Of a DNA stretch of 64,000 nucleotides, positions 1 through 64,000 are shown piece after piece (the first letter of the stretch is position 1; the number at the start of each line of letters is the position of its first letter). The stretch is taken from assembly GCF_947499705.1 (NCBI RefSeq), contig NZ_CANMPJ010000001.1, positions 1,647,501-1,711,500 of the forward strand, given 5' to 3'. The notes beneath the pieces were generated by a model. It was not told the DNA's origin. It worked only from the letters and a program-made list of their open reading frames with translations, and ran no database searches. The DNA comes from an uncultured Erythrobacter sp. GTDB lineage: Bacteria > Pseudomonadota > Alphaproteobacteria > Sphingomonadales > Sphingomonadaceae. A program made the translations under genes and the position numbers.

Positions 1-1591
1 CTAGCAGCCGTTTGATCAGCGGATTGACCTCACTCACTACGTCGGGAAGCTGGAGAATCTCAGGTCGCAATGTCTGCTGGCGCGAAAAGGCGAGCAATTG
101 CCGTGTCAGCGCTGCTGCCCGGTTCGAGTTGGCTCGGATTTGCTGGATGTCGTCATAGTCGCTGTCGCCGGGCGTATGGCGCAGCAGCATCAGATCGCAG
201 GTCCCGATGATCGCGGTCAGCACATTGTTGAAGTCATGCGCAACGCCGCCCGCAAGCTGTCCAACCGCCTGCATCTTGGTCGCCTGGGCGACTTGGCGCT
301 TGAGTTGGTTCTCCTCGCTTGAATCGGCGAGGCTGAGCAGCACCGCCGCTTCGCCTAGCCCGCGTACGCCCGCAAGGCCGAGCGAAACCGGTTCCTCGGG
401 CTGCGACCCGAGGCGCACTGCCATATTGCCGCTGGTCGCCGGGCCGCGCCCGTGACGCCGCACTGCGTCTGACAGCGCAGCCTTGTCTTCATGCACCACA
501 AGGTCGGTCGGGAATGCAGGCAAGCCCCGCCCTTCACGCTCGACCGAGCGGAGGAAGGCATCGTTTCCAAACAGGAACCGCCCGTCGCGGTCCGTCATCG
601 CGAGCCCGAGCGGCAATTGCGCGAGCAAGGCGTCGAGCTGAGCCACACCAGCCTGCGAGGAACCGTCCCAGCCGCTGCCAATGCCCACACCGCTGTCGAC
701 CAGCAACATAAGCGACGTGCTCTCATCAGGCCCGATGATCGCATTCTCGGCACCCTCACGCAGGGGTACGTCGATCAAGGTTTGGGGCGTCCCTCCCCGG
801 CCTTCGCGGGCGAAATAGATCCGGTCCCGCTCATCAGACCTGAGCACGGATACGAAGTCCTGACCGGCGAGTGTTGCGGACGCATCTCCTGAAGCACGTT
901 CGGCAAATCCGGCGCTGACCTGCCGCACTACTCCGTCAGCCGTGGTTATCGCGGTTTCGATACCGGCACGGCTCAGCATCTGGCCAAACGGACCCGATAG
1001 GTCGAGGTCTTCGAGAGCTTCGGACGCCTCGACGATGATCCGACCGAATCGCCAGATCAAATGATCTTCGCCGCGGCCCGCCCTCTCGACCGCGACGCTC
1101 CAGCGCAGTGAGCCATTGTTGGCAGCAAATTCATCAAGTGTGCCCGCACCATCCCGCCAGGCTTCGCGCGCGAGCCGCGTCATCGCTTCCAGTTCTGGCC
1201 TGTCGAGCGGCAAGGAGGGCGGCGCACTGCCTACTCCGAACGCTTCGATAAACGCGGAATTGGCGCACACCAGTCGGTTGGCCCGGTCAGTGATCGCGAC
1301 TGCCGAGCCGTCTTGCTCGATTGCGGCCACAGTTACAGACCAGTCGGTGGCAATCTCCGTTTCGGATGAGGAAGGCGAGCGCATTTGTTCAATGACGAAT
1401 GCGCCCGTCAGGAGCACCGCCAATCCCACCGCGTATGCGGCGGCAAGCACCAGGTTCGATGTCGCGAAAAACACAACTGCGGCGCTCACGACAAGCACCG
1501 CGAGCAGCAACCCGATCATCAAGCGGTTATCGTAGGCCGAATTCGTTTCGAGTTCGCTGTCCAAGAGCGTGCCGCTTCCCTCAGTCCGCAC
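1..1591 (-). CDS. cckA: Cell-cycle hybrid histidine kinase CckA (3' part missing)
   Basis: The reverse strand is open from about 1591 to the left edge with no stop. It begins with a short leader and two hydrophobic segments (about 1410-1530), then PAS-like regions, then the phosphoacceptor helix with GGVAHDFNNVLTAI (His box near 240-280) and a stretch RHTPGDSDYDDIQQIR, which is the hallmark of CckA. In Alphaproteobacteria CckA passes phosphate through ChpT to the cell-cycle regulator CtrA. The ATPase and receiver domains lie beyond the window. No ATG exists near the beginning: the frame offers GTG at 1591 or TTG at 1564, with a GAGGGA purine run between them that favours the TTG. The gene follows the DUF2062 gene on the same strand, with a gap of about 35 bases. 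Confidence 0.88.
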   Translation of the reverse strand, partial: MRTEGSGTLLDSELETNSAYDNRLMIGLLLAVLVVSAAVVFFATSNLVLAAAYAVGLAVLLTGAFVIEQMRSPSSSETEIATDWSVTVAAIEQDGSAVAITDRANRLVCANSAFIEAFGVGSAPPSLPLDRPELEAMTRLAREAWRDGAGTLDEFAANNGSLRWSVAVERAGRGEDHLIWRFGRIIVEASEALEDLDLSGPFGQMLSRAGIETAITTADGVVRQVSAGFAERASGDASATLAGQDFVSVLRSDERDRIYFAREGRGGTPQTLIDVPLREGAENAIIGPDESTSLMLLVDSGVGIGSGWDGSSQAGVAQLDALLAQLPLGLAMTDRDGRFLFGNDAFLRSVEREGRGLPAFPTDLVVHEDKAALSDAVRRHGRGPATSGNMAVRLGSQPEEPVSLGLAGVRGLGEAAVLLSLADSSEENQLKRQVAQATKMQAVGQLAGGVAHDFNNVLTAIIGTCDLMLLRHTPGDSDYDDIQQIRANSNRAAALTRQLLAFSRQQTLRPEILQLPDVVSEVNPLIKRLL

Positions 1592-1626
1592 CGTCCATCG
1601 GCGCGCAATTTGATCTTCAGAAGGCC

Positions 1627-2211
1627 TTAATTCGCATTGAGGCGCTGGTCGAGACGAGCTTCCATCTGCGCAAGGCGTTTTGCCCGCTTGCGTGCGACCA
1701 GCACCCGCCATGTCGCGCTCGCCACAAGATAGCCGACCGCCGCAGAAACAATTGCGAGAACCAGAAATCCGAACGCGGTAACGCCGGCGAGCTCAAACAG
1801 ATCGACCAGCCATGTCAGGCTGCCGCTCTGGAGTTCCTCATTGGCCATCCCCCCAACCGCCGCATCGAAATTGAGCGTCAGCTGCCCAACCTTGTTGGCC
1901 ACAACTACCCAGAACGGGAATGTGAACGGATTGGTGATGAACGTAACCAGCGCAGCGAGCGGCACGTTTGCGCGCGCCGGGAGCGCCAGAAACGCTGCCA
2001 GGAATATCTGACCAATAGGGATAATGAAGCCCGCAAACAGGCCCAAGGCGACCCCACGAGGTACAGAGCGCCGCGTAAACCGCCACAATTCAGGGGAAAG
2101 GAAGCGGTGCGCGATCGGAGCAAGATATTTGTTGCGCGCGAGTTCATCACGCGAAGGCATGTATTTGCGGATCGTATCTGCCGCCCAAGTATTGCTGCGC
2201 TTTGAACTCAT
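1627..2211 (-). CDS. DUF2062 membrane protein
   Basis: This is a 194-residue protein of the DUF2062 family. Two hydrophobic regions are visible: one around residues 52-110 (GVALGLFAGFIIPIGQ, then the conserved TNPFTFPFWV motif) and one around 140-170. The C-terminal tail is strongly basic and amphipathic. In sphingomonads and relatives a DUF2062 gene commonly sits just before the CckA kinase gene, as here, but the protein has no established biochemical role. The call rests on the TNPFTFPF motif and the membrane layout. Confidence 0.8.
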   Translation of the reverse strand: MSSKRSNTWAADTIRKYMPSRDELARNKYLAPIAHRFLSPELWRFTRRSVPRGVALGLFAGFIIPIGQIFLAAFLALPARANVPLAALVTFITNPFTFPFWVVVANKVGQLTLNFDAAVGGMANEELQSGSLTWLVDLFELAGVTAFGFLVLAIVSAAVGYLVASATWRVLVARKRAKRLAQMEARLDQRLNAN

Positions 2212-2353
2212 GACTGAATAGCTGCCCTGCTCCGCGACTCGCGAGAACGCAAGCCTCGCTCGGTGAAGGGCAGTTGGGACGTCATGATCGACATATGGGT
2301 ACTCGATCCGATCTGACCAGTCGGTGAATCGCGATCTCCGATTTCAAACTGGC

Positions 2354-2836
2354 TTAACCGCGTTCGCGCATCAACCGGGCCTTGTCGCGCTTCCAGTCGC
2401 GGTCTTTGATTGTCGCCCGCTTGTCGTGCGCCTGCTTGCCTTTGGCGAGCGCCAATTCGACCTTGGCCCGACCTTGCCCGTTGAAGTAAATCGACAGCGG
2501 GACCAGCGTCATACCTTTGCGCTCGACAGCGCCGAACAGGCGGCCGATCTCGCGGCTGCTCAGAAGTAGTTTTCTAGGGCGGCGTGGTTCGTGATTCTGC
2601 CGGTTTCCATGGCTGTATTCGGGGACGTTGGAGTTGATCAGCCAGACCTCTCCGTCCTTAACTTCGGCATAGCTCTCAGCAATGCTCGCATGTCCAGCGC
2701 GCAAGGCTTTCACTTCGGTGCCTTGCAAAGCCAGACCCGCTTCGAACTTATCTTCGATATGATAGTCGAAACGCGCGCGGCGGTTCTCCGCCACGGTTCT
2801 TTGCTTGTCGAAGACTGGTGGTTTCGGCCGTGCCAT
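2354..2836 (-). CDS. smpB: SsrA-binding protein SmpB
   Basis: SmpB binds tmRNA and brings it to stalled ribosomes for trans-translation. The 160-residue protein has the expected order: a basic N-terminus, [28 protein letters not shown] (residues about 20-48, the RNA-binding OB-fold start), [27 protein letters not shown] (about 67-92), and the basic C-terminal tail [25 protein letters not shown] that enters the decoding site. Length matches the family. In related genomes smpB directly follows dapA; here an S9 peptidase and a hydroxylase-like gene lie between them. No tmRNA gene was found in the window. Confidence 0.97.
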
Positions 2837-3045
2837 GATGCTGGCCAGATAGGCGCTTCATTGACGTTCGCAAAGCCCTCGGTTTCAGGAGGTCTTCTGA
2901 GATCGGAGCCATTCGCTATCCGCGCAGCAGCGACTCGCCTCTATGGCGCACTGAATTGGCGGGGCAGAATTTCATGTTGATCCAATACGCGAAATAGCGA
3001 TGATAGCTGAGTCAGGGGTTATGTGAATGTTGGGGTCGTATCCAA

Positions 3046-4989
3046 ATGCGTAAATTGATTGCCGCTGCACTTGCTGCAGTGACGTGCTTGCTCGTGCCAA
3101 TCGCAGTATCCGCTCAGGAGCCATTGCCTATCGAAGAGTATGGCAAGCTGCCCGATGTCGAAGACGTGGCGATTTCACCTTCGGGCGATCGTATTGCGGT
3201 GTTGATGACCATTGGCGGCAAGCGCCTGATTGCCGGGATTGAAGACAAGGACACCGTGATTGGGCGGTTCGGGGTCGATGACCTGAAGATTCGCTACCTC
3301 GAGTGGGTCGGGGAAGACCGCCTGATGATGGTTTTCAGCCGGACACAGGATCTCGGCTACGGCTTCACCACCGACAAAGCCGAATTGTACATGGCTAGCA
3401 TTCTCCCGATGGAAACGAACGTCGAGGCCGGAACCGTATTCGAAAAGCAGCGCGACTTAGTGAGCGCGATCATGGGCGATTACGGCGTTCGCCAGATTGA
3501 CGGACGCTGGTACGGCTTTTTCGGTGCACTGAGGCTAAAACGGGGCGTCACCCAGAGCTACACTTTCGATCACGGGCGACCGTTCTTGTACCGCATTGAT
3601 TTGGAGGACTTTTCCGTCAGGAAAGTCGCCAATGCAGCGCGCACCGAGCACGACAATGACTGGGTAATCAATGCTCGCGGTGAAGTTGCTGCAACCTTCG
3701 AGATTAGCGACCAAAGCGGCAAATGGACGCTGAAAGGGCCTCGTGGAGATCGGATTGCCCAAGGACAAAACACCACCGGGCGGATCGGGCTCGTAGGCCT
3801 TGGCAAAGATGGTACGACCGTAATCCTGTCCGAAAGCGGTCCCGAAAGCACGCGTTGGTTCGAAGTTCCCCTTGCCGGCGGAGAACAAAAGCCATTCCTG
3901 CCGGGCGTCGGCTTCGACCGGCTCTATTTCGATGATGTAACCGGGCATTTCGTTGGATATCTTAAGAAAGGTCCTGAGCCTGAACCTGTGTTTTTCGACG
4001 AGAACAAGAAGAAGTCGGCAAGCATGGTGCGCAAGGCGTTCGGCGATCTTCAGGTCCGGATGCTCGATTGGACGCAAGACCTCGACAAGGTGCTTGTCCG
4101 CACAAGCGGCAATCTTGACAGTGGAACAATCTTCCGCGTCGATGTCGGCAACCGCCGCGCTGAACCAGTCGCTTATGAACGCAACGCGATCGCGCCAGCC
4201 TATGTCGGGAAGATTTCGACCTTCGAATACACTGCCAGCGACGGGCTCGAGATGGACGGCATTCTGACACTACCGCCTGGCAAAGAGCCCAAGAACCTGC
4301 CGCTGGTTATGCTGCCGCATGGCGGTCCGCACAGCCATGACACGCCGTCATTTGACTGGTGGGCGCAGGCGTTCGCGTCGCGCGGCTATGCCGTGTTCCA
4401 GCCCAACTTTCGCGGTTCGACCAACCGGTCGGGCTCGTTCCGCCGTGCAGGTTACGGCGAATGGGGCCGGAAGATGCAGACCGACAAGTCGGACGGCCTC
4501 GCTGCACTGGCAGAAACGGGCATGATCGATGCCGACCGAGCCTGCATCGTCGGAGCGAGCTATGGCGGATATGCAGCACTTGCCGGCGTGACGATTCAAC
4601 AAGGTATCTATCGCTGCGCTGTTGCCGTCGCACCGGTGAGCGACATCAAGGATATGTACCAGCAGGATTACCGTGCGACCGGCGGAGATCGTACAACCAA
4701 GAAATCGCTGCTCGAACAGCTCGGACCGCGCGATCGCTGGGACGCAGTTTCGCCGGTTCGTCTAGCCGAACGGGCTGACGCACCGATCATGCTGATCCAC
4801 GGAAAAGACGATGTTGTGGTACCGTACAGCCACTCGACCAAAATGGCTGACAAGCTGAAAGACCATAAGAAGCCCTATGAGATGATCACGCTGGAAGGCG
4901 AAGATCACTGGCTCTCGCTCTCAGAGACCCGCAAGCAGATGCTCAATGAGGCGGTTCGATTTGTCGAACAACACAACCCCGCGAATTAG
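3046..4989 (+). CDS. S9-family prolyl oligopeptidase-like serine peptidase, exported
   Basis: A 647-residue protein with a signal peptide (residues 1-23, ending SAQ), an N-terminal beta-propeller-like region (about 30-400) and a C-terminal alpha/beta-hydrolase domain. The nucleophile motif GASYGG places the serine at 505; HGKDDVVV gives Asp589, and GEDHW gives His621, so the triad is complete. LPHGGPHSHD (about 425) matches the oxyanion region of S9 peptidases. It probably cleaves oligopeptides in the periplasm or outside the cell; the exact substrate cannot be read. The ribosome-binding site before the ATG is weak. It reads away from smpB and converges on the next gene. Confidence 0.92.
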   Translation: MRKLIAAALAAVTCLLVPIAVSAQEPLPIEEYGKLPDVEDVAISPSGDRIAVLMTIGGKRLIAGIEDKDTVIGRFGVDDLKIRYLEWVGEDRLMMVFSRTQDLGYGFTTDKAELYMASILPMETNVEAGTVFEKQRDLVSAIMGDYGVRQIDGRWYGFFGALRLKRGVTQSYTFDHGRPFLYRIDLEDFSVRKVANAARTEHDNDWVINARGEVAATFEISDQSGKWTLKGPRGDRIAQGQNTTGRIGLVGLGKDGTTVILSESGPESTRWFEVPLAGGEQKPFLPGVGFDRLYFDDVTGHFVGYLKKGPEPEPVFFDENKKKSASMVRKAFGDLQVRMLDWTQDLDKVLVRTSGNLDSGTIFRVDVGNRRAEPVAYERNAIAPAYVGKISTFEYTASDGLEMDGILTLPPGKEPKNLPLVMLPHGGPHSHDTPSFDWWAQAFASRGYAVFQPNFRGSTNRSGSFRRAGYGEWGRKMQTDKSDGLAALAETGMIDADRACIVGASYGGYAALAGVTIQQGIYRCAVAVAPVSDIKDMYQQDYRATGGDRTTKKSLLEQLGPRDRWDAVSPVRLAERADAPIMLIHGKDDVVVPYSHSTKMADKLKDHKKPYEMITLEGEDHWLSLSETRKQMLNEAVRFVEQHNPAN

Positions 4990-4993
4990 CGGC

Positions 4994-5548
4994 TCAAACC
5001 AACGCGGCTTCTAGCAGCATCTCTTCCCACCATGCATTGCGCCGACAATCCATGATCAAGTGCGCGCGCCACTGATCTGAGCGATTGTGGATTTCGTGTG
5101 GCAGGTCGAAATTCAAGTACCAGCATTCGCCAGCAGCCATTGTGACTTGGTCACCATTGTGGATGGACTCGACTCCTGGTCCGGTAGTGATCGGCACATG
5201 GACCCGGAAGACGCCATCTTCAAAACTGCGCCCGACATCGCGATGCGGCCGAATGGAGGCACCAGGAGCAAGCGTATGAACCCGCATCAACTCCATCGGT
5301 GATTTGATCGCGTTGAACACCGACAGGAAAGCGGGACAGGCTTTCAAACGCTCATTCGGAAAGAACTCGGGTGTCCGGTCCATTTCAGGCACGAACTCAG
5401 GCTCGATTAGCTCAACTTTGTAGAGCGTGTCCGGTTCAAGATACGGATTGTAGACGTCACCGTAGGCGTCTTGCGGGAGGCTCCGATAATCCGCCGCGAG
5501 CAATTCCGGATCGAATTGCAGCGGCAGCTTCTTTCGGACAATCGTCAT
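4994..5548 (-). CDS. Aspartyl/asparaginyl beta-hydroxylase-like 2-oxoglutarate/Fe(II) dioxygenase
   Basis: The 184-residue protein resembles the Asp_Arg_Hydrox family: PHRDVGRSFEDGVFRVHVPI carries the metal motif His102-x-Asp104, GECWYLNFDLPHEIHNRS carries the second histidine (His151 or His154), and R161 in RAHLIMD fits the 2-oxoglutarate-binding arginine. It is a single-domain version without the tetratricopeptide part of the eukaryotic enzyme. The substrate is unknown. It lies two bases downstream of dapA on the same strand, so it is probably co-transcribed with it. Confidence 0.85.
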   Translation of the reverse strand: MTIVRKKLPLQFDPELLAADYRSLPQDAYGDVYNPYLEPDTLYKVELIEPEFVPEMDRTPEFFPNERLKACPAFLSVFNAIKSPMELMRVHTLAPGASIRPHRDVGRSFEDGVFRVHVPITTGPGVESIHNGDQVTMAAGECWYLNFDLPHEIHNRSDQWRAHLIMDCRRNAWWEEMLLEAALV

Positions 5549-5550
5549 AA

Positions 5551-6438
5551 TCAGGCTTCGAGAATTCCAGCATGGACCAAGGCCGCATCAACCGATGCGC
5601 GAGAGGCTTCACTGGCATTGGTCAGCGGCAGCCGCACATCCGGCTCGACCCAGCCATGCACCTTAGACAGAGCGTATTTTACCGGCGCAGGGCTAGCGTC
5701 ACTGAACATAGCATAGTGCAGCGGAAACAGGCGGTCGTTGAGTTCGCGCGCTTTTTGGAGTTCGTTGGCTGCAATCGCTGCCTGAAACTCTGCGCATAAA
5801 GCGGGCGCGACATTGGCCGTCACCGAAATCGCCCCTCGCCCGCCCGCTGCCGAGTGCGGGAGCCACAACTCGTCATTGCCCGAAAGCTGGCAGAATTCGC
5901 GGCCAATCCCCATCCGGTGATCGGCGACGCGCGACAGGTCGCCGCTGGCATCCTTGATCGCAACAATCTGCTCCGGGTACTTTTTGACCAGCGCCACCAC
6001 GGTCTCGTCTTCTATATCGGTGACCGTCCGGCTCGGGACGTTGTATAGCACGATGGGCAGGTCGCTCTGCTCGGCAAGGTAGCTGAAATGCGCGATCAAC
6101 CCATCCTGGCTTGGACGGTTGTAATATGGGGCAACGCACAACCCTGCCGCGGCTCCAGCCTTTTTTGCGAACGACATGTGCAGCAGCGCGTTCTTTGTGT
6201 CGTTGCTACCGCAGCCCGCTATGACCGGAACTCGTCCGGCGGCCTGCTCGATGCACACCTCGATGACCCGGTGGTGCTCGGCATTGGAGAGGGTGGATGC
6301 CTCTCCCGTTGTCCCGCAAGGAACCAGAGCCGAGCTGCCCTGCTCGATTTGATGATCGACCAGTTTGCGAAACGCGGCTTCGTCAAACGATCCGTCGCGA
6401 AAAGGAGTCACCAGAGCGGGAATTGATCCGCTAAACAT
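5551..6438 (-). CDS. dapA: 4-hydroxy-tetrahydrodipicolinate synthase
   Basis: DapA condenses pyruvate with aspartate semialdehyde, the committing step to diaminopimelate and lysine. The 295-residue protein has the family length. PCGTTGEASTL (residues 40-50) is the pyruvate-binding loop, Tyr132 in VLYNVPSRT is the proton relay, and Lys162 in VAIKDASGD is the Schiff-base lysine. It is cytoplasmic. It is divergent from the lytic transglycosylase gene at 6535, so both promoters must lie in the 96-base gap. Cell-wall precursor synthesis and turnover genes are therefore side by side. Confidence 0.97.
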   Translation of the reverse strand: MFSGSIPALVTPFRDGSFDEAAFRKLVDHQIEQGSSALVPCGTTGEASTLSNAEHHRVIEVCIEQAAGRVPVIAGCGSNDTKNALLHMSFAKKAGAAAGLCVAPYYNRPSQDGLIAHFSYLAEQSDLPIVLYNVPSRTVTDIEDETVVALVKKYPEQIVAIKDASGDLSRVADHRMGIGREFCQLSGNDELWLPHSAAGGRGAISVTANVAPALCAEFQAAIAANELQKARELNDRLFPLHYAMFSDASPAPVKYALSKVHGWVEPDVRLPLTNASEASRASVDAALVHAGILEA

Positions 6439-6534
6439 TGCTTTATCCCTGATTGAGCCATCATTCAGACTAGCGCGCCGCGCATTCCTGCGGCAAACCA
6501 GCGTTCAGCGCCTGATAAGGAGCCGATTGCCATA

Positions 6535-8514
6535 ATGTCCAGCATGGCCACTAATTTGACTTCCGAAAACATTTTCGCCCGCCCCATGGTTCTCGCTGCA
6601 GTTGCTGCAGCCTGCGTCACGGCTTTGGCGACGCCATCTTCTGCTCAGCTAAGCGGAGGTTCCGGCGGCAATACGATGGTTGCGCAGCAACCACGCGCCA
6701 TCGGCTCGGCTATCAGCATGTGGGAGTATTTGCAGGAAACGCGGAACCTTGGATTCGCGGAGTACGCAAATTTTGCGTTGGCTCATCCCGAATTCCCGCG
6801 AACAGACATCATTCGTCTGCGGGCTGAGGGAGCGCTTGAGAACGAAGCCCCCTCCTCCGCGGCATTGATCCAGTATTTCAGCGCTCAACCTCCACTGACG
6901 AACACAGCGCGCGCGCGCTATGCTCTTTCATTGGCGTCCGAGCAGCGTTCAGAGGCATTTGATGTAGCTCTCCAGGCATGGCGCGGCGGCGAAATGAGCG
7001 GCCCTGCCGAGGCCTATCTATCTGGCCTGTACGGATCACGCTTCACAGCTGAGGATCATGCAGCGCGCATGGATGCGCTGTTATGGCAAGGCGAGCGAGA
7101 GGCGGCTGCCCGTCTCATGATGAAGGTCGATGGCGAAACGCGGCAGATCGCGATGGCGCGGCTATCGCTTCTCAACGGCACAATGCCGCGCGATGCGGGG
7201 CTGGCCATTCCCAACGCGGCAAATCGCGATGCGGGCTTTACGTTTAACCTCGTCAATCATCTTCGCTCCAAGCGCCGGACCGGCGAAGCGATCAGCCTGC
7301 TGGCCAACCGCCCACTTTTCAGCGCGCCTGCATTCGATGCGGAAGAGCTGGTGGGTGACATGCTCGATGTCGCTGAAGCGGCAAGCGTTTCCGACACGGT
7401 GCGTATTGCCAGCAAGATCGACGACCTGTTCGCGCCGGGCACTGACATTTCCAAAGGGTCCTTCAGGCTCCGCGACCGCTACACCGACTTGATGTGGAAG
7501 GGTGGCACCAACGCTTTGTGGCGCATGGGTGACGGCCGGAGCGCAGCCCCGCTATTCGCACGCTATGGCATGGCGGCACGCACGCCGCTGACGAAGTCGA
7601 AAGGCTTCTACTGGGCTGGCCGCGCTGCGCGTCAAGCCGGTATGGCAGACGAAGCCACGCGTTATTTCGAAATGGCGGCGGAATGGCCGCATTACTATTA
7701 TGGTCAGCTTTCGATCAGCGCGCTTGGCCGCTCCATGCCGCAATTCGCGCCATTGCCGGCATTGGATATCGCCGCCGAGACACGCGCCGAATTCAACCGC
7801 CAACCTCTTACGCAAGCGATCCGCGCAATTGCTGCCAATCGCCGCGATTGGCGGACTGAGCGACGCTTCTTCCAGGCAATCGGCGAAGCAGCCACTACAC
7901 CCGAAGAACTGGTGCTGGTCTCAGAACTCGCTCGCGACACCGGCCTGAATGAGATGGCTGTCGTTGTCGGCATGGAAGCGGGCGAAAACGGGATGAAGGG
8001 CTTCGAACGGGTCGGCTTTCCTACCGTGCGGACCCCGGTCGTGAATGACTGGACGATGGTCCACGCGATTACGCGCCAGGAAAGCGAGTTCGACCGCACG
8101 CGGAAGAGCCACGCGAATGCGATCGGCATGATGCAACTCCTTCCAAGCACTGCTCGTGAAGAGGCCGGAATTCTTGGCGTCCGCTATCTCAGCGCGAGCC
8201 TTACCGCCGACCCGCAATACAATATCAGGCTGGGTGATGCGCACTTTGCCCGGCGTATGGACCTTTATGGCGGCGCCTATCCGCTGGCCATTGCCTCTTA
8301 CAATGCTGGTCCGGGACGGGTTCGCCAATGGCTCCGCCTGAATGGCGATCCACGCAGAGGCGACATCGATTGGGTCACTTGGATCGAGAAGATCCCGGCC
8401 AATTTTGAAACGCGCTATTATGTGATGCGCGTGATCGGAAATGCAGTCAGCTATTCGCATATGTATCCGGAGCAAGCGGGTCTGCCGCGGACGGTCGACA
8501 CTTTCCTTCCCTGA
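6535..8514 (+). CDS. Soluble lytic murein transglycosylase (Slt70-like)
   Basis: The 659-residue protein cleaves the glycan strands of peptidoglycan to 1,6-anhydro products in the periplasm. It has an N-terminal signal segment (residues about 17-38, ending SSA), a long alpha-helical superhelix region with repeated short helices (about 60-480), and a C-terminal SLT domain. The catalytic glutamate is Glu516 in ITRQESEFD, followed by AIGMMQLLPSTA and ASYNAGPGRVRQWL, both hallmarks. AAGGAG lies some 13 bases before the first ATG, and a second ATG three codons later is an alternative start. It is divergent from dapA and eight bases upstream of greB. Confidence 0.94.
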   Translation: MSSMATNLTSENIFARPMVLAAVAAACVTALATPSSAQLSGGSGGNTMVAQQPRAIGSAISMWEYLQETRNLGFAEYANFALAHPEFPRTDIIRLRAEGALENEAPSSAALIQYFSAQPPLTNTARARYALSLASEQRSEAFDVALQAWRGGEMSGPAEAYLSGLYGSRFTAEDHAARMDALLWQGEREAAARLMMKVDGETRQIAMARLSLLNGTMPRDAGLAIPNAANRDAGFTFNLVNHLRSKRRTGEAISLLANRPLFSAPAFDAEELVGDMLDVAEAASVSDTVRIASKIDDLFAPGTDISKGSFRLRDRYTDLMWKGGTNALWRMGDGRSAAPLFARYGMAARTPLTKSKGFYWAGRAARQAGMADEATRYFEMAAEWPHYYYGQLSISALGRSMPQFAPLPALDIAAETRAEFNRQPLTQAIRAIAANRRDWRTERRFFQAIGEAATTPEELVLVSELARDTGLNEMAVVVGMEAGENGMKGFERVGFPTVRTPVVNDWTMVHAITRQESEFDRTRKSHANAIGMMQLLPSTAREEAGILGVRYLSASLTADPQYNIRLGDAHFARRMDLYGGAYPLAIASYNAGPGRVRQWLRLNGDPRRGDIDWVTWIEKIPANFETRYYVMRVIGNAVSYSHMYPEQAGLPRTVDTFLP

Positions 8515-8522
8515 CGCGGAGC

Positions 8523-9005
8523 ATGTCACAGCGACAGGGACCGCCGATCACGCCAAAGGGAATGGCTGCCCTTAAGGCGCGCTATGACCATTTGCTTGGC
8601 AAAGAGCGCCCTGAGATTGTCGAGATCGTCAGCTGGGCAGCAGGCAATGGCGACCGCAGCGAGAATGGCGACTATCTCTATGGCCGCAAGCGCATGCGAG
8701 AGATCGACCGCGAGCTAGGATACCTTTCACGAAGAATGAAAGCGCTGCGCGTCGTCGATCCGGCGAACCAGCCAGACCGCAACCGCGTATTCTTCGGCGC
8801 AACGGTCGAGCTCGCTGACGAGGACGATCAACGCCAGATCATCACCCTCGTCGGAGATGACGAGCAGGACGCGGGCGTTGGCCGTATCGGGTGGAGTTCA
8901 CCAATGGCGAAGGCGCTTCGCGGCGCAGCGCTTGGAGACCTTCGAGTGGTGCGACTTCCTGGCGGTGCGAAGGAATGGGAAGTCATCGCAATCGACTACA
9001 ACTAG
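8523..9005 (+). CDS. greB: Transcription elongation factor GreB
   Basis: The 160-residue protein belongs to the GreA/GreB family, which rescues backtracked RNA polymerase by stimulating transcript cleavage. The N-terminal coiled coil has GDRSENGDYLYGRKRMREIDREL (about residues 41-64), with the acidic tip residues in the SENGDY segment, and the C-terminal FKBP-like domain contains WSSPMAKALRG. The YGRKRMREID run points to GreB rather than GreA. It starts eight bases after the transglycosylase and overlaps the end of the convergent kptA gene by four bases. Confidence 0.93.
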   Translation: MSQRQGPPITPKGMAALKARYDHLLGKERPEIVEIVSWAAGNGDRSENGDYLYGRKRMREIDRELGYLSRRMKALRVVDPANQPDRNRVFFGATVELADEDDQRQIITLVGDDEQDAGVGRIGWSSPMAKALRGAALGDLRVVRLPGGAKEWEVIAIDYN

Positions 9006-9556
9006 TCGGCGTTCGGCATCCTCTTGAAATACCGCGGCGGCACTTCTTCGACGAGCCAGACATTGTTGCTGGATAAAGCGAATTCGACCCCATCCGCCGT
9101 CATCCGTTTGGCGTCGACTTCCAGGATCACCGGTTTCCCGCGCCTCTGACCAACCTTGGTCGCCGTTTCGAGATCAGGGGATAGATGGACGTGATGGCGG
9201 TTCTGTTTCGTCAATCCATCGCGCTCTATCGACGGCATGAATTTCTCGACCGTCCCGTGGAACAGCGTTTCGGGCGGAGTAGCGGTTTCCCAACTGCCCT
9301 CCACAGCAACGGAGTGCCCCTGGCGCGCCCGGATGCGCGTTCCATCGTCCGACAATTCAAAACGCTGCTTGTCGTTTTCAGCCACAACGCGTTCGAGCAT
9401 GACGGCATCAGTGGACAATCCCTTCGCACTAAGCGCCTTCAATATGGCCTCAACGCTTGCCCAACCTGCTTCGTCCAGCTCCAGTCCAGCAACATCGGGT
9501 CGATGCCGGAGCCAATAGGATAGTGATTTCGATCTCTTCTTCAGTTCGTTTGACAT
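9002..9556 (-). CDS. kptA: RNA 2'-phosphotransferase, Tpt1/KptA family
   Basis: Tpt1/KptA enzymes remove an internal RNA 2'-phosphate by transferring it to NAD+ through an ADP-ribosylated intermediate. The 184-residue protein starts SNELKKRSKSLSYWLRHRPD, the family signature with the RHRP motif. LFHGT (about residue 97) and HVHLSPDLETATKVGQRRGKP match the NAD-binding half, and the C-terminus ends WLVEEVPPRYF. An in-frame ATG 12 codons upstream (9592) also exists, but the family signature begins at 9556. Bacteria generally lack the tRNA splicing that makes the eukaryotic substrate, so its target here is open. It converges on greB with a four-base overlap. Confidence 0.93.
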   Translation of the reverse strand: MSNELKKRSKSLSYWLRHRPDVAGLELDEAGWASVEAILKALSAKGLSTDAVMLERVVAENDKQRFELSDDGTRIRARQGHSVAVEGSWETATPPETLFHGTVEKFMPSIERDGLTKQNRHHVHLSPDLETATKVGQRRGKPVILEVDAKRMTADGVEFALSSNNVWLVEEVPPRYFKRMPNAD

Positions 9557-9602
9557 GCGCGCGCCTGTTGCAAAACGACGTGCACTCCGCAATCACATCG
9601 CC

Positions 9603-10079
9603 ATGCGGACCGCACTTCTCTTTTCTATTGTGGCATTTGCGCTTGCCCTGCCGCTCGCGGCCAAGGACAGCCTCGGCGTGTATTCAAGTTGGGCAGCGTT
9701 CCGCGATGGCGCGCAGCCGCGTTGCTACGCAATTGCCAAACCGCGCGGCAACCGGCCTGGGAGTTTCGCGAGTGTAGCCACCTGGCCCAAACAGGGACTG
9801 CGCAACCAGGTGCATTTGCGCTTGTCGCGAGTCGTCGGAGACAAAGGTGCAACCGTCAGGATCGGTGAACGCTCGTTCGTGCTCGCAACCCTTGGACGGG
9901 ACGCGTGGGCGCAGGACAGCCGCATGGACGCAGCAATCGTTGCTGCCTCTCGATCCGCTACAAGGATGACGGTGACCGCGCGCGATTCAAGCGGACGCCG
10001 CTTCACAGACCGGTATAACCTCGCCGGAGCAGCCACGGCGATTGATGCGGCTGTCGTCGGCTGCGCCCAGCTGAGCTGA
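9603..10079 (+). CDS. Secreted protein, IalB-like (invasion-associated locus B family)
   Basis: A 158-residue protein with a clear signal peptide (residues 1-20, ending PLAAKD) when started at the second ATG; an upstream ATG at 9555 would put a charged stretch in front of it. The mature part has [18 protein letters not shown] and ends with VGCAQLS, so two cysteines could form a disulfide. This W...C layout and the beta-rich sequence suggest IalB-like proteins, periplasmic proteins of unclear function; the assignment is tentative. It lies directly before rlmN with a gap of about 40 bases. Confidence 0.6.
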
Positions 10080-10119
10080 CTGGCCAAACCGGGCCCGCGC
10101 ACCTATATGCGCGCCAATC

Positions 10120-11355
10120 ATGGCAGATACCGACCTCATGTCGATCCCCGGCCAGGTGGATCCCGTCCCCGTCGCGCGTGACATAACGCCGCGCGCTGAT
10201 GGTCGTATCGATCTGATCGGCCTGCCAAAATCGCGCATTCGCGAACTGTTCGCCGAAGCGGGGCTGGATCAGAAGCAGGCGAAGCTGCGCTCCAAGCAGG
10301 TCTATCACTGGCTCTATCACCGCGGCGTGACCGAGTTCGATGACATGACCGATATCGCGAAGACGATGCGCCCATGGCTCACCGAACGCTTCGTGATCGG
10401 CCGGCCTGACATCGTCGAAGCGCAGCACAGTTCGGACGGCACCCGCAAATGGCTGCTCAAGACGTCGGATGGCCATGATTTTGAAATGGTCTTCATCCCT
10501 GACGCCGATCGCGGGACATTGTGCGTGTCCAGTCAGGTCGGTTGCACACTCAATTGCACGTTCTGCGCAACTGGCACGATGCGGCTGGTGCGCAACCTAA
10601 CGCCCGGAGAAATCGTCGGCCAGGTCATGCTCGCACGTGACGCTCTGGGTGAATGGCCTAAAGGTGTGATGGACGGGCTCGATGATGCGGAGGATGCTGG
10701 TCATTACACTGCCGACGGACGCCTGCTCACCAACATCGTGATGATGGGCATGGGCGAGCCGCTGTACAATTTCGACAATGTCCGGGACGCTCTCAGTCTT
10801 GTGATGGATGGCGACGGGCTTGCGCTATCGAAACGGCGCATAACGCTATCAACCAGCGGCGTGATACCGATGATGGAGCGCTGCGGGGAAGAGATTGGCG
10901 TAAATCTGGCGGTGTCGCTGCATGCTGTGACCAAGCCGGTTCGCGACGAGATTGTTCCACTCAACAAAAAGTACGGGATCGAGGAGCTGCTTCAGGCCTG
11001 CGCCGATTATCCCGGAGCCTCGAACGCGCGGCGCATCACGTTTGAATACGTGATGCTGAAGGACAAAAACGACAGCGAAGACGATGCCCGCGAACTTGTC
11101 CGTTTGCTCAAGCAGTTCAACCTGCCCGCCAAGGTGAACCTGATTCCTTTCAACCCCTGGCCCGGTGCAGAATATGAATGCTCCGATCCGGCCAAGATCA
11201 GACGGTTTTCTGACATTGTGTTTGAGGGCGGCATCAGTGCCCCGGTCCGCACCCCGCGCGGGCGCGATATCGATGCCGCCTGCGGCCAGTTGAAGACGGC
11301 GGCGCAAAAGAAAAGTCGGGCACAAAGAGACCGTGAAGCCGCGCAATCAGGTTGA
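10120..11355 (+). CDS. rlmN: Dual-specificity 23S rRNA / tRNA C2-adenine methyltransferase RlmN
   Basis: RlmN is a radical-SAM enzyme that methylates C2 of A2503 in 23S rRNA and A37 in some tRNAs. The 411-residue protein has the 4Fe-4S motif CTLNCTFC (Cys142, Cys146, Cys149), the [10 protein letters not shown] segment, and the SAM-binding [20 protein letters not shown] region. The conserved C-terminal methyl-carrier cysteine is visible in DAACGQL. An insertion around residues 180-200 ([19 protein letters not shown]) is typical of the sphingomonad version. The N-terminal 25 residues may be an over-long start. Confidence 0.96.
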
Positions 11356-11501
11356 GATATAGCACGCGTTCTGGATGCAATTTTCGTAACAATTTCTATG
11401 AATTGCTTCAGCCAGAAAATCCTGAACCTGTGATTAACACATTGTTGTTATTGAACAATTTGTAACCTCCTTTCCTGCTGAGGCGTACTAGCCAGTGTTA
11501 C

Positions 11502-11519
11502 GCACGGAACGATCCGTGC
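11502..11519 (+). promoter_or_regulatory. 5'-UTR hairpin before a secreted-protein gene
   Basis: A perfect seven-base inverted repeat, GCACGGA / TCCGTGC with a four-base loop, lies 23 bases before the ATG at 11543 and just upstream of the AAAGGAA ribosome-binding site. The preceding 150 bases are AT-rich. It could stabilise the messenger or control its translation; nothing in the sequence decides between these. Confidence 0.35.
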
Positions 11520-11542
11520 CACCGAGAAAAGGAACACTGGAA

Positions 11543-11941
11543 ATGAAAACCGCACTACTTGCTCTGAGCGCAGCCGCCTTCGCACTAATCGCAACGCCTG
11601 CAACCGCCGCCGGCTCTGCCGCCCCAACCGCCAGCCATTCGATTACGCAATCGGTACCCGTCGTCGGCGCCAATCATTCCGTTGTCGAGAACGCCGAGCT
11701 TCGCGGCAAACGTCGCGGCTTTGCCCGGCACAAACGCTTCAGCAAGCACCATCACAAACGCACGTTCCGCAGCAAGCGGTTCAAGCATCGCGACAGCCGT
11801 TTTGTCCACCATGACAAGTTCCACAATACTCATCACCCTCACTACAAAGTCGACCGGAAATTTCATGATCGCAAGTTTCACGACCGACGGTTTCGGACGA
11901 AGAAGTTCAAGCATAAGAGCTTTCACCGTTTCCGGCATTGA
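11543..11941 (+). CDS. Secreted His/Lys/Arg/Phe-rich protein of unknown function
   Basis: A 132-residue protein with a signal peptide (about residues 1-22, ending TAA) and a mature region made almost wholly of K, R, H and F, with short imperfect repeats (KFHDRKFHDRRF, FRSKRF, KFKHKSF). No enzyme motif is present. Such a basic, histidine-rich, exported chain could bind metal or polyanions; this is inference from composition only. The start is chosen because GAAAAGGAA precedes this ATG and the signal peptide begins here. A rho-independent terminator follows 21 bases after the stop. Confidence 0.7.
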   Translation: MKTALLALSAAAFALIATPATAAGSAAPTASHSITQSVPVVGANHSVVENAELRGKRRGFARHKRFSKHHHKRTFRSKRFKHRDSRFVHHDKFHNTHHPHYKVDRKFHDRKFHDRRFRTKKFKHKSFHRFRH

Positions 11942-11962
11942 TGCCTAGAGACGCGTGACCGG

Positions 11963-11994
11963 TGCCTGGAGCTTTGCCTCCAGGCATCTTTGTC
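11963..11994 (+). terminator. Rho-independent terminator of the His-rich protein gene
   Basis: A perfect nine-base stem, TGCCTGGAG / CTCCAGGCA with a six-base loop, is followed by TCTTTGTCTT. It lies just after the stop codon at 11941 and before the methyltransferase gene. Confidence 0.8.
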
Positions 11995-12031
11995 TTAGGG
12001 AAGTGCCCCTGCACCAATGGGGGCCTGACCA

Positions 12032-12625
12032 TTGTCTATCGATCCTGCGACATATGAATTCTACCAACAACAGGCGCCGCATTACTCCTTGAGTTCCGCT
12101 TGTGGCCCAAGTCGCCATTTGGACCCGTTCCTCGACCGCCTTGAAGAAGCCGCATCCGTGCTTGATCTGGGATGTGGCACGGGCCGCGATTCCGCTCGCA
12201 TTGCCGAACGAGGTTTCGCGGTGGACGCCACCGATGGCATTCCTGCAATGGTCGCCAAGGCAAACGAACGGCATAATGTCGGCGCGCGATTGATGCGGTT
12301 CGATGAATTGCACGCCGTAGCGGAGTATGATGCAGTGTGGGCGCATGCCTCCTTGTTGCATTGCCCGCGATCGGAGTTGCCCGGCATCCTTGCCCGCGTC
12401 CACCGGGCGCTACGTCCACGCGGGTGGCACTATGCCAGCTACAAGCTCGGCGACGGCGAAGGTCGCGACCTTCTCGGGCGGTTGCACAATTTCCCTACGG
12501 CAGCTTGGTTGATCCAGACCTATCGATCAGCCGATTTCGCAATTGAGAATAAAGTGATGTTCGCTGGCAATGGCAGCGATGGTACGATGCGGGATTGGCT
12601 AGCGATTACAGTGAGAAAAGCATGA
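12032..12625 (+). CDS. Class I SAM-dependent methyltransferase
   Basis: A 197-residue cytoplasmic methyltransferase. VLDLGCGTGRDSARIAERG (about residues 43-61) is the SAM-binding motif I, VDATDG is motif II, and DAVWAHASLLHC is motif IV. TehB-like and other small methyltransferases share this shape; the substrate cannot be told. The start is probably TTG at 12032, since the only nearby upstream ATG in frame (12017) runs straight into a stop. It shares an ATGA overlap with the following MOSC gene. Confidence 0.82.
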   Translation: MSIDPATYEFYQQQAPHYSLSSACGPSRHLDPFLDRLEEAASVLDLGCGTGRDSARIAERGFAVDATDGIPAMVAKANERHNVGARLMRFDELHAVAEYDAVWAHASLLHCPRSELPGILARVHRALRPRGWHYASYKLGDGEGRDLLGRLHNFPTAAWLIQTYRSADFAIENKVMFAGNGSDGTMRDWLAITVRKA

Positions 12626-13269
12626 AACGAACCGTCGAGGCGATCTGCACTGGCACGGCTAGGCCCTTCAACGGAGCGGAAACCAGCGCGATTGCCAAGC
12701 GGCCGCGCGAAGGTGTCGTTCAGATCCTCGAAGACGGGTTTGCCCCGGATGAGCAAGCGGATCGCCGCGTTCATGGCGGGCCAGACAAGGCTGTTCACCT
12801 TTACCCACTAGATCATCACGCGTTCTGGCGCAGCGAACTGTCCGATGAGGCGGCTCTAAGGCTGCTCGATGAGCCGGGAGCATTCGGATCGAACCTTGCT
12901 GTCAGCAATCTCTCCGAGGAAGACGTGCACATCGGTGATCGCTTCCGTCTCGGCGCAGCACTGCTTGAGATAAATCAGCCGCGCCAACCCTGCTGGAAGG
13001 TCGATCACCGCTTCGGCGTTAAGGGTATGACGGCAACGATCGTGAAAACCGGACGCTGCGGTTGGTACTTTCGCGTGCTTGAGATCGGTAACTGTCAGGC
13101 AGGCGACGTTTTCGAGCGAGTCGAGCTAGGCCATCAGTCTTGGACCGTGGCGCGCACTTTTGCTGCCATGATTGCCGGCAAAGCGAGTCGCGAAGACTAT
13201 GCGCAGTTAGCAGAACTGGAGCTTCTGGCAGACGGAATGCGGGCGCGTGCAGCCAAGAAAACCGGCTGA
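12622..13269 (+). CDS. MOSC domain protein, YiiM-like
   Basis: A 215-residue protein with the MOSC beta-barrel pattern: AICTGTARPF at the start, DGFAPDEQADRRVHGGPDKAVHLYP (about residues 36-60) and LLEINQPRQPCWKVDHRFG (about 114-132) with the conserved cysteine. MOSC proteins bind a sulfur or molybdenum-cofactor-related group; YiiM of E. coli detoxifies N-hydroxylated compounds. The ATG overlaps the methyltransferase stop by four bases, so the two are translationally coupled; longer starts upstream lie inside the previous gene. Confidence 0.85.
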   Translation: MKRTVEAICTGTARPFNGAETSAIAKRPREGVVQILEDGFAPDEQADRRVHGGPDKAVHLYPLDHHAFWRSELSDEAALRLLDEPGAFGSNLAVSNLSEEDVHIGDRFRLGAALLEINQPRQPCWKVDHRFGVKGMTATIVKTGRCGWYFRVLEIGNCQAGDVFERVELGHQSWTVARTFAAMIAGKASREDYAQLAELELLADGMRARAAKKTG

Positions 13270-13403
13270 TCGAACGTTTCATCGCACGATCCGTTCGCTC
13301 TATCGCCCACACTCCAATCCCAACAAGGCGTTCATCTAGCGCTTATCTTATCTGAACGAATGTGCCCTCACCCCCGCAAGGGAAGCCGCCAGAGGGAAAC
13401 GTC

Positions 13404-13877
13404 ATGAAACAGCTTACTTTGATTGCCGCCGCAGGTTCACTCGCCGCCATTTCGGCCCCAGCTCAGGCTGCGGACCTGCCTGAAACCAGCCTTCCGTCGC
13501 TGACCGAGAACACTCTTCAAATCACGGATTTCGACGCGCCCTTTCGTCTGGGAGGCGATGATTGGGACGATGATGACGATTATCGCGATCGGCGCCGCTA
13601 TCGCGGGGATCGCTATGGCCGTTACGACCGCCACGGACGCTATCGCGAGCCTCGGAAAATCCGCCGCGGTGACCGCGTATGGCGCGGACGCGATGGGCGC
13701 TATTATTGCAAGCGTGGCAACGGCACTACCGGCCTGATCATCGGTGCCGCAGGTGGTGCATTGCTCGGCCGGGCTATCGATACGCGCGGCGACCGCACTG
13801 TCGGTACGCTGCTGGGCGGCGCGCTGGGTGCAGTCCTTGGCCGCGAGATCGATCGCGGATCCGCTCGCTGCCGCTAG
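13404..13877 (+). CDS. Glycine-zipper outer-envelope protein
   Basis: A 157-residue protein with a signal peptide (residues 1-22, ending AQA), an acidic stretch DDWDDDDDYRDRR, an Arg/Tyr/Asp-rich middle (RRYRGDRYGRYDRHGRYRE) and a C-terminal glycine-zipper: TTGLIIGAAGGALLGRAIDTRGDRTVGTLLGGALGAVLGREID. This 2TM glycine-zipper is typical of small outer-membrane-associated proteins. The Asp/Arg/Tyr-rich style resembles the proteins at 53855-56684, suggesting one loose family. The start at 13404 follows GGGAAACGTC; an earlier ATG at 13362 would add a proline-rich leader ahead of the signal peptide. Confidence 0.8.
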   Translation: MKQLTLIAAAGSLAAISAPAQAADLPETSLPSLTENTLQITDFDAPFRLGGDDWDDDDDYRDRRRYRGDRYGRYDRHGRYREPRKIRRGDRVWRGRDGRYYCKRGNGTTGLIIGAAGGALLGRAIDTRGDRTVGTLLGGALGAVLGREIDRGSARCR

Positions 13878-13898
13878 AACACCATCGTTTTTGCAGAG

Positions 13899-13936
13899 AG
13901 ACGCCGCCGGACATGAGGTTCGGCGGCGTCTTTTTC
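13899..13936 (+). terminator. Rho-independent terminator
   Basis: AGACGCCGCCG pairs with CGGCGGCGTCT across a short loop and is followed by a run of T. It lies 21 bases after the glycine-zipper gene and before the end of the convergent PhzF gene. Confidence 0.9.
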
Positions 13937-13943
13937 TCATTCG

Positions 13944-14795
13944 TCAGTTGAAAGCAGTCACAGCGGCGCGGTTGGTGATCATTTGGCAGATGCCGCCAAT
14001 CCAGATCCCGCCATCCTCGTGCTGCTCGCAATGGATCAATCCGTCACCGCCAATCTTCTGCCCCTGCCCTGCGCGATAGGCACCTTCGGCCAATCCAGTG
14101 CGGAAAAAATGCATTGCAACCCCAGCATTGAAGCTGCCCGTGACAGGGTCTTCCACGAACCGTCCGGCGGCGTCAGCGAAGAATGCGCGCAGTTCCCAAT
14201 CTCGTCTCCCACCGCTCATATGTGGTCCGGCAAGACCGATATCGGTTCCCAGCGCTGCTTTGCTTGCTGGTTCCGCCGCAAGCACATCTTCAGCGCTCCG
14301 CAACCGCAGGAGTTGCCATTTCGGTCCGTTTGAAACGTGGACTGCCTCCACAAGGGCGGCCTCCTCAACGCCTGTCAGCTGCATCGCTTCTTCACGTTCC
14401 TTAGCGGAAAGCGGTTCGTAACGCAGCAGCTCGGGCGCCTTGAACGCCAACTGTCCGTCATTGTCGCGGATCTCAACCAGGCCGATCCCGCATTCCTGCA
14501 CGATCACGCCGTCAGCCGCAGGCTCATGGCCCGCCTGCAACCACGAGAAGCACGATCCCAGCGTCGGGTGACCAGCGAATGGCAATTCACCTCCTGGATA
14601 AAAGATTCGAGCCCGGTAATCCGCAGCGGGATCAGTGGGAGGAAGGATAAATGTCGTCTCGGAAAAGCCCAGCCACTGCGTCAGCGCCAGCATCTGCTCA
14701 GCCGAAAGATCATCGGCTCCATGTACGACCGCGAGCGGATTGCCGCTCAGGGGGCCATCGCAAAAGACGTCAATCAGATCACATGTCATGGGCAT
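13944..14795 (-). CDS. PhzF-family isomerase / epimerase
   Basis: The 283-residue protein belongs to the PhzF/diaminopimelate-epimerase fold. Visible motifs are IDVFCDGPLSGNPLAVVHGA at the start, the catalytic glutamate in GFSETTFILPP (about residue 45), GGELPFAGHPTLGS (about 70-83) and EDPVTGSFNAGVA (about 217-229). The reaction in this branch is unknown; PhzF itself isomerises a phenazine precursor, but no phenazine genes are present. The ATG at 14795 is followed by another ATG two codons later. It is divergent from the SDR gene at 14876. Confidence 0.88.
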   Translation of the reverse strand: MPMTCDLIDVFCDGPLSGNPLAVVHGADDLSAEQMLALTQWLGFSETTFILPPTDPAADYRARIFYPGGELPFAGHPTLGSCFSWLQAGHEPAADGVIVQECGIGLVEIRDNDGQLAFKAPELLRYEPLSAKEREEAMQLTGVEEAALVEAVHVSNGPKWQLLRLRSAEDVLAAEPASKAALGTDIGLAGPHMSGGRRDWELRAFFADAAGRFVEDPVTGSFNAGVAMHFFRTGLAEGAYRAGQGQKIGGDGLIHCEQHEDGGIWIGGICQMITNRAAVTAFN

Positions 14796-14875
14796 CGGGA
14801 CGGTTTCCTTTCCGGTCGCCTTTCAATTGATCACGCAAACTAGGCAAGTGCTCAGATTTCTGCTCCAGAGAAAAT

Positions 14876-15640
14876 ATGAACCAGCCGCAAGTTTTGGTTA
14901 CCGGAGGTGCCACCCGGATTGGGGCCGAGATCGTGCGAGGATTCGCGAAGGCCGGATGGCATGTGGTGATCCACTACAACTCATCCGCAGCCCCGGCAGA
15001 AGCGCTCGCAAACACCCTGCCCTCCGCAGAAATTATAGAATGCGATGTCTCGGCTGCGGGCGCGGCTGCGGCGATGATCAAGGAACTGGCAGTGCGCCTG
15101 ACCGATTGGCGATGCCTTATCAATTCAGCGTCGGTTTTTCACTACGACAATGCAACCAAACTCGATCTCGCGACGAACGAGCAAGCAATGCAGGTCAACG
15201 CGGTCAGTCCAGCGATCATGTCGCAGGCGTTCTTCGCCCATGCGCGCAGCGCGGCTTTGCGCTGTGTGATCAATGTGACCGATATGAAGCTGGAAAACCC
15301 GAACCCCGATTTCTTCAGCTACACAATGTCGAAACACGCGCTCGCCGCCACGATCCCGATGCTGGCCCAAGGCGCTGCCGGTGAAGACGACAGAGTATAC
15401 GGCATCGCTCCCGGGGCGATCCTGGCCAGCCACGATCAGCAGGAAGATGAGACCGAAGTCTCGCACAGGCTGAACCTGCTGGAGCGCAAGACCGGCGCGG
15501 ACGAGATCGTCGATGCTGCTCTCTTCCTCGCCAAAGGAAGCCTGAAGAGCGGCTCGACGCTCTTCATCGATAGCGGCCAACACCTACTGTCGCAGGATCG
15601 TGATGTGATCTATCTGGCGCGTGAAGGCGCAGAGCAATGA
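14876..15640 (+). CDS. Short-chain dehydrogenase, pteridine-reductase/FolM-like
   Basis: A 254-residue NAD(P)-dependent oxidoreductase. VTGGATRIGAEIV (residues 7-19) is the TGxxxGxG nucleotide loop; LINSASVF, the Asn of NAVSPA, and YTMSKHAL (Tyr-x-x-x-Lys) give the active site. The TRIGAEI loop and HYNSSAA following it resemble FolM/pteridine reductases, which reduce dihydromonapterin or dihydrobiopterin. It ends with an ATGA overlap into the cytochrome b gene. Because the next but one gene is a molybdopterin enzyme, a pterin-related role is possible but not shown. Confidence 0.82.
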   Translation: MNQPQVLVTGGATRIGAEIVRGFAKAGWHVVIHYNSSAAPAEALANTLPSAEIIECDVSAAGAAAAMIKELAVRLTDWRCLINSASVFHYDNATKLDLATNEQAMQVNAVSPAIMSQAFFAHARSAALRCVINVTDMKLENPNPDFFSYTMSKHALAATIPMLAQGAAGEDDRVYGIAPGAILASHDQQEDETEVSHRLNLLERKTGADEIVDAALFLAKGSLKSGSTLFIDSGQHLLSQDRDVIYLAREGAEQ

Positions 15641-16317
15641 AGAAACGCCATGCGCTCTCAACACGGCTCTGGCACTGGATCAACGCGGCGGCATTGATCG
15701 TGCTGTTCATGTCCGGCCTCAACATCTCCAACGCCCATCGATACCTTTATTGGGGTGACTATGGGTACGATCCTGCAGACGCATGGACCGCCGTGACGCG
15801 CTTTCCCGGATGGGCGACACTTCCGGGATATTACGATCTCGCCGCAGCGCGCGATTGGCACAGCCTCGGGGCATGGGTCTTCGGTGTTGGGCTTCTGGCG
15901 ATGTGGATCGCCATGCTGGTTAATCGGCATTTCAAACGTGACCTCATGACGTCACCGCGTGATTGGTCACCGGCTTCTCTGGCGAGCTCGATAAAGGATC
16001 ATCTGAAGCGCGATTTCTCCACAGGCGGGAAAAAGTACAATCCGCTCCAGCGAATATCGTACGGCATCGTGCTTGGTGTGTTTCTGCCGATGATGATCTT
16101 TACCGGGCTGGCGATCAGTCCCGGAATTGAACCGGCTGCACCGTGGCTCGTGGACATGCTCGGCGGGCGACAAAGCGCGCGTTCACTGCACTTTCTGTTT
16201 GCCTGGGCGCTGTTTGGTTTCTTTGCGGTGCATATCGTTATGGTGTTGCTGTCGAACCCCATTCGCCAAATCTGGGCCATGATCGCAGGCGGGCGCGAGG
16301 AGCGAACCCATGACTGA
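15637..16317 (+). CDS. Cytochrome b561-like membrane subunit
   Basis: A 226-residue integral membrane protein with about four to five hydrophobic spans. Histidines expected to hold haem are in TRLWHWINAAAL (about residue 12), ARDWHSLGAWVF (about 72), and ARSLHFLFAWALFGFFAVHIVMVLL (about 186-210). This is the ferric-reductase-like/cytochrome b561 pattern. Position between an SDR gene and a sulfite-oxidase-type gene (overlap of eight bases) suggests it is the quinone-linked membrane partner of the molybdoenzyme, as MsrQ is for MsrP. Confidence 0.85.
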   Translation: MKKRHALSTRLWHWINAAALIVLFMSGLNISNAHRYLYWGDYGYDPADAWTAVTRFPGWATLPGYYDLAAARDWHSLGAWVFGVGLLAMWIAMLVNRHFKRDLMTSPRDWSPASLASSIKDHLKRDFSTGGKKYNPLQRISYGIVLGVFLPMMIFTGLAISPGIEPAAPWLVDMLGGRQSARSLHFLFAWALFGFFAVHIVMVLLSNPIRQIWAMIAGGREERTHD

Positions 16318-17059
16318 CATCAAACGTCGTACGCTGCTTGCAGGGGTCGCCGCTCTTGGCGCAGGCGCCTGCACGAAGATCGGCGAGTCTGAGACTGGAG
16401 CGAGCCTCTTCGACACGGCGGAGGATTGGCATCGGATGGCGCACCGTGCGCTTGCCGGACGACAGCGGCTCGCACCAGAATACGCGCCGGAAGACCGCTC
16501 GCCCGACGTCAAAGGCAATGGCAGCGTCACGGTGAACACACCCGAATACCGGCAAGCGCTGGGTGATGGTTTTGCCAACTGGCGGCTCACGGTGACAGGT
16601 CTCGTCGAATCCCCGCTTTCGCTGTCACTGGAGGAGCTACGGGCTCTACCCCAGCGCACACAGATCACTCGCCATGATTGTGTCGAGGGTTGGAGCGCGA
16701 TTGCCGAGTGGAAGGGTCCGCAACTCGGGGCGCTTCTCGACCGCGCGAAGATCAAGCCGGAAGCCAATTTCATCGTCTTCCGCTGTGCCGACACGCTGTA
16801 TGGCGAGGCCTACTACGAGAGCGTCGATCTGGTCGACGCCTATCACGAGCAGACGATCATCGCGCACGAGCTTAATGGCGAACCTCTACCAGAAAAGAAC
16901 GGTGCACCTTTGCGCATGCGCATTGAGCGGCAGCTGGGCTACAAGCACGCGAAATACCTAACCGCGATCGAAGCGGTCGCCAGCTTTGACGATATCGGCA
17001 AAGGAAAAGGCGGCTTCTGGGAGGACGAGTACGATTATCAGTGGTATGCTGGCATCTGA
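16310..17059 (+). CDS. Molybdopterin-dependent oxidoreductase, sulfite-oxidase fold (MsrP-like)
   Basis: A 249-residue protein with a twin-arginine signal (KRRTLLAGVAALGAGAC) whose end also looks like a lipobox (Cys21). The catalytic domain carries RHDCVEGWSAIAEWKG, in which Cys124 should ligate molybdenum, and ADTLYGEAYYESVDL, HELNGEPLPEKNGAPLR and ERQLGYKHAKYL, all typical of the oxidoreductase molybdopterin-binding domain. It is exported folded and probably anchored. With the upstream cytochrome b it would form a quinol-linked reductase or oxidase; the substrate could be methionine sulfoxide, sulfite or other. Confidence 0.9.
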   Translation: MTDIKRRTLLAGVAALGAGACTKIGESETGASLFDTAEDWHRMAHRALAGRQRLAPEYAPEDRSPDVKGNGSVTVNTPEYRQALGDGFANWRLTVTGLVESPLSLSLEELRALPQRTQITRHDCVEGWSAIAEWKGPQLGALLDRAKIKPEANFIVFRCADTLYGEAYYESVDLVDAYHEQTIIAHELNGEPLPEKNGAPLRMRIERQLGYKHAKYLTAIEAVASFDDIGKGKGGFWEDEYDYQWYAGI

Positions 17060-17062
17060 CTT

Positions 17063-17503
17063 CTAGGCTGGCGGATACTTCCGGTTCATCGCATCCCAGC
17101 AAATGCCGACAATCTCTTCGAGCACAGTCAAATCGATATCTGCGAGCTTGTTCACATAGACGCAGCTCGCCCCGGTCTTGTGCTTGCCCATCTTTTCGAG
17201 CAGCGCATCAACTTTCTTACCGGTTGCTTCGTCGCAATAGCGCCCCATCAGATAGAGCGAGTGTTTGGCTTTGCGCGGACTGAATCCCGACCGTGTGCTG
17301 TCGCCCTCGCGCCCACTCTCGTATTTGTAGTGGTAGCTGCCATAGCCGATGATCGTTGGCCCCCACATGCGAGGCACTTCGCCAGTCACCTTTCGGAACA
17401 GAGCATCTAGAACTTTCGCATCCTCCCGCTTCGATTCGGGTTCGACGGCTGCGATGAATTCCTCCACCGATGCGTCAGTCTGCTGTGTTTTCGCCTCTGC
17501 CAT
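17063..17503 (-). CDS. DUF1801 domain protein
   Basis: A 146-residue protein matching the DUF1801 (YdhG-like) pattern: TDASVEEFIAAVEPESKREDAKVLDALFRKVTGEVPRMWGPTIIGYGSYHYKYESGREGD, then SPRKAKHSLYLMG and a conserved Lys/Cys segment KTGASCVYVNKLADID. The family is widespread and structurally characterised but has no firm role. The ATG at 17503 is preferred; a TTG at 17521 would add six residues. It converges on the molybdoenzyme gene with three bases between them. Confidence 0.82.
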   Translation of the reverse strand: MAEAKTQQTDASVEEFIAAVEPESKREDAKVLDALFRKVTGEVPRMWGPTIIGYGSYHYKYESGREGDSTRSGFSPRKAKHSLYLMGRYCDEATGKKVDALLEKMGKHKTGASCVYVNKLADIDLTVLEEIVGICWDAMNRKYPPA

Positions 17504-17586
17504 GTCCTTGAGTTTAGCCAATCATTGACAGGGGGCAAGCCCGCGTCATTGTGCGTCTCGGGGTCTGAAAAAAGCACAGGAATTTC

Positions 17587-18840
17587 ATGAGCAAAACTCT
17601 ACTTGATCGATTCTTGACCCGCGGCGTCAAGCACGGCCGCCTTGGCGTTGTGTTTGCAGATGGCAGCGCAAAGACCTTTGGCGAGCCTGCAGAGGGCTTT
17701 CCCGAGATCGTTCTTCGCTTCGCTGACGATGCAGTAGCCCGCGATATCATCACGGACCCACGACTCGGCGCAGCCGAAGCGTTCATGGATGGTCGTCTCA
17801 TCATTGAAGAAGGCGACGTGATGGGTCTCGTCACCCTGCTCCGCGCCAACAATTCATGGGACAAGGGCGGCGATATCGGACCGCCGAAACTTCTGCGGCG
17901 TATCGTCAATCGCGCGACCTGGGCAGCGGAGAAGGTCAACAACCGCATCAGTTCCAAAAACAACGTCGCGCACCACTACGACATCGGCAACGATTTCTAC
18001 GCGCTGATGCTCGATGAAGAGCACTGGCAATATAGCTGTGCCTATTGGCCCGAAGGCGTTGAAACGCTTGGCGAAGCGCAGACAGCCAAGCTCGCTCACA
18101 TCGCCGCAAAGCTTGCAATCAATCCAGGCCAGAAGGTGCTCGATATCGGCTGCGGCTGGGGCGGCATGTCGATCTTCCTCGCCAAGCATTACGACGTTGA
18201 AGTCACTGGAATCACACTCTCCGAAGAGCAGATCGAGCTCGCGAAGCAGCGGGTGAAGGACGCAGGCGTTGCAGACCGCGTGAGCATCGAACTGGTCGAC
18301 TACCGCGACTTCGCCGCCGCCGGACGCAAGTTCGACCGCATCGTATCGGTCGGTATGTTCGAGCATGTCGGTCAGCCGCAATTCGACGACTTCTTTCAGG
18401 CATGCGCCAACCTGCTGACCGACGACGGTACGATGCTGCTGCACACGATCGGCCGAATGGGATCGCCAGGATCGACCGACGCGTTCACGCGCAAGTACAT
18501 ATTCCCCGGCGGCTACATTCCGGCGCTGTCAGAGACTGTTGCAGCTTCTGAGAAATTTCGCTTGATCGCCACCGATGTCGAGACGCTGCGGCTCCACTAC
18601 GGCAAGACCCTGCGCTGCTGGTACGCCAACTGCATGGCAAACAAAGATGCCATGGTCGCGATGTATGATGAGCGGTTCTTCCGAATGTGGACGTTCTATC
18701 TGGCCGGCGCTGCAACCGTCTTTGAATATGGCAGCATGTGCAATTACCAGATCCAGTATGCCCGCAACCGCCACGCGCTCCCCATTACGCGCGGCTATAT
18801 TGAGGCTGAGGAAAAGCGGCTGCTCAAGGCTGCTGGCTAG
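17587..18840 (+). CDS. cfa: Cyclopropane-fatty-acyl-phospholipid synthase
   Basis: The 417-residue enzyme adds a methylene bridge from SAM to unsaturated acyl chains of membrane phospholipids. NVAHHYDIGNDFYALMLDEEHWQYSCAYW (about residues 120-150) is the Cfa signature; VLDIGCGWGGMSIFLAKHYDVEVTGITLS (about 183-211) binds SAM; GMFEHVG and FIFPGG-like KYIFPGGYIP follow. Length and the C-terminal RCWYANCM region fit the family. AGGAA precedes the ATG. It converges on the acyltransferase gene with a 17-base overlap. Confidence 0.95.
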   Translation: MSKTLLDRFLTRGVKHGRLGVVFADGSAKTFGEPAEGFPEIVLRFADDAVARDIITDPRLGAAEAFMDGRLIIEEGDVMGLVTLLRANNSWDKGGDIGPPKLLRRIVNRATWAAEKVNNRISSKNNVAHHYDIGNDFYALMLDEEHWQYSCAYWPEGVETLGEAQTAKLAHIAAKLAINPGQKVLDIGCGWGGMSIFLAKHYDVEVTGITLSEEQIELAKQRVKDAGVADRVSIELVDYRDFAAAGRKFDRIVSVGMFEHVGQPQFDDFFQACANLLTDDGTMLLHTIGRMGSPGSTDAFTRKYIFPGGYIPALSETVAASEKFRLIATDVETLRLHYGKTLRCWYANCMANKDAMVAMYDERFFRMWTFYLAGAATVFEYGSMCNYQIQYARNRHALPITRGYIEAEEKRLLKAAG

Positions 18841-20194
18841 CTTCGGCGGCCTTGGTTTCGGCGCTGGGACGGTAGACCGGCCCGAAACCAAGCAAAGCCG
18901 CACCGGCGAGCGGCAAAGCAATCACCCACCACCGGATGCCCGATATGCTGCTCGGGCTGGCAATCGTGACCGCTGCGGTTGCGCCGAGGCCGATGCAGAT
19001 CATCAGAACGCCGAACACGGCCCTGACCTTCGGGACGGTACGCCCGCCTCTGATCGGGCCAAAGCTGCGCTCGTGGCGCGCGAAGATGACGATCATTGGT
19101 AAAAGGGCCAGGATGTAGATGCCCAGCCATAGCGGACGGGTTGCCCACCACTCTGCGGTGCCCGGGACCGAGTCCAAACCAGCCCCGCCTAAAGCGAGCC
19201 AGGCGATCGTCATCACCAGTACGAACGCCGTCAGGTGCCAGAGATAAACGGTCATGATCATGCCGTTCATCAGCACCGTGGCGGTCCAGATGCCGGTATT
19301 GTCCAGCACCTTGCGGCCCATCGGTTCGAGCGTAAGCACCAGCCCGACTTGCGCGACGCCCAGTGCGAACAACGCTAATGTCGGCGGCAGCGAATTGGAG
19401 AAGCCGCCCGGCGCGGACACCATCGAGACCGGGTAGAATCCATAAACGGTGATTGCGATCAAGATGCCCAGGCCGAAAACGAACGTCGCGAATGCCAGCA
19501 GACGCTTGTCGAACCGACCCTCTCGCCACGCAAAACCGAGCTGGTGGATCGCTAGAAACACCCACAGGAAGTTGGTGAAATTGATGTAGGGTACGCCAGC
19601 AGAGAAGGTCAGCCAGTCGGTCAGCACCGCCAGCGGAATGTAGATCGCAAAGCTGAGCCAGCCGAATCGCTCCCACGCCTTACGAGTCAAAGGGGTGCAC
19701 GCGGTCACCAACAGGTACACAGCGAGAAACCACACGGGGATCAGCGCTGCCTCGGTTGCCATGCGGATCTGCTCGCGATCAAGACCAACCTGCGTCATGA
19801 TCACGGCCAGCCCTGCCCAAAGCAGCAGAACCGGGAATGTTGGTGTAATCAGTCGCTGCACCCTGCTCGCAAGCCAATCGCGATACACGCCGGTCTGTCC
19901 CGGCTCAGCCTTTCGCAAGGTCGCGCCCCAACTCACTCCGTTGGAATAGCCTCCGACCAGGAAGAAGACGGGCATCACCTGAAAGCCCCAAGTCAACCAA
20001 TGGGTCCAGCTGGCAACAGTCAACAGATCGCCGCGCTGCAACGCGCCTGCTTCGTCAACGTAGAGACCTGCCATCAGCCAGTGACCAAAGACGACAGCGA
20101 GAATCGACACTGCGCGCAGGAAATCGACCCAGCGATTGCGCTCTGGCGGGGCCATCTCGGCCAACTCGCGCGCCTTACTCCACATGGTAAGCAT
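18824..20194 (-). CDS. Membrane acyltransferase (acyltransferase_3 family)
   Basis: A 456-residue polytopic membrane protein. RNRWVDFLRAVSILAVVFGHWLM (about residues 18-40) carries the histidine typical of acyltransferase_3 proteins; MPVFFLVGGYSNGVSWG follows, and about ten hydrophobic spans run to the C-terminus. Such enzymes move acyl groups onto membrane or surface sugars and glucans. The frame stays open for another 108 codons upstream, into the argG 5' region, but AGGAGGGATCGA immediately before the ATG at 20194 fixes the start. The 3' end overlaps cfa by 17 bases. Confidence 0.88.
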   Translation of the reverse strand: MLTMWSKARELAEMAPPERNRWVDFLRAVSILAVVFGHWLMAGLYVDEAGALQRGDLLTVASWTHWLTWGFQVMPVFFLVGGYSNGVSWGATLRKAEPGQTGVYRDWLASRVQRLITPTFPVLLLWAGLAVIMTQVGLDREQIRMATEAALIPVWFLAVYLLVTACTPLTRKAWERFGWLSFAIYIPLAVLTDWLTFSAGVPYINFTNFLWVFLAIHQLGFAWREGRFDKRLLAFATFVFGLGILIAITVYGFYPVSMVSAPGGFSNSLPPTLALFALGVAQVGLVLTLEPMGRKVLDNTGIWTATVLMNGMIMTVYLWHLTAFVLVMTIAWLALGGAGLDSVPGTAEWWATRPLWLGIYILALLPMIVIFARHERSFGPIRGGRTVPKVRAVFGVLMICIGLGATAAVTIASPSSISGIRWWVIALPLAGAALLGFGPVYRPSAETKAAEASQQP

Positions 20195-20335
20195 TCGATC
20201 CCTCCTGCCCGCTAATGCCCTGAAATGTTGGTGCTGCAGGCGAACATGGCAAGCAATTACGCCGAATTGCTGTCGAAATCGTTGCTGTTGCACACCGCTC
20301 CTGCTAGCCGCGCCGCGACTGTAAGGAAGCACCCA

Positions 20336-21562
20336 ATGTCCGATATCAAAAAAGTCGTTCTCGCCTATTCCGGCGGCCTCGATACCTCCGTGATCGCGAA
20401 ATGGCTCAGTGTTGAGCGCGGGCTGGAAGTCGTGACGTTCACCGCCGATCTTGGACAAGGCGAAGAGATCGAACCGGCGCGCGACAAGGCCCGGGCGATG
20501 GGCATTCCCGACGAGCACATCTTCATCGAAGACCTGCGAGAGGAATTCGTGCGCGACTATGTCTTCCCGATGATGCGGGCGAACGCTCGATACGAAGGCG
20601 ACTATCTGCTCGGCACTTCTATTGCGCGCCCGCTGATCTCCAAGCGTCTAGTCGAGATTGCGCATGAAACCGGCGCTGACGCGATCGCTCATGGTGCCAC
20701 CGGCAAAGGCAACGATCAGGTTCGCTTCGAACTCTCGGCCTATGCGCTCGATCCGACCATCGAGGTCATCGCCCCATGGCGCGAATGGGATCTGACGAGC
20801 CGCACTGCGCTGATCGCGTGGGCGGAGAAGCACCAGATCAAGGTTCCGACCGATAAGCGCGGCGAAAGCCCGTTCTCGACCGACGCCAACCTCTTGCACA
20901 CATCGTCCGAAGGCAAAGTGCTTGAGGATCCGTGGGAAGAAACACCCGACTACGTCTATTCGCGCACCGACCATCCGGAGAGTGCTCCCGATACGCCAGA
21001 ATACATCACCATCGACTTTGAACGCGGTGACGGTGTGGCGCTGAATGGCGAAACAATGAGCCCGGCGACACTCCTCACAGCCCTAAACGACCTCGGTCGC
21101 ACGCACGGTATCGGCAGGCTCGATCTGGTCGAGAACCGCTTTGTCGGCATGAAGTCGCGCGGCATGTACGAAACACCCGGCGGTGAGATTTATGCCTGCG
21201 CGCATCGCGGGATCGAACAGATCACGCTCGATCGCGGCGCAGCGCATCTCAAGGATGAGCTGATGCCGAAATACGCGGAGCTGATCTATAACGGCTTCTG
21301 GTTCAGCCCCGAGCGCGAGATGTTGCAAGCGGCGATCGATCACAGCCAGGCCAAAGTGACCGGGACGGTTCGGCTGAAGCTCTACAAGGGCCTCGCCAGC
21401 GTGGTCGGGCGCAAGTCTGCGCTTTCACTCTACTCAGAGGCGCATGTGACTTTCGAAGACGATGCCGGTGCCTATGACCAGCACGATGCGGAAGGCTTCA
21501 TCAAGCTCAACGCGCTGCGGCTCAAGCTTCTCGCTCAAAGAGATCGGAAGCGGGAACGATAA
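20336..21562 (+). CDS. argG: Argininosuccinate synthase
   Basis: ArgG joins citrulline and aspartate with ATP in arginine synthesis. The 408-residue protein has the P-loop [10 protein letters not shown] (residues 10-19), [13 protein letters not shown] (about 116-128), and [23 protein letters not shown] (about 180-200), all family signatures; length fits the type I enzyme. The frame is open 37 codons further upstream, but family alignment and GTAAGGAAGC before this ATG fix the start at 20336. It is divergent from the acyltransferase gene. Downstream lies a 945-base stretch with no clear gene. Confidence 0.97.
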
Positions 21563-22300
21563 AGCGGGCTTCGAGTCTTATTGCCGTAGCATTTGCGTCC
21601 CATTGGCGTGGTGCGCAGCTCGCAGGCATCCTCAAACAGCCTCGCTGGCACCGCAAAAGCGGCATGTCGCCAAGCGATTTTCAACCTCAATATATCAAAT
21701 GCGATGAACGGTTGAGTTGTCCACCGTCGTCCACAAGTGATCTGGGCAAAAGTGGATAAGTCGGCGTTGCAGACCTTGCGCGACTCGGTCTGCCGACGCA
21801 ATCTCCACTTGTCTTCGGAACACGAAGGATTGAAAAAACAAAGCCGCAAGGTTCTGATTTTTCGGTGTTTTAAGTTTCAAGGATGCGATGGCGATTGTCC
21901 ACGCGCACTTCGAGAGAAGGCATGACGAAGGTTTCGACTGGAAGCAAGTCAGCTCGTTTGAGAGGAACGCGAAGCGTAGCCATCGGAAAGACCACGGATC
22001 TGGTCAGCAATTGTAGGATGAAGGAGCTTCGGCTCAAGAAACCTGCGCTAAGGTTGCAGACCGCAAATGGTTCATGGTCTCAGCTCCGCCCAAGGGGCAG
22101 ACCGTACGGAAAGGGCTTCGGCCTGGACTCAGCGGACTGTTCGCAAGTGAAGCTGGATGCCGGCGCGAGCGCCGGTGACAAACCCTGAAGCGCTTGCGTG
22201 GATGGATGAGACATCGGGTGCCAAGTGCGCACTGGAACAGCGAGATGGAAGGTTCGCCGGAAATCGCGCAGGGAAAGAGCGACCACGCGCTGGTGAGAGT
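21563..22300. other. Long intergenic region without a convincing gene
   Basis: No protein frame here has good support. The best candidate is a frame with ATG at 21922 (GAGAAGG just before it) ending at 22188; it would make 88 residues of basic, low-complexity sequence with mixed third-base use, and I do not call it. The first third carries DnaA-box-like sites and AT-rich stretches. The middle has small inverted repeats such as CCGGC / GCCGG at 22161-22176. A strong forward terminator at 22301-22334 closes the region, so a non-coding transcript reading rightward is likely. Confidence 0.5.
21714..21905. other. Cluster of DnaA-box-like sites
   Basis: Within about 190 bases are TTGTCCACC (near 21717), TCGTCCACA (near 21727), the complement of TTATCCACT (near 21751) and TTGTCCACG (near 21896), one to two mismatches from the DnaA box TTATCCACA. 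AT-rich runs (TGAAAAAACAAA near 21830 and TGATTTTTCGGTGTTTTAAG near 21855) lie between. Such clusters occur at replication origins and at DnaA-regulated promoters. No origin-linked gene such as dnaA, hemE or parAB is nearby. Confidence 0.35.
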
Positions 22301-22334
22301 GGGGTCGGCAGCAATGCCGGCCCCATTTGCTTTT
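22301..22334 (+). terminator. Strong rho-independent terminator in the argG-rlpA gap
   Basis: GGGGTCGGCA pairs with TGCCGGCCCC (one G-T pair) over a GCAA loop and is followed by ATTTGCTTTT. It lies 738 bases after argG, too far to be simply the argG terminator, and before rlpA. Confidence 0.8.
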
Positions 22335-22507
22335 AGCGAAGCTGAGCGTCCGTCGACAACTCACTTCCCCCAAGTCGACTCTGTAGAAGGCGCGCGCTCG
22401 GCTCGTCCCGTTTCGGGGGCGGATGGCGATGAACCGCTCCATTGGTCGGATGCTGAGAGGACCGCAAATTTGCGTTCTCGCCCCTTCAAGGCCTATATCG
22501 CTCCGCG

Positions 22508-23098
22508 ATGAGAGGGGCAGATTCAACATGGCGCGCCATCCAAGGCGCGGGCGCACTGGTTGCGGTTGCAGCCATTATGCCCCTATCCGCGTCACAAGCT
22601 CGCCCGGACTCCCACGTTGTCGGTGACGTCGCCAGCGCCGTGCAAACAGCACCCGGCGATAGCGGTGCCACGTCTAGTTTTTCTGCGCAGTTCGAACCCT
22701 ATTCTGGTCCACCGCGCCCAATCGAAGCGGCGCCCGGCGCGGTCGACCTGTCCGCATTCGATCCTCCGATTGAGAAGCCACCGGAACAGCAGGCAAATTT
22801 TGTGCGCTCGCTCGGCTCCGGTGTTGCCTCCTATTATGGGCGGCGCTTCCATGGACGCCGCACGGCCAATGGCGAGCGATTCAACATGCGCGCGATGACA
22901 GCCGCGCACCGTACCCTGCCCTTCGGCACCAAAGTCCGCGTCACCAACCCCCGCAATGGCCGCTCGGTCATAGTCCGAGTCAACGATCGCGGGCCCTTTA
23001 TCCGAGGCCGCAGCATTGATCTGTCCCGCGCCGCTGCGGAGAAGATCGGGATGATCAGCCGCGGCCACGCGCGCGTCAAAATGGAAGTTGTCCGCTAG
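22508..23098 (+). CDS. rlpA: RlpA-family septal ring lytic transglycosylase
   Basis: A 196-residue exported protein with an N-terminal hydrophobic segment (about residues 12-30) and a double-psi beta-barrel domain: [52 protein letters not shown] and [25 protein letters not shown]. The aspartate of NDRGPF is the expected catalytic residue. RlpA cleaves peptidoglycan strands that lack stem peptides at the septum. No lipobox and no C-terminal SPOR domain are present. The ATG has a poor ribosome-binding site, so the exact start is less certain than the identity. Confidence 0.88.
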
Positions 23099-23116
23099 GC
23101 GACAGCCTGGCTCACC

Positions 23117-23566
23117 CTACTCCTCAACGCCCAACTGCCCCCGGATCGCGCCCGCTGGAAACGCTGCCGTGTGCACGTTGACGTAGTAGTCCGCCCGGTT
23201 CTTCGCCAAATCCTTTAGCAGCTCCGGATCGACCGCGACGCACACGTCCTCGCCATCCTCGCCGAGCAGCTCCAGCGTCACCACCGGCGGGCCGTTCTCG
23301 CCAGCCTTTGCCTTGTGAATATGCGCGGCGGCGAAATCGTCCAGCCCGTCCACTTCGAGCATGTAGCACATCTGCCCGGCCTTCATGTCCAACTCTGCCG
23401 AGAAGTCTCCGCTGGCATTGTCGCCAGCGCCTTCGTGGCCGACCTCCTGATTGCCGAACATCGATGTGCCGATAAAGGCGAGATCATCGCCCTGCGCCGT
23501 CGCAGCGCCCGCCGCCAACAGCGCTCCGCCTGCCAGCGCCAGCGCACCCATCCTGAATATGGTCAT
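23117..23566 (-). CDS. CHRD domain exported protein
   Basis: A 149-residue protein with a signal peptide (residues about 1-24, ending TAQ) and a CHRD domain: FGNQEVGHEGAGDNASGDFSAELDMKAGQMCYMLEVDGLDDFAAAHIHKAKAGENGPPVVTLEL and DYYVNVHTAAFPAGAIRGQLG. CHRD is a beta-sheet domain first seen in chordin, found in many bacterial exported proteins without known function. The start at 23566 follows GGGAGAGGGACTT; an ATG seven codons upstream is less likely. It converges on rlpA with an 18-base gap. Confidence 0.88.
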   Translation of the reverse strand: MTIFRMGALALAGGALLAAGAATAQGDDLAFIGTSMFGNQEVGHEGAGDNASGDFSAELDMKAGQMCYMLEVDGLDDFAAAHIHKAKAGENGPPVVTLELLGEDGEDVCVAVDPELLKDLAKNRADYYVNVHTAAFPAGAIRGQLGVEE

Positions 23567-23925
23567 AAGTCCCTCTCCCATTTCCATGGGCCTCAGGACC
23601 GCCAGGGAGTTCGCGCATCACCGGCGGACCGGGCCCTAGAGCGCATAGACTAGTACCATCTGCCGAGTCGGAAAAGCCCCCTGCCCGGCGGCGCGAAATC
23701 GCGGGCGAAGTTGACACAATTGACACCGTGCTACCCACCGCATTCACGCATTTATCGCGATAAATCAGACACCTGATGCGAAAATGCGAAGTTGACACTT
23801 CTCCAACTCGAAACGGCAGCCTTCCTCACGCACAAGGAGCACTGTTCGCACACCGCGTCGCTGACAATGACGCACCATCACCTACCGATTTGAGCACCTG
23901 TAGGACAGCGCGCCCTCCAACTCGA
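23567..23925. other. Gap with an operator-like palindrome
   Basis: This 359-base stretch lies upstream of the leftward CHRD gene and downstream of the leftward gene at 23926. No gene is supported: a rightward frame from 23776 to 24792 is open but arginine-rich and runs antisense to two genes with good starts. It contains the palindrome and repeats listed separately and may hold the CHRD promoter. Confidence 0.5.
23705..23798. promoter_or_regulatory. 16-bp palindrome flanked by 13-bp direct repeats
   Basis: ATTTATCGCGATAAAT at 23750-23765 is a perfect 16-base palindrome. GCGAAGTTGACAC occurs at 23705-23717 and again at 23786-23798, 81 bases apart, and a third TTGACAC lies at 23720. TTGACA also matches the -35 consensus, so the repeats could carry promoters or be binding sites. 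Confidence 0.45.
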
Positions 23926-24291
23926 TTAGTCGATCTTGGTGTAATTCATCGTGATGGTCTCGGTCGGCAAAGGGTCTTTGGAGGCAGTGGTCGAGGGGCG
24001 CTGCTGCACCACATGGGTCAGCTCGATCACCGCCGTGTGCCCCCGGGCATCGCGCAGAGTGACCGCCGCAAGCCTTTGACCGACCCTGAACGTCCCGCGC
24101 GGCACATCGACCACCAGCGGTTTGGGCACCGACCCGCGGCGCGAAAGGTCGAGATGCGGCACATCGATCACCGGCCCTTTCGAGCGACCCTTGAACTGCG
24201 CCATACGGCCCGCGCCCGTGTTCAGCGTGCGACCGGGATCGCCGGCCGTCGGGTTGCTCCATTCGGGCGTATGCGTGGGTGTGCGTGGCAT
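23926..24291 (-). CDS. Small strand-rich protein, copy A of a duplicated pair
   Basis: A 121-residue protein without signal peptide. AGGAGGAGGAGGAACTT before the ATG is a very strong ribosome-binding site. The core DVPRGTFRVGQRLAAVTLRDARGHTAVIELTHVVQQRP aligns with VAPRGTFKQGQRIPKLKLQDTKGQTVAVELAHVVQQRP of the gene at 24840, so they are paralogues. The C-terminus ETITMNYTKID is faintly like the last strand of type VI secretion tube proteins (Hcp), but the protein is shorter and no secretion genes are near. Function unknown. It follows the lipoprotein gene at 24397 on the same strand. Confidence 0.7.
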   Translation of the reverse strand: MPRTPTHTPEWSNPTAGDPGRTLNTGAGRMAQFKGRSKGPVIDVPHLDLSRRGSVPKPLVVDVPRGTFRVGQRLAAVTLRDARGHTAVIELTHVVQQRPSTTASKDPLPTETITMNYTKID

Positions 24292-24396
24292 AAGTTCCTC
24301 CTCCTCCTGCTGCGGACCCTACTATGCGCACACGAGTCGGGCGAAATGCGCGCTCGGTGCGGTTTCAGAAACCCGCAAAAACCCCAGCGCAGCGCA

Positions 24397-24756
24397 TCAC
24401 TCCGCCGCATTGTCTCCCGCCCCGTCCTGCGCATCGAGCACCGTGTTCATGCACGCCTCCCCGATGGGCAGCATTGTGTCCGGATTGATCAGGTCGAGCG
24501 GCCCCAATCCCTGCTCCTCGATCCGCGCCGCCGAGCATTCGCAAAACGGCTCCGCCAATTCTTCCGCGCCGCCTTCCTGCAGGAATGTCGTCTGGCACTC
24601 GGCAGCAAAGCCCTCCAGCATGGGCGAGGAACTGGCCGGAGCCGAAGAGGGCAGCGGATCGACCGGTGTGATCGGATCGCTTGTATCGCATGCGGTGAGC
24701 AGAAGAGCAGCGGACAGCGCGGTCGGCAGCGCGATCGGTGTTTGACTGGGTTTCAT
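24397..24756 (-). CDS. Lipoprotein with a four-cysteine pattern, copy A
   Basis: A 119-residue protein with a lipobox signal peptide (ALLLTACD, Cys about 24), a Pro/Ser-rich linker and a small domain with the pattern C-x17-C-x-C-x27-C (ECQTTFLQE... FCECSAARI ... GEACMN). The protein at 25324 has the same pattern, C-x17-C-x-C-x28-C. Two disulfides in a helical hairpin are likely in the periplasm. The start is set by GGGAGGG before the ATG. Function unknown; it lies between the two copies of the strand-rich gene. Confidence 0.7.
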   Translation of the reverse strand: MKPSQTPIALPTALSAALLLTACDTSDPITPVDPLPSSAPASSSPMLEGFAAECQTTFLQEGGAEELAEPFCECSAARIEEQGLGPLDLINPDTMLPIGEACMNTVLDAQDGAGDNAAE

Positions 24757-24839
24757 GGCGTAGGCCCTCCCGGTGGTGGTCGACATGGATAGTGGTCGGC
24801 ATGGACAGGGACGTCGCCCTGGCCGTCTCGGACGGTGCG

Positions 24840-25124
24840 CTAGAGGACGCGCTGGATTGCCTCGTAAGTGAGGGTCCACTCTTGCTGCATTACATCATTG
24901 CCGCCCGTCCGTGCGCGCGCTGGTCGCTGCTGGACGACATGCGCGAGTTCGACCGCGACAGTCTGCCCCTTGGTGTCTTGCAGCTTGAGCTTGGGGATAC
25001 GCTGCCCCTGCTTAAAGGTCCCGCGCGGCGCGACCACAGCCAGCGTCTTGTCCGGCCGCGCTGAGGCTGCGGTGCCGTGAGTGGTGTAACTGGTGACGCG
25101 CACATTCTGCAGGTTGATCTTCAT
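24840..25124 (-). CDS. Small strand-rich protein, copy B
   Basis: A 94-residue protein, MKINLQNVRVTSYTTHGT at the start, then the VAPRGTFKQGQRI...ELAHVVQQRP core shared with copy A, and WTLTYEAIQRVL at the end. CAGGGAGGACCACT before the ATG is a good ribosome-binding site; a longer frame upstream is not needed. No signal peptide or membrane segment. The alternation of strands and the NVRVTSY motif weakly recall Hcp-type barrels. Function unknown. It is preceded on the same strand by the Cys-patterned gene at 25324. Confidence 0.7.
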   Translation of the reverse strand: MKINLQNVRVTSYTTHGTAASARPDKTLAVVAPRGTFKQGQRIPKLKLQDTKGQTVAVELAHVVQQRPARARTGGNDVMQQEWTLTYEAIQRVL

Positions 25125-25323
25125 AGTGGTCCTCCCTGTGGGGGACCGTACACCGAATGGGCGCGTCGCGGGAATGGGTGCGACCACCCAATTTTCGCGC
25201 GTCCCCAGCCCCAAAAGTCATATGGCTCGCCGGGGGCCAGCTCACTTGTAGAGCAACGGGAAGAAGCGTGACACCGGATCAAGTGTGCTTTGCACAGCTG
25301 CGCTTCCCAGTGAGACGGGGACG

Positions 25324-25638
25324 CTAAAGCCCCAACTCCCACGCACAGCTTTTGATGACCTTCTCCAAGCCCGCCTCGTCATAACTGCCATAGCGCCCGG
25401 TGACGCCGCGCTCGACGGCTGTGTCAACGAGGCAATTGCACATGTCCGGTTGCTTGCTCGGCGGCACGCCGTAGGGGCCGATCTCTTGGATGCAAGTCTC
25501 AACCCGGCTGTTGCGCGAGCTGGCTTCGGTGTTCAGCGTGTTGAGTTCGTCACTCGTGCGCGAGGCATCCCACAGGACAAGGGGCACGCCCACCAGCATC
25601 ATGCCAATCCCCAGCCCCTTGGGCACCTGCGTTCCCAT
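25324..25638 (-). CDS. Membrane-anchored protein with the same four-cysteine pattern, copy B
   Basis: A 104-residue protein with one hydrophobic segment near the N-terminus (LGIGMMLVGVPLVLW, about residues 9-23), then a short helical linker and the domain CIQEIGPYG...MCNCLVDTAV...IKSCAWEL with C-x17-C-x-C-x28-C. The segment has no lipobox, so it is probably an uncleaved anchor with the domain in the periplasm. TGGAGGACGGAT precedes the ATG. This gene and the one at 24840 repeat the order of the lipoprotein gene and copy A further left. Confidence 0.68.
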   Translation of the reverse strand: MGTQVPKGLGIGMMLVGVPLVLWDASRTSDELNTLNTEASSRNSRVETCIQEIGPYGVPPSKQPDMCNCLVDTAVERGVTGRYGSYDEAGLEKVIKSCAWELGL

Positions 25639-25755
25639 ATCCGTCCTCCATTTCGGGGGAGCGGTATGGCGGGGATTGGTTGAGGTTTGGTTTGTTGGGT
25701 GTGTGTTTTGGGTACGAGGCGAGAAGGCTCACCTGCAGTTCGCGCCCACCCCCAG

Positions 25756-25777
25756 CCCCTCCCGCAAGCGGGAGGGG
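25756..25777. repeat. GC-rich perfect hairpin, REP-like
   Basis: CCCCTCCCG pairs with CGGGAGGGG around a CAAG loop, set in a CCCACCCCCAGCC context. It lies between two leftward genes (25638 start, 25846 end). It may be a dispersed palindromic unit or a terminator for the gene at 25846, although the T-run for either strand is poor. Confidence 0.5.
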
Positions 25778-25845
25778 AGCGAGACTTACTGAGCCGATGG
25801 CGAAGTTAGTCGCAGCGGGGTGGGCTTAAGTTCAGACCTAAAGCC

Positions 25846-26409
25846 TCAGCCCTGAGGATCAACGATCCCAGCTAAGCGATAGACTACCATCGCTGCGGCT
25901 ACGGTTAGTGCAATAGAGTAAAAGAACAGCGACGTTCCCAAGAATCCAAGGAAGACGTTTGCACCAAGAAATAGGCCAGTTTCAGCGACAGCCCCCCCAA
26001 ACAGGAATTCATCTGTCTCAAAAACAAAAGTGGCCTCACGGACATAGCTCAAAATCAGCGCAAGTACTTGGACAAATATGAAGTGAAAAAAGGTCGCATT
26101 CATCTCGTCGAGGTAGGGAATACCCCCATCATTCTCAGTCGCCTTCAATGCGCGCTTAATACGAGAACTGATAATCGAAAAGAGGATTGCGTAAGTTCCG
26201 AGACTGAACCCAAGAAGACTAGGAAGTATCTCGCGGCAGTAGCTGATCCAATCAATATGCCATAAGCGAAAATTGCCGATTGCCAAAAATAGCGCCACCC
26301 AAAAGAACGGTGAACGGAGGATCGCTTTTCGCCCGCCGTAATTGGAAAGGTAGCGTCTCAGAACCTTCCAAAGAGTGCGCCATTGTTCATCGCCGTCATC
26401 AACCATCAC
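25846..26409 (-). CDS. Four-span membrane protein of a low-GC operon
   Basis: A 187-residue protein with a polar N-terminus and about four hydrophobic spans (residues about 34-48, 63-82, 106-123 and 139-178). No enzyme motif is recognisable. It starts with an ATGA overlap with the DUF4747-like gene, so the two are translationally coupled. By eye base composition is less GC-rich than the flanking genes, with many A- and T-ending codons, which suggests horizontal transfer. It could be a membrane effector paired with the upstream protein; this is inference. Confidence 0.7.
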   Translation of the reverse strand: MMVDDGDEQWRTLWKVLRRYLSNYGGRKAILRSPFFWVALFLAIGNFRLWHIDWISYCREILPSLLGFSLGTYAILFSIISSRIKRALKATENDGGIPYLDEMNATFFHFIFVQVLALILSYVREATFVFETDEFLFGGAVAETGLFLGANVFLGFLGTSLFFYSIALTVAAAMVVYRLAGIVDPQG

Positions 26410-27257
26410 TCACCAGCAATATCTCGCATTGCCTGTGCTTCGGTCTGCTCATCGGTATCATATCGCATTTGCCGAAGCTCTGGATGTTCATTGGTTGAAC
26501 GTTTCTCTTTTCCTTCGGCGGTTCTTCCCTCCACATCTATCTTCCCATTGGCGAGCGCAGGCTGACTGACCCTCCGAATCTCATCACTCACGTTTACGCT
26601 GCCGCCTCTTTCAGCGGTGTATGCGACTTCGAATTGACGACTGCCAGTTGCAGCGAGATGCTGTTGTATGCGCTCTTCAAAATCTCCATCGAAGATATCT
26701 GCGTTTGGTCGTTCTATCTTGATGCTAACCTTCGTGATCTTCTCCAATGCGAAGATTCGGTCCAGAGACTGGCGACTTTGAACCATAGTCACCTTAACGT
26801 CGCCAAACTCTCGCTGGATCTCCGACCGCTGTAGCAAGCGTTCGAACATGCGAGTGGCATCTCTTATCGAGAGAGTATCGCCTTTCGAATACGTTTGAAG
26901 AAACAGCTTGTGCGATTTCAGCTTGAAGACGAAATGAAAGGACTTTGGATTCGGATACAGGTTTTCCGGAATGGAAATCTCGGCAACTTTCTCGCCCGCT
27001 GCTTCTTGAAGATTCTCTAGATCAAACCACTCTGAGTCAGTATCAACCTTCGTAAAGGTCGTTAGAATTCCCTCGACGAATCCAGCTTCCAGAGTGTCGG
27101 TGTTCAAAAGTGAAATGACCCCGTATCGATCACCTCGAAGTTTGGTGCCAGCCTTCAATTGATAAGCACGCTGAATTAGACTTGCATAAACATATTCAGA
27201 ATTCGGGTGCGCTCTAATGTTGATAACCCCACTACGCATTAGTGCTTTCTGACCCAC
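26406..27257 (-). CDS. DUF4747-like protein
   Basis: A 283-residue protein. GVINIRAHPNSEYVYASLIQRAYQL, then LRGDRYGVISLLNTDTLEAGFVEGILTTFTKVD and WFDLENLQEAAGEKVAEISIPENLYPNPKSFHFVFKLKSHKLFLQTYS resemble, from memory, the DUF4747 family, which is patchily distributed and uncharacterised. GGGAGGACTTC before the GTG at 27257 is a strong ribosome-binding site, so GTG rather than the ATG at 27239 is the start. Codon use is AT-richer than that of uvrA next door. It forms a two-gene operon with the membrane protein. A defence or toxin-antitoxin role is possible but not shown. Confidence 0.68.
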   Translation of the reverse strand: MGQKALMRSGVINIRAHPNSEYVYASLIQRAYQLKAGTKLRGDRYGVISLLNTDTLEAGFVEGILTTFTKVDTDSEWFDLENLQEAAGEKVAEISIPENLYPNPKSFHFVFKLKSHKLFLQTYSKGDTLSIRDATRMFERLLQRSEIQREFGDVKVTMVQSRQSLDRIFALEKITKVSIKIERPNADIFDGDFEERIQQHLAATGSRQFEVAYTAERGGSVNVSDEIRRVSQPALANGKIDVEGRTAEGKEKRSTNEHPELRQMRYDTDEQTEAQAMRDIAGE

Positions 27258-27349
27258 GAAGTCCTCCCATTGAATTGAATACTTCGCCCAAGATAGGAAC
27301 TATTAATACCCGATTCAATTCACCAAAATCATCTATTTGGTCCAGATCA

Positions 27350-30274
27350 CTACTCCGCCGCCTCCCGCGCAGCGCTGCCCTTCTCCAACATCGGCTTCAG
27401 ATATGCCCCCGTAAACGACCGCGGCTCCTCCGCCACCTCTTCCGGGGTGCCTTGCGCGACCACTTCACCGCCGCGCACACCTCCGTCCGGGCCGAGGTCG
27501 AGGATATGATCGGCCGTCTTGATCACGTCGAGATTGTGCTCGATCACCACCACCGAATTGCCTTGCTCCACCAGCCGGTGAAGCACTTCGAGCAGTTTGC
27601 GCACGTCCTCGAAATGCAGGCCGGTCGTCGGCTCGTCGAGGATGTAGAGCGTCTGCCCGGTTGAGCGTTTGGCCAGTTCCTTCGCCAGCTTCACCCGCTG
27701 CGCCTCGCCGCCCGACAGCGTCGTAGCCTGCTGGCCAACCTTGACGTAGCCGAGCCCCACTTCGTTCAGCATCCGCATCTTGTCGCGGATCGGGGGGACG
27801 GCCTTGAAGAACTCCTCCGCATCCTCGATCGTCATGTCGAGCACGTCGGCGATCGACAGCCCCTTGAACTTCACCTCCAGCGTTTCGCGGTTGTAGCGTT
27901 TGCCGCCGCATTCCTCACACGTGACGTAGACGTCGGGGAGGAAGTGCATCTCGATCTTGATCAGGCCGTCGCCGGTGCATTGCTCGCAGCGCCCGCCTTT
28001 GACGTTGAAGGAGAAGCGGCCGGGTTTGTAGCCCCGCGCCTGGCTTTCGGGCAGGCCCGCAAACCAGTCGCGGATCTGGGTGAAGGCGCCGGTGTAGGTC
28101 GCGGGGTTGGAGCGCGGGGTGCGGCCGATGGGCGACTGGTCGATCTCGATCACCTTGTCGCAATATTCGAGGCCGGTGATCGCCTCGTGCTTGCCCGCGA
28201 TGATGCGCGCGCCGTTGAGCACGCGGGCGGCGGAGGCGTAGAGCGTGTCGATGGTGAAGGACGACTTGCCCGAGCCGGAGACGCCGGTGATGCAGGTGAA
28301 GGTGCCGAGCGGGATGGAGGCGGTGACGTCCTTGAGGTTGTTCGCCTGCGCGCCTTTGACAGTGAGCTGGTGGCCGTTGCCTGTGCGGCGGGTTTGCGGG
28401 ACCGCGATTTCGCGCCGCCCTGTGAGGTAATCGGCGGTGAGACTCTTGCGGGACTTCATGATCTGCTTGAGCGTGCCCTGCGCGACCACTTCGCCGCCGC
28501 GCACGCCTGCGCCGGGGCCGAGATCGACGATATGGTCGGCCTGGCGGATCGCGTCCTCGTCATGCTCGACCACGATCACGGTGTTGCCGAGATCGCGCAG
28601 CCGCTTGAGCGTTTCCAGCAGCCGGTCATTGTCGCGCTGGTGCAGACCGATGCTGGGCTCGTCGAGCACGTAGAGCACGCCGCTCAGCCCTGAGCCGATC
28701 TGCGAGGCAAGGCGGATACGCTGGCTCTCTCCACCCGAAAGTGTTCCTGAAGTCCGGTCGAGATTGAGGTAGTCCAGCCCGACATTGTCGAGGAAGCCCA
28801 ACCGCTCGTTGATCTCCTTGAGAATGGCGCGCGCGATCTGCGATTGCTGATCGGTCAGCTTGTCGTCGAGCGCGAGGAACCAGTCCTTCGCATCCGACAC
28901 GCTCATGACGGTCGGCGCGGCTATATCGGTGCCCGCGACCTTCACCGCGAGTGACTTCTCATTGAGCCGCTTGCCGCCGCAGGTCTCGCATGGCTGCGCG
29001 GTCTGGAACTTCGACAGCTCCTCCTGCATCCAACTGCTCTCGGTCTGCATCATCCGGCGGTTGAGGTTGCCAATGACACCCTCGAACGGCTTGTTCACCG
29101 TGTATTGCTTGCGCCCATCCTTGAACGTCAGCGCGACCGGCATACCGCCCGTGCCGTGGAGGATGATGAGCTTCTGATCCGGTTCCAGCTCGTTCCAAGG
29201 CGTGGTGATCGTGAAGTCGTACGCTTTGGCGAGGCTGCTCAGCACCTGCATGTAGTAGGGCGACGGCGGGTTGGACTTAGCCCACGGAGCAATCGCCCCT
29301 TGCTTGAGCGTCAAAGCCTCGTTCGGCACCACCAGCTGCTCGTCGAACAGTTGTTTTTCACCGATCCCGTCGCAGGTCGGACACGCGCCCTGCGGCGAGT
29401 TGAACGAGAACAGGCGCGGCTCGATCTCCTCAATGGTGAAGCCGCTAACCGGGCAAGCGAACTTTTCGGAGAACACGATGCGGTTGGCGGGGATACCCGC
29501 GCCCTTCATCGCGCCGCCTGAAGCCTCTTCTTCCTCGCGTCCCGGGACCACACCATCGGCCAGGTCGATATATGCCAAGCCCTCTGCTAGCTTCAGCGCG
29601 GTCTCGAACGAGTCCGCCAGCCGCGTCTCCAGCCCTTCCTTCACCGCGAGGCGATCCACCACCACTTCAATGTCGTGCTTGAACTTCTTGTCGAGCGCTG
29701 GCGCTTCCTCGATGGGGTAAAGCTCCCCATCGATCCGTACGCGGGTGAAGCCTGCCTTCTGCCATTCGGCCAGCTCCTTGCGGTACTCGCCCTTGCGCCC
29801 GCGCACGACCGGCGCGAGCAGATAAAGGCGCGTGCCCTCAGGCAGTTCCATCACGCGGTCGACCATGTTGGAAACGGTTTGCGCTTCAATCGGCTTACCG
29901 GTTGCAGGCGAGTACGGCACCCCCACCCTCGCCCATAACAGCCGCATATAATCGTAAATCTCAGTCACCGTCGCCACCGTCGAGCGCGGATTGCGGCTCG
30001 TGGTCTTCTGCTCGATCGAGATCGCGGGTGAGAGCCCGTCAATATGCTCCACATCGGGCTTCTGCATCATCTCAAGGAACTGCCGCGCATAGGCGCTCAG
30101 GCTCTCAACATAACGCCGCTGCCCCTCGGCATAGATCGTGTCGAACGCAAGGCTCGACTTCCCGCTCCCGGACAGCCCGGTCACCACGATCAACGCATCG
30201 CGCGGTAGGTCGATATCGACACCCTTGAGATTATGCTCGCGGGCACCGCGGACGGAGATTTTGGTCAGGCTCAT
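27350..30274 (-). CDS. uvrA: Excinuclease ABC subunit A
   Basis: UvrA is the damage-sensing ATPase of nucleotide excision repair and works with UvrB. The 974-residue protein has both ABC modules: Walker [15 protein letters not shown] (about residue 33) and [14 protein letters not shown] (about 655), two LSGGE(S/A)QR signatures, and three zinc-binding regions (CPVSG...[18 protein letters not shown] and CEQCTGDG...[10 protein letters not shown]). Length is normal for the family. An alphaproteobacterial LexA box lies 12 bases before its ATG, so damage induction is expected. The accessory low-GC operon ends 92 bases downstream. Confidence 0.98.
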
Positions 30275-30285
30275 AGGTGATGTTT

Positions 30286-30300
30286 GTTCCGGAAATGTTC
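30286..30300 (-). promoter_or_regulatory. LexA (SOS) box of uvrA
   Basis: GTTC-CGGAAAT-GTTC matches exactly the direct repeat GTTC-N7-GTTC bound by LexA in Alphaproteobacteria. It is placed between the uvrA start at 30274 and its upstream region, where bound LexA would block transcription. Confidence 0.85.
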
Positions 30301-30500
30301 GCGTTGGTCAAGGGGTGGATTAGGTGTGGTCCACGGGGTCGAGATGAGTGGGTGCGAGATTGCCCCTAGGCGCTGCGGTTTCAACGGTCGGCAGTTCGGT
30401 TGGTTTCAACGGAGATCAGTTTTTTGCAGGGGCGTGATGGCGATCACAGTTCCCGTCGCTCAAGCGGCTTAAGAGGGCCTCGAAACCAGAAGGGGAATGT

Positions 30501-32045
30501 ATGCGCAACCTGTATCGGACCACTATCGTCGCATTGGCGGCCACTGCGCTCTCGGGCTGTGCCGCTCTCAATTCAACTGCTTGGAAATTCAACGGGCCAA
30601 ACACTCCCAAAAAGTCCCGCATCATCACGGTCGATGATGGCCAAAGGCACCTTGTGATGGTCGAAGACAAGGACGGCTACATCCGCGCTTGTGCCGAACC
30701 CGATCGCGACACGTTTAGTGCGCAAAGTGGTTCATTCGCAGCGTTGATCAACTTTGGCGGCGTCACAAATGAGGGACAAGCCGCAGGCGTCACAAGCGAG
30801 GCAGTGGCGACAATCGAGCGCACACAAACGGTGAACTTGCTGCGCGACTCTTTCTATCGAACCTGCGAGCGATGGCTTTCGGGAGCGATCGACAAGGAGC
30901 ATTTCCTGACGCTGGCGGCGCGCGATCACCGATCGATGGTTGCTGTGCTGGCGGTTGAACAGCTCACCGGAGTAGTAAAAGCCCCAGCGACGATCATCAG
31001 CGGACCGGCCGTCAACGCCTCGATCGCGCGATCCGAAGAACTGGTCGAGCTGCTCAAGAGCTACAAGGCTGAGCGCGAAGAAGCTGAAAAGGCATTGAAG
31101 ACTGCCGAAACCGAGTTTGCTGCAATCAACCAGCCGTTTCCCAAGCCTTCACCAACTCCAACCCCGGCGCCGACGCCTACTCCGGCACCGAGTCCGACAC
31201 CATCGCCAACACCAAGCCCTTCTCCTGCGCCCAGTCCAACTCCCACACCAAGCCCTGCGCCAACTCCGGCACCCAAACCGCTTTGCGAACATGATGCTGC
31301 ACCGGAAAGCGCGAAGGACGAATTCGCAAAATGCGGTCCGGCAAAGGCCAAGGTGGACGCCGCCAAGAGCAAATTCGATGCGGCGGTGAAGCGTGAAAAC
31401 AGCGTTCTCGACCAACTCGAAAACCTCGCTTCAGGCCTCGGGGCTGCGAGTGGCGGAGGCAAGAACAAGCAAGGCGGATTCGATTCCCAAACCCACGGAT
31501 TGAGCGATGTGCAGATGGCACTTATTGGTCCGACGATTGAGAGAATTGCGCTTCGAGCTGGCATCGATGAAGCGTTGATGTTCTGCATTTCTTACCTCAG
31601 CTCGAACAGATTCCTCGAGCAAGACACCACACGTAGAATGTGCAACAAAGTGGTGAGCTCGCGAGCCGCGCAAGACGAGAAGATTTCGGCCAAGCTTGCC
31701 AACGCCGACGAGGTGGAGAGACAATCGATCATCGATGGGGCGAATGAACCCCTCGCCCAAGCGCAAGCAGACGTCCGCTACGCTGAATACCAAATCTTCC
31801 TGATGAAGCTGAAGTTTGCAGTCGAGACCACGCCTGCGGAGAGATGGGAGGAACTGTGGTTACAGTTCACGAAGTCTACTGGAGCAATGGTGCCTGAATG
31901 CACCTCTCAAGTTCTCTGCCGCGCGTACCTGGCGTTGGACGATACAGACCCGTTGTACTTCGACTTCGTGACAAACAAGCAGATCACTTTGGCCGCTCTC
32001 GCAATCTGGCAAGATGCCCTGAAATCATCAAAAATGCAGGAGTAG
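30501..32045 (+). CDS. Large lipoprotein with Pro-Thr-Ser-Ala linker, unknown function
   Basis: A 514-residue protein with a lipobox (ALSGCAAL, Cys20). Residues about 180-205 form a Lys/Glu/Ala-rich helix, followed by a long linker (about 213-263) made of repeats of PTP, PAP and PSP, then a Cys-containing segment [17 protein letters not shown], a second coiled-coil-like helix, and a C-terminal mainly helical domain (about 335-514) with several cysteines. The linker looks built to reach across the cell wall. No enzyme motif was recognised. A 61-residue gene follows after six bases. It is divergent from uvrA. Confidence 0.75.
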
Positions 32046-32051
32046 AATAGC

Positions 32052-32237
32052 ATGTCAACAAAAGCATATGCAGCACGAAATGCCAGAGAGGCACGTCAAC
32101 TGATCAATGCAATGAGGGCTGCCGGGCACACCAACATTGCGCTGGTTGGACCAAGCACATCGGTGGACGCGCGTTCATTGCCGAATGCTCGCTGGCTGGT
32201 TGTGGGAAGCAATTCGGACATTCGCGTTGTCCCATGA
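32052..32237 (+). CDS. Small protein next to the large lipoprotein
   Basis: A 61-residue protein, MSTKAYAARNAREARQLINAMRAAGHTNIALVG and ending ARWLVVGSNSDIRVVP. It has one amphipathic helix and a short strand region, with no signal peptide. It starts six bases after the lipoprotein stop (AGGAG lies across that stop), so it belongs to the same transcript. Function unknown; small size leaves room for a spurious frame, but the ribosome-binding site supports it. Confidence 0.5.
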   Translation: MSTKAYAARNAREARQLINAMRAAGHTNIALVGPSTSVDARSLPNARWLVVGSNSDIRVVP

Positions 32238-32593
32238 ATGCTTTGGTCCAGTTCTGAGAGAACAGGCCAAAACTACTTCGGTGATCGGGCGTCGCACTCT
32301 CCAGCGCTGTGACGCCCTCAAGCCGTGCAAATTAGACGTTCTCGACCCGCCAATGCCGAGCCCCAACCAAACGTGGAAGCCCGGAAAGCGGATGGCTAAG
32401 CAATACCACGCAAAGAGAATCCTTCAAAATCTTGATTGAGCAAATCACTGTTCCATATACAATTTTCGAGTTTCTCACCCCACCTACAGAAAATCTAAAG
32501 TCCCGCTTTGACCCGCGATCCTTCACATGGGACACCTCTTTGCAGGTCTTCCGCCTCGTCCTTTGGGTCGCACCATGGCCTTAGCGGGCTGTC
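32238..32593. other. Gap with no gene seen
   Basis: About 350 bases, AT-richer from 32400 to 32500. Short frames exist on both strands but none has a good start, composition or recognisable content. The right edge holds the terminator of the leftward importer operon. Confidence 0.5.
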
Positions 32594-32646
32594 AAAGAGA
32601 GGCACTCCGTGGGTGCCCTGCACCATGGGCAGTCCCATGGAGTGCC
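32594..32646 (-). terminator. Long hairpin terminator of the importer operon
   Basis: GGCACTCCGTGGG (32601-32613) pairs with CCCATGGAGTGCC (32634-32646), one G-T pair, with an inner TGCCC / GGGCA stem. Reading leftward it is followed by TCTCTTTGAC. It lies 32 bases after the ATPase stop. Confidence 0.65.
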
Positions 32647-32677
32647 GCTTCTCTTCCCGAGCTATCGGGTTTGCGGC

Positions 32678-33424
32678 TTATGTGTCTCGCGTCACCAGTG
32701 CGCGCGAACCCTTTTCGCCGAGCCATTCGGTGGCGATGCCCCATCCGTTTGCGATGTTCTCTGGCGATAGTGCTTCGTCCGGTGCGCCATCGGCGACCAG
32801 ACGTCCTTCTCGCAGCACAAGCACGCGATCCGCGTGGTTCATCGCCAGCGCCAGATCGTGCAGCACGATCACCACGCCCTGCCCAGCCTCGGCGCAGGTC
32901 TTGAAATGGGTGATCAGAGCCAGTTGATGCGCTAGATCAAGCGCAGCCAGCGGCTCATCGGCGAGGACCCAATGCGGGCTTCCGGCCAGCACGCGGGCCA
33001 GCAAGGCTCGAGCGCGTTCGCCGCCTGACAGCTTGCTTGCAGGACGGCGGCGCAAATCTTCGAGGTTCAGCGCGCTTATTGCGGCTTCGACTTCTGTCTC
33101 GCCCCGGTCACGATGCGGCAATCGGCCGAGTGCGACAAGGCTCTCTACCGAGACATCCCAAGCGACATCGGCGCTCTGGGGAAGGTAGCCGATCGCCTTG
33201 GCGCGCTCGCGTGCTTGTATCTCCAGCAAACTGTCATCGCCCAGTGACACTCTGCCCGATGCGGGTTCGAGTAATCCAGCGAGGCCCATCAGCAGGCTCG
33301 ACTTGCCCGCGCCATTGGGGCCGCAAATCGCGGTGATCTCACCCGGGCGGAGGCTGGCTGTGACCTGTTGCAAGACCAGCCGGCCACCACGCCTCAGGGA
33401 GAGGTTCTCAGACGACAGGTTCAT
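32678..33424 (-). CDS. ABC importer ATPase, BtuD/FecE type
   Basis: A 248-residue ABC ATPase that powers uptake of a cobalamin- or siderophore-like compound. Walker A is GPNGAGKSSLL (about residues 36-46), the Q-loop is GYLPQSADV, the signature is LSGGERARALLARVLAG, and Walker B is WVLADEPLAALD with HD in VLHDLALAMNHADRV. The frame is open far upstream, but the ATG at 33424 overlaps the permease stop in ATGA and the family begins here. It is the last gene of a three-gene operon. Confidence 0.92.
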   Translation of the reverse strand: MNLSSENLSLRRGGRLVLQQVTASLRPGEITAICGPNGAGKSSLLMGLAGLLEPASGRVSLGDDSLLEIQARERAKAIGYLPQSADVAWDVSVESLVALGRLPHRDRGETEVEAAISALNLEDLRRRPASKLSGGERARALLARVLAGSPHWVLADEPLAALDLAHQLALITHFKTCAEAGQGVVIVLHDLALAMNHADRVLVLREGRLVADGAPDEALSPENIANGWGIATEWLGEKGSRALVTRDT

Positions 33425-34413
33425 ATCCGTCCGCTCCTCATGCGCAGCAGCAGCCAGAGGAAGAACGGCGCGCCGATCAGGCTTAGCGCGATGCCGAGGC
33501 GCAGCTCGGTCACGAATGGGAGGATGCGCACGGCGCTGTCGGCGATGAGCACCAGACAAGCCCCGGCGAGCGCACTTGGCAGGATCAGGCTCGACGGCAA
33601 GCGGTCGGTCAACGGGCGGACCAGATGCGGGACTATGAGCCCGACAAAACCGATTATTCCGGCGACAGCCACGCCTGCTCCGACGGTCAGGCCGATACCG
33701 ATGACTAGCAGGAGCAGCAGGCGTTTGGGATCGATACCCATCGAGCGCGCAGCGTCCTCTCCCAAGGTCAATGCGTCGAGCGAGCGGGCGGCGAGGATCA
33801 GCACACCTATCCCGAACACGACCAGCGGCGCGGCGATCCAGACTTCGCGCCATGATCGATCGGTCAGCGCGCCATTGAGCCAGAGCACGATTTCGGACAG
33901 CGCGAACGGGTTTGGCGCGAGGGTGATGGCAAGCGCGGTGAGAGCACCGGCGAGACTTGCGATCATCAGTCCTGCCAAGGTGAAGAGCGCTATGCCTCCC
34001 CCTGCCCCGCCCGCTGCATCGGACGAGGTGCGTCCGGCGATCAGCGCGAGTAGCGTCATGGCGAGCGCCGCTCCGATCAACGCGAAGGCGGGGAGACTCC
34101 ACTGGGCGATGGCAGGCGGGAGCAGCGCTCCGAACCAGAAACTCGCGACTGCGCCAAGTGCGGCCATCGGCGCGATACCGAAAAGGCCGGGATCGGCGAG
34201 CGGATTGCGCAAGTAACCTTGCATAGCGGCTCCTGCTGCTCCGAGCCCTGCGCCGATTACGACAGCCAGCACGGCGCGGGGTGCACGAAGCTCGGCCAGG
34301 ATCATCCAGCCATTCGCGGTCACGTCCGGCACGACCCAAACGCGCCCGGCAAGCAGCGACAGCGGCAACAGCACGATCAATAACGCGGCAAAGACGAGGG
34401 TGGCCCGGTTCAC
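33421..34413 (-). CDS. ABC importer permease, BtuC/FecCD type
   Basis: A 330-residue membrane protein with about nine to ten spans. ELRAPRAVLAVVIGAGLGAAGAAMQGYLRNPLADPGLFGI (about residues 40-78) and IGFVGLIVPHLVRPL (about 250-264) are the family hallmarks. It forms the channel of a type II importer for cobalamin, haem or iron-siderophores. The GTG start at 34413 overlaps the binding-protein stop by four bases; a longer upstream reading would lie in the previous gene. Confidence 0.93.
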   Translation of the reverse strand: MNRATLVFAALLIVLLPLSLLAGRVWVVPDVTANGWMILAELRAPRAVLAVVIGAGLGAAGAAMQGYLRNPLADPGLFGIAPMAALGAVASFWFGALLPPAIAQWSLPAFALIGAALAMTLLALIAGRTSSDAAGGAGGGIALFTLAGLMIASLAGALTALAITLAPNPFALSEIVLWLNGALTDRSWREVWIAAPLVVFGIGVLILAARSLDALTLGEDAARSMGIDPKRLLLLLVIGIGLTVGAGVAVAGIIGFVGLIVPHLVRPLTDRLPSSLILPSALAGACLVLIADSAVRILPFVTELRLGIALSLIGAPFFLWLLLRMRSGRI

Positions 34414-35282
34414 AGGTTTGCCGCCCGTTTGCGAGTGCGCTCGAACTCTTCTCGGATCTCGAGCAGGCGCTGCCTCGCTTTGGGGATGGTGGGCCCTCCG
34501 CAATACAGCAGGCTTGTGTCGAATTCGGCGACCAGCATCCCGCGCTGACGTTCAAGCAATGGATGTGTCTGACCCGGCCGGTCTCCTGCGACCAGAAGGA
34601 TATCAGGAGGGTTGGCGAGCAACCGCTCAAGCGAGACGAAATCGGCCTGCTCCAACCCGCGCTCGGAGGTGTTGTTGGCAAGGCCCGCCCAGCGCAAATG
34701 CTCGGCGACGAGCGTTGTCTCGCCTGGAACGATCTGACCGGGCTGCCAAATCAGAGCCGACCATTCGGCCTTGCTTCCGGTTGGCGCCGTGGCATCTATC
34801 TTATCAATCAACGCGTCTCCGGCTCGCGAATTACCAACCAGTTCGGCCATTCGCTGAACCTGCTCGATGCTCTGCTGGGCTGTGTTCGGGCTGCCAAAGG
34901 TTTCGACGCGCAGGCCCAGCTGTTCCAATGTGGCACGCGTATTTGGAGCGATAAAAGTGCTGGCGAGCACGATATCCGGATCGAGCGCGAGCACCTCTTC
35001 AGCCGTTCCGCCCGTAACACCGAACCGAAGCGCCGTGTCGACATCCATCGAGCTCGCAGAGGGATCGCGGCTGTAGTGGGACAGAGCCAAGATCTGCTCG
35101 GGCGCAGCAACTTCGACCAAGATAGCATCGAGGCACGGATTGAGGCTTACAAATGTCGGACCATCTTCGCTGATGCCAGTCGGTACCCGCTCCGGCGCGC
35201 AGGATGCCATCAACAGGGCCGCGCAATACGCAGCGAACCGGCGCACACTCTGCCTGATGAAAGGGTGATGATCGAGCGCCAT
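34410..35282 (-). CDS. ABC importer substrate-binding lipoprotein, BtuF/FepB type
   Basis: A 290-residue protein with a lipobox (ALLMASCAPE, Cys about 28) and a periplasmic-binding fold: FVSLNPCLDAILVEVAAPEQILALSHYSRDPSASS at the N-terminal lobe and EEVLALDPDIVLASTFIAPNTRATLEQLGLRVETFG, which is the FepB/BtuF pattern. It gives the specificity of the importer, but cobalamin versus siderophore or haem cannot be told. No cobalamin riboswitch or Fur box was recognised upstream. It is divergent from the SleB gene. Confidence 0.88.
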   Translation of the reverse strand: MALDHHPFIRQSVRRFAAYCAALLMASCAPERVPTGISEDGPTFVSLNPCLDAILVEVAAPEQILALSHYSRDPSASSMDVDTALRFGVTGGTAEEVLALDPDIVLASTFIAPNTRATLEQLGLRVETFGSPNTAQQSIEQVQRMAELVGNSRAGDALIDKIDATAPTGSKAEWSALIWQPGQIVPGETTLVAEHLRWAGLANNTSERGLEQADFVSLERLLANPPDILLVAGDRPGQTHPLLERQRGMLVAEFDTSLLYCGGPTIPKARQRLLEIREEFERTRKRAANL

Positions 35283-35434
35283 AGTCCGGTGGCCAGCGAT
35301 AGGCGCGCGGACACCGGCTCGCAAGCCACCTGAAAAGACGCCGTTAACGGGTTAGTCAAAGGTGTTTGCTTTCGGGACGGCGCCGGTTTCGCGCTCGAAA
35401 CTCCCGCCCTCTCACGATACGCGCCAAGCGCGCC

Positions 35435-36634
35435 ATGAGACGAGCTCAGATCCTCAAACAAAACGCGCCTGATGTGATCAGGTTGCCCGACCGTTCCAAG
35501 CGGTCCGAGACGCCGCGCGCTCCAAATGCAAACAAAGCAGAACGCAAGATCGAACCGCGCTTGTCGCTGCGCAAGCGGATTGCTGTGCTGGCCGCCGCGA
35601 TCGCAGTGCCTGCCATGGCCGCTCCCGGTGATTTTGGAGCAGAGCCCGCCGCAGCGCCGATTTCCGACGTTCAGCTTTCGCACGAAGGGGCAATGCCCTT
35701 TGAAAAGCCCGGCATGAGCTTCCCCGGCTCGGCATTCTATTACCTCGCCGATCCGCCCGCCGAAACGTTGATCGCGCTCCCGACAACCGATCCTCTCGAT
35801 ACCGCCGCCGACGTGGCCGGGCTTGAAGTAGGCGAAGCCATCGACACTGGCCCAGCTGCAAGCGGTTTCTTCGTCTCCGGCAGCGGTGTTTCGAAAGCCC
35901 GTGCTCAGGAATGCCTGGCGCAGGCAGTCTGGTACGAAGCGGCAAGCGAAAGCAGCGCCGGACAGCGCGCGGTTGCACAAGTCGTGCTCAACCGCGTTTC
36001 GCATCCGAACTGGCCATCAAGCGTGTGCGGCGTGGTTTACCAAGGTTCAAACCGTTCAACCGGGTGCCAATTCAGCTTCACCTGCGATGGCAGCATGCGG
36101 CGCAAGGCCAGCGGCGCTAGCTGGGCGCGCGCGCAGCAGGTCGCCGCTTCGGCACTGGCGGGCGACGTTTACGCCCCGGTCGGTCACGCCACGCATTACC
36201 ACACGCTCTGGGTCAATCCGTATTGGGCCGGGTCGTTGGACCACGTCGGGACGATCGGCGCGCACCGGTTCTACCGCAATCGCGGCAACGCCGGACGCAA
36301 GGGTGCGTTTACGGGCAATTATGCTGGGGCCGAGCCGAGCGTTCGCGGACGCACTTCACCCGTACCGGTTCCAACAGAAACGGTTGCGACCAGCGCCGCC
36401 CCACTGCCCGCTGCGGCAAGCGTTCCTGCCACCACGCGGTCTCGGAACGTTTCCGCGCGTCAGCCGCAAGAAACCGGTGCTCAACCCGCTGCAATTGCTG
36501 CGTCACCAGTGGCCGATCCTGCGCTGAGCGGTGCGGGTCAAGTCAAAGACACCTATGCCAATGCAGGCAAATGGAAGACCGACCCCAGCACGCTGGATCT
36601 GGACATAGGCCCGAGCGCCGGCAGCAACCAATAG
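35435..36634 (+). CDS. Cell wall hydrolase of the SleB/CwlJ family
   Basis: A 399-residue protein with a basic cytoplasmic N-terminus and one hydrophobic segment (about residues 47-63, AVLAAAIAVPAMAA). The hydrolase domain follows at about 165-280: ECLAQAVWYEAASESSAGQRAVAQVVLNRVSHPNWPSSVCGVVYQGS and CQFSFTCDG, with the glutamate of WYEA the likely catalytic residue. The C-terminus is Pro/Ala/Thr-rich. SleB-type enzymes cleave peptidoglycan glycan strands; outside spore formers they act in wall remodelling. ATG at 35435 is chosen over a TTG at 35366. Confidence 0.85.
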   Translation: MRRAQILKQNAPDVIRLPDRSKRSETPRAPNANKAERKIEPRLSLRKRIAVLAAAIAVPAMAAPGDFGAEPAAAPISDVQLSHEGAMPFEKPGMSFPGSAFYYLADPPAETLIALPTTDPLDTAADVAGLEVGEAIDTGPAASGFFVSGSGVSKARAQECLAQAVWYEAASESSAGQRAVAQVVLNRVSHPNWPSSVCGVVYQGSNRSTGCQFSFTCDGSMRRKASGASWARAQQVAASALAGDVYAPVGHATHYHTLWVNPYWAGSLDHVGTIGAHRFYRNRGNAGRKGAFTGNYAGAEPSVRGRTSPVPVPTETVATSAAPLPAAASVPATTRSRNVSARQPQETGAQPAAIAASPVADPALSGAGQVKDTYANAGKWKTDPSTLDLDIGPSAGSNQ

Positions 36635-36787
36635 CGACGGCGCAAAGCAACATTGCGAGCAAGGGTTAACGCCTTCGAAACCCTGTCCGGACACCGGACC
36701 TTAGCGACCCCCAGCGTACTCCAATCCAATCAAACGAGACGCCGCCATTGATGCGTGCAGTCCGATACAAAATTGGAAGTCGCACCC

Positions 36788-37150
36788 ATGACCATTCATT
36801 TTGCTGCCGAACCATGCATGATCGGCACCCCGGTTTCTCGCGCTTTGTCCGCGCTTCGCATTCCGGAACCAGCAAATGACAACGGCGATGCTCATTCGGT
36901 CATGTTGCCGGACGACCAGATGCTTCGCGCGGCGCTGCGCCACTTCGCCGAACACGGCCTGGGAGCTGCTCGGGCTGCTCGGGGACGAGCCGAAGCAGCA
37001 TTCTTCGCTGGTGACCGCCAAACCTACGAATGGTGGCTTGGAATTACTCGCACGCTCGATCGTCGACTCGCTGCACAAGCCGAGCAGTCGAAGTCAGCGC
37101 TTCAATTGCCTCTTTTGGCGGCAAACGAGTCCACATCCGAGAACGCGTGA
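36788..37150 (+). CDS. Conserved small protein of sphingomonads, unknown function
   Basis: A 120-residue protein, soluble, with a Pro/Asn/Asp-containing start (PEPANDNGD) and a conserved-looking helical part LRHFAEHGLGAARAARGRAEAAFFAGDRQTYEWWLGITRTLDRRLA (about residues 49-94). I believe similar proteins occur in Erythrobacteraceae, but no function is known to me. GGAAG lies about 12 bases before the ATG. An upstream GTG at 36755 is less likely. It stands alone between the hydrolase and the GGDEF-EAL gene. Confidence 0.65.
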   Translation: MTIHFAAEPCMIGTPVSRALSALRIPEPANDNGDAHSVMLPDDQMLRAALRHFAEHGLGAARAARGRAEAAFFAGDRQTYEWWLGITRTLDRRLAAQAEQSKSALQLPLLAANESTSENA

Positions 37151-37229
37151 AGCCCAAGAGAGTCTGCGGGAATTTTTAGTAAGCAGACCGTTAACTTTGG
37201 CTTGACCACTTTGCTCTAAGCCGGGTGTC

Positions 37230-39203
37230 ATGTTGGGAACCGCGGGGCCACTTGAAAGGATGCGTGCATTCTGCGCGCAGCGTTTGAGACGCGACCGTTC
37301 GGACAAGCTTTCAGCGCGTGTCCGGCGGGTTCTCGTCAAATCTCTCTACACCCAGCCATCCAGCCTAGCGATTGGCGCAGTCACGACCGTTGCTGCTGGC
37401 TGTGCTGCGGCGTGGGTAGAGCAACTTCCCGAACTCTACATCGCCTGCGCCGTACTGACCGTGATTGCCACCGCGCGCGTCACTGCAGCGCTGGGGCTGT
37501 CTCCGGATTCCAACAGCACCAGCACCAACATGCTCGAACTCATCTACGAGGTCGGAGCATTCAGCTATGCTTTTGTGCTCGGTCTGATGGGAGCCATGAC
37601 GATATGGCTTGGCGCCAGTGCCGAAGTCACCGTGCTTATGGTTGCCAACGCGCTCTGCTATGGTGTTGGCGTTGCGGCGCGCAATGCGGGCCGTCCTAGT
37701 ATCGCCATTGGCCAGCTAACGCTGGTTTGTATTCCGATTATCTTCGCTTGTTTGTCTACCGGAAGCGTGGCGCTGATTGCTTTGGCGATCACCATCATGC
37801 TGCTGATCCCGGCGATGATGTCGATCGCACTCAACATCTTCAAAACCCTGCGCGAATCCATTGCGGCGGCAGAGACCAGCGCCCAGCTCGCCGACAAAAT
37901 GCAGCATCTGGCGCGCACCGACGTTGTAACCGGCCTCGCCAACCGGGCCGGTCTCAATCACGCGATGGTCGAAACCATGATGGCGGTTGACGACGACAGT
38001 CGCCGCGCGTTGGTGTGGATCGATCTCGACCGGTTCAAGGAAGTCAACGATCTGCTCGGCCATCCGGTCGGCGACCGAGTTCTTAGCGAAGTGGCCAAGC
38101 GTCTTAAGGATGTCTGTCCCGAAGGTTCGACAGTTTCGCGCTTCGGCGGTGACGAATTCGTTCTATTCTGCCCGATTGAAAGCCGCAAGCAGGCGGAACT
38201 GATCGCCAGCGAAATCCATGCCGAGATCATGCGGCCGGTTCGGATTGAAGCCGACCGGCTGGAAGTCCGCGCTTCCCTGGGTGTCGCGCTGTTGCCGGAA
38301 GACGGCAAGGATGCCGATACGCTGATGCAGAGCGCTGACCTCGCGCTTTATCATGCCAAGGTCGGCGGACGCGCTCAGACTCGGTTCTTCGACAAGACCA
38401 TGACCCGCGATCTGGTGCGTCGCCGCGAAATCGAAGATGAGCTTCGTGCAGCATTGCAGCGCGATGAGCTGTCGATTTTCTATCAACCGATCGTCGATCT
38501 CGAGACGGGCAAAATCCGCTGTTTCGAAGCGCTTATTCGCTGGTTCCACCCGGAAAAAGGCGAACTGCGCCCCGACGAATTCATCCCGGTAGCAGAAGAA
38601 ACCGGCGTGATCGTCACCCTCGGCAACTGGATCACCGCACAGGCAGCCCGGACCGCGGCGAAGTGGCCCGAAGACGTCAGCGTCGCCGTGAACCTTTCCC
38701 CGCTTCAGATCCGCGCGCCCGGTGCAGCCTTGGGTATCCGCAACGCCTTGCGTGAGGCTGGCCTCGATCCGTCACGGCTCGAACTCGAAGTGACCGAAAG
38801 CCTGTTCATCGAAGACAACCACGCCACCGCCAATTTCATCCAGGAATTGTCGGCAATCGGCGTGAAATTTGCCCTCGATGATTTCGGGACCGGCTATTCC
38901 TCGCTGGGCTACATCAACACCTTCCCGCTTTCGAAGATTAAGGTCGACCGCAGTTTCGTCTCCGGCGCGCATGTCGGGCGCAAGAGCGAGGCGATCATTC
39001 GCGCCGTGGCCGAAATGGGCTCAACGCTGGGAATGGAGATCGTTGCCGAAGGGCTTGAGACGATCGAACAAGTGCAGACCGTGCGCGAGGCAGGCTGTAC
39101 ACTGGGGCAAGGATTCTATTTCAGCCGGGCAGTGCCGGATTACCTCGCCTCGATGCTGCTCGCGCAAGAGCGCGACGGCGATCTTCGCCAGATCACCGGC
39201 TGA
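37230..39203 (+). CDS. GGDEF-EAL membrane protein (cyclic-di-GMP turnover)
   Basis: A 657-residue protein with an N-terminal membrane region of about five to six spans (residues about 40-205), a GGDEF domain with the intact motif at residues 306-310 (RFGGDEFVLF) and an EAL domain with Glu433-Ala-Leu, plus DDFGTGYSSL and the VDRSFV motifs downstream. Both active sites look intact, so it may make and break cyclic-di-GMP depending on a signal sensed in the membrane part. No receptor motif is visible. It is the last gene before the mdh promoter region. Confidence 0.93.
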   Translation: MLGTAGPLERMRAFCAQRLRRDRSDKLSARVRRVLVKSLYTQPSSLAIGAVTTVAAGCAAAWVEQLPELYIACAVLTVIATARVTAALGLSPDSNSTSTNMLELIYEVGAFSYAFVLGLMGAMTIWLGASAEVTVLMVANALCYGVGVAARNAGRPSIAIGQLTLVCIPIIFACLSTGSVALIALAITIMLLIPAMMSIALNIFKTLRESIAAAETSAQLADKMQHLARTDVVTGLANRAGLNHAMVETMMAVDDDSRRALVWIDLDRFKEVNDLLGHPVGDRVLSEVAKRLKDVCPEGSTVSRFGGDEFVLFCPIESRKQAELIASEIHAEIMRPVRIEADRLEVRASLGVALLPEDGKDADTLMQSADLALYHAKVGGRAQTRFFDKTMTRDLVRRREIEDELRAALQRDELSIFYQPIVDLETGKIRCFEALIRWFHPEKGELRPDEFIPVAEETGVIVTLGNWITAQAARTAAKWPEDVSVAVNLSPLQIRAPGAALGIRNALREAGLDPSRLELEVTESLFIEDNHATANFIQELSAIGVKFALDDFGTGYSSLGYINTFPLSKIKVDRSFVSGAHVGRKSEAIIRAVAEMGSTLGMEIVAEGLETIEQVQTVREAGCTLGQGFYFSRAVPDYLASMLLAQERDGDLRQITG

Positions 39204-39264
39204 CTTCAAAAATCCCCTGACAGATAGGTGTTTTGCGTAAGTGGATGGCTGCGCAAATGCATAG

Positions 39265-40742
<1,478 letters not shown>

Positions 40743-40790
40743 ATGCCCATCCTGATCAACATAGACACCAAGACCATCACCTGCGGGTAA
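40743..40790 (+). pseudogene. Degenerate copy of the sucD start, 15 codons, possible leader peptide
   Basis: ATG CCC ATC CTG ATC AAC ATA GAC... encodes MPILINIDTKTITCG then TAA. Real sucD starts [15 protein letters not shown]; 34 of 45 bases are identical, and the preceding TTTTGA is shared too (GAGCTTTTGA here, GAGTTTTGA before sucD). The stop TAA overlaps the ATG of the next gene (TAATG), so if translated it would couple to it. It is best read as the scar of a duplication or insertion at sucD. Confidence 0.8.
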
Positions 40791-41395
40791 TGCGCACGTT
40801 GCTCGCCTCGATTGTGGGTCTGACCCTCGCCGTTCCAGCCGCGGCGCAGGATACCCCCTACCCGTCGCTCGAAATACTCGAGGCATTCCGCGATGGCTGC
40901 GGAACGATCGAGGATCAGTCAGCCGCGTCTGCTTCGATGACCGCTGCAGGCTGGCAAGTGGTCGATCTGGCAGCGGCTCCCGCGCCGCTAACGGAGTTCA
41001 CCACCTTCGCGCGTGAAGCGGGCGGTCGTGCCGTCAAAGCGCAGGGTGGAACGATGAGTGAGATGGAAGTCTTCGAGAAGACTGTCGCCGGCGAGCGCCT
41101 CTTCTCGATCCTGTCCGAAGTTCGGATCGATGGTGCGCGCGTATCTGCCTGCAGACTGTTCGACTTTGGCGAAACGCGAAAGATCGACGTTGCGACCGCT
41201 CAGCAATGGCTGGGCCGCGAACCAGACAAAGTGATCGATCAGGAGGAAGTCTCCGTGGCCGATTGGGAGCCCGGCACCCTGCCCGGCCATGACAGTTTTC
41301 AGCTGTTCTTCGTCCCAACCGACAGCCCAATCAAACAGATTTTCAAGTTCGATGGCGTTGCGCTGAAGTCAGACACGCTGACGGTGGCAGAATGA
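40790..41395 (+). CDS. Exported protein of unknown function between mdh and sucD
   Basis: A 201-residue protein with a signal peptide (residues about 1-20, ending AAAQD). The mature part has FRDGCGTIEDQSAASASMTAAGWQVVD and VSACRLFDFGETRKI, with two cysteines, and ends with a beta-rich half. No enzyme motif is visible. It starts in TAATG on the stop of the sucD-start remnant. It was probably inserted into the cluster with the preceding small gene, since neither is a TCA enzyme. Confidence 0.7.
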   Translation: MRTLLASIVGLTLAVPAAAQDTPYPSLEILEAFRDGCGTIEDQSAASASMTAAGWQVVDLAAAPAPLTEFTTFAREAGGRAVKAQGGTMSEMEVFEKTVAGERLFSILSEVRIDGARVSACRLFDFGETRKIDVATAQQWLGREPDKVIDQEEVSVADWEPGTLPGHDSFQLFFVPTDSPIKQIFKFDGVALKSDTLTVAE

Positions 41396-41468
41396 CGCGC
41401 GCGACCCGAATTGCCCAAACCCACCTTTTCGTGGTTTGATTATCAGATTTACCAAGACGGAGTTTTGA

Positions 41469-42359
41469 ATGTCCATCCTCGTCAACAAAGACACCAAAGT
41501 CATCACCCAGGGAATGACCGGCAACACCGGCACGTTCCATACGCAGCAGGCGCTCGATTACGGATCGCAAATGGTGGCCGGTGTGACCCCGGGCAAAGGC
41601 GGCACCGAGCATATCGGGTTGCCGCAGTTCAACACCGTGCGCGAGGCCAAGGAAGCGACCGGCGCGACTGCTTCGTGCATCTACGTACCACCGCCTTTCG
41701 CCGCTGATGCGATCTGCGAGGCTATTGATGCCGAGATGGAACTGATCATCTGCATCACCGAAGGCATCCCAGTGCTCGATATGGTCAAGGCGAAAGCCGC
41801 GCTGACCGGCAGCAAATCGCGCCTGATCGGCCCGAACTGCCCCGGCGTGCTGACACCCGAAGAGTGCAAAATCGGCATCATGCCGGGCAGCATCTTCAAG
41901 AAGGGCAGCGTCGGTGTCGTCTCGCGCTCGGGCACGCTCACCTACGAAGCCGTTCACCAGACCACGCAGGTTGGTCTTGGCCAGACCACGGCGGTCGGGA
42001 TTGGCGGAGACCCGGTCAACGGGACCAACTTCATCGACGTCCTCGACCTGTTCCTCGACGATCCAGACACCAAGAGCATGATCATGATCGGCGAGATCGG
42101 CGGCAGCGCCGAAGAAGAAGCGGCCGAGTTCCTCAAGCAGGAAGCCGCCAAGGGCCGTTCAAAGCCAACCGTCGGCTTTATCGCTGGCCGCACGGCGCCT
42201 CCGGGCCGCCGCATGGGCCATGCCGGTGCGATTGTTTCAGGCGGCAAAGGCGGCGCGGACGACAAGATTGCAGCCATGGAAGATGCGGGCATCCGCGTCT
42301 CCCCTTCCCCCAGCGAGCTCGGCACCACGCTCGACGCAATGCTGAAGGAAATGGCGTAA
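41469..42359 (+). CDS. sucD: Succinyl-CoA synthetase alpha subunit
   Basis: SucD carries the CoA site and the phosphohistidine of succinyl-CoA synthetase. The 296-residue protein has [29 protein letters not shown] at the start, [20 protein letters not shown] (about 118-137), and [26 protein letters not shown] with the phosphorylated His251. The complex also needs SucC, which is not encoded anywhere in this window. GGAGTTTTGA precedes the ATG. It is followed by sucA after 34 bases, in the same transcript. Confidence 0.97.
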
Positions 42360-42393
42360 CCCCGCCTCATATCCCTCCCCTCGGAGAACCCAC

Positions 42394-45198
42394 ATGGGTC
42401 AAGAACCGAACGAATTCATGCCGCAGATGACCGACCAGGAAGGTCCCCAGCCGGGACCGTCCTGGGGCAACCCCAAATGGCTGTCGGAAGTCGCTGACAG
42501 CGACGCGGACCTAACTACCGCGCTCGACCCGACGCAAATGCGTCTCGCGGTTGAGAAGGCAGCGAAGAAGGCTGGCAAGTCTACCGATCCAATGGCGATC
42601 GAGCTGGCCGCCAGCCTGTCGATTGCGGCTATGACTCTCGTTCGTCTCTACCGTGTGCGCGGGCACATGGCGGCGGATCTAGATCCTCTGGGTCTTTCGG
42701 CGAAGCGCAAAGCCCCAGAGGACCTTTCGCTCGAATTCCACGGCCTTGCTGGCAAGGAAGACGCAGAAGTGTTCGTGGGCGGCGTGCTTGGCTTGCATTG
42801 GACTACCGTGGGCGAGCTGCACCAGCGCTTGCTCGAGGTCTATTGCGGCAAGGTCGGCCTGGAATACATGCACATCGCCGACACCGAAGAGCGGCGGTTC
42901 CTGCAGGACAAATTCGAAAGCCCCGGCGACACGATTCAGTTTACGCCCGAGGGCAAGAAGGCCATTTTGGCCGCTGTTTTGCGCGGGGAACTCTACGAAG
43001 AATTCCTCGGCAAGAAATATGTCGGGACCAAGCGTTTCGGTCTTGATGGCGGGGAATCGATGATCCCGGCACTCGAAGCGGTGATCAAGCATGGCGGCAG
43101 CGACGGTGTGCGCGAGATCATCTACGGTATGGCGCACCGCGGGCGGTTGAACGTCCTCGCGAACGTGATGGCGAAGCCGTATAAGGTGATCTTCCATGAG
43201 TTCTCCGGTGGATCGGCAAACCCCGAAGATGTCGGCGGCTCAGGCGATGTGAAATACCACCTCGGCACCAGCACCGATCGCAGCTTCGACGATATCGAAG
43301 TGCACATGTCGCTCGTGCCCAACCCGTCGCACCTCGAAACGGTGGACCCGGTTGTACTCGGCAAGAGCCGAGCGCAGCAGGCGATCCGCGATGATCTCGA
43401 CGACAAGCAGCAGGTACTGCCGGTTTTGATCCACGGCGATGCGGCCTTTGCAGGCCAGGGCGTCGTTTGGGAAAGTCTCAGCCTGTCAGGCGTCAACGGT
43501 TATGACACAGGCGGCTGCCTGCACTTCATCATCAACAACCAGATCGGCTTCACGACCAGCCCGCGTTTTGCGCGCAACTCGCCCTACCCCAGCGATGTAG
43601 CGAAGGGCGTGATGGCCCCGATCCTGCACGTCAATGGCGACGATCCCGAGGCCGTGACCTTCGCTTGCAAGCTCGCAGTCGAATACCGGCAAAGGTTCAG
43701 CCGCGACGTCGTGATCGACATGTGGTGCTACCGCCGCTTCGGCCATAACGAAGGCGACGAACCGAAGTTTACGCAGCCGCTGATGTATGAAGCCATCAGC
43801 AAGCACCCCAAGGTGTCGAAGCACTACGAGCAGCGCCTGATTTCAGAAGGCGTGATCGAAGAAGGTCACCGCGATAGCGTTGCGGCCGAATTTACCGACC
43901 TGCTCGAGGAAGAGTTTCAGGCAGCGAAAAGCTACAGCCCGAACGAAGCCGACTGGTTCGGTGGACGCTGGGCAGGTCTGAACAAGCCGGTCGATCCCGA
44001 AACTGCGCGGCGCAACGTGCACACAGCCATCGAACCGAAGATGTTCGACAGCCTGGGCCGCGCGCTGACCGAGGTTCCGGACGATCTGACGATCCACCGG
44101 ACGCTGGGCCGCGTGCTCAAGGCCAAGCAGGAGATGTTCGACAAAGGCGAAGGGTTCGACTGGGCAACCGGTGAAGCGCTCGCATTCGGCAGCCTCGTGA
44201 TGGAAGGCTATGGAGTGCGCCTCTCCGGTCAGGATTCCGGTCGCGGCACGTTCTCGCAGCGCCATGCCGTCTGGGTCGATCAGAAGGATGAGCGCAAATA
44301 CATCCCGCTCACCACGCTGCCGCACGGCAAGTTCGAGGTCTATGACAGCACCCTGTCCGAATACGGTGTGCTCGGTTTCGAATACGGGTTCGCGATGGCC
44401 GATCCGAAGACGCTGGTTTTGTGGGAAGCGCAGTTTGGCGATTTCGCCAATGGCGCGCAGATCATGATCGATCAGTATATCGCGGCAGGCGAAGCCAAAT
44501 GGCTGCGCGCCAACGGCCTCGTGATGCTGCTGCCCCACGGATATGAAGGCCAAGGTCCAGAGCACTCCTCCGCACGGCTTGAACGGTTCCTGCAATTGTG
44601 CGCGAACGACAATATCCAGGTCTGCAACATCACCACGCCGGCGAACTACTTCCACGTCCTGCGGCGGCAGATGCTGCGTTCGTTCCGCAAGCCAATGGTG
44701 ATCATGTCGCCCAAGTCGTTGCTGCGGCATCCGATGGCGAAGAGCACCCGCGAGGAATTCCTCGGCGAAAACCACTTTATGCGGATCAAGTCCGACCTGA
44801 CCCACATCGACGACACCAAGATCAAACGCCTTGTTCTGTGCTCGGGCAAGGTCGCCTACGATTTGATCGAAGCGCGCGACAAGGCTGGTCTGAAGGATGT
44901 GTCGATCGTGCGGATCGAGCAGCTTTATCCCTTCCCGGGCGAGCCGCTGGCGGTGCGTCTCAAGCGCATGACCAACCTCAAAGACGTCGTCTGGTGTCAG
45001 GAAGAGCCCAAGAACAACGGATCTTGGTTCTTTGTGGAATCGCACATTGAGCAGTCTCTGACCGACGCCGGACACGCAGGCATGCGGCCAAGCTATGCTG
45101 GCCGAGACGCCTCCGCTTCGCCCGCAACCGGCCTCGCCAAGCGCCACATCGAACAGCAGGAAAAGCTGGTCGCCGAAGCGCTTGGTATCTCCAAGTAA
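42394..45198 (+). CDS. sucA: 2-oxoglutarate dehydrogenase E1
   Basis: The 934-residue thiamine-diphosphate enzyme decarboxylates 2-oxoglutarate and passes the succinyl group to E2. It has the short N-terminal helix, VLGLHWTTVGELHQ, the E1 core with AHRGRLNVLANVMAKP (about 247-262), HGDAAFAGQGVVWESL (about 348-363) and GHNEGDEP (about 450), and the C-terminal EPKNNGSWFFVESHIEQ. Length matches the OdhA/SucA family. It is cytoplasmic and works with SucB and Lpd encoded downstream. Confidence 0.98.
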   Translation: MGQEPNEFMPQMTDQEGPQPGPSWGNPKWLSEVADSDADLTTALDPTQMRLAVEKAAKKAGKSTDPMAIELAASLSIAAMTLVRLYRVRGHMAADLDPLGLSAKRKAPEDLSLEFHGLAGKEDAEVFVGGVLGLHWTTVGELHQRLLEVYCGKVGLEYMHIADTEERRFLQDKFESPGDTIQFTPEGKKAILAAVLRGELYEEFLGKKYVGTKRFGLDGGESMIPALEAVIKHGGSDGVREIIYGMAHRGRLNVLANVMAKPYKVIFHEFSGGSANPEDVGGSGDVKYHLGTSTDRSFDDIEVHMSLVPNPSHLETVDPVVLGKSRAQQAIRDDLDDKQQVLPVLIHGDAAFAGQGVVWESLSLSGVNGYDTGGCLHFIINNQIGFTTSPRFARNSPYPSDVAKGVMAPILHVNGDDPEAVTFACKLAVEYRQRFSRDVVIDMWCYRRFGHNEGDEPKFTQPLMYEAISKHPKVSKHYEQRLISEGVIEEGHRDSVAAEFTDLLEEEFQAAKSYSPNEADWFGGRWAGLNKPVDPETARRNVHTAIEPKMFDSLGRALTEVPDDLTIHRTLGRVLKAKQEMFDKGEGFDWATGEALAFGSLVMEGYGVRLSGQDSGRGTFSQRHAVWVDQKDERKYIPLTTLPHGKFEVYDSTLSEYGVLGFEYGFAMADPKTLVLWEAQFGDFANGAQIMIDQYIAAGEAKWLRANGLVMLLPHGYEGQGPEHSSARLERFLQLCANDNIQVCNITTPANYFHVLRRQMLRSFRKPMVIMSPKSLLRHPMAKSTREEFLGENHFMRIKSDLTHIDDTKIKRLVLCSGKVAYDLIEARDKAGLKDVSIVRIEQLYPFPGEPLAVRLKRMTNLKDVVWCQEEPKNNGSWFFVESHIEQSLTDAGHAGMRPSYAGRDASASPATGLAKRHIEQQEKLVAEALGISK

Positions 45199-45237
45199 TT
45201 TGAAAAGCACTCAGTAAGAGCCTGAAGGAAAACAATT

Positions 45238-46461
45238 ATGGCCACTGAAATCACAGTCCCGGCTCTTGGCGAGTCAGTCACAGAAGGCAGCATCGGCGAA
45301 TGGCTCAAGCAGCCAGGCGAAGCTGTCGCAGCCGATGAGCCGATTTGCAGCCTCGAAACCGACAAAGTCGCGGTCGACGTCCCCTCACCGATTGCGGGCG
45401 TCATGTCCGAACATCGTGCGGAAGTCGGCGACACCGTCGAAGTAGGCGCGGTAATTGCAATTGTTGAGGAAGGCGCGGCAGCCAGTGCTGCTCCGGCAGC
45501 CAAGGCTGATACCCCTGCCCCCGCTGCGACCAAGGAAGCGCCGAGCGAAGACCTGCAGGCTGCTGCGCAAACGCTCTCCCCAGCCGTGCGCCGCGCGGTG
45601 CTCGAACACGGGGTCGATCCATCGACCATCAAAGGCACAGGCAAAGATGGTCGGCTGACGAAGGAAGACGTTCTGGCCGCAGCGAAAGCCAAGGGCGACC
45701 CGGCCCCGGCAAGCACTCCGGCCCCCGCCCCTGCACCGGCGGCGTCAACTTCGTCCGGTGGTCGGACAGAAGAGCGCGTCAAGATGACCCGCATGCGCCA
45801 GACCATCGCCCGCCGCCTGAAAGGCGCGCAGGAAGAAGCCGCGCTGCTTACCACCTTCAACGATTGCGACATGAGCGCGGTCATCGAAGCGCGGACAAAG
45901 TACAAAGACCTTTTCGCCAAGAAGCACGACATCCGCCTCGGCTTTATGGGCTTCTTCGCCAAGGCTGCCTGCCTCGCGCTGAAAGACGTCCCGAGCGTCA
46001 ACGCCTACATTCAGGGCGATGAGATCGTATATCACGACTATGTCGATATCTCGGTCGCGGTGTCTGCGCCCAACGGCCTCGTCGTACCCGTGATCCGCGA
46101 TTGTCAGGACAAGGGCTTCGCTCAGATCGAGACAGATATCGCCGACTTTGGCGGGCGCGCCAAGGAAGGCACGCTGACCATGGCCGACATGACCGGCGGC
46201 ACTTTCACAATTTCGAATGGCGGCGTGTTTGGATCGCTGATGTCGACCCCGATCATCAACCCGCCGCAAAGCGCCGTACTCGGCCTCCACCGCATCGAAG
46301 ACCGCCCGGTCGCGGTGAATGGCGAAGTCGTAATCCGCCCGATGATGTATCTCGCGCTGAGCTACGACCACCGCCTGATCGACGGCCGCGAAGCGGTGAC
46401 CGCGCTTAAGATCATCAAGGAAGCGATCGAAGATCCGACCCGGATGCTGATTGACCTATAG
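45238..46461 (+). CDS. sucB: Dihydrolipoamide succinyltransferase, E2 of 2-oxoglutarate dehydrogenase
   Basis: The 407-residue E2 has an N-terminal lipoyl domain with the modified Lys43 in [13 protein letters not shown], a first Ala/Pro-rich linker, the peripheral-subunit-binding domain [35 protein letters not shown] (about residues 117-150), a second Ala/Pro linker, and the catalytic domain with HRLIDGREA (Asp and His active site). It receives the succinyl group from E1 and hands it to CoA. It is in the sucA transcript, 39 bases downstream. Confidence 0.98.
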
Positions 46462-46473
46462 AGGAACGAACCG

Positions 46474-47055
46474 ATGGGTATCGCATATTGCTTGATCCGG
46501 ACGTCACCAGAGAACATCGAGGTTTTGCGCGATAGACCCAAAGCAGTCGCGGAGTTCGTCTATCAAGATCCGGATGTATACGAAGAGCCAAAGTCGAGCT
46601 TTCTATCAAAGCTCTTTGGGAACAAAGCTCAGACCGACGACGGTCCCGTACCAAAGCGGTTGGAAGGCGATGAAGAGGACATCGATAAGTCTTGGCACAT
46701 TGTTCACTACCTCCTGTGTGGGGATGCAGGCCGGGGCGACGGGCCATTGGCGATAATCGGTGACGATTTGAATCCGCTTGCGGACATAAATCTTGGCTTG
46801 GGCAAACCAAACATCATTTCCGCCGATTGGGTGAAGGAGTTCGCAGAGCTTGCATCCCATATGACGGACGAGAGTTTCCTTGAACGCTATGTGCCAGAGG
46901 AAATGCCTCTAAACGAACTCTACATGGGCGATGTGGTTGCGCGTGGAGATGTCGGTGACATTCGTGAGTATGCGCTGGAAAACTTTCAGTTCCTTCGCGA
47001 CTTTGCCAGTGAGGCCGCCGAAAACGGCCAAGCGATCATCACTTACTACACTTGA
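46474..47055 (+). CDS. DUF1877 family protein (YfbM-like)
   Basis: A 193-residue soluble protein. The motif DIDKSWHIVHYLLCGDAGRGDGPLAIIGD (about residues 68-96) and the acidic C-terminal half match the DUF1877 family, of which YfbM of E. coli has a known structure but no firm role. It lies between sucB and lpd, 12 bases on each side, although its product has no known link to the complex. Its base composition is visibly less GC-rich than sucB and lpd, which fits insertion by transfer. Confidence 0.78.
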   Translation: MGIAYCLIRTSPENIEVLRDRPKAVAEFVYQDPDVYEEPKSSFLSKLFGNKAQTDDGPVPKRLEGDEEDIDKSWHIVHYLLCGDAGRGDGPLAIIGDDLNPLADINLGLGKPNIISADWVKEFAELASHMTDESFLERYVPEEMPLNELYMGDVVARGDVGDIREYALENFQFLRDFASEAAENGQAIITYYT

Positions 47056-47067
47056 ACGGAATATCTA

Positions 47068-48474
47068 ATGTCCGACCAATCCTACGACTATGACGTCCTT
47101 GTTATCGGTGCCGGACCCGGCGGTTATGTCGCGGCCATCCGCGCAGCGCAGTTAGGCCTGAAGACCGCTTGCGTCGAAAGCCGGGAGACCCTCGGCGGGA
47201 CTTGCCTCAATGTCGGGTGCATCCCGTCCAAGGCGCTGCTGCACGCGTCGGAGCTGTTCGAAGAGGCCGAAGGAGGCCACTTTGCAACATGGGGCATCGA
47301 CGCCAAGGCGAGCTTCGACCTGTCCAAGATGATGGGCGAAAAGACCAAGGCGGTCGGCGAGCTGACCGGCGGGATCGAGTTCCTGTTCAAGAAGAACAAG
47401 GTCACCTGGCTCAAGGGCCACGCGGCATTTGAAGACGCTCACACGGTCAAGGTCGGCGATGCAACGCACACTGCAAAAGACATCGTCATCGCCACCGGCT
47501 CCAGCGTCACTCCCCTGCCCGGCGTCGAAGTCGACAATGCGGCCAAGCGGATCGTGGACAGCACCGGCGCGCTTGAACTGGAAGAAGTGCCAGAGCATCT
47601 CGTCGTGATCGGCGGCGGCGTGATCGGGCTGGAGCTTGGCAGTGTCTGGCGTCGTCTCGGTGCAAAGGTCACCGTGGTCGAATTTCTCGACCAGCTGCTG
47701 CCTGGAATGGATGCCGACGTCCGCAAGGAAGCGGGCAAGATCTTCAAAAAACAGGGCATGGACCTGAAGCTGGGTCACAAGGTCACCGGCGCATCCGTCA
47801 AGGGTAAGAAGGTCACGCTGACCGTTGAAAAATCAGCGGGCGGCGACGAGCAGACAATAGAAGCAAGCCATGTGCTGGTATCTATCGGCCGACGCCCCAA
47901 CACCGATGGTCTCGCGCTCGACAAGGTTGGTTTGCAGGTCAACAATCGCGGCCAGATCGAGATCGACCATGAGTTCCGTACCAAGGTCGAAAGCATATGG
48001 GCCATCGGCGATGTCGTCCCTGGCCCGATGCTGGCGCACAAGGCCGAAGATGAAGGGATTGCCTGCGCAGAAAACATCGCTGGCGAAACCGGAATCGTGA
48101 ACCACGATGTCATCCCCGGTGTGGTTTACACCATGCCTGAATTCGCGGACGTCGGATTGACCGAAGCCGAAGCGAAGGAAGCAGGTCATACGGTAAAGGT
48201 CGGAAAGTTCCCGATGATGGCAAACAGCCGTGCCAAGGCCAATCGCGACACAGATGGCTTTGTGAAAGTCGTCGCGGATGCAGAAACCGACCGCGTGCTC
48301 GGTGTCCACATCGTCGCAAGTCTGGCCGGGACAATGATCGCACAGGCCGCACAAGCCATGGAATTCGGAGCGACCTCCGAAGATATCGCCTACACCTGCC
48401 ATGCCCACCCGACCCACGCCGAAGCCCTCAAGGAAGCGGCGATGGCCGTGCAAGGCAAGCCGATCCATATGTGA
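47068..48474 (+). CDS. lpd: Dihydrolipoamide dehydrogenase, E3
   Basis: The 468-residue FAD disulfide oxidoreductase regenerates lipoamide on E2. VIGAGPGGYVAAIRAAQLGLK (residues 12-32) is the FAD loop, GGTCLNVGCIPSK has the redox pair Cys46/Cys51, GGGVIGLELGSVWRRLGAKVTVVE is the NAD loop, and TCHAHPTHAEALKEA holds the catalytic histidine. Length fits the family. It closes the TCA cluster; a weak hairpin follows. Confidence 0.97.
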   Translation: MSDQSYDYDVLVIGAGPGGYVAAIRAAQLGLKTACVESRETLGGTCLNVGCIPSKALLHASELFEEAEGGHFATWGIDAKASFDLSKMMGEKTKAVGELTGGIEFLFKKNKVTWLKGHAAFEDAHTVKVGDATHTAKDIVIATGSSVTPLPGVEVDNAAKRIVDSTGALELEEVPEHLVVIGGGVIGLELGSVWRRLGAKVTVVEFLDQLLPGMDADVRKEAGKIFKKQGMDLKLGHKVTGASVKGKKVTLTVEKSAGGDEQTIEASHVLVSIGRRPNTDGLALDKVGLQVNNRGQIEIDHEFRTKVESIWAIGDVVPGPMLAHKAEDEGIACAENIAGETGIVNHDVIPGVVYTMPEFADVGLTEAEAKEAGHTVKVGKFPMMANSRAKANRDTDGFVKVVADAETDRVLGVHIVASLAGTMIAQAAQAMEFGATSEDIAYTCHAHPTHAEALKEAAMAVQGKPIHM

Positions 48475-48485
48475 CGACAATGTGA

Positions 48486-48505
48486 GTCCCCATGCAGACG
48501 GGGAC
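48486..48505 (+). terminator. Weak hairpin after lpd
   Basis: GTCCCC pairs with GGGGAC over an eight-base loop, followed by CTCTCTCG rather than a T-run. It may end the TCA-cluster transcript, probably with help from Rho. Confidence 0.4.
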
Positions 48506-48571
48506 CTCTCTCGACTTGCATGAGACCCCCGCTTACTCGGGTGATCACTGGAGCGTCGGGAGGAGATCATC

Positions 48572-49552
48572 ATGGCCCGTTCAGTTGCTATTATCGGAGC
48601 GGGCCAGATAGGGTTTGCCGCAGCAGCGGCGTTTCTTTCCGATAGCTGGGACGTTCGAGTTTGCGCACGTTCACGCCCCGATTGGCTGCAAGCCGAAACA
48701 TTCTTTCAGCGTTATCTCCTAGGCGAGGATCCTGCTCCGGACGCCGACCTTGTGTTGGACACGATCGCCTTCGATGCGGAGGACATCGCTCGATATAGTC
48801 CAGATGCCGTGAGCCACCTGATCGCTGTCTCTTCGGCCAGCGTCTATTGCGATGCGCAGGGCCGCTCGCTTGATGAGGCTGCGACGAACGGCTTTCCGGA
48901 GTTCGATGGTCCACTATCGGAAACGCAAAATACAGTCGCACCCGGTCCCGAAACCTATTCAACGCGCAAGGTCCGGATGGAAAAAAAGGCGCGCGAGTTG
49001 TTCGGCGATTGCGCGACAATTCTGCGCCCTTGCGCAATCCATGGACCGCATAGCCGCCACCCGCGCGAATGGTGGTTTGTCAAAAGGATACTCGATGGAC
49101 GGCAGAGTATCCCTCTGGCGCATAATGGGAACAGCATGTTCCATACGACTTCAGCTGATACGATAGCCTCGTTCGCAGTCCACGTGGCCAACAACAAACT
49201 CGCGGGCGTGTTCAACGTCTGTGACGATTTCCCACCCACAGTTCTGCAGATTGGCGAAACCATCGCCCGGATACTGGAACGCGAAATCGAGTTCTTGCGG
49301 CTTGAAGGATCGCAGGGATTGATTGGCCGAACCCCTTGGTCAGTGCCACTGCCGTTTCTTGTTTCGGGCGAGCGGGCCGGTAGCACCGGCTTTGCCGACG
49401 CATTGCCATACGACGCCGAATCGGATGACGCGGTCCGATGGCTCGCCGACACTCCTCCAACCGACTGGCGCACCGCCTTCCCTCAGCTCGCCGCCTATCC
49501 GTGGGACCTGTTCGACTACGAAGCCGAAGATCGCTTTTTCGCCTCGCTGTGA
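48572..49552 (+). CDS. NAD-dependent epimerase/dehydratase-like protein
   Basis: A 326-residue extended-SDR protein. SVAIIGAGQIGFAAAAAFLSD (about residues 4-24) is the nucleotide loop, LIAVSSASVYCDAQGRSLDEA contains the serine region, and TYSTRKVRMEKKARELFG holds the Tyr-x-x-x-Lys pair. The loop GAGQIG is GxGxxG, nearer to classical dehydrogenases than to GxxGxxG epimerases. The substrate is likely a nucleotide sugar or related compound; none is indicated by neighbours. GGGAGGAGATCATC before the ATG is a good ribosome-binding site. Confidence 0.82.
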   Translation: MARSVAIIGAGQIGFAAAAAFLSDSWDVRVCARSRPDWLQAETFFQRYLLGEDPAPDADLVLDTIAFDAEDIARYSPDAVSHLIAVSSASVYCDAQGRSLDEAATNGFPEFDGPLSETQNTVAPGPETYSTRKVRMEKKARELFGDCATILRPCAIHGPHSRHPREWWFVKRILDGRQSIPLAHNGNSMFHTTSADTIASFAVHVANNKLAGVFNVCDDFPPTVLQIGETIARILEREIEFLRLEGSQGLIGRTPWSVPLPFLVSGERAGSTGFADALPYDAESDDAVRWLADTPPTDWRTAFPQLAAYPWDLFDYEAEDRFFASL

Positions 49553-49634
49553 TCTCCCTAGCATTGCGGCTTGCAGCGCCGGGCGCATCCTGTATGTGTG
49601 TTATTCGAACAATACACCTAGGTGGAGACCCCGC

Positions 49635-51002
49635 ATGAAATTCACTCGCCGCGCAGCACTTCTACTATCACCTGCTCTCGCCGCGTTCGCCGCCCTGCCC
49701 GCGACCGCGCAAGACGCAGAACGCATGGTCGAAGTGGTCGAGGAAGAAGTCGAAGCGGGAGCCTTCATGGGTGCGGTGCTTGTCGCGAAAGACGGGACTG
49801 TTCTGGTCGATCAGGCGTGGGGATCGGCCAACCTTGAATTGAGCGTCGACAACTCATCGCTCACCAAGTTTCGCATCGGGTCGGTCACCAAGCAGTTTAC
49901 CGCCGCTTCGATCTTGCTGTTGCAGGAACAAGGCAAATTGACACTCGACGATCCGATCTCGCAACACATGGAGGGCACTCCGGAGGCATGGAGCGGGATT
50001 ACACTGCGGCACCTTCTGCATCACACGGCGGGACTGCCAAATGTCACTTCGCTGGATGGGTTTGGCAGGCTCAAATATCTGCCGACCACCCAAGATGAGT
50101 TGATCGCAACCTTCTCCGAACTCCCGCTTGAATTTGAGCCGGGCAGCGACTGGAAATACTCCAACTCGGGCTATGTCCTGCTTTCACGAGTGGTCGAAAC
50201 CGCCAGCGGCAAAAGCTATTCGGACTTTCTCAGCGCAAACCTGCTCGACCCGCTCGGCATGAAAGAGACCGGGCTCGATCGTAGTTCCACGATCCTGCCC
50301 AAGCGCGCCTCAGGCTATTCGCCGTCGAGCGAAGGCGTCGTCAACGCCGACTATGTCGACATGGGTATCCCGACCGGCGCGGGCGCGATGTACTCGACCA
50401 CGGGGGACCTCCTCAAATGGCAGCGCGGGCTGTTTGGAGGGCAAGTCCTGTCGGCTGAGAGCCTTGCCGAATACACCACCCCCTCCCCGCTCGAAGCGAT
50501 CGGCGATGATAAATACGCGCTCGGTGTGATCGTTGAGGATGACGAAGACGGCAAAGCCTATTGGCATGGCGGCGGGATCGAAGGTTTCAATGCGTGGCTT
50601 GGCTATGATCCGGACAACAAGGCGACCGTGGTCGTGCTAGCGAACCTCAATGGCGGAACGGCATCAAAGCTCGGCGGTCAATTGATGCAGCTTGCCAGAG
50701 GCGCGGAGATCACCTTGCCCGACGAACGCGTCGCAACCGAATTGGCTCCGGCAGACTTCGCCCAATACGAAGGCGTCTATGCCGTCGCTCCCACGTTCAA
50801 GATCACGGTCTTTCAAGACGACGGCAAGTTGATGGCACAAGCGACGGGTCAGGACGCGTTCCAGATCTTCGCCGAGGGACCCGATCGGTTCTTCCTGAAG
50901 GTCGTCGACGCGCAGGTTCGTTTTGAACGCGGGGAAGACGGCACAGTCAAATCCCTCACTCTGTTTCAGGGCGGTCAGGAATTGCCTGCTCCCAAGGAGT
51001 AG
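49635..51002 (+). CDS. Exported serine hydrolase, beta-lactamase class C-like
   Basis: A 455-residue protein with a signal peptide (residues 1-25, ending ATAQ). The active site has Ser83-x-x-Lys86 (SVTK) and Tyr175-x-Asn177 (YSN), and WHGGGIEGF stands where the third motif (HxG) is expected. Such proteins include D-aminopeptidases, esterases and penicillin-binding-like hydrolases as well as AmpC. A C-terminal domain of about 100 residues (AQYEGVYAVAPTFKITVFQDDGKLMAQ) is of the DUF3471 type. GGTGGAGACC precedes the ATG. Confidence 0.9.
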   Translation: MKFTRRAALLLSPALAAFAALPATAQDAERMVEVVEEEVEAGAFMGAVLVAKDGTVLVDQAWGSANLELSVDNSSLTKFRIGSVTKQFTAASILLLQEQGKLTLDDPISQHMEGTPEAWSGITLRHLLHHTAGLPNVTSLDGFGRLKYLPTTQDELIATFSELPLEFEPGSDWKYSNSGYVLLSRVVETASGKSYSDFLSANLLDPLGMKETGLDRSSTILPKRASGYSPSSEGVVNADYVDMGIPTGAGAMYSTTGDLLKWQRGLFGGQVLSAESLAEYTTPSPLEAIGDDKYALGVIVEDDEDGKAYWHGGGIEGFNAWLGYDPDNKATVVVLANLNGGTASKLGGQLMQLARGAEITLPDERVATELAPADFAQYEGVYAVAPTFKITVFQDDGKLMAQATGQDAFQIFAEGPDRFFLKVVDAQVRFERGEDGTVKSLTLFQGGQELPAPKE

Positions 51003-51079
51003 TGCGCGAAATTTGACCGCCGGATTGCCCCGCCCCGTGACCTCGCATAGGACACGGGGATTGAGGGGAGCGCTGGCGC

Positions 51080-52438
51080 ATGGCTTACAAGCAATTGACC
51101 GATAAACCCGGCGCGCTGGAGACCGCCGCCGCAATCCGCGCGGGCGAGATAAGCGTGGTCGAAGCGGTCGATGCGGCGATTGTTCGGATCGAGCATCTCG
51201 ACGCTGATATCGACGCGCTGGCCGTGCCGGACTTCGAACGCGCCTTCGATGCGGCTAAAGCGCTGGATGCAGCTGGTCCTCGCGATGATCAGCCGCTGTT
51301 CGGCGTGCCGATGACGATCAAGGAAAGCTTCGACATCGAGGGGCTGCAATCGTGCTGGGGGCATGAGCGGCTGACCGATTACATCGCCCCGCGCGATGCC
51401 GATCTGGTGCGGCGGTTGAAAGCTGCCGGTGCGATCATTGTCGGCAAGACCAATGTTCCGATCGATCTGAGCGACTGGCAAAGCTTTAACGCGGTGTATG
51501 GTCGCACCCGCAACCCGCACAATCTGGAACGCTCACCCGGCGGTTCCTCCGGCGGAAGTTCTGCTGCGGTCGCCAGCGGGATGGTGGCCTGTGACTATGG
51601 AACCGACATCGGCGGATCAGTGCGCGTGCCAGCGCATTTCTGCGGCGTCTGGGGGCACAAGACCAGCTGGGGCCTCGTAAGCAAGCAAGGCCACGACCAT
51701 CCGCAAATGGCGCGGCGCAAGGGCTTCGTCACAGCGCATGATGGAGCTCTGTCGATTGCGGGGCCGCTGGCGCGGAATGCGGCCGATCTGGCTGTCCTAA
51801 CCGAGATTGGCGCGACCATTCCGCTGCCTCGCAATCCAAAACCTCTGGCCGAATGCCGCCTGCTGGCCATTACCGAGCATCCAGATAGCGTACTGGACGT
51901 CGGTGTTTCCGAGCCGACAATCGCTGCACTCGCTGCTTTGGAAGCGGCAGGTGTTGCCCTCGAATACGACACCGATCTGATGCCCAATCTCGCGCGGCAG
52001 CAGGCCGATTATCTGCGGATGCTCAACACGGCGATGGCTCGCGGAGCGCCTGCACCCGATGGCAAGCGCGCCACTGCGACAGACTGGTTCGATCTGCTCG
52101 ATGCGCAGGCCGTCAGCGAGTTTGAATGGGCGCGGCTGTTTGAACGATACGACTTCATTCTCGCCCCGCCCGCGCCCGTTCTCGCAGTCCCGCATCTCGA
52201 TGACGCGGTTTTCAACTCGACTTTGCGTATCAACGGCGAAGACGTGCCTGCTGGCGGCGGCCTTGCGTGGTCCGGCCTCGCAACCTTCCCCAATCTGCCA
52301 TCGACTGTGCTCCCGATTGGCGATGGGACGACCGAGGGCGTCACTCTGCCCTGCGGCATGCAGGTCATCGGACCGCGCTGGGCTGACCTCGATTGCATCC
52401 ATGCCGCAGAAGAGATCGGGAAAATCTTGCACGGCTGA
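51080..52438 (+). CDS. Amidase-signature family enzyme
   Basis: A 452-residue amidase with the Ser-cisSer-Lys triad: Lys81 in MTIKESFD, Ser156 in GGSSGGSSAAVASG, and nucleophile Ser180 in GTDIGGSVRVPA. It hydrolyses an amide of unknown kind in the cytoplasm. The glutaminyl-tRNA amidotransferase GatA belongs to the same family, but the rest of the sequence (DHPQMARRKGF and the C-terminus) is more like free amidases. GAGGGGAGCGCTGGCGC precedes the ATG. The PepSY gene begins 24 bases downstream. Confidence 0.9.
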   Translation: MAYKQLTDKPGALETAAAIRAGEISVVEAVDAAIVRIEHLDADIDALAVPDFERAFDAAKALDAAGPRDDQPLFGVPMTIKESFDIEGLQSCWGHERLTDYIAPRDADLVRRLKAAGAIIVGKTNVPIDLSDWQSFNAVYGRTRNPHNLERSPGGSSGGSSAAVASGMVACDYGTDIGGSVRVPAHFCGVWGHKTSWGLVSKQGHDHPQMARRKGFVTAHDGALSIAGPLARNAADLAVLTEIGATIPLPRNPKPLAECRLLAITEHPDSVLDVGVSEPTIAALAALEAAGVALEYDTDLMPNLARQQADYLRMLNTAMARGAPAPDGKRATATDWFDLLDAQAVSEFEWARLFERYDFILAPPAPVLAVPHLDDAVFNSTLRINGEDVPAGGGLAWSGLATFPNLPSTVLPIGDGTTEGVTLPCGMQVIGPRWADLDCIHAAEEIGKILHG

Positions 52439-52461
52439 TCAGCGTGTCCCATGGGCGGGCC

Positions 52462-53163
52462 ATGGCAGCAAAACCGCTCATGCAGCACCTCGCAAAGTGG
52501 CACATCTGGCTTGGCTGGCTGGTTGGCGTGCCAATCGTGATGTGGACTGCGACCGGCCTGTTCATGGTCGCCAAGCCTATTCAGGAGGTGCGCGGTGAGC
52601 ATTTGCGTGTCGTTTCGGAAGCGCAGCCGCTGATTTTGCCCGACAGCGATATCGCCAGTGCTGACGCGCAGCTGAAAGAGATGCGCGTAAAAATGCAGGA
52701 TGGCCGCGCCGTGGCGATCCTGACGACGCTCGATGGCGTAACCAGCCGTGTGGATATGGCCAGCGGCGAACCCATCGCGCCCATCGATGCAGAGCGCGCA
52801 CGCGCAATTGCAGCGGCACGGATCGTCGGCGGCGAGAACGTCCGCGCTGTGACATTCTTCGAGGCCAGAGATGTGCCCTTTGAATTCCGCCGCCCGATGG
52901 CCGTGTGGCAGGTCGCGCTGGACGATGGCACGCATGTCTATATCGGGCGCGACACCGGCGAAATCGAAGCGGTGCGCACCTCCTGGTGGCGCTGGTTCGA
53001 TTTCATGTGGGGGCTGCACATCATGGACCTGAGTGAGCGTGAGGACACGAGCCATCCGATCCTGATTGCCTTTGCTGCCCTGTCGCTCACCGGCGCGCTG
53101 TTCGGCTGCATCCTGATGTTCCGCCGCCGCAAGACGCGGGCCGCAACAGAGACCACCGTCTGA
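52462..53163 (+). CDS. PepSY domain membrane protein
   Basis: A 233-residue protein with an N-terminal membrane span (LAKWHIWLGWLVGVPIVMWTATGLFMV, about residues 9-35), a periplasmic PepSY-like part (ARIVGGENVRAVTFFEAR, YIGRDTGEIEAVRTSWWRWFDFMWGLHIMDL), and a second span with a basic tail (about 200-222). This is the layout of PepSY_TM proteins that often accompany iron-uptake genes. Two tryptophan/histidine regions could bind haem. The start at 52462 is preferred over a GTG at 52444. TGATG links it to the next gene. Confidence 0.83.
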   Translation: MAAKPLMQHLAKWHIWLGWLVGVPIVMWTATGLFMVAKPIQEVRGEHLRVVSEAQPLILPDSDIASADAQLKEMRVKMQDGRAVAILTTLDGVTSRVDMASGEPIAPIDAERARAIAAARIVGGENVRAVTFFEARDVPFEFRRPMAVWQVALDDGTHVYIGRDTGEIEAVRTSWWRWFDFMWGLHIMDLSEREDTSHPILIAFAALSLTGALFGCILMFRRRKTRAATETTV

Positions 53164-53858
53164 TGAACGAGGAAATCCTCACCCCGATTCTCGATGTCCT
53201 CGACATCGCTGGGATAGCCATCTTCGCGCTATCCGGCGCTGTGATCGCTGCGCGCGAGCAGCAAACTTTCGTGACGATGGGTTTCTTCGCGCTCGTCACG
53301 GGAGTCGGAGGCGGAACAGTGCGCGATCTCCTGATCGGTGCTCCGGTGTTCTGGATCACCGATGCGTGGGTTGCGGCGGTGTGCTTGGGCTGCGCCTTGA
53401 TTGCGTGGTTCACGCCCGTCCGGCTTTGGCAGGGTAAGCTGTTCGACCTCGCTGACGGCGTTGGTCTGGCGGCTTATGCCGTGCTCGGCAGCGCGAAGGC
53501 GATGGCGTACGGAGTGCCGCCTGTTCCTGCGGTGTTGATGGGTATCATCACCGGCTGCGTCGGCGGGATCATCCGCGACGTAGTGGCCGGACGCCCGTCG
53601 ATCATCATGCAGCCTGAGCTTTATGTGACTGCCGCAGCTCTGAGCTCCGCTTTCACGGTAATCGGGATGTTGCTCGCGCCTGTGCTGATGCTGCCGAATT
53701 TCGCCATCTGGATCGGTGCCTTCACAGCAGGCTTCGCCTTGCGTGCGGCCGCGATCCAGTGGGAGCTTGGTCTGCCGAGCTATCGCGGCCCTAAAAAGGA
53801 AGACGGGGCCGATCCCGTTTCCGGAACCGACCCCGCATCTCCCTCAACTCGCGATTAG
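53163..53858 (+). CDS. UPF0126 / TRIC-family membrane protein
   Basis: A 231-residue integral membrane protein of the UPF0126 (YadS/YicG) family with about six to seven spans. VLDIAGIAIFALSGAVIAAREQQTFVTMGFFALVTGVGGGTVRDLLIGA repeats as YAVLGSAKAMAYGVPPVPAVLMGIITGCVGGIIRDVVAGR, the two-fold internal repeat with the GGG(x)4D and GG(x)4D motifs. Members act as cation channels (TRIC-like) or, in some bacteria, in glycine transport. It overlaps the PepSY stop by one base. Confidence 0.9.
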   Translation: MNEEILTPILDVLDIAGIAIFALSGAVIAAREQQTFVTMGFFALVTGVGGGTVRDLLIGAPVFWITDAWVAAVCLGCALIAWFTPVRLWQGKLFDLADGVGLAAYAVLGSAKAMAYGVPPVPAVLMGIITGCVGGIIRDVVAGRPSIIMQPELYVTAAALSSAFTVIGMLLAPVLMLPNFAIWIGAFTAGFALRAAAIQWELGLPSYRGPKKEDGADPVSGTDPASPSTRD

Positions 53859-54751
53859 TTCGGCAGGTCCGCGTCGACCTGTGCGAGTGTTTCAGGATAT
53901 TCCTCACCTGGCACAGGTCCGCCGGGATAGGCGGGCGCACGCTCGGCGGAGAGCGCTACAAGCGGTTCCGCCGGACGTTCTTCAAAGCGCTCGGTCTCCG
54001 TGTTTGCGTCGGGACGCGGCTCAGGCTGCGCTGACACAGATCCGCGCGCGGCCAGATAGGTGCGATCATCGAGCTGTCCCTCGGCTCGGTCTGCACCTTC
54101 GAAGCGTTCGCTGGTGAAGTCACGGTCACCAGCGTCGCCGCTAGCTGCAAAGCCGCTGTAGTCGATGTCGGCGATCCGCCCGTCATTGCCAATCCTGCAA
54201 GCAAAGCCTGATCCGTTGAACAGAGCGCCGGTCACAAGCCAGCCTTCGCCGTTGCGATCTACGCTGTCGACGCTGTCGACACGAACGTCCCGCTCGATGC
54301 GATCGACACACTGCGAAACGGCATTCTCGAGGCCCGAAGCCCCGGTGCTACGCCGCGTGTTGCGGCGATCATCGCGGCGGTCATCACGCCGCTCATAATC
54401 ACGATCACGATCGACGATGACAACATCGCGCTCACGGCGGCGATTGTTGTTGGCTGCGCTGGCCACGGCTGCAATCCCGCCCAGGATCAGTACCCCGGCA
54501 AGAATGTCGCCTCCGCGAACGCCTCGGCGATGCCGGCGCCAGCCTCTGCCTCGGCGCCATCCGCGACGCCATTCGGAGATGTCGGTATCGCCGTTATAGG
54601 TGCTGTTGTTGAACTGCACGAAGGCCGCGCTGCCTTCGGTCGGCTGAATGATCAGACCCGATGGCATGTCGGCGGCGAATGCTGGCGTGGTTGCCATGGA
54701 AGCGGCAGCGACCAGCCCCATGGCCGCTCCGAAACGAGATTGAAGAGCCAT
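53855..54751 (-). CDS. Exported Asp/Arg-rich protein, paralogue group member 1
   Basis: A 298-residue protein with a signal peptide (residues 1-27, ending FAAD), a basic region (WRRGWRRGRGWRRHRRGVRGGD), a hydrophobic glycine-rich segment GGDILAGVLILGGIAAVASAANNNRRRER (about 80-105), a Asp/Arg-repeat stretch, and a domain with CVDRIERDVRVDSVDSVDRNGEGWLVTGAL and FACRIGNDGRIADIDY that parallels the paralogues at 54996 and 56298. A Pro/Glu-rich tail follows. The start is fixed by AACAGGAGGGAGCAT before the ATG. It converges on the UPF0126 gene with a four-base overlap. Function unknown. Confidence 0.75.
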   Translation of the reverse strand: MALQSRFGAAMGLVAAASMATTPAFAADMPSGLIIQPTEGSAAFVQFNNSTYNGDTDISEWRRGWRRGRGWRRHRRGVRGGDILAGVLILGGIAAVASAANNNRRRERDVVIVDRDRDYERRDDRRDDRRNTRRSTGASGLENAVSQCVDRIERDVRVDSVDSVDRNGEGWLVTGALFNGSGFACRIGNDGRIADIDYSGFAASGDAGDRDFTSERFEGADRAEGQLDDRTYLAARGSVSAQPEPRPDANTETERFEERPAEPLVALSAERAPAYPGGPVPGEEYPETLAQVDADLPN

Positions 54752-54955
54752 ATGCTCCCTCCTGTTTGGTACGAGCGGCCACCAATCGCTCAAGTGTGTG
54801 TACACGCTTAGGCGGCCCAGGCTTACACTTGCCTGAACCGCCTAATGTGTTGGGAGTTTGGAAGACCCTTGGAGGCTGCGCGGCTTAGCGCTCAGGAGGA
54901 AAACCCCCAAGGGTCAGCTGGTGCAGGCTTTCTACCTGTGGTCGCGCGCCTTGTT

Positions 54956-54980
54956 CGAAAAACCGGTTTCCACTTTTTCG
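54956..54980. repeat. CGAAAAA / TTTTTCG inverted repeat with CCGGTTTCCAC core
   Basis: CGAAAAA and TTTTTCG frame the core CCGGTTTCCAC. As far as I recall, this motif is scattered in many alphaproteobacterial intergenic regions. Here it lies between two leftward genes, downstream of the gene ending at 54996. A second inverted repeat, ACCCTTGG / CCAAGGGT (54865-54914), is nearby. Confidence 0.5.
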
Positions 54981-54995
54981 AGTCACGCTCAGGAT

Positions 54996-55529
54996 TCAGA
55001 GCCCGCGAAGGTTGCGAAATTCGACCTGCGGACGGCCCCGGCCATCGAACCAGCAGGTGAAGCGACCGCGATCGAAGTCACGCCCACGGTATCCGCGGTT
55101 GCCCTCAACCTGGATCCGGCCCTTGACGCGGAAACCGTAGCGGGTCCGGTCAACATCGCGGATCTGCGTCACGTCGGCGTAGCGATAGCCTCCGAAGCGG
55201 CGCGCTTGACGCTCTGCCACGCGAACACAGCGTTCGACGGCGCGGCGGCTGTTAGTGCGGCCATTGTGGTATCCATGTCGGTTGCCGCGATAGCGATCGC
55301 CCCGGTAGCGGTCACCGCGATAACGGTCGCGTTTGTCGCCATCGAAGGCTCCGGCAAGAGCGGCAATGCCGCCGATAATCACAGCCCCGGCGATCACATC
55401 GCCAGCGTCGATGCGGTCCTTGCCGCGATAATTGTCTGCCATTGCGGGGGTGGCGGTCGCCAGGGCCATCGCGCCAGCCGCGACAGTCCCGAGCGTCCCT
55501 TTGGCGAGAGTCTTTTTCAGCTTCGTCAT
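54996..55529 (-). CDS. Exported Arg/Tyr/Gly-rich protein, paralogue group member 2
   Basis: A 177-residue protein starting MTKLKKTLAKGTLGTVA, a signal peptide of about 32 residues (ending PAMA). A hydrophobic segment AGDVIAGAVIIGGIAALAGAF follows, then RGDRYRGDRYRGNRHGY repeats and a domain AVERCVRVAERQARRFGGYRYADVTQIRDVDRTRYGFRVKGRI...GRFTCWFDGRGRPQVEFRNL with two cysteines. The N-terminus is almost identical to that of the gene at 56298, so one is a recent copy of the other. The ATG at 55529 is chosen since both genes share it; ATGs 12 codons upstream exist. Confidence 0.8.
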   Translation of the reverse strand: MTKLKKTLAKGTLGTVAAGAMALATATPAMADNYRGKDRIDAGDVIAGAVIIGGIAALAGAFDGDKRDRYRGDRYRGDRYRGNRHGYHNGRTNSRRAVERCVRVAERQARRFGGYRYADVTQIRDVDRTRYGFRVKGRIQVEGNRGYRGRDFDRGRFTCWFDGRGRPQVEFRNLRGL

Positions 55530-55633
55530 TGGTATCATCCTCGGGTTTCCAGTGGGCGGAACCATTTCCGTTCACTGTGAAGCCCTTTTAGATGAATGAT
55601 TCTGAGTTGATTCTGAGCGGAACATGCAGTCAA

Positions 55634-55663
55634 TGTTCAGATAGAAGGCTTTCTAGATGAACA
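55634..55663. repeat. Inverted repeat A, TGTTCA ... TGAACA
   Basis: This 30-base element matches repeat B at 56785-56814 in 24 of 30 positions, including TGTTCAG, AAGGCT and ATGAACA. Both lie upstream of a gene beginning MTKLKK. It appears to have been copied with that gene and its promoter region. Confidence 0.65.
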
Positions 55664-56273
55664 GATGTATCACGCCACGTTGCGTAACGCTCGTGAACAT
55701 CTCCCGATCTTGGGTTGAAATGGACCTAGGAGATAGCAGGGGAGGAAAATGAATCGCACCATCATCCAGTCGAGGCAATGGCGCCAAGAACGCCGCCTCG
55801 CCAGAGCCGAGGAAACCCGGCAGTTGGGCAAGGTCCGTTTCGGCTGGTCCCGGTTCCTGCGCGATAGGTGCGAGTCGGCATCCGCGCAGGAAGGACGCTT
55901 TAGCGCAACGCGGTTGCATGTCTTCAGCCCAGTCCACCTCGACATGGCTGATCGGTCCAAGCTTTGATCGCACAATCCGATGTTCCAGGGTCCGCACAAT
56001 TGGATCGATCTTGGAATAGACGCCGCTGAATTCCCATTCCATCACGCTGGAGACCGGCCGGTTGGTCCCCGTTCGCTCTGCATTGGCGATCGCTCCACAG
56101 AGAAAAAGCGCCTTGTACCCAGCGGCCAGCGCGCGATCGTATCGCGCGTCAAGCCGTTCCTGTCCGGATTGGGCGGCGGCGGGTGAAGTGAGAGCGTGCA
56201 CCGCGGTCGAAGCGGCGGCAAGAATGGGTTTGTGCAAGGCGCCTGAGACTAGCTTGAGCCGCAACGCTGGCAA
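55653..56273 (-). pseudogene. Truncated copy of the serine hydrolase at 57908
   Basis: The first part, AQSGQERLDARYDRALAAGYKALFLCGAIANAERTG...HVEVDWAEDMQ, matches the N-terminal part (residues about 21-106) of the intact protein at 57908-59323 (AQSAQERLDARYDRALAAGYKALMLCSAISIAERNG...HVAVAWAEDMP). After EDM the likeness stops, apparently through a frameshift, and the remaining 80 or so residues are unrelated and low in structure. The catalytic part with Ser-x-x-Lys is missing. The remaining frame is still 206 codons long, so a short secreted product cannot be excluded. Confidence 0.75.
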
Positions 56274-56297
56274 GCACGCAGTTGCTGTTTTGATCGC

Positions 56298-56684
56298 TTA
56301 CCTGCGCATGTTCACGCCACTTAGATCAACAAGGGGCCGCCAGTGCGGCGAGTAGTGACAGGCAAACTTGCCGCGATTGAAACCACCCAAACGAGCCATG
56401 CCGCGTGGGCCTTTGAGGCTGATCCGACCTTCAAAGCGAACACCCCAGCGCGTGCGTTTAACTTCATTGATTTCCAGCACCTTTGCATAGCGAAAGCCCG
56501 CACTTCGCCCGCGACTTTCAACCGCCAAGATACAGCGCTCAGCCGCGGGCATGTCTTTGTAACGCGCACTATCCGGGCCGCGCGGGTCACTGGCCAAGGC
56601 GGGGGTATCGGTTGCGAGGGCAATCGCGCCGACCGCGACAGTCCCGAGCGTGCCTTTGGCGAGAGTCTTTTTCAGCTTCGTCAT
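56298..56684 (-). CDS. Exported protein, paralogue group member 3
   Basis: A 128-residue protein that begins MTKLKKTLAKGTLGTVAVGAIALATDTPALAS, a signal peptide nearly the same as that of the protein at 54996. The mature part AAERCILAVESRGRSAGFRYAKVLEINEVKRTRWGVRFEGRISLKGP and KFACHYSPHWRPLVDL corresponds to the C-terminal domain of that paralogue, including two cysteines, but the hydrophobic segment and the RGDRY repeats are absent. Function unknown; it is likely a derived, shortened copy. Confidence 0.78.
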   Translation of the reverse strand: MTKLKKTLAKGTLGTVAVGAIALATDTPALASDPRGPDSARYKDMPAAERCILAVESRGRSAGFRYAKVLEINEVKRTRWGVRFEGRISLKGPRGMARLGGFNRGKFACHYSPHWRPLVDLSGVNMRR

Positions 56685-56784
56685 GTGGTCTCATCCTCGG
56701 GTTTGACCGGAGCGGGATTGCCCGGCGTTGAGACCCTTATGGATGATTCGCTGTGCGCTGAGCCTGAAGCGGTCTAGCAGCCCT

Positions 56785-56814
56785 TGTTCAGGTTAAAGGC
56801 TATTTATATGAACA
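56785..56814. repeat. Inverted repeat B, TGTTCA ... TGAACA
   Basis: Same 30-base element as repeat A (24 of 30 positions). A shorter piece, AAAGGCTATTT, also occurs at 57903-57913 across the stop codon of the intact hydrolase gene, which suggests that all three spots derive from the hydrolase 3' end. Confidence 0.65.
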
Positions 56815-56832
56815 ACAGAACGTGTGGTTGAT

Positions 56833-57768
56833 TTACTTGGCAAAGGTCCAATTTGCGACCGCGCCATCGCCAAATTCGCGCGCAGGTATGTTGATCTGGC
56901 GAAACGCTACTCGGAACGAGTTGGCATCGCGGCAATAATCTTTAGCCAGGAGACCTTGTGGACCGTTAATGACATGACGAAACGAGATGGTGGGCCGATC
57001 CTTGATGCAGAATTTCTCATCTCCACCCTCACCACCCCATCTTGTCCCGCTGCCTATGATGACCGCACCGCCCAGCATGCGGGTCTGAAACGCATCGCGT
57101 GTTTGACCATAGATATAGGTTTCGAAGTTGATACCGATATAGCCATCTGGAGTTTGACCCAAATAGAGGGACTCTGCTTGCCAATATTGGGTCAGATCCC
57201 GAATGCGGCAGGCGTCCGGTTCAAGCGTGGTCCAACCTTGCGAGGTGCGGCCTCCCTTACCTGCGAAAAAAGTCTTCATCGCCAACGCGAAATAGACCGT
57301 CTCATCGGTCTTGTTGCACAAGTTCGCGAGCACGGCAGGCTTGAAAAAGCGCTCATCCATGGAGGGCCGAGTTGCGAATGCATCGAACACGGTAGCTGCC
57401 ATATCGACCGCTTCCTTTCGGCCGCCGTCTTCATATTCCACCACAAGGGCGTTTGCATGCCTCCGGACAATTGTTGCGCGCTTCAACCCATCATGTTTGC
57501 GCACCAGCAATTTATCGCCCGGAATGATCGTATCGCGCGCAACGCGGTCGCGCGGCAATACCAATTCATCGCCATCAAGAAATGTGACCTCGTATCGGCC
57601 GTCCCTATAGGCGCGCTCGACCTTGCCCGGATACCATTTGCCATCTGACCATTGGGCAAGGACTCGCTCTTCCAATTCCAACGGTCGGGATTGAGCCGAC
57701 AGCGGCGCGGCCATGAAGGAGATACCGACTGACAATAGAAGTGCGGATTTGCTTGCCAATTTGAACAT
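56833..57768 (-). CDS. Exported protein with Tudor-like N-terminus and DUF1036 C-terminus
   Basis: A 311-residue protein with a signal peptide (residues 1-25, ending LSAQ). Residues about 33-75 (ERVLAQWSDGKWYPGKVERAYRDGRYEVTFLDGDELVLPRDRV) have the beta-barrel pattern of Tudor-type domains, and a second, less regular copy follows (DKLLVRKHDGLKRATIVRRHANALVVEYEDGGRKEAVDM, about 84-122). The C-terminal part (about 150-240) has LCNKTDETVYFALAMKTFFAGKGGRTSQGWTTLEPDACRIR, typical of DUF1036. Four or more cysteines are present. Function unknown; an exported Tudor-like module is unusual. Confidence 0.7.
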   Translation of the reverse strand: MFKLASKSALLLSVGISFMAAPLSAQSRPLELEERVLAQWSDGKWYPGKVERAYRDGRYEVTFLDGDELVLPRDRVARDTIIPGDKLLVRKHDGLKRATIVRRHANALVVEYEDGGRKEAVDMAATVFDAFATRPSMDERFFKPAVLANLCNKTDETVYFALAMKTFFAGKGGRTSQGWTTLEPDACRIRDLTQYWQAESLYLGQTPDGYIGINFETYIYGQTRDAFQTRMLGGAVIIGSGTRWGGEGGDEKFCIKDRPTISFRHVINGPQGLLAKDYCRDANSFRVAFRQINIPAREFGDGAVANWTFAK

Positions 57769-57907
57769 CGTGATTTCCCCCGTCCGCCGCGTACCAGCCC
57801 ACCCGGCAGCTTTGACCGTCCCCTAACTACGCCGAGCACGCTAGCCCGAAATTGAACAGTCTCGTTAGGCGTCGTTCATTTTCAAGGCTCGTTAGCTGAA
57901 TGAAAGG

Positions 57908-59323
57908 CTATTTGTCGTTCAACACCGACAAGACATCGCGCGTGAAGGCCGCAATGTCGAACCTTGTCCCGACCATATCCTCCCCGCGTCGCACGATCAC
58001 CACATTGCGGCTCGGCACGACGACGACATACTGCCCGCGGTTGCCGCGCGCAGCGAAGGCATCGTCGGGAATGCCTTCGAATGCGTTGCCTTCCGGTCGG
58101 CGGAAGGTCCACCAGCCCGCGCCATAGCCCCATTGCGTGCCCTCGGGCTGAGGTCCGGATGGGTCAGAGACATATTCGCGCCAACCTTCCGCGAGCAGAC
58201 GTTCGCCGTTCCATACGCCATCATTGAGATAGAGCTGGCCGAGGTTCGCGAGGTCACGCGCGGTCGACCAGACCTGAGAGGACAGCACGTAGTTCCCACG
58301 AATATCGGTCTCCGCGACTGTGTGATCCATCCCGAGCTTCGCAAAGAACTCCTGCGGCGGGTAGTGAATCAGCCACTCTTCGATCCCCTTTACGGCCATC
58401 AGAGTGTCATTGTTGGCGTAGCGATAGACCGTCCCCGGCTTGTGAACGATCGGCCAATTGGTCGCGCGCTCATCCACCGTGGTCCCGCCCCAATAGAGCG
58501 GATCGGTGCGATTGCCCGGTGTGTCGGAATAGCGCCCCGTCGCCATCCGCAGCCCATGGTCGATAGTGATCGTGTTGCGCATGTCCGAGCGCCCACCGCT
58601 GCGCCAATAGTTGATCCCGACCGGATCCTGCACATCGTGCTCGCCCGACATAACCGCCGCACCGACCAGCGTGGCGGCGATACTCTTGGCAACCGACCAG
58701 GTGCGCTGGGGGGTATGGGCATCGTAACCTTCGGCATATCGCTCAACGACCGCACCTTCATGCACCACCAAAACAGCCGAAGTCCGTGTGCCCTCGCCAT
58801 ATGTGCCATCAAATGCCGGAGAGACCGTTCCGTTCAATTGGCGTGAGAGGTCACCGCCAGCTTTATCGTTTCCGATATTGGAAATGACTGCTTTTTCAAC
58901 CGCTCCCTCCATCGGCGCTCCCGGATTGCTCATATCCTCCGGTGAACCGGGTGGCAGGACCGAACAGCCGGTATCGACCCCGTAATTGACCGCCACCGTG
59001 TGCGGCATGTCTTCGGCCCATGCCACCGCGACATGAGCGATCTGACCGCTGGGACGGCGGACGATTTCGTATTGGAGATCGCGGATGATCGGATCGAGCT
59101 TCGGATAGATTCCCGTCAGCTCCATCGCATGCACGCTTTCAGGAGTGCGGGTCGTCCCGTTGCGTTCGGCAATCGAGATTGCGCTACACAGCATCAAGGC
59201 CTTGTACCCGGCAGCGAGCGCGCGGTCGTATCGCGCGTCAAGGCGTTCCTGGGCGGACTGGGCGGTTGCGGGGGAAGCGATGAAGAGCGCGGCAGCGGCG
59301 CCAGCAATGAATGTTCGGATCAT
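57908..59323 (-). CDS. Exported serine hydrolase, beta-lactamase-like
   Basis: A 471-residue protein with a signal peptide (residues 1-22, ending ATAQ). An N-terminal segment of about 135 residues has no known motif; it is the part duplicated in the truncated copy at 55653. The hydrolase domain has Ser210-x-x-Lys213 (TWSVAKS) and a YRYANND segment giving Tyr-x-Asn. It resembles 6-aminohexanoate-dimer hydrolase and related class C enzymes; the substrate is unknown. The ATG overlaps the stop of the saccharopine-dehydrogenase-like gene by four bases (ATGA), so it is the last gene of that operon. Confidence 0.88.
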   Translation of the reverse strand: MIRTFIAGAAAALFIASPATAQSAQERLDARYDRALAAGYKALMLCSAISIAERNGTTRTPESVHAMELTGIYPKLDPIIRDLQYEIVRRPSGQIAHVAVAWAEDMPHTVAVNYGVDTGCSVLPPGSPEDMSNPGAPMEGAVEKAVISNIGNDKAGGDLSRQLNGTVSPAFDGTYGEGTRTSAVLVVHEGAVVERYAEGYDAHTPQRTWSVAKSIAATLVGAAVMSGEHDVQDPVGINYWRSGGRSDMRNTITIDHGLRMATGRYSDTPGNRTDPLYWGGTTVDERATNWPIVHKPGTVYRYANNDTLMAVKGIEEWLIHYPPQEFFAKLGMDHTVAETDIRGNYVLSSQVWSTARDLANLGQLYLNDGVWNGERLLAEGWREYVSDPSGPQPEGTQWGYGAGWWTFRRPEGNAFEGIPDDAFAARGNRGQYVVVVPSRNVVIVRRGEDMVGTRFDIAAFTRDVLSVLNDK

Positions 59324-60486
59324 GCCGCGCAGGATTGGCGCGGAGTCTCTCGCGAGTCAAAATCAATCAGCGCTCCGGCTGCATCGAAGACGTCATGCTC
59401 CATACCGAGCCGCGCAAAATCGTCCTCGAAGTCGCTCAGCGCGAGGATGCCGGAGCATGCTCTCGCACCGACTTCCGGGGTCTGACCATCGCGGTAACGG
59501 CGGATCATCGCCAAAGCGGCCAGAACCGGCACATATGGCCCGCGATTGGCATCGGCTTTGAGCACCCAGCGCCTTGAAACGGATTTGCCATCGGCACCGA
59601 TGCCGCGCGCTTGGATCGACATCGCCCCGCGATCCGAACCGAACGGCAGGAACCATTGGGCCATGGTAAGCATCGGCTTTGCGATCGGTCTAAGGCTCTT
59701 CACCCAGCCCCATCGCACTGGCAGGGAAAACGCCGCCAATCCCACATGCAGAAGCGACAGTTCCAACCCGGCAAAGAATTCGGCTCCTTCTTTGGGCGCA
59801 TAGCGTTCGACCAACAGGTCCTGTTCGGGAGTGTCGCAAACGCTCGCCCAGCGAGGACCGATACCGGGAATGTCTTCGCGGTGAGTCATCCCCCAGCCCG
59901 GCACGTCCTGCCAGTGCCCCTCACGGAATACGCGAACAGGTTTGCCGACATAGGACAAGATCGCCTCAACCACCGAAAGGCCGCGCGGCGCGCGGTTGCC
60001 GGGGTAGATCCCGATCCGCAGGTGGTCGATCTGCTGCCAACCATCGGTGAGTTCGTCGATTACTGCGTGGCTAAGCGCAGGGATCGAACTGGCACCAGTG
60101 GTCAGCGCGACTTCAGCCCCCTTCGCAAATTCGTCGAAACGTGAGAACTCGCGCACAAAATCTCGTCCATCGGCAAGGTCAACATAGTCCACGTTCGCTG
60201 CGAGGGCAGATTCGACAACCCGCATATGCGACGCCTGAAACGGCCCCGCCGCATCAATCAGCAGATCGAACTCGGAAAGGTCCAGCGCGGTCATCTGGTC
60301 ACGGTCCAGAGTGATACAACGCGCCTTTCCTGGCAGCCCCGCTGCTACCTCCTCCAACCGGCCGAGATTGCGCGCGGCCAAAGTGAGCGCGATGCCCTGC
60401 TCGCGGCTCGCCAGTTCCGCGAGACGCGAGCCAAACACGCCGCTGGCACCGAGGATCAAGACTTGGAATGGTTTGCGCTCAGGCAT
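59320..60486 (-). CDS. Saccharopine-dehydrogenase-like NAD(P)-binding protein
   Basis: A 388-residue protein. VLILGASGVFGSRLAELASREQGIALTLAARNLGRLEEVAAGL (about residues 8-50) is a Rossmann start like that of saccharopine dehydrogenases, and CVDTPE-like and GASSIPALSHAVIDEL segments follow. The C-terminal half has no known motif. Such proteins are often encoded next to DUF4166 genes, as here, with an eight-base overlap (ATGCCTGA). The reaction is unknown. The frame stays open 37 codons upstream, inside the DUF4166 gene. Confidence 0.83.
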   Translation of the reverse strand: MPERKPFQVLILGASGVFGSRLAELASREQGIALTLAARNLGRLEEVAAGLPGKARCITLDRDQMTALDLSEFDLLIDAAGPFQASHMRVVESALAANVDYVDLADGRDFVREFSRFDEFAKGAEVALTTGASSIPALSHAVIDELTDGWQQIDHLRIGIYPGNRAPRGLSVVEAILSYVGKPVRVFREGHWQDVPGWGMTHREDIPGIGPRWASVCDTPEQDLLVERYAPKEGAEFFAGLELSLLHVGLAAFSLPVRWGWVKSLRPIAKPMLTMAQWFLPFGSDRGAMSIQARGIGADGKSVSRRWVLKADANRGPYVPVLAALAMIRRYRDGQTPEVGARACSGILALSDFEDDFARLGMEHDVFDAAGALIDFDSRETPRQSCAA

Positions 60487-61156
60487 CTTCAAACAGCCCT
60501 TCCTGATAGACAAGTTCGCCCAGCCACGGGTGGCGTACATTGAGCGAGAACACGAATTGCCCCTCGCCCTGATCGATATGGCGGACCACAGTCTCACCCG
60601 GTTCCATCCAACGCGGCAGCTTCATCCGGTGCCCCAACGCTTCGACGAAGTAGTGATCGCTGCGGAATTCGAGGCCACCATCCACAGCCGAGACCTTTAG
60701 CGCCATGCCGATGCCGCGCCCGATATGCTCTTCGATCCCGGTGGGACCTGCGAAACGCTTGGCGCTGTGGATCACCTGAGGAAAGCCGGACTTTCGGCCA
60801 TAGACGCGGGTCCAGCATTGCCCGCCGCCTGCGCAGTCTTCCGAAACCGACACAGCTGCGGGCACTCCGCAATCACTACCCAGCGGCAATGGGCCACCGA
60901 TCAGGCGGCAAAGCTGCGCAAGGATGCGTCCTGCACGCGAGAACCGCGCCTGCTTGATCACACCGGGATAGATAACGACCCGCGCGCCCTCGACCCGCTT
61001 GGAGAATCGCCGCTGCACGGCCTCGGGCAAGCTTTCCCAAGCGTGCTTTCCGATCAGGCGACGAAACCGAGTATCGTAAGCCTTCCCAATTGCGGCATGT
61101 CGGCCCCCTGGCAGCGGTATTTCCTGCAGTGCGATACTGGCTAGTTCCGGTTTCAT
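60479..61156 (-). CDS. DUF4166 protein
   Basis: A 225-residue soluble protein. IGKAYDTRFRRLIGKHAWESLPEAVQRRFSKRVEGARVVIYPGVIKQARFSRAGRILAQLCRLIGGPLPLGSDCGVPAAVSVSEDCAGGGQCWTRVYGR and later GPTGIEEHIGRGIGMALKVSAVDGGLEFRSDHYF follow the DUF4166 pattern as I know it. The family is uncharacterised and commonly occurs with or fused to the saccharopine-dehydrogenase-like protein, so the two probably work together. It begins 43 bases after the GbsR-like regulator. Confidence 0.82.
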   Translation of the reverse strand: MKPELASIALQEIPLPGGRHAAIGKAYDTRFRRLIGKHAWESLPEAVQRRFSKRVEGARVVIYPGVIKQARFSRAGRILAQLCRLIGGPLPLGSDCGVPAAVSVSEDCAGGGQCWTRVYGRKSGFPQVIHSAKRFAGPTGIEEHIGRGIGMALKVSAVDGGLEFRSDHYFVEALGHRMKLPRWMEPGETVVRHIDQGEGQFVFSLNVRHPWLGELVYQEGLFEDA

Positions 61157-61199
61157 CTTTGCCCCCTTTCCTGGGGTGCTTATCCCACTTCAAATCGGC

Positions 61200-61766
61200 T
61201 CAATTGGCTCCCTTGCCGGGACGCCAGTTGATCAGGCGCGTGACGCCCGACCCCATCTTGATCAGCGCCGTGAGTGCGGGCTTCGGCACTTTCAGCATTT
61301 CGTCGTGCCAGCGCGACATGGTGGTGACAAAGTCGAGCATTGCGGCGAGCTTCTCTTTCGCTTCGGGGCTCACTTCCGCGTCAGTTTTGGCCTCTTGATT
61401 GCACAGTCGCAGAGCTTCCTCCGCCGGGTCGATCTCGCGAGCCTTGCGACCCTGCGCGATCCGCACCGCCATCTCCCAAATGTCGGCTTCCGCATCGAAA
61501 TGATCGCGGCGGTCGCCCATCATCGGCACACGGTGGATAAGCCGCCAGCCAAGCAGTTCCTTGATTGAGTTGGAGACGTTGGAACGCGCCATACCTAGCT
61601 TCTCCGCAATCTCCTCCGCGGTCAGTGGCCGGTCAGAAATGAACAACAGCGCGTGAATCTGCGCCACTGAACGGTTCACACCCCACTGCCCTCCAAGATC
61701 GCCCCAATGCAGGACGAACTTCGCGATGGAAGGCGGGAGTTTCGAATCAACACTAATTTCTGTCAT
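61200..61766 (-). CDS. GbsR/MarR-family transcriptional regulator
   Basis: A 188-residue winged-helix regulator. SIAKFVLHWGDLGGQWGVNRSVAQIHALLFISDRPLTAEEIAEKLGMARSNVSNSIKELLGWRLIHRVPMMGDRRDHFDAE contains the helix-turn-helix and the wing, with the GbsR-type tail. The frame is open 16 codons upstream, but the likely promoter lies in that part, so the start is the ATG at 61766. The ATG is the centre of a 20-base palindrome, which suggests self-repression. It probably controls the genes that follow on the same strand (60479-57908). Confidence 0.88.
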   Translation of the reverse strand: MTEISVDSKLPPSIAKFVLHWGDLGGQWGVNRSVAQIHALLFISDRPLTAEEIAEKLGMARSNVSNSIKELLGWRLIHRVPMMGDRRDHFDAEADIWEMAVRIAQGRKAREIDPAEEALRLCNQEAKTDAEVSPEAKEKLAAMLDFVTTMSRWHDEMLKVPKPALTALIKMGSGVTRLINWRPGKGAN

Positions 61767-61775
61767 GACAGAAAT
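61756..61775 (-). promoter_or_regulatory. 20-bp palindrome over the regulator start codon
   Basis: ATTTCTGTCATGACAGAAAT is a perfect 20-base palindrome whose centre is the ATG of the GbsR-like gene. It also overlaps the -10 region of the predicted promoter, so a bound dimer would stop transcription. Confidence 0.75.
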
Positions 61776-61801
61776 ATCAGACTGTTCCGCAGAAAAGTCA
61801 A
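61773..61801 (-). promoter_or_regulatory. Promoter of the GbsR-like gene
   Basis: On the reverse strand TTGACT (complement of 61796-61801), a 17-base spacer and GATATT (complement of 61773-61778) match a sigma-70-type promoter. Transcription should begin about seven bases further on, at or next to the ATG, so the messenger would be leaderless. Confidence 0.6.
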
Positions 61802-61808
61802 GCGCGCA

Positions 61809-61843
61809 AAGCAAAGGGGCCAGCGGATCGCTCCGCCGGCCCC
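61809..61843 (-). terminator. Terminator of the rplQ operon
   Basis: GGGGCC-x-GCGGA / TCCGC-x-GGCCCC forms a stem with one mismatch and a four-base loop. On the reverse strand it is followed by TTTGCTTTG. It lies about 30 bases after the rplQ stop. Confidence 0.85.
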
Positions 61844-61870
61844 TTATGAGATATCGTGTAGAAGCGCGGC

Positions 61871-62293
61871 TTACGCGTCTTCGTATTCGTCCTGCTCGCT
61901 CAGATCCGGACCGCTGTCCTGACCCTTGGCGTCTTCGTCACGATCAACGAGCTCGATGATCGCCATCTGCGCGCTGTCGCTTTCGCGGTAGCCCGCCTTG
62001 ATGATGCGGGTGTAGCCGCCATCACGATCTGAATAACGCTCAGCCAGAACGTCGAACAGCTTCTTGAGCTGCGTTTCGTCGAGCAAGCGCGCCTGTGCGA
62101 GGCGACGGTTCGAAAGACCACCACGCTTTGCGAGCGTGATCAGCTTTTCGATGTAAGGACGCAGTTCCTTCGCTTTGGGCAGCGTGGTCATGATCTGCTC
62201 GTGCTTGATCAGCGCGGCCGACATATTGCGGAACAGGGCCTTACGGTGGCCCGACTTACGGCTCAGCTTACGCTGTGAAATTCCGTGACGCAT
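61871..62293 (-). CDS. rplQ: 50S ribosomal protein L17
   Basis: The 140-residue protein starts [58 protein letters not shown], the L17 signature. It has the acidic C-terminal extension ([24 protein letters not shown]) usual in this group. GAAGGAAAATACA precedes the ATG; an earlier in-frame ATG at 62338 is unlikely. It is the last gene of the large ribosomal operon, and a terminator follows. Confidence 0.97.
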
Positions 62294-62374
62294 TGTATTT
62301 TCCTTCAGTTCGATGAGGGCCCGTATGAGGTAGCCCAAAGCTGGCGGCGCTTAAGGTGCGCCGCCGGAACCTGT

Positions 62375-63430
62375 TTAGCCAAGCAGTTCTTGTTCGAGCT
62401 TCTTGGCCATTTCCTCGATGTTCTCAGGCGGCCAGCCAGGAATGTCCATGCCGAGGCGCAGACCCATGCTGGAGAGCACTTCCTTGATCTCGTTGAGCGA
62501 TTTGCGGCCGAAGTTCGGCGTGCGCAGCATCTCGGCTTCGGTTTTCTGAACCAGATCGCCGATATAGATGATGTTGTCGTTCTTGAGGCAGTTGGCAGAA
62601 CGAACCGACAGTTCCAGCTCGTCGACCTTCTTGAGAAGGTAACGGTTGAGCTGGTTGGCGTCGTCTTCCTGCGGCTGAGCAGCGTGGCCGATCATGGCCG
62701 ACTGCGGCTGCGGAATGCCGTCTTCGAAGTGAACGAACAGTGTCAGCTGATCCTGCAGAATGCGTGCGGCATAGGCCACGGCATCTTCTGGAGTGACAGT
62801 GCCATCGGTTTCGACGGTCAGAGAAAGCTTGTCGTAGTCCAGTTCTTGGCCAACACGTGCGTTCTCGACCTTGTAGCTCACCTGACGGACAGGCGAATAC
62901 AGCGAGTCGACCGGGATCAGGCCGATCGGCGCGTCGGCCGGACGGTTCTGAACGGCGGGCGAGTAGCCTTTGCCTACGTCAGCGGTCAGCTCCATGTTGA
63001 GCGTCGCGCCTTCATCGAGGTGGCACAGGACGAGGTCCTTGTTCATCACTTCGATGTCGCCAGTTACGGCAATGTCGCCAGCCTTCACTTCAGCAGGGCC
63101 GGTCATGGAAAGCTGCAGGCGCTTGGCACCCTCACCTTCCATCTTGAGCGCGATCTGCTTCACATTCAGGACGATGTCGGTCACGTCTTCGCGCACGCCC
63201 GCGAGCGAGGAGAATTCGTGGAGCACATTCTCGATCTTGATCGAGGTGATAGCTGCGCCCTGAAGCGAGCTGAGCAGCACCCGGCGCAATGCGTTGCCGA
63301 GGGTCAGACCAAAGCCACGCTCGAGCGGCTCAGCAACGAAAGTCGCCTTGCGGGTCTTGTCGCCGCCTTCCTTGATTTCGAGAGTGTTGGGTTTCTTGAG
63401 TTCCTGCCAGTTCTTCGTGTTGACGGACAT
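62375..63430 (-). CDS. rpoA: RNA polymerase subunit alpha
   Basis: The 351-residue protein has the N-terminal assembly domain ([42 protein letters not shown], about residues 36-78) and the C-terminal DNA-binding domain ([56 protein letters not shown]). The linker is somewhat long and Gln/Pro/Ala-containing. It is the scaffold of RNA polymerase and contacts UP elements and activators. It lies between rpsK and rplQ, the usual alphaproteobacterial order. Confidence 0.98.
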
Positions 63431-63547
63431 GGATTTCCCCTAATTCGCTCTTCAGCGGTTCAAAATGTCAGCGGACCGGTGCGCCTGCGATGCGCGTCCG
63501 GTCCGTTCAAGTCTCGGCGGCCAGAACGGCCGCCGGGCAGGTTCGGA

Positions 63548-63940
63548 TCAGACGCGGCGACGTTTCGATGGACGGACCCCGTTATGCGGGATCGGCGTCA
63601 CATCGCGGATCGACGTGATGTTGAAGCCGACAGCGGCGAGACCGCGCAATGCGCTCTCACGGCCCGAACCCGGGCCTTTCACTTCGACTTCCAAAGTGCG
63701 GACACCATGTTCAGCGGCCTTCTTGCCGGCATCGTCCGCTGCAACCTGTGCTGCATACGGTGTCGACTTACGGCTTCCTTTGAAGCCCATCATGCCGGCG
63801 CTGGACCAGCTGATCGCATTGCCCTGTGCATCGGTGATGGTGATCATGGTGTTGTTGAAGCTGGCGTTGATATGCGCAACGCCGCTGCTGATGTTCTTTC
63901 TGTCGCGGCGCCTTACTTTGCCGCCCGGTTCGCGTGCCAT
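63548..63940 (-). CDS. rpsK: 30S ribosomal protein S11
   Basis: The 130-residue protein has [62 protein letters not shown] and [46 protein letters not shown], the full S11 pattern. It sits on the platform of the small subunit near the mRNA exit. The upstream neighbour is expected to be rpsM, just beyond the right edge. Confidence 0.98.
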
Positions 63941-64000
63941 TGTCTCGTATTCCTTTTAACTGAGGACGAAGGAAAAAGCGTTCGAGGTTACCCTCTCGCT

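Follow-up and report, generated by a model that had tools for sequence, protein, structure and literature searches.

Two families of small proteins in the uvrA–rlpA interval of an Erythrobacter-like genome, one of them probably related to tail-tube proteins

Four small proteins are encoded between uvrA and rlpA in the window (the whole stretch of DNA analysed, 64,000 nucleotides from an uncultured Erythrobacter sp.), and the reading preferred here, with a rough probability of 0.4, assigns them to two independent families: strand-rich proteins that would be small tail-tube superfamily members acting as accessories of type VI secretion, and separate Cys proteins, with no obligate pairing of the two and no recent duplication of a cassette. 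The two families would be interleaved in a fast-changing uvrA–rlpA interval of an Erythrobacter-like genome. The strand-rich proteins would be cytosolic and related to Hcp of type VI systems and to gp19 of phages and extracellular injection systems, with the strands of the tube barrel retained and the helix and most of the first strand lost. Their likeliest job would be that of a small tube-like accessory of the cell's own type VI system, one that joins Hcp rings, caps them or acts as their chaperone. The Cys proteins would each carry an N-terminal lipid or membrane span, followed by a putative periplasmic helical domain with four conserved cysteines.

Four small genes between the uvrA and rlpA anchors

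The features of the locus are as follows.

22508..23098, plus strand: rlpA-like gene (named by eye), right-hand anchor of the variable interval
23117..23587, minus strand: CHRD-domain protein adjoining rlpA (PF07452, E 4.1e-26)
23926..24291, minus strand: P0004, strand-rich paralog of P0002, 121 aa, with an Hcp-like C-terminal stretch
24397..24756, minus strand: P0003, Cys-family lipoprotein, 119 aa, C-x17-C-x-C-x27-C, lipobox LTAC (by eye), predicted helical domain at residues 45-113
24840..25124, minus strand: P0002, strand-rich protein, 94 aa, predicted small tail-tube-like (Hcp/gp19-like) fold
25324..25638, minus strand: P0001, Cys-family protein, 104 aa, N-terminal membrane span, C-x17-C-x-C-x28-C
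25846..26409, minus strand: 187-aa hydrophobic protein (by eye), its gene overlapping the DUF4747 gene by 4 bases
26406..27257, minus strand: DUF4747 protein inside the interval (PF15931, E 3.4e-48)
27350..30274, minus strand: uvrA (named by eye), left-hand anchor of the variable interval

An earlier note on this DNA had described P0001 to P0004 as a two-gene cassette duplicated in tandem, and its coordinates, gene order and strand were all found to be right. The genes are separated by gaps of 199, 83 and 105 bases (P0001 to P0004), and a GGAGG read from the sequence precedes every ATG by 5-9 bases, in agreement with the strong ribosome-binding sites that the note had pointed out; promoters and terminators at the locus were counted no more often than in shuffled sequence. 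The GC content at codon positions 1/2/3 (0.59-0.66 / 0.44-0.54 / 0.74-0.81) resembles that of uvrA (0.63/0.42/0.84), unlike that of an opposite-strand ORF of 338 aa (0.74/0.55/0.60), and dN/dS is low, being about 0.28 for P0002 against its relatives P0010 (0.21/0.755) and P0005 (0.255/0.894) and about 0.40 for P0005 against P0010 (0.274/0.682). On these grounds P0001 to P0004 look like true genes.

The features by which the earlier note had paired the proteins have largely been borne out. P0002 and P0004 have PRGTF-x-x-GQR and HVVQQRP in common, with 45% identity over 67 columns in pairwise alignment (E 4e-16), and the last cysteine spacing is 28 in P0001 and 27 in P0003, as the note had read it. 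A hydrophobic peak begins at residue 9 in P0001 and at residue 7 in P0003. The lipobox of bacterial lipoproteins follows the pattern [LVI][AST][AG]C, which the L-T-A-C after the hydrophobic stretch of the P0003 leader fits (by eye); P0001 has no lipobox, so that one Cys protein would be held by a membrane span and the other by a lipid, as had been suggested. The proteins were also correctly taken to be of unnamed families, since no family name was obtained for any of the four in Pfam, NCBIfam or PHROGs, the only rows being two for P0002: PF13699 (E 0.079) and phrog_16103 (E 0.08), a group of unknown function. As for the neighbours, the 187-aa hydrophobic protein gave no PADLOC or Pfam match at E 0.01, and DUF4747 occurs in literature on prophage defence.

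The strand-rich proteins and the tail-tube superfamily

Relatives of the strand-rich proteins are few. P0002 has relatives in 3 of 150 genomes (its own, G000, together with G073 and G080) and P0004 in 4 of 150, the fourth (G029) being a weak match with three stops. The set analysed comprises four members, P0002 and P0004 of the window, P0005 of G073 and P0010; over the alignment, P0002 is 67-73% identical to P0005 and P0010 and 33% identical to P0004. These proteins have no hydrophobic signal or span, the highest 17-residue hydropathy being 0.14-0.39. At E up to 10, neither P0002 nor P0004 has a row for Hcp (PF05638) or gp19 (PF06841). An Ilumatobacter relative, P0006, matches PF06841 at 1.4e-25, and P0002 matches the Ilumatobacter eCIS-type tube protein at E 4e-11, a value relative to candidate stretches only; the match is mostly confined to the last 23 residues, of which 20 are identical. 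Sequence searches of the PDB with P0002, P0004 and A1 found no tube protein. Across 397 genomes of the family, the A1 profile hit the own genome and gave six weak matches besides (E 2.6e-4 to 0.0099), a list without G073 and G080, which were probably not drawn into that sample; the best of the six, in G165, showed nothing tube-like on inspection. An origin from phages or plasmids has been set aside, given that P0002 and P0004 have no match in phages or plasmids and P0003 none in plasmids; in viral contigs, A1 had no confirmed relative and the DNA pattern for DVMQQEW gave no match.

The predicted fold points toward tube proteins. An AF2 model of P0002, built from the four sequences, is all-strand, has no helix and is of modest quality (pLDDT 63.7, pTM 0.53). 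Foldseek gave no match for this model at E 0.001; among the best 50 of 624 matches (E up to 10), 48 are Hcp, phage-tail or injection-system entries, including 6j0n, 6rao, 5iv5 and 5xeu (prob up to 0.98, best E 0.021), and the other two, at ranks 48-49, are ribosomal. The first 15 rows of a VIA-align list are likewise Hcp, type VI or phage-tail entries, with 8z7k at Z 5.5 (rmsd 3.4, 77 aligned), a Z below 8 and thus in the zone where VIA warns of a merely common arrangement; PilZ-type entries lie within 1 Z of the top (5kec 4.8, 5vx6 4.7). Because the single scores are weak and the PilZ-type entries are close in the VIA list, it is the agreement of the two lists that constitutes the evidence.

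Profile comparison points in the same direction. With hhalign, the four-sequence alignment scores 33.3, 31.9 and 34.9 against local Hcp, gp19-type tube and secreted Hcp-like profiles, respectively (probability 67-71%), whereas the best of 200 column shuffles for each reaches 18.6, 16.2 and 22.6, so that 0 of 200 attain the real score; the control families rlpA, CHRD, uvrA, argG and Cys score 6.6-15.2 (uvrA, rlpA and argG named by eye), and ungapped input yields the same values. Single members behave unevenly: the tube profile is matched by P0002 at 91% and P0010 at 87%, against 0.2% for P0004 and 0.9% for P0005, the Hcp profile by P0002, P0004 and P0005 at 49-64% and by P0010 at 5.7%, and the secreted Hcp-like profile by P0004 at 29.5% and by the other members at 4% or less. 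The earlier note had called the soluble partner faintly Hcp-like, a suggestion which the fold lists and the profile comparison support and which can be raised: the strand-rich proteins probably belong to the Hcp/phage tail-tube superfamily, as a small form of 94-121 aa. If they are indeed tube proteins, then at about 94 residues they would press the lower size limit of a fold common to phage tails, type VI systems and extracellular injection systems, and would point to an unnamed accessory of the type VI tube.

The matches are not spread evenly along the chain. The part that aligns with gp19-type tube proteins is residues 45-94 in P0002 and 45-93 in P0010, and residues 39-94 of P0002 score 39.2 against the tube profile (shuffles at most 13.8, none of 100 reaching the score; P0010 alike) and 11.1 against Hcp, a value reached by 15 of 100 shuffles. 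Residues 1-29 of P0002, which include LQNVRVTSY, score 31.1 against Hcp columns 127-154 (shuffles at most 17.0, 0/100), the C-terminal hairpin of Hcp, and the same hairpin is matched by the C-terminus of P0004, where residues 89-121 score 31.5 against columns 129-161 (at most 16.8, 0/100). Duplication of the hairpin could account for this, as could a permutation or a fortuitous likeness between two similar barrel strands. A bolder reading, in which two copies of one Hcp hairpin were assembled into a new tube protein, P0002, that adapts or caps the type VI tube, is improbable; were it true, P0002 would be among the smallest tube-fold proteins and a tail-tube barrel could form from a duplicated half.

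Compared with known systems, the strand-rich proteins resemble Hcp (type VI tube, PF05638) in a predicted all-beta fold that finds Hcp, in a similar C-terminal stretch and in occurring in a type VI genome. Nonetheless, they measure 94-121 aa against 160 aa for the Hcp of their own genome, have no Pfam match and no helix in the model, and are encoded outside the type VI cluster. With gp19-type tubes (PF06841) the likeness is the C-terminal alignment of P0002 and P0010, whereas the N-terminal half is absent or unlike, P0004 and P0005 fail to match, and near the window genes neither a sheath nor a baseplate gene was recognised. A third comparison concerns the secreted Hcp-like proteins of G078, G012 and G044, in which a C-terminal G-[QK]-[RK]-x-P stretch resembles P0002 and of which the G078 copy directly adjoins rlpA. 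They differ from P0002 in their length of 201-239 aa, an N-terminal signal (by eye) and two cysteines in the C-terminal stretch.

A link to type VI secretion has been considered from the distribution of Hcp. In the own genome, a single stretch holds FHA, VgrG-like, OmpA, ImpA_N, VipA, VipB, Hcp, TssF, TssG and ClpV-like genes. This cluster lies within C1:22-42 kb and P0002 at C1:1,672 kb, more than 1 Mb apart on a contig of 2.7 Mb, and P0002 is thus not encoded in or with it. PF05638 is matched in 15 of 150 genomes, which include all three genomes bearing P0002; the hypergeometric value for this overlap, 8e-4, ignores kinship and has a narrow base of three genomes, of which two form a sister pair in the rlpA tree. 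Part of the 15 owe their match to secreted Hcp-like proteins rather than to type VI parts (G012, G044 and G078, with one each of G114 and G125), and the remaining genes of the type VI cluster were examined in the own genome only. Since G011, G034, G084 and G085 have a strong Hcp match and no P0002 relative, P0002 is not needed for type VI secretion. Between G000 and G080, dS is 0.755 for P0002, 0.856 for CHRD and 0.827 for Hcp, and less, 0.473, for uvrA; these two genomes are not sisters in the uvrA tree, and G000 and G073 are sisters in the rlpA tree. That dS is similar for P0002, CHRD and Hcp would fit vertical inheritance and repeated losses, perhaps jointly with the type VI genes. It is tentatively proposed that the strand-rich proteins act together with type VI secretion.

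Somewhat less plausible is a reading that derives the strand-rich genes from an extracellular contractile injection system or a phage tail tube, as domesticated remnants that are now orphans with another role. In its favour, the best single match of both P0002 and P0010 is an eCIS-type tube protein, whose gene stands beside a sheath-like gene and a gene with a HELTHVAQQR stretch (by eye); the reading also draws on the sheath-like genes of G073, found with two gp19-type tube genes, and on the two gp19-type genes of the own genome. P0004 and P0005, however, are closer to Hcp than to the tube profile, G080 has a strand-rich gene and no PF06841 match, and the dN/dS of 0.28-0.40 speaks for constraint, not decay.

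Co-occurrence of the two families

The unequal occurrence of the two families became apparent in a survey of the uvrA–rlpA interval, covering 39 loci with an rlpA match (the window itself not among them), 32 of which have both anchors on the piece; strand-rich or Hcp-like genes were called at a profile E of 1e-3 or better. At least one Cys-family gene is present in 17 of the 32 complete intervals and a strand-rich or Hcp-like gene in 1, and 16 of the 17 Cys-bearing intervals yielded neither a strand-rich nor an Hcp-like gene. Sampling was not random: a match to a Cys or strand-rich query was the reason for fetching 10 of the 32. The other 22 come from 30 genomes chosen with known matchers left out, 7 of the 30 having been picked for an Hcp match, and contain a Cys gene in 7 cases and a strand-rich gene in none. 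A fairer cut is provided by the consecutive genomes G001-G028, with 21 complete intervals (G005 left out; no rlpA match in G007, G013 and G015; G017, G023 and G025 incomplete), where a Cys gene occurs in 10 of 21 and a strand-rich or Hcp-like gene in 0 of 21. Both families occur in L017 (G073), one of the seven incomplete loci; among the other six, a Cys gene is present in L028 and L037 and a secreted Hcp-like gene in L065 (G078), and three have neither in the part covered. Intervals range from 0.5 to 7.7 kb, with up to two Cys genes each, and defence genes have been detected inside them, namely Kiwa KwaA/KwaB in G020 and a DRT2-type reverse transcriptase in G080.

These data bear on the proposal of the earlier note that each Cys protein and the strand-rich protein downstream of it form one repeated unit, in which the former is anchored and periplasmic and the latter small and soluble. 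A Cys gene does stand directly upstream, on the same strand, of three of the four strand-rich genes found (P0002, P0004 and P0005, not P0010), although the Cys subtypes differ; in G073 the pair is P0007 followed by P0005 after a gap of 109 bases. All three strand-rich genomes, moreover, have a Cys gene in the same locus, the own genome being the sole overlap of the P0003 (11/150) and P0002 (3/150) match lists and G073 and G080 carrying other Cys subtypes. Against a unit stand the 16 Cys-bearing intervals above, as well as G080, where the two genes are 3.3 kb apart, separated by the DRT2-type gene and by a gene in the opposite orientation whose bestrophin match is below threshold. The missing signal or span of the strand-rich proteins weighs against it too, since the two partners would then face opposite sides of the inner membrane. 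A unit is accordingly judged unlikely. The earlier note had held that the families occurring apart in most genomes would speak against its proposal; on the Cys side they do occur apart. Because all three strand-rich loci have a Cys gene and Cys genes mostly occur without a strand-rich one, the strand-rich family may depend on the Cys family, and not the reverse.

The tandem duplication, understood as a recent event, did not hold up. P0001 clusters in the Cys tree with P0008 of G020, and P0003 joins ten rows from other genomes; the window pair needs 2 changes, and 0% of 200 bootstrap trees give 1, in a tree weakened by long branches (L031_7687, L026_4815). A recent duplication of the cassette is rejected on this placement, P0001 and P0003 not being sisters, and their position in different branches indicates that the Cys half consists of old paralogs. 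An ancient duplication with later losses is compatible with the same tree.

The Cys family

P0001 and P0003 are, by sequence, members of one family unnamed in Pfam and NCBIfam. Direct BLASTP of one against the other found no significant match (E 1.9), and it takes the family profile to reveal the relation: with P0001, P0003, P0007 and P0008 left out when it was built, an HMM recovers P0003 (E 1.2e-16) and P0001 (E 1.1e-5) from the window ORFs of at least 45 aa. Both follow the family pattern C-x(16-19)-C-x-C-x(23-29)-C after an N-terminal anchor. In an alignment of 25 members, the four cysteines are the only invariant positions (25/25), an invariance that is partly by choice, as members were selected by a wider form of the Cys motif; the four probably form two disulfides. 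A lipobox was seen by eye in 20 of the 25, and a signal or span without one in the other five (P0001, P0007, P0008 and one each of G080 and G046). The AF2 model of the domain predicts helices at residues 45-60, 65-82, 86-89 and 92-113, in a block of pLDDT near 90. Fold searches with it gave no clear relative; AcrIE3, at the best Z of 6.1 in a mixed list, has been taken as a common helical arrangement and rejected. Lipobox and length are as in small bacterial lipoproteins such as NF007824, which 6 of the 25 members match (best E 4.6e-5), presumably a leader effect. No other Pfam or NCBIfam family matches more members, Secretogranin_V being found in two (5.3e-4) and GLTT in one (5.9e-5), with other rows weaker.

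Relatives of P0003 occur in 11 of 150 genomes and relatives of P0001 in 2 of 150, the own genome and G020, whose P0008 is the P0001 ortholog (60% identical); searched class-wide, the Cys profile gave hits in 6 of 385 genomes, one of which is the own genome. Among the ten P0003-type relatives, identity to P0003 runs from 35 to 46%; for UvrA, in the eight of these ten loci that show it, identity is 92-93%. Given the strong divergence within the genus, the presence of up to two Cys genes per interval and the defence genes that share it, the Cys proteins might be thought of as periplasmic immunity proteins against injected effectors, a diversifying anchored set kept in a hot spot. This is doubtful, as no toxin gene was recognised beside the Cys genes in a search that was not systematic, and neither a fold nor a family relation to a known immunity protein was found.

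Very improbable, lastly, is the notion that the strand-rich proteins are fragments of the eCIS_core (DUF4157) domain, which stems from their E-L-[AT]-H-V-V-Q-Q-R stretch and the PF13699 row over P0002 residues 51-68: the row scores 13.6 bits against a cut-off of 22, the first histidine of the HExxH motif is replaced by V or I, the stretch in P0004 aligns with an Hcp strand, and PF13699 is silent in six of six genomes, including the three strand-rich ones, with the controls silent too, so that this silence does not amount to absence.

The Cys family is probably independent of the strand-rich family. It represents an unnamed yet well-defined anchored domain that can now be searched by profile, and the interval housing its genes also gathers phage-defence genes. 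In G844, of the same class, a more distant lipoprotein apparently has two copies of the Cys domain in one chain.

Defence genes and the four-cysteine domain

The first two loci below are defence genes detected in the variable interval between uvrA and rlpA of related genomes (L-numbers denote genome pieces).

L027:8444-9828 (G020): Kiwa pair, KwaA and KwaB, uvrA-rlpA interval
L026:5791-7119 (G080): DRT2-type defence reverse transcriptase, uvrA-rlpA interval
Window 25846-27257: DUF4747 gene and overlapping gene for a hydrophobic 187-aa protein
L091:1492-2040 (G844): lipoprotein, four-cysteine domain seemingly twice in a single chain

In G020, KwaA/KwaB lie between the ortholog of P0001, the window's membrane-spanning Cys-family protein, and a second Cys lipoprotein; in G080, the reverse transcriptase adjoins a gene whose bestrophin match falls below threshold. 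The window's hydrophobic protein had no family match in PADLOC or Pfam (E 0.01), and its gene and the DUF4747 gene possibly form a two-gene system.

Probably secreted Hcp-like proteins

Three relatives encode Hcp-like proteins that probably carry a secretion signal.

L089:137-742 (G078): one gene, directly adjoined by rlpA
L086:2133-2801 and L087:1717-2385 (G012): two near-identical copies
L088:1624-2343 (G044): one gene

No further type VI genes were seen by eye around them in these short pieces.

Tube genes and an apparent injection system

The window's own genome carries two gp19-type tube genes, matching PF06841 with E values of 1.2e-43 and 2.1e-43.

L040:1483-1980: gp19-type tube gene
L042:1489-1995: gp19-type tube gene

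No sheath gene was recognised near them within these 3.4-kb pieces. In G073 (L041, L043), two gp19-type tube genes occur together with genes judged sheath-like by eye, apparently constituting an extracellular injection system.
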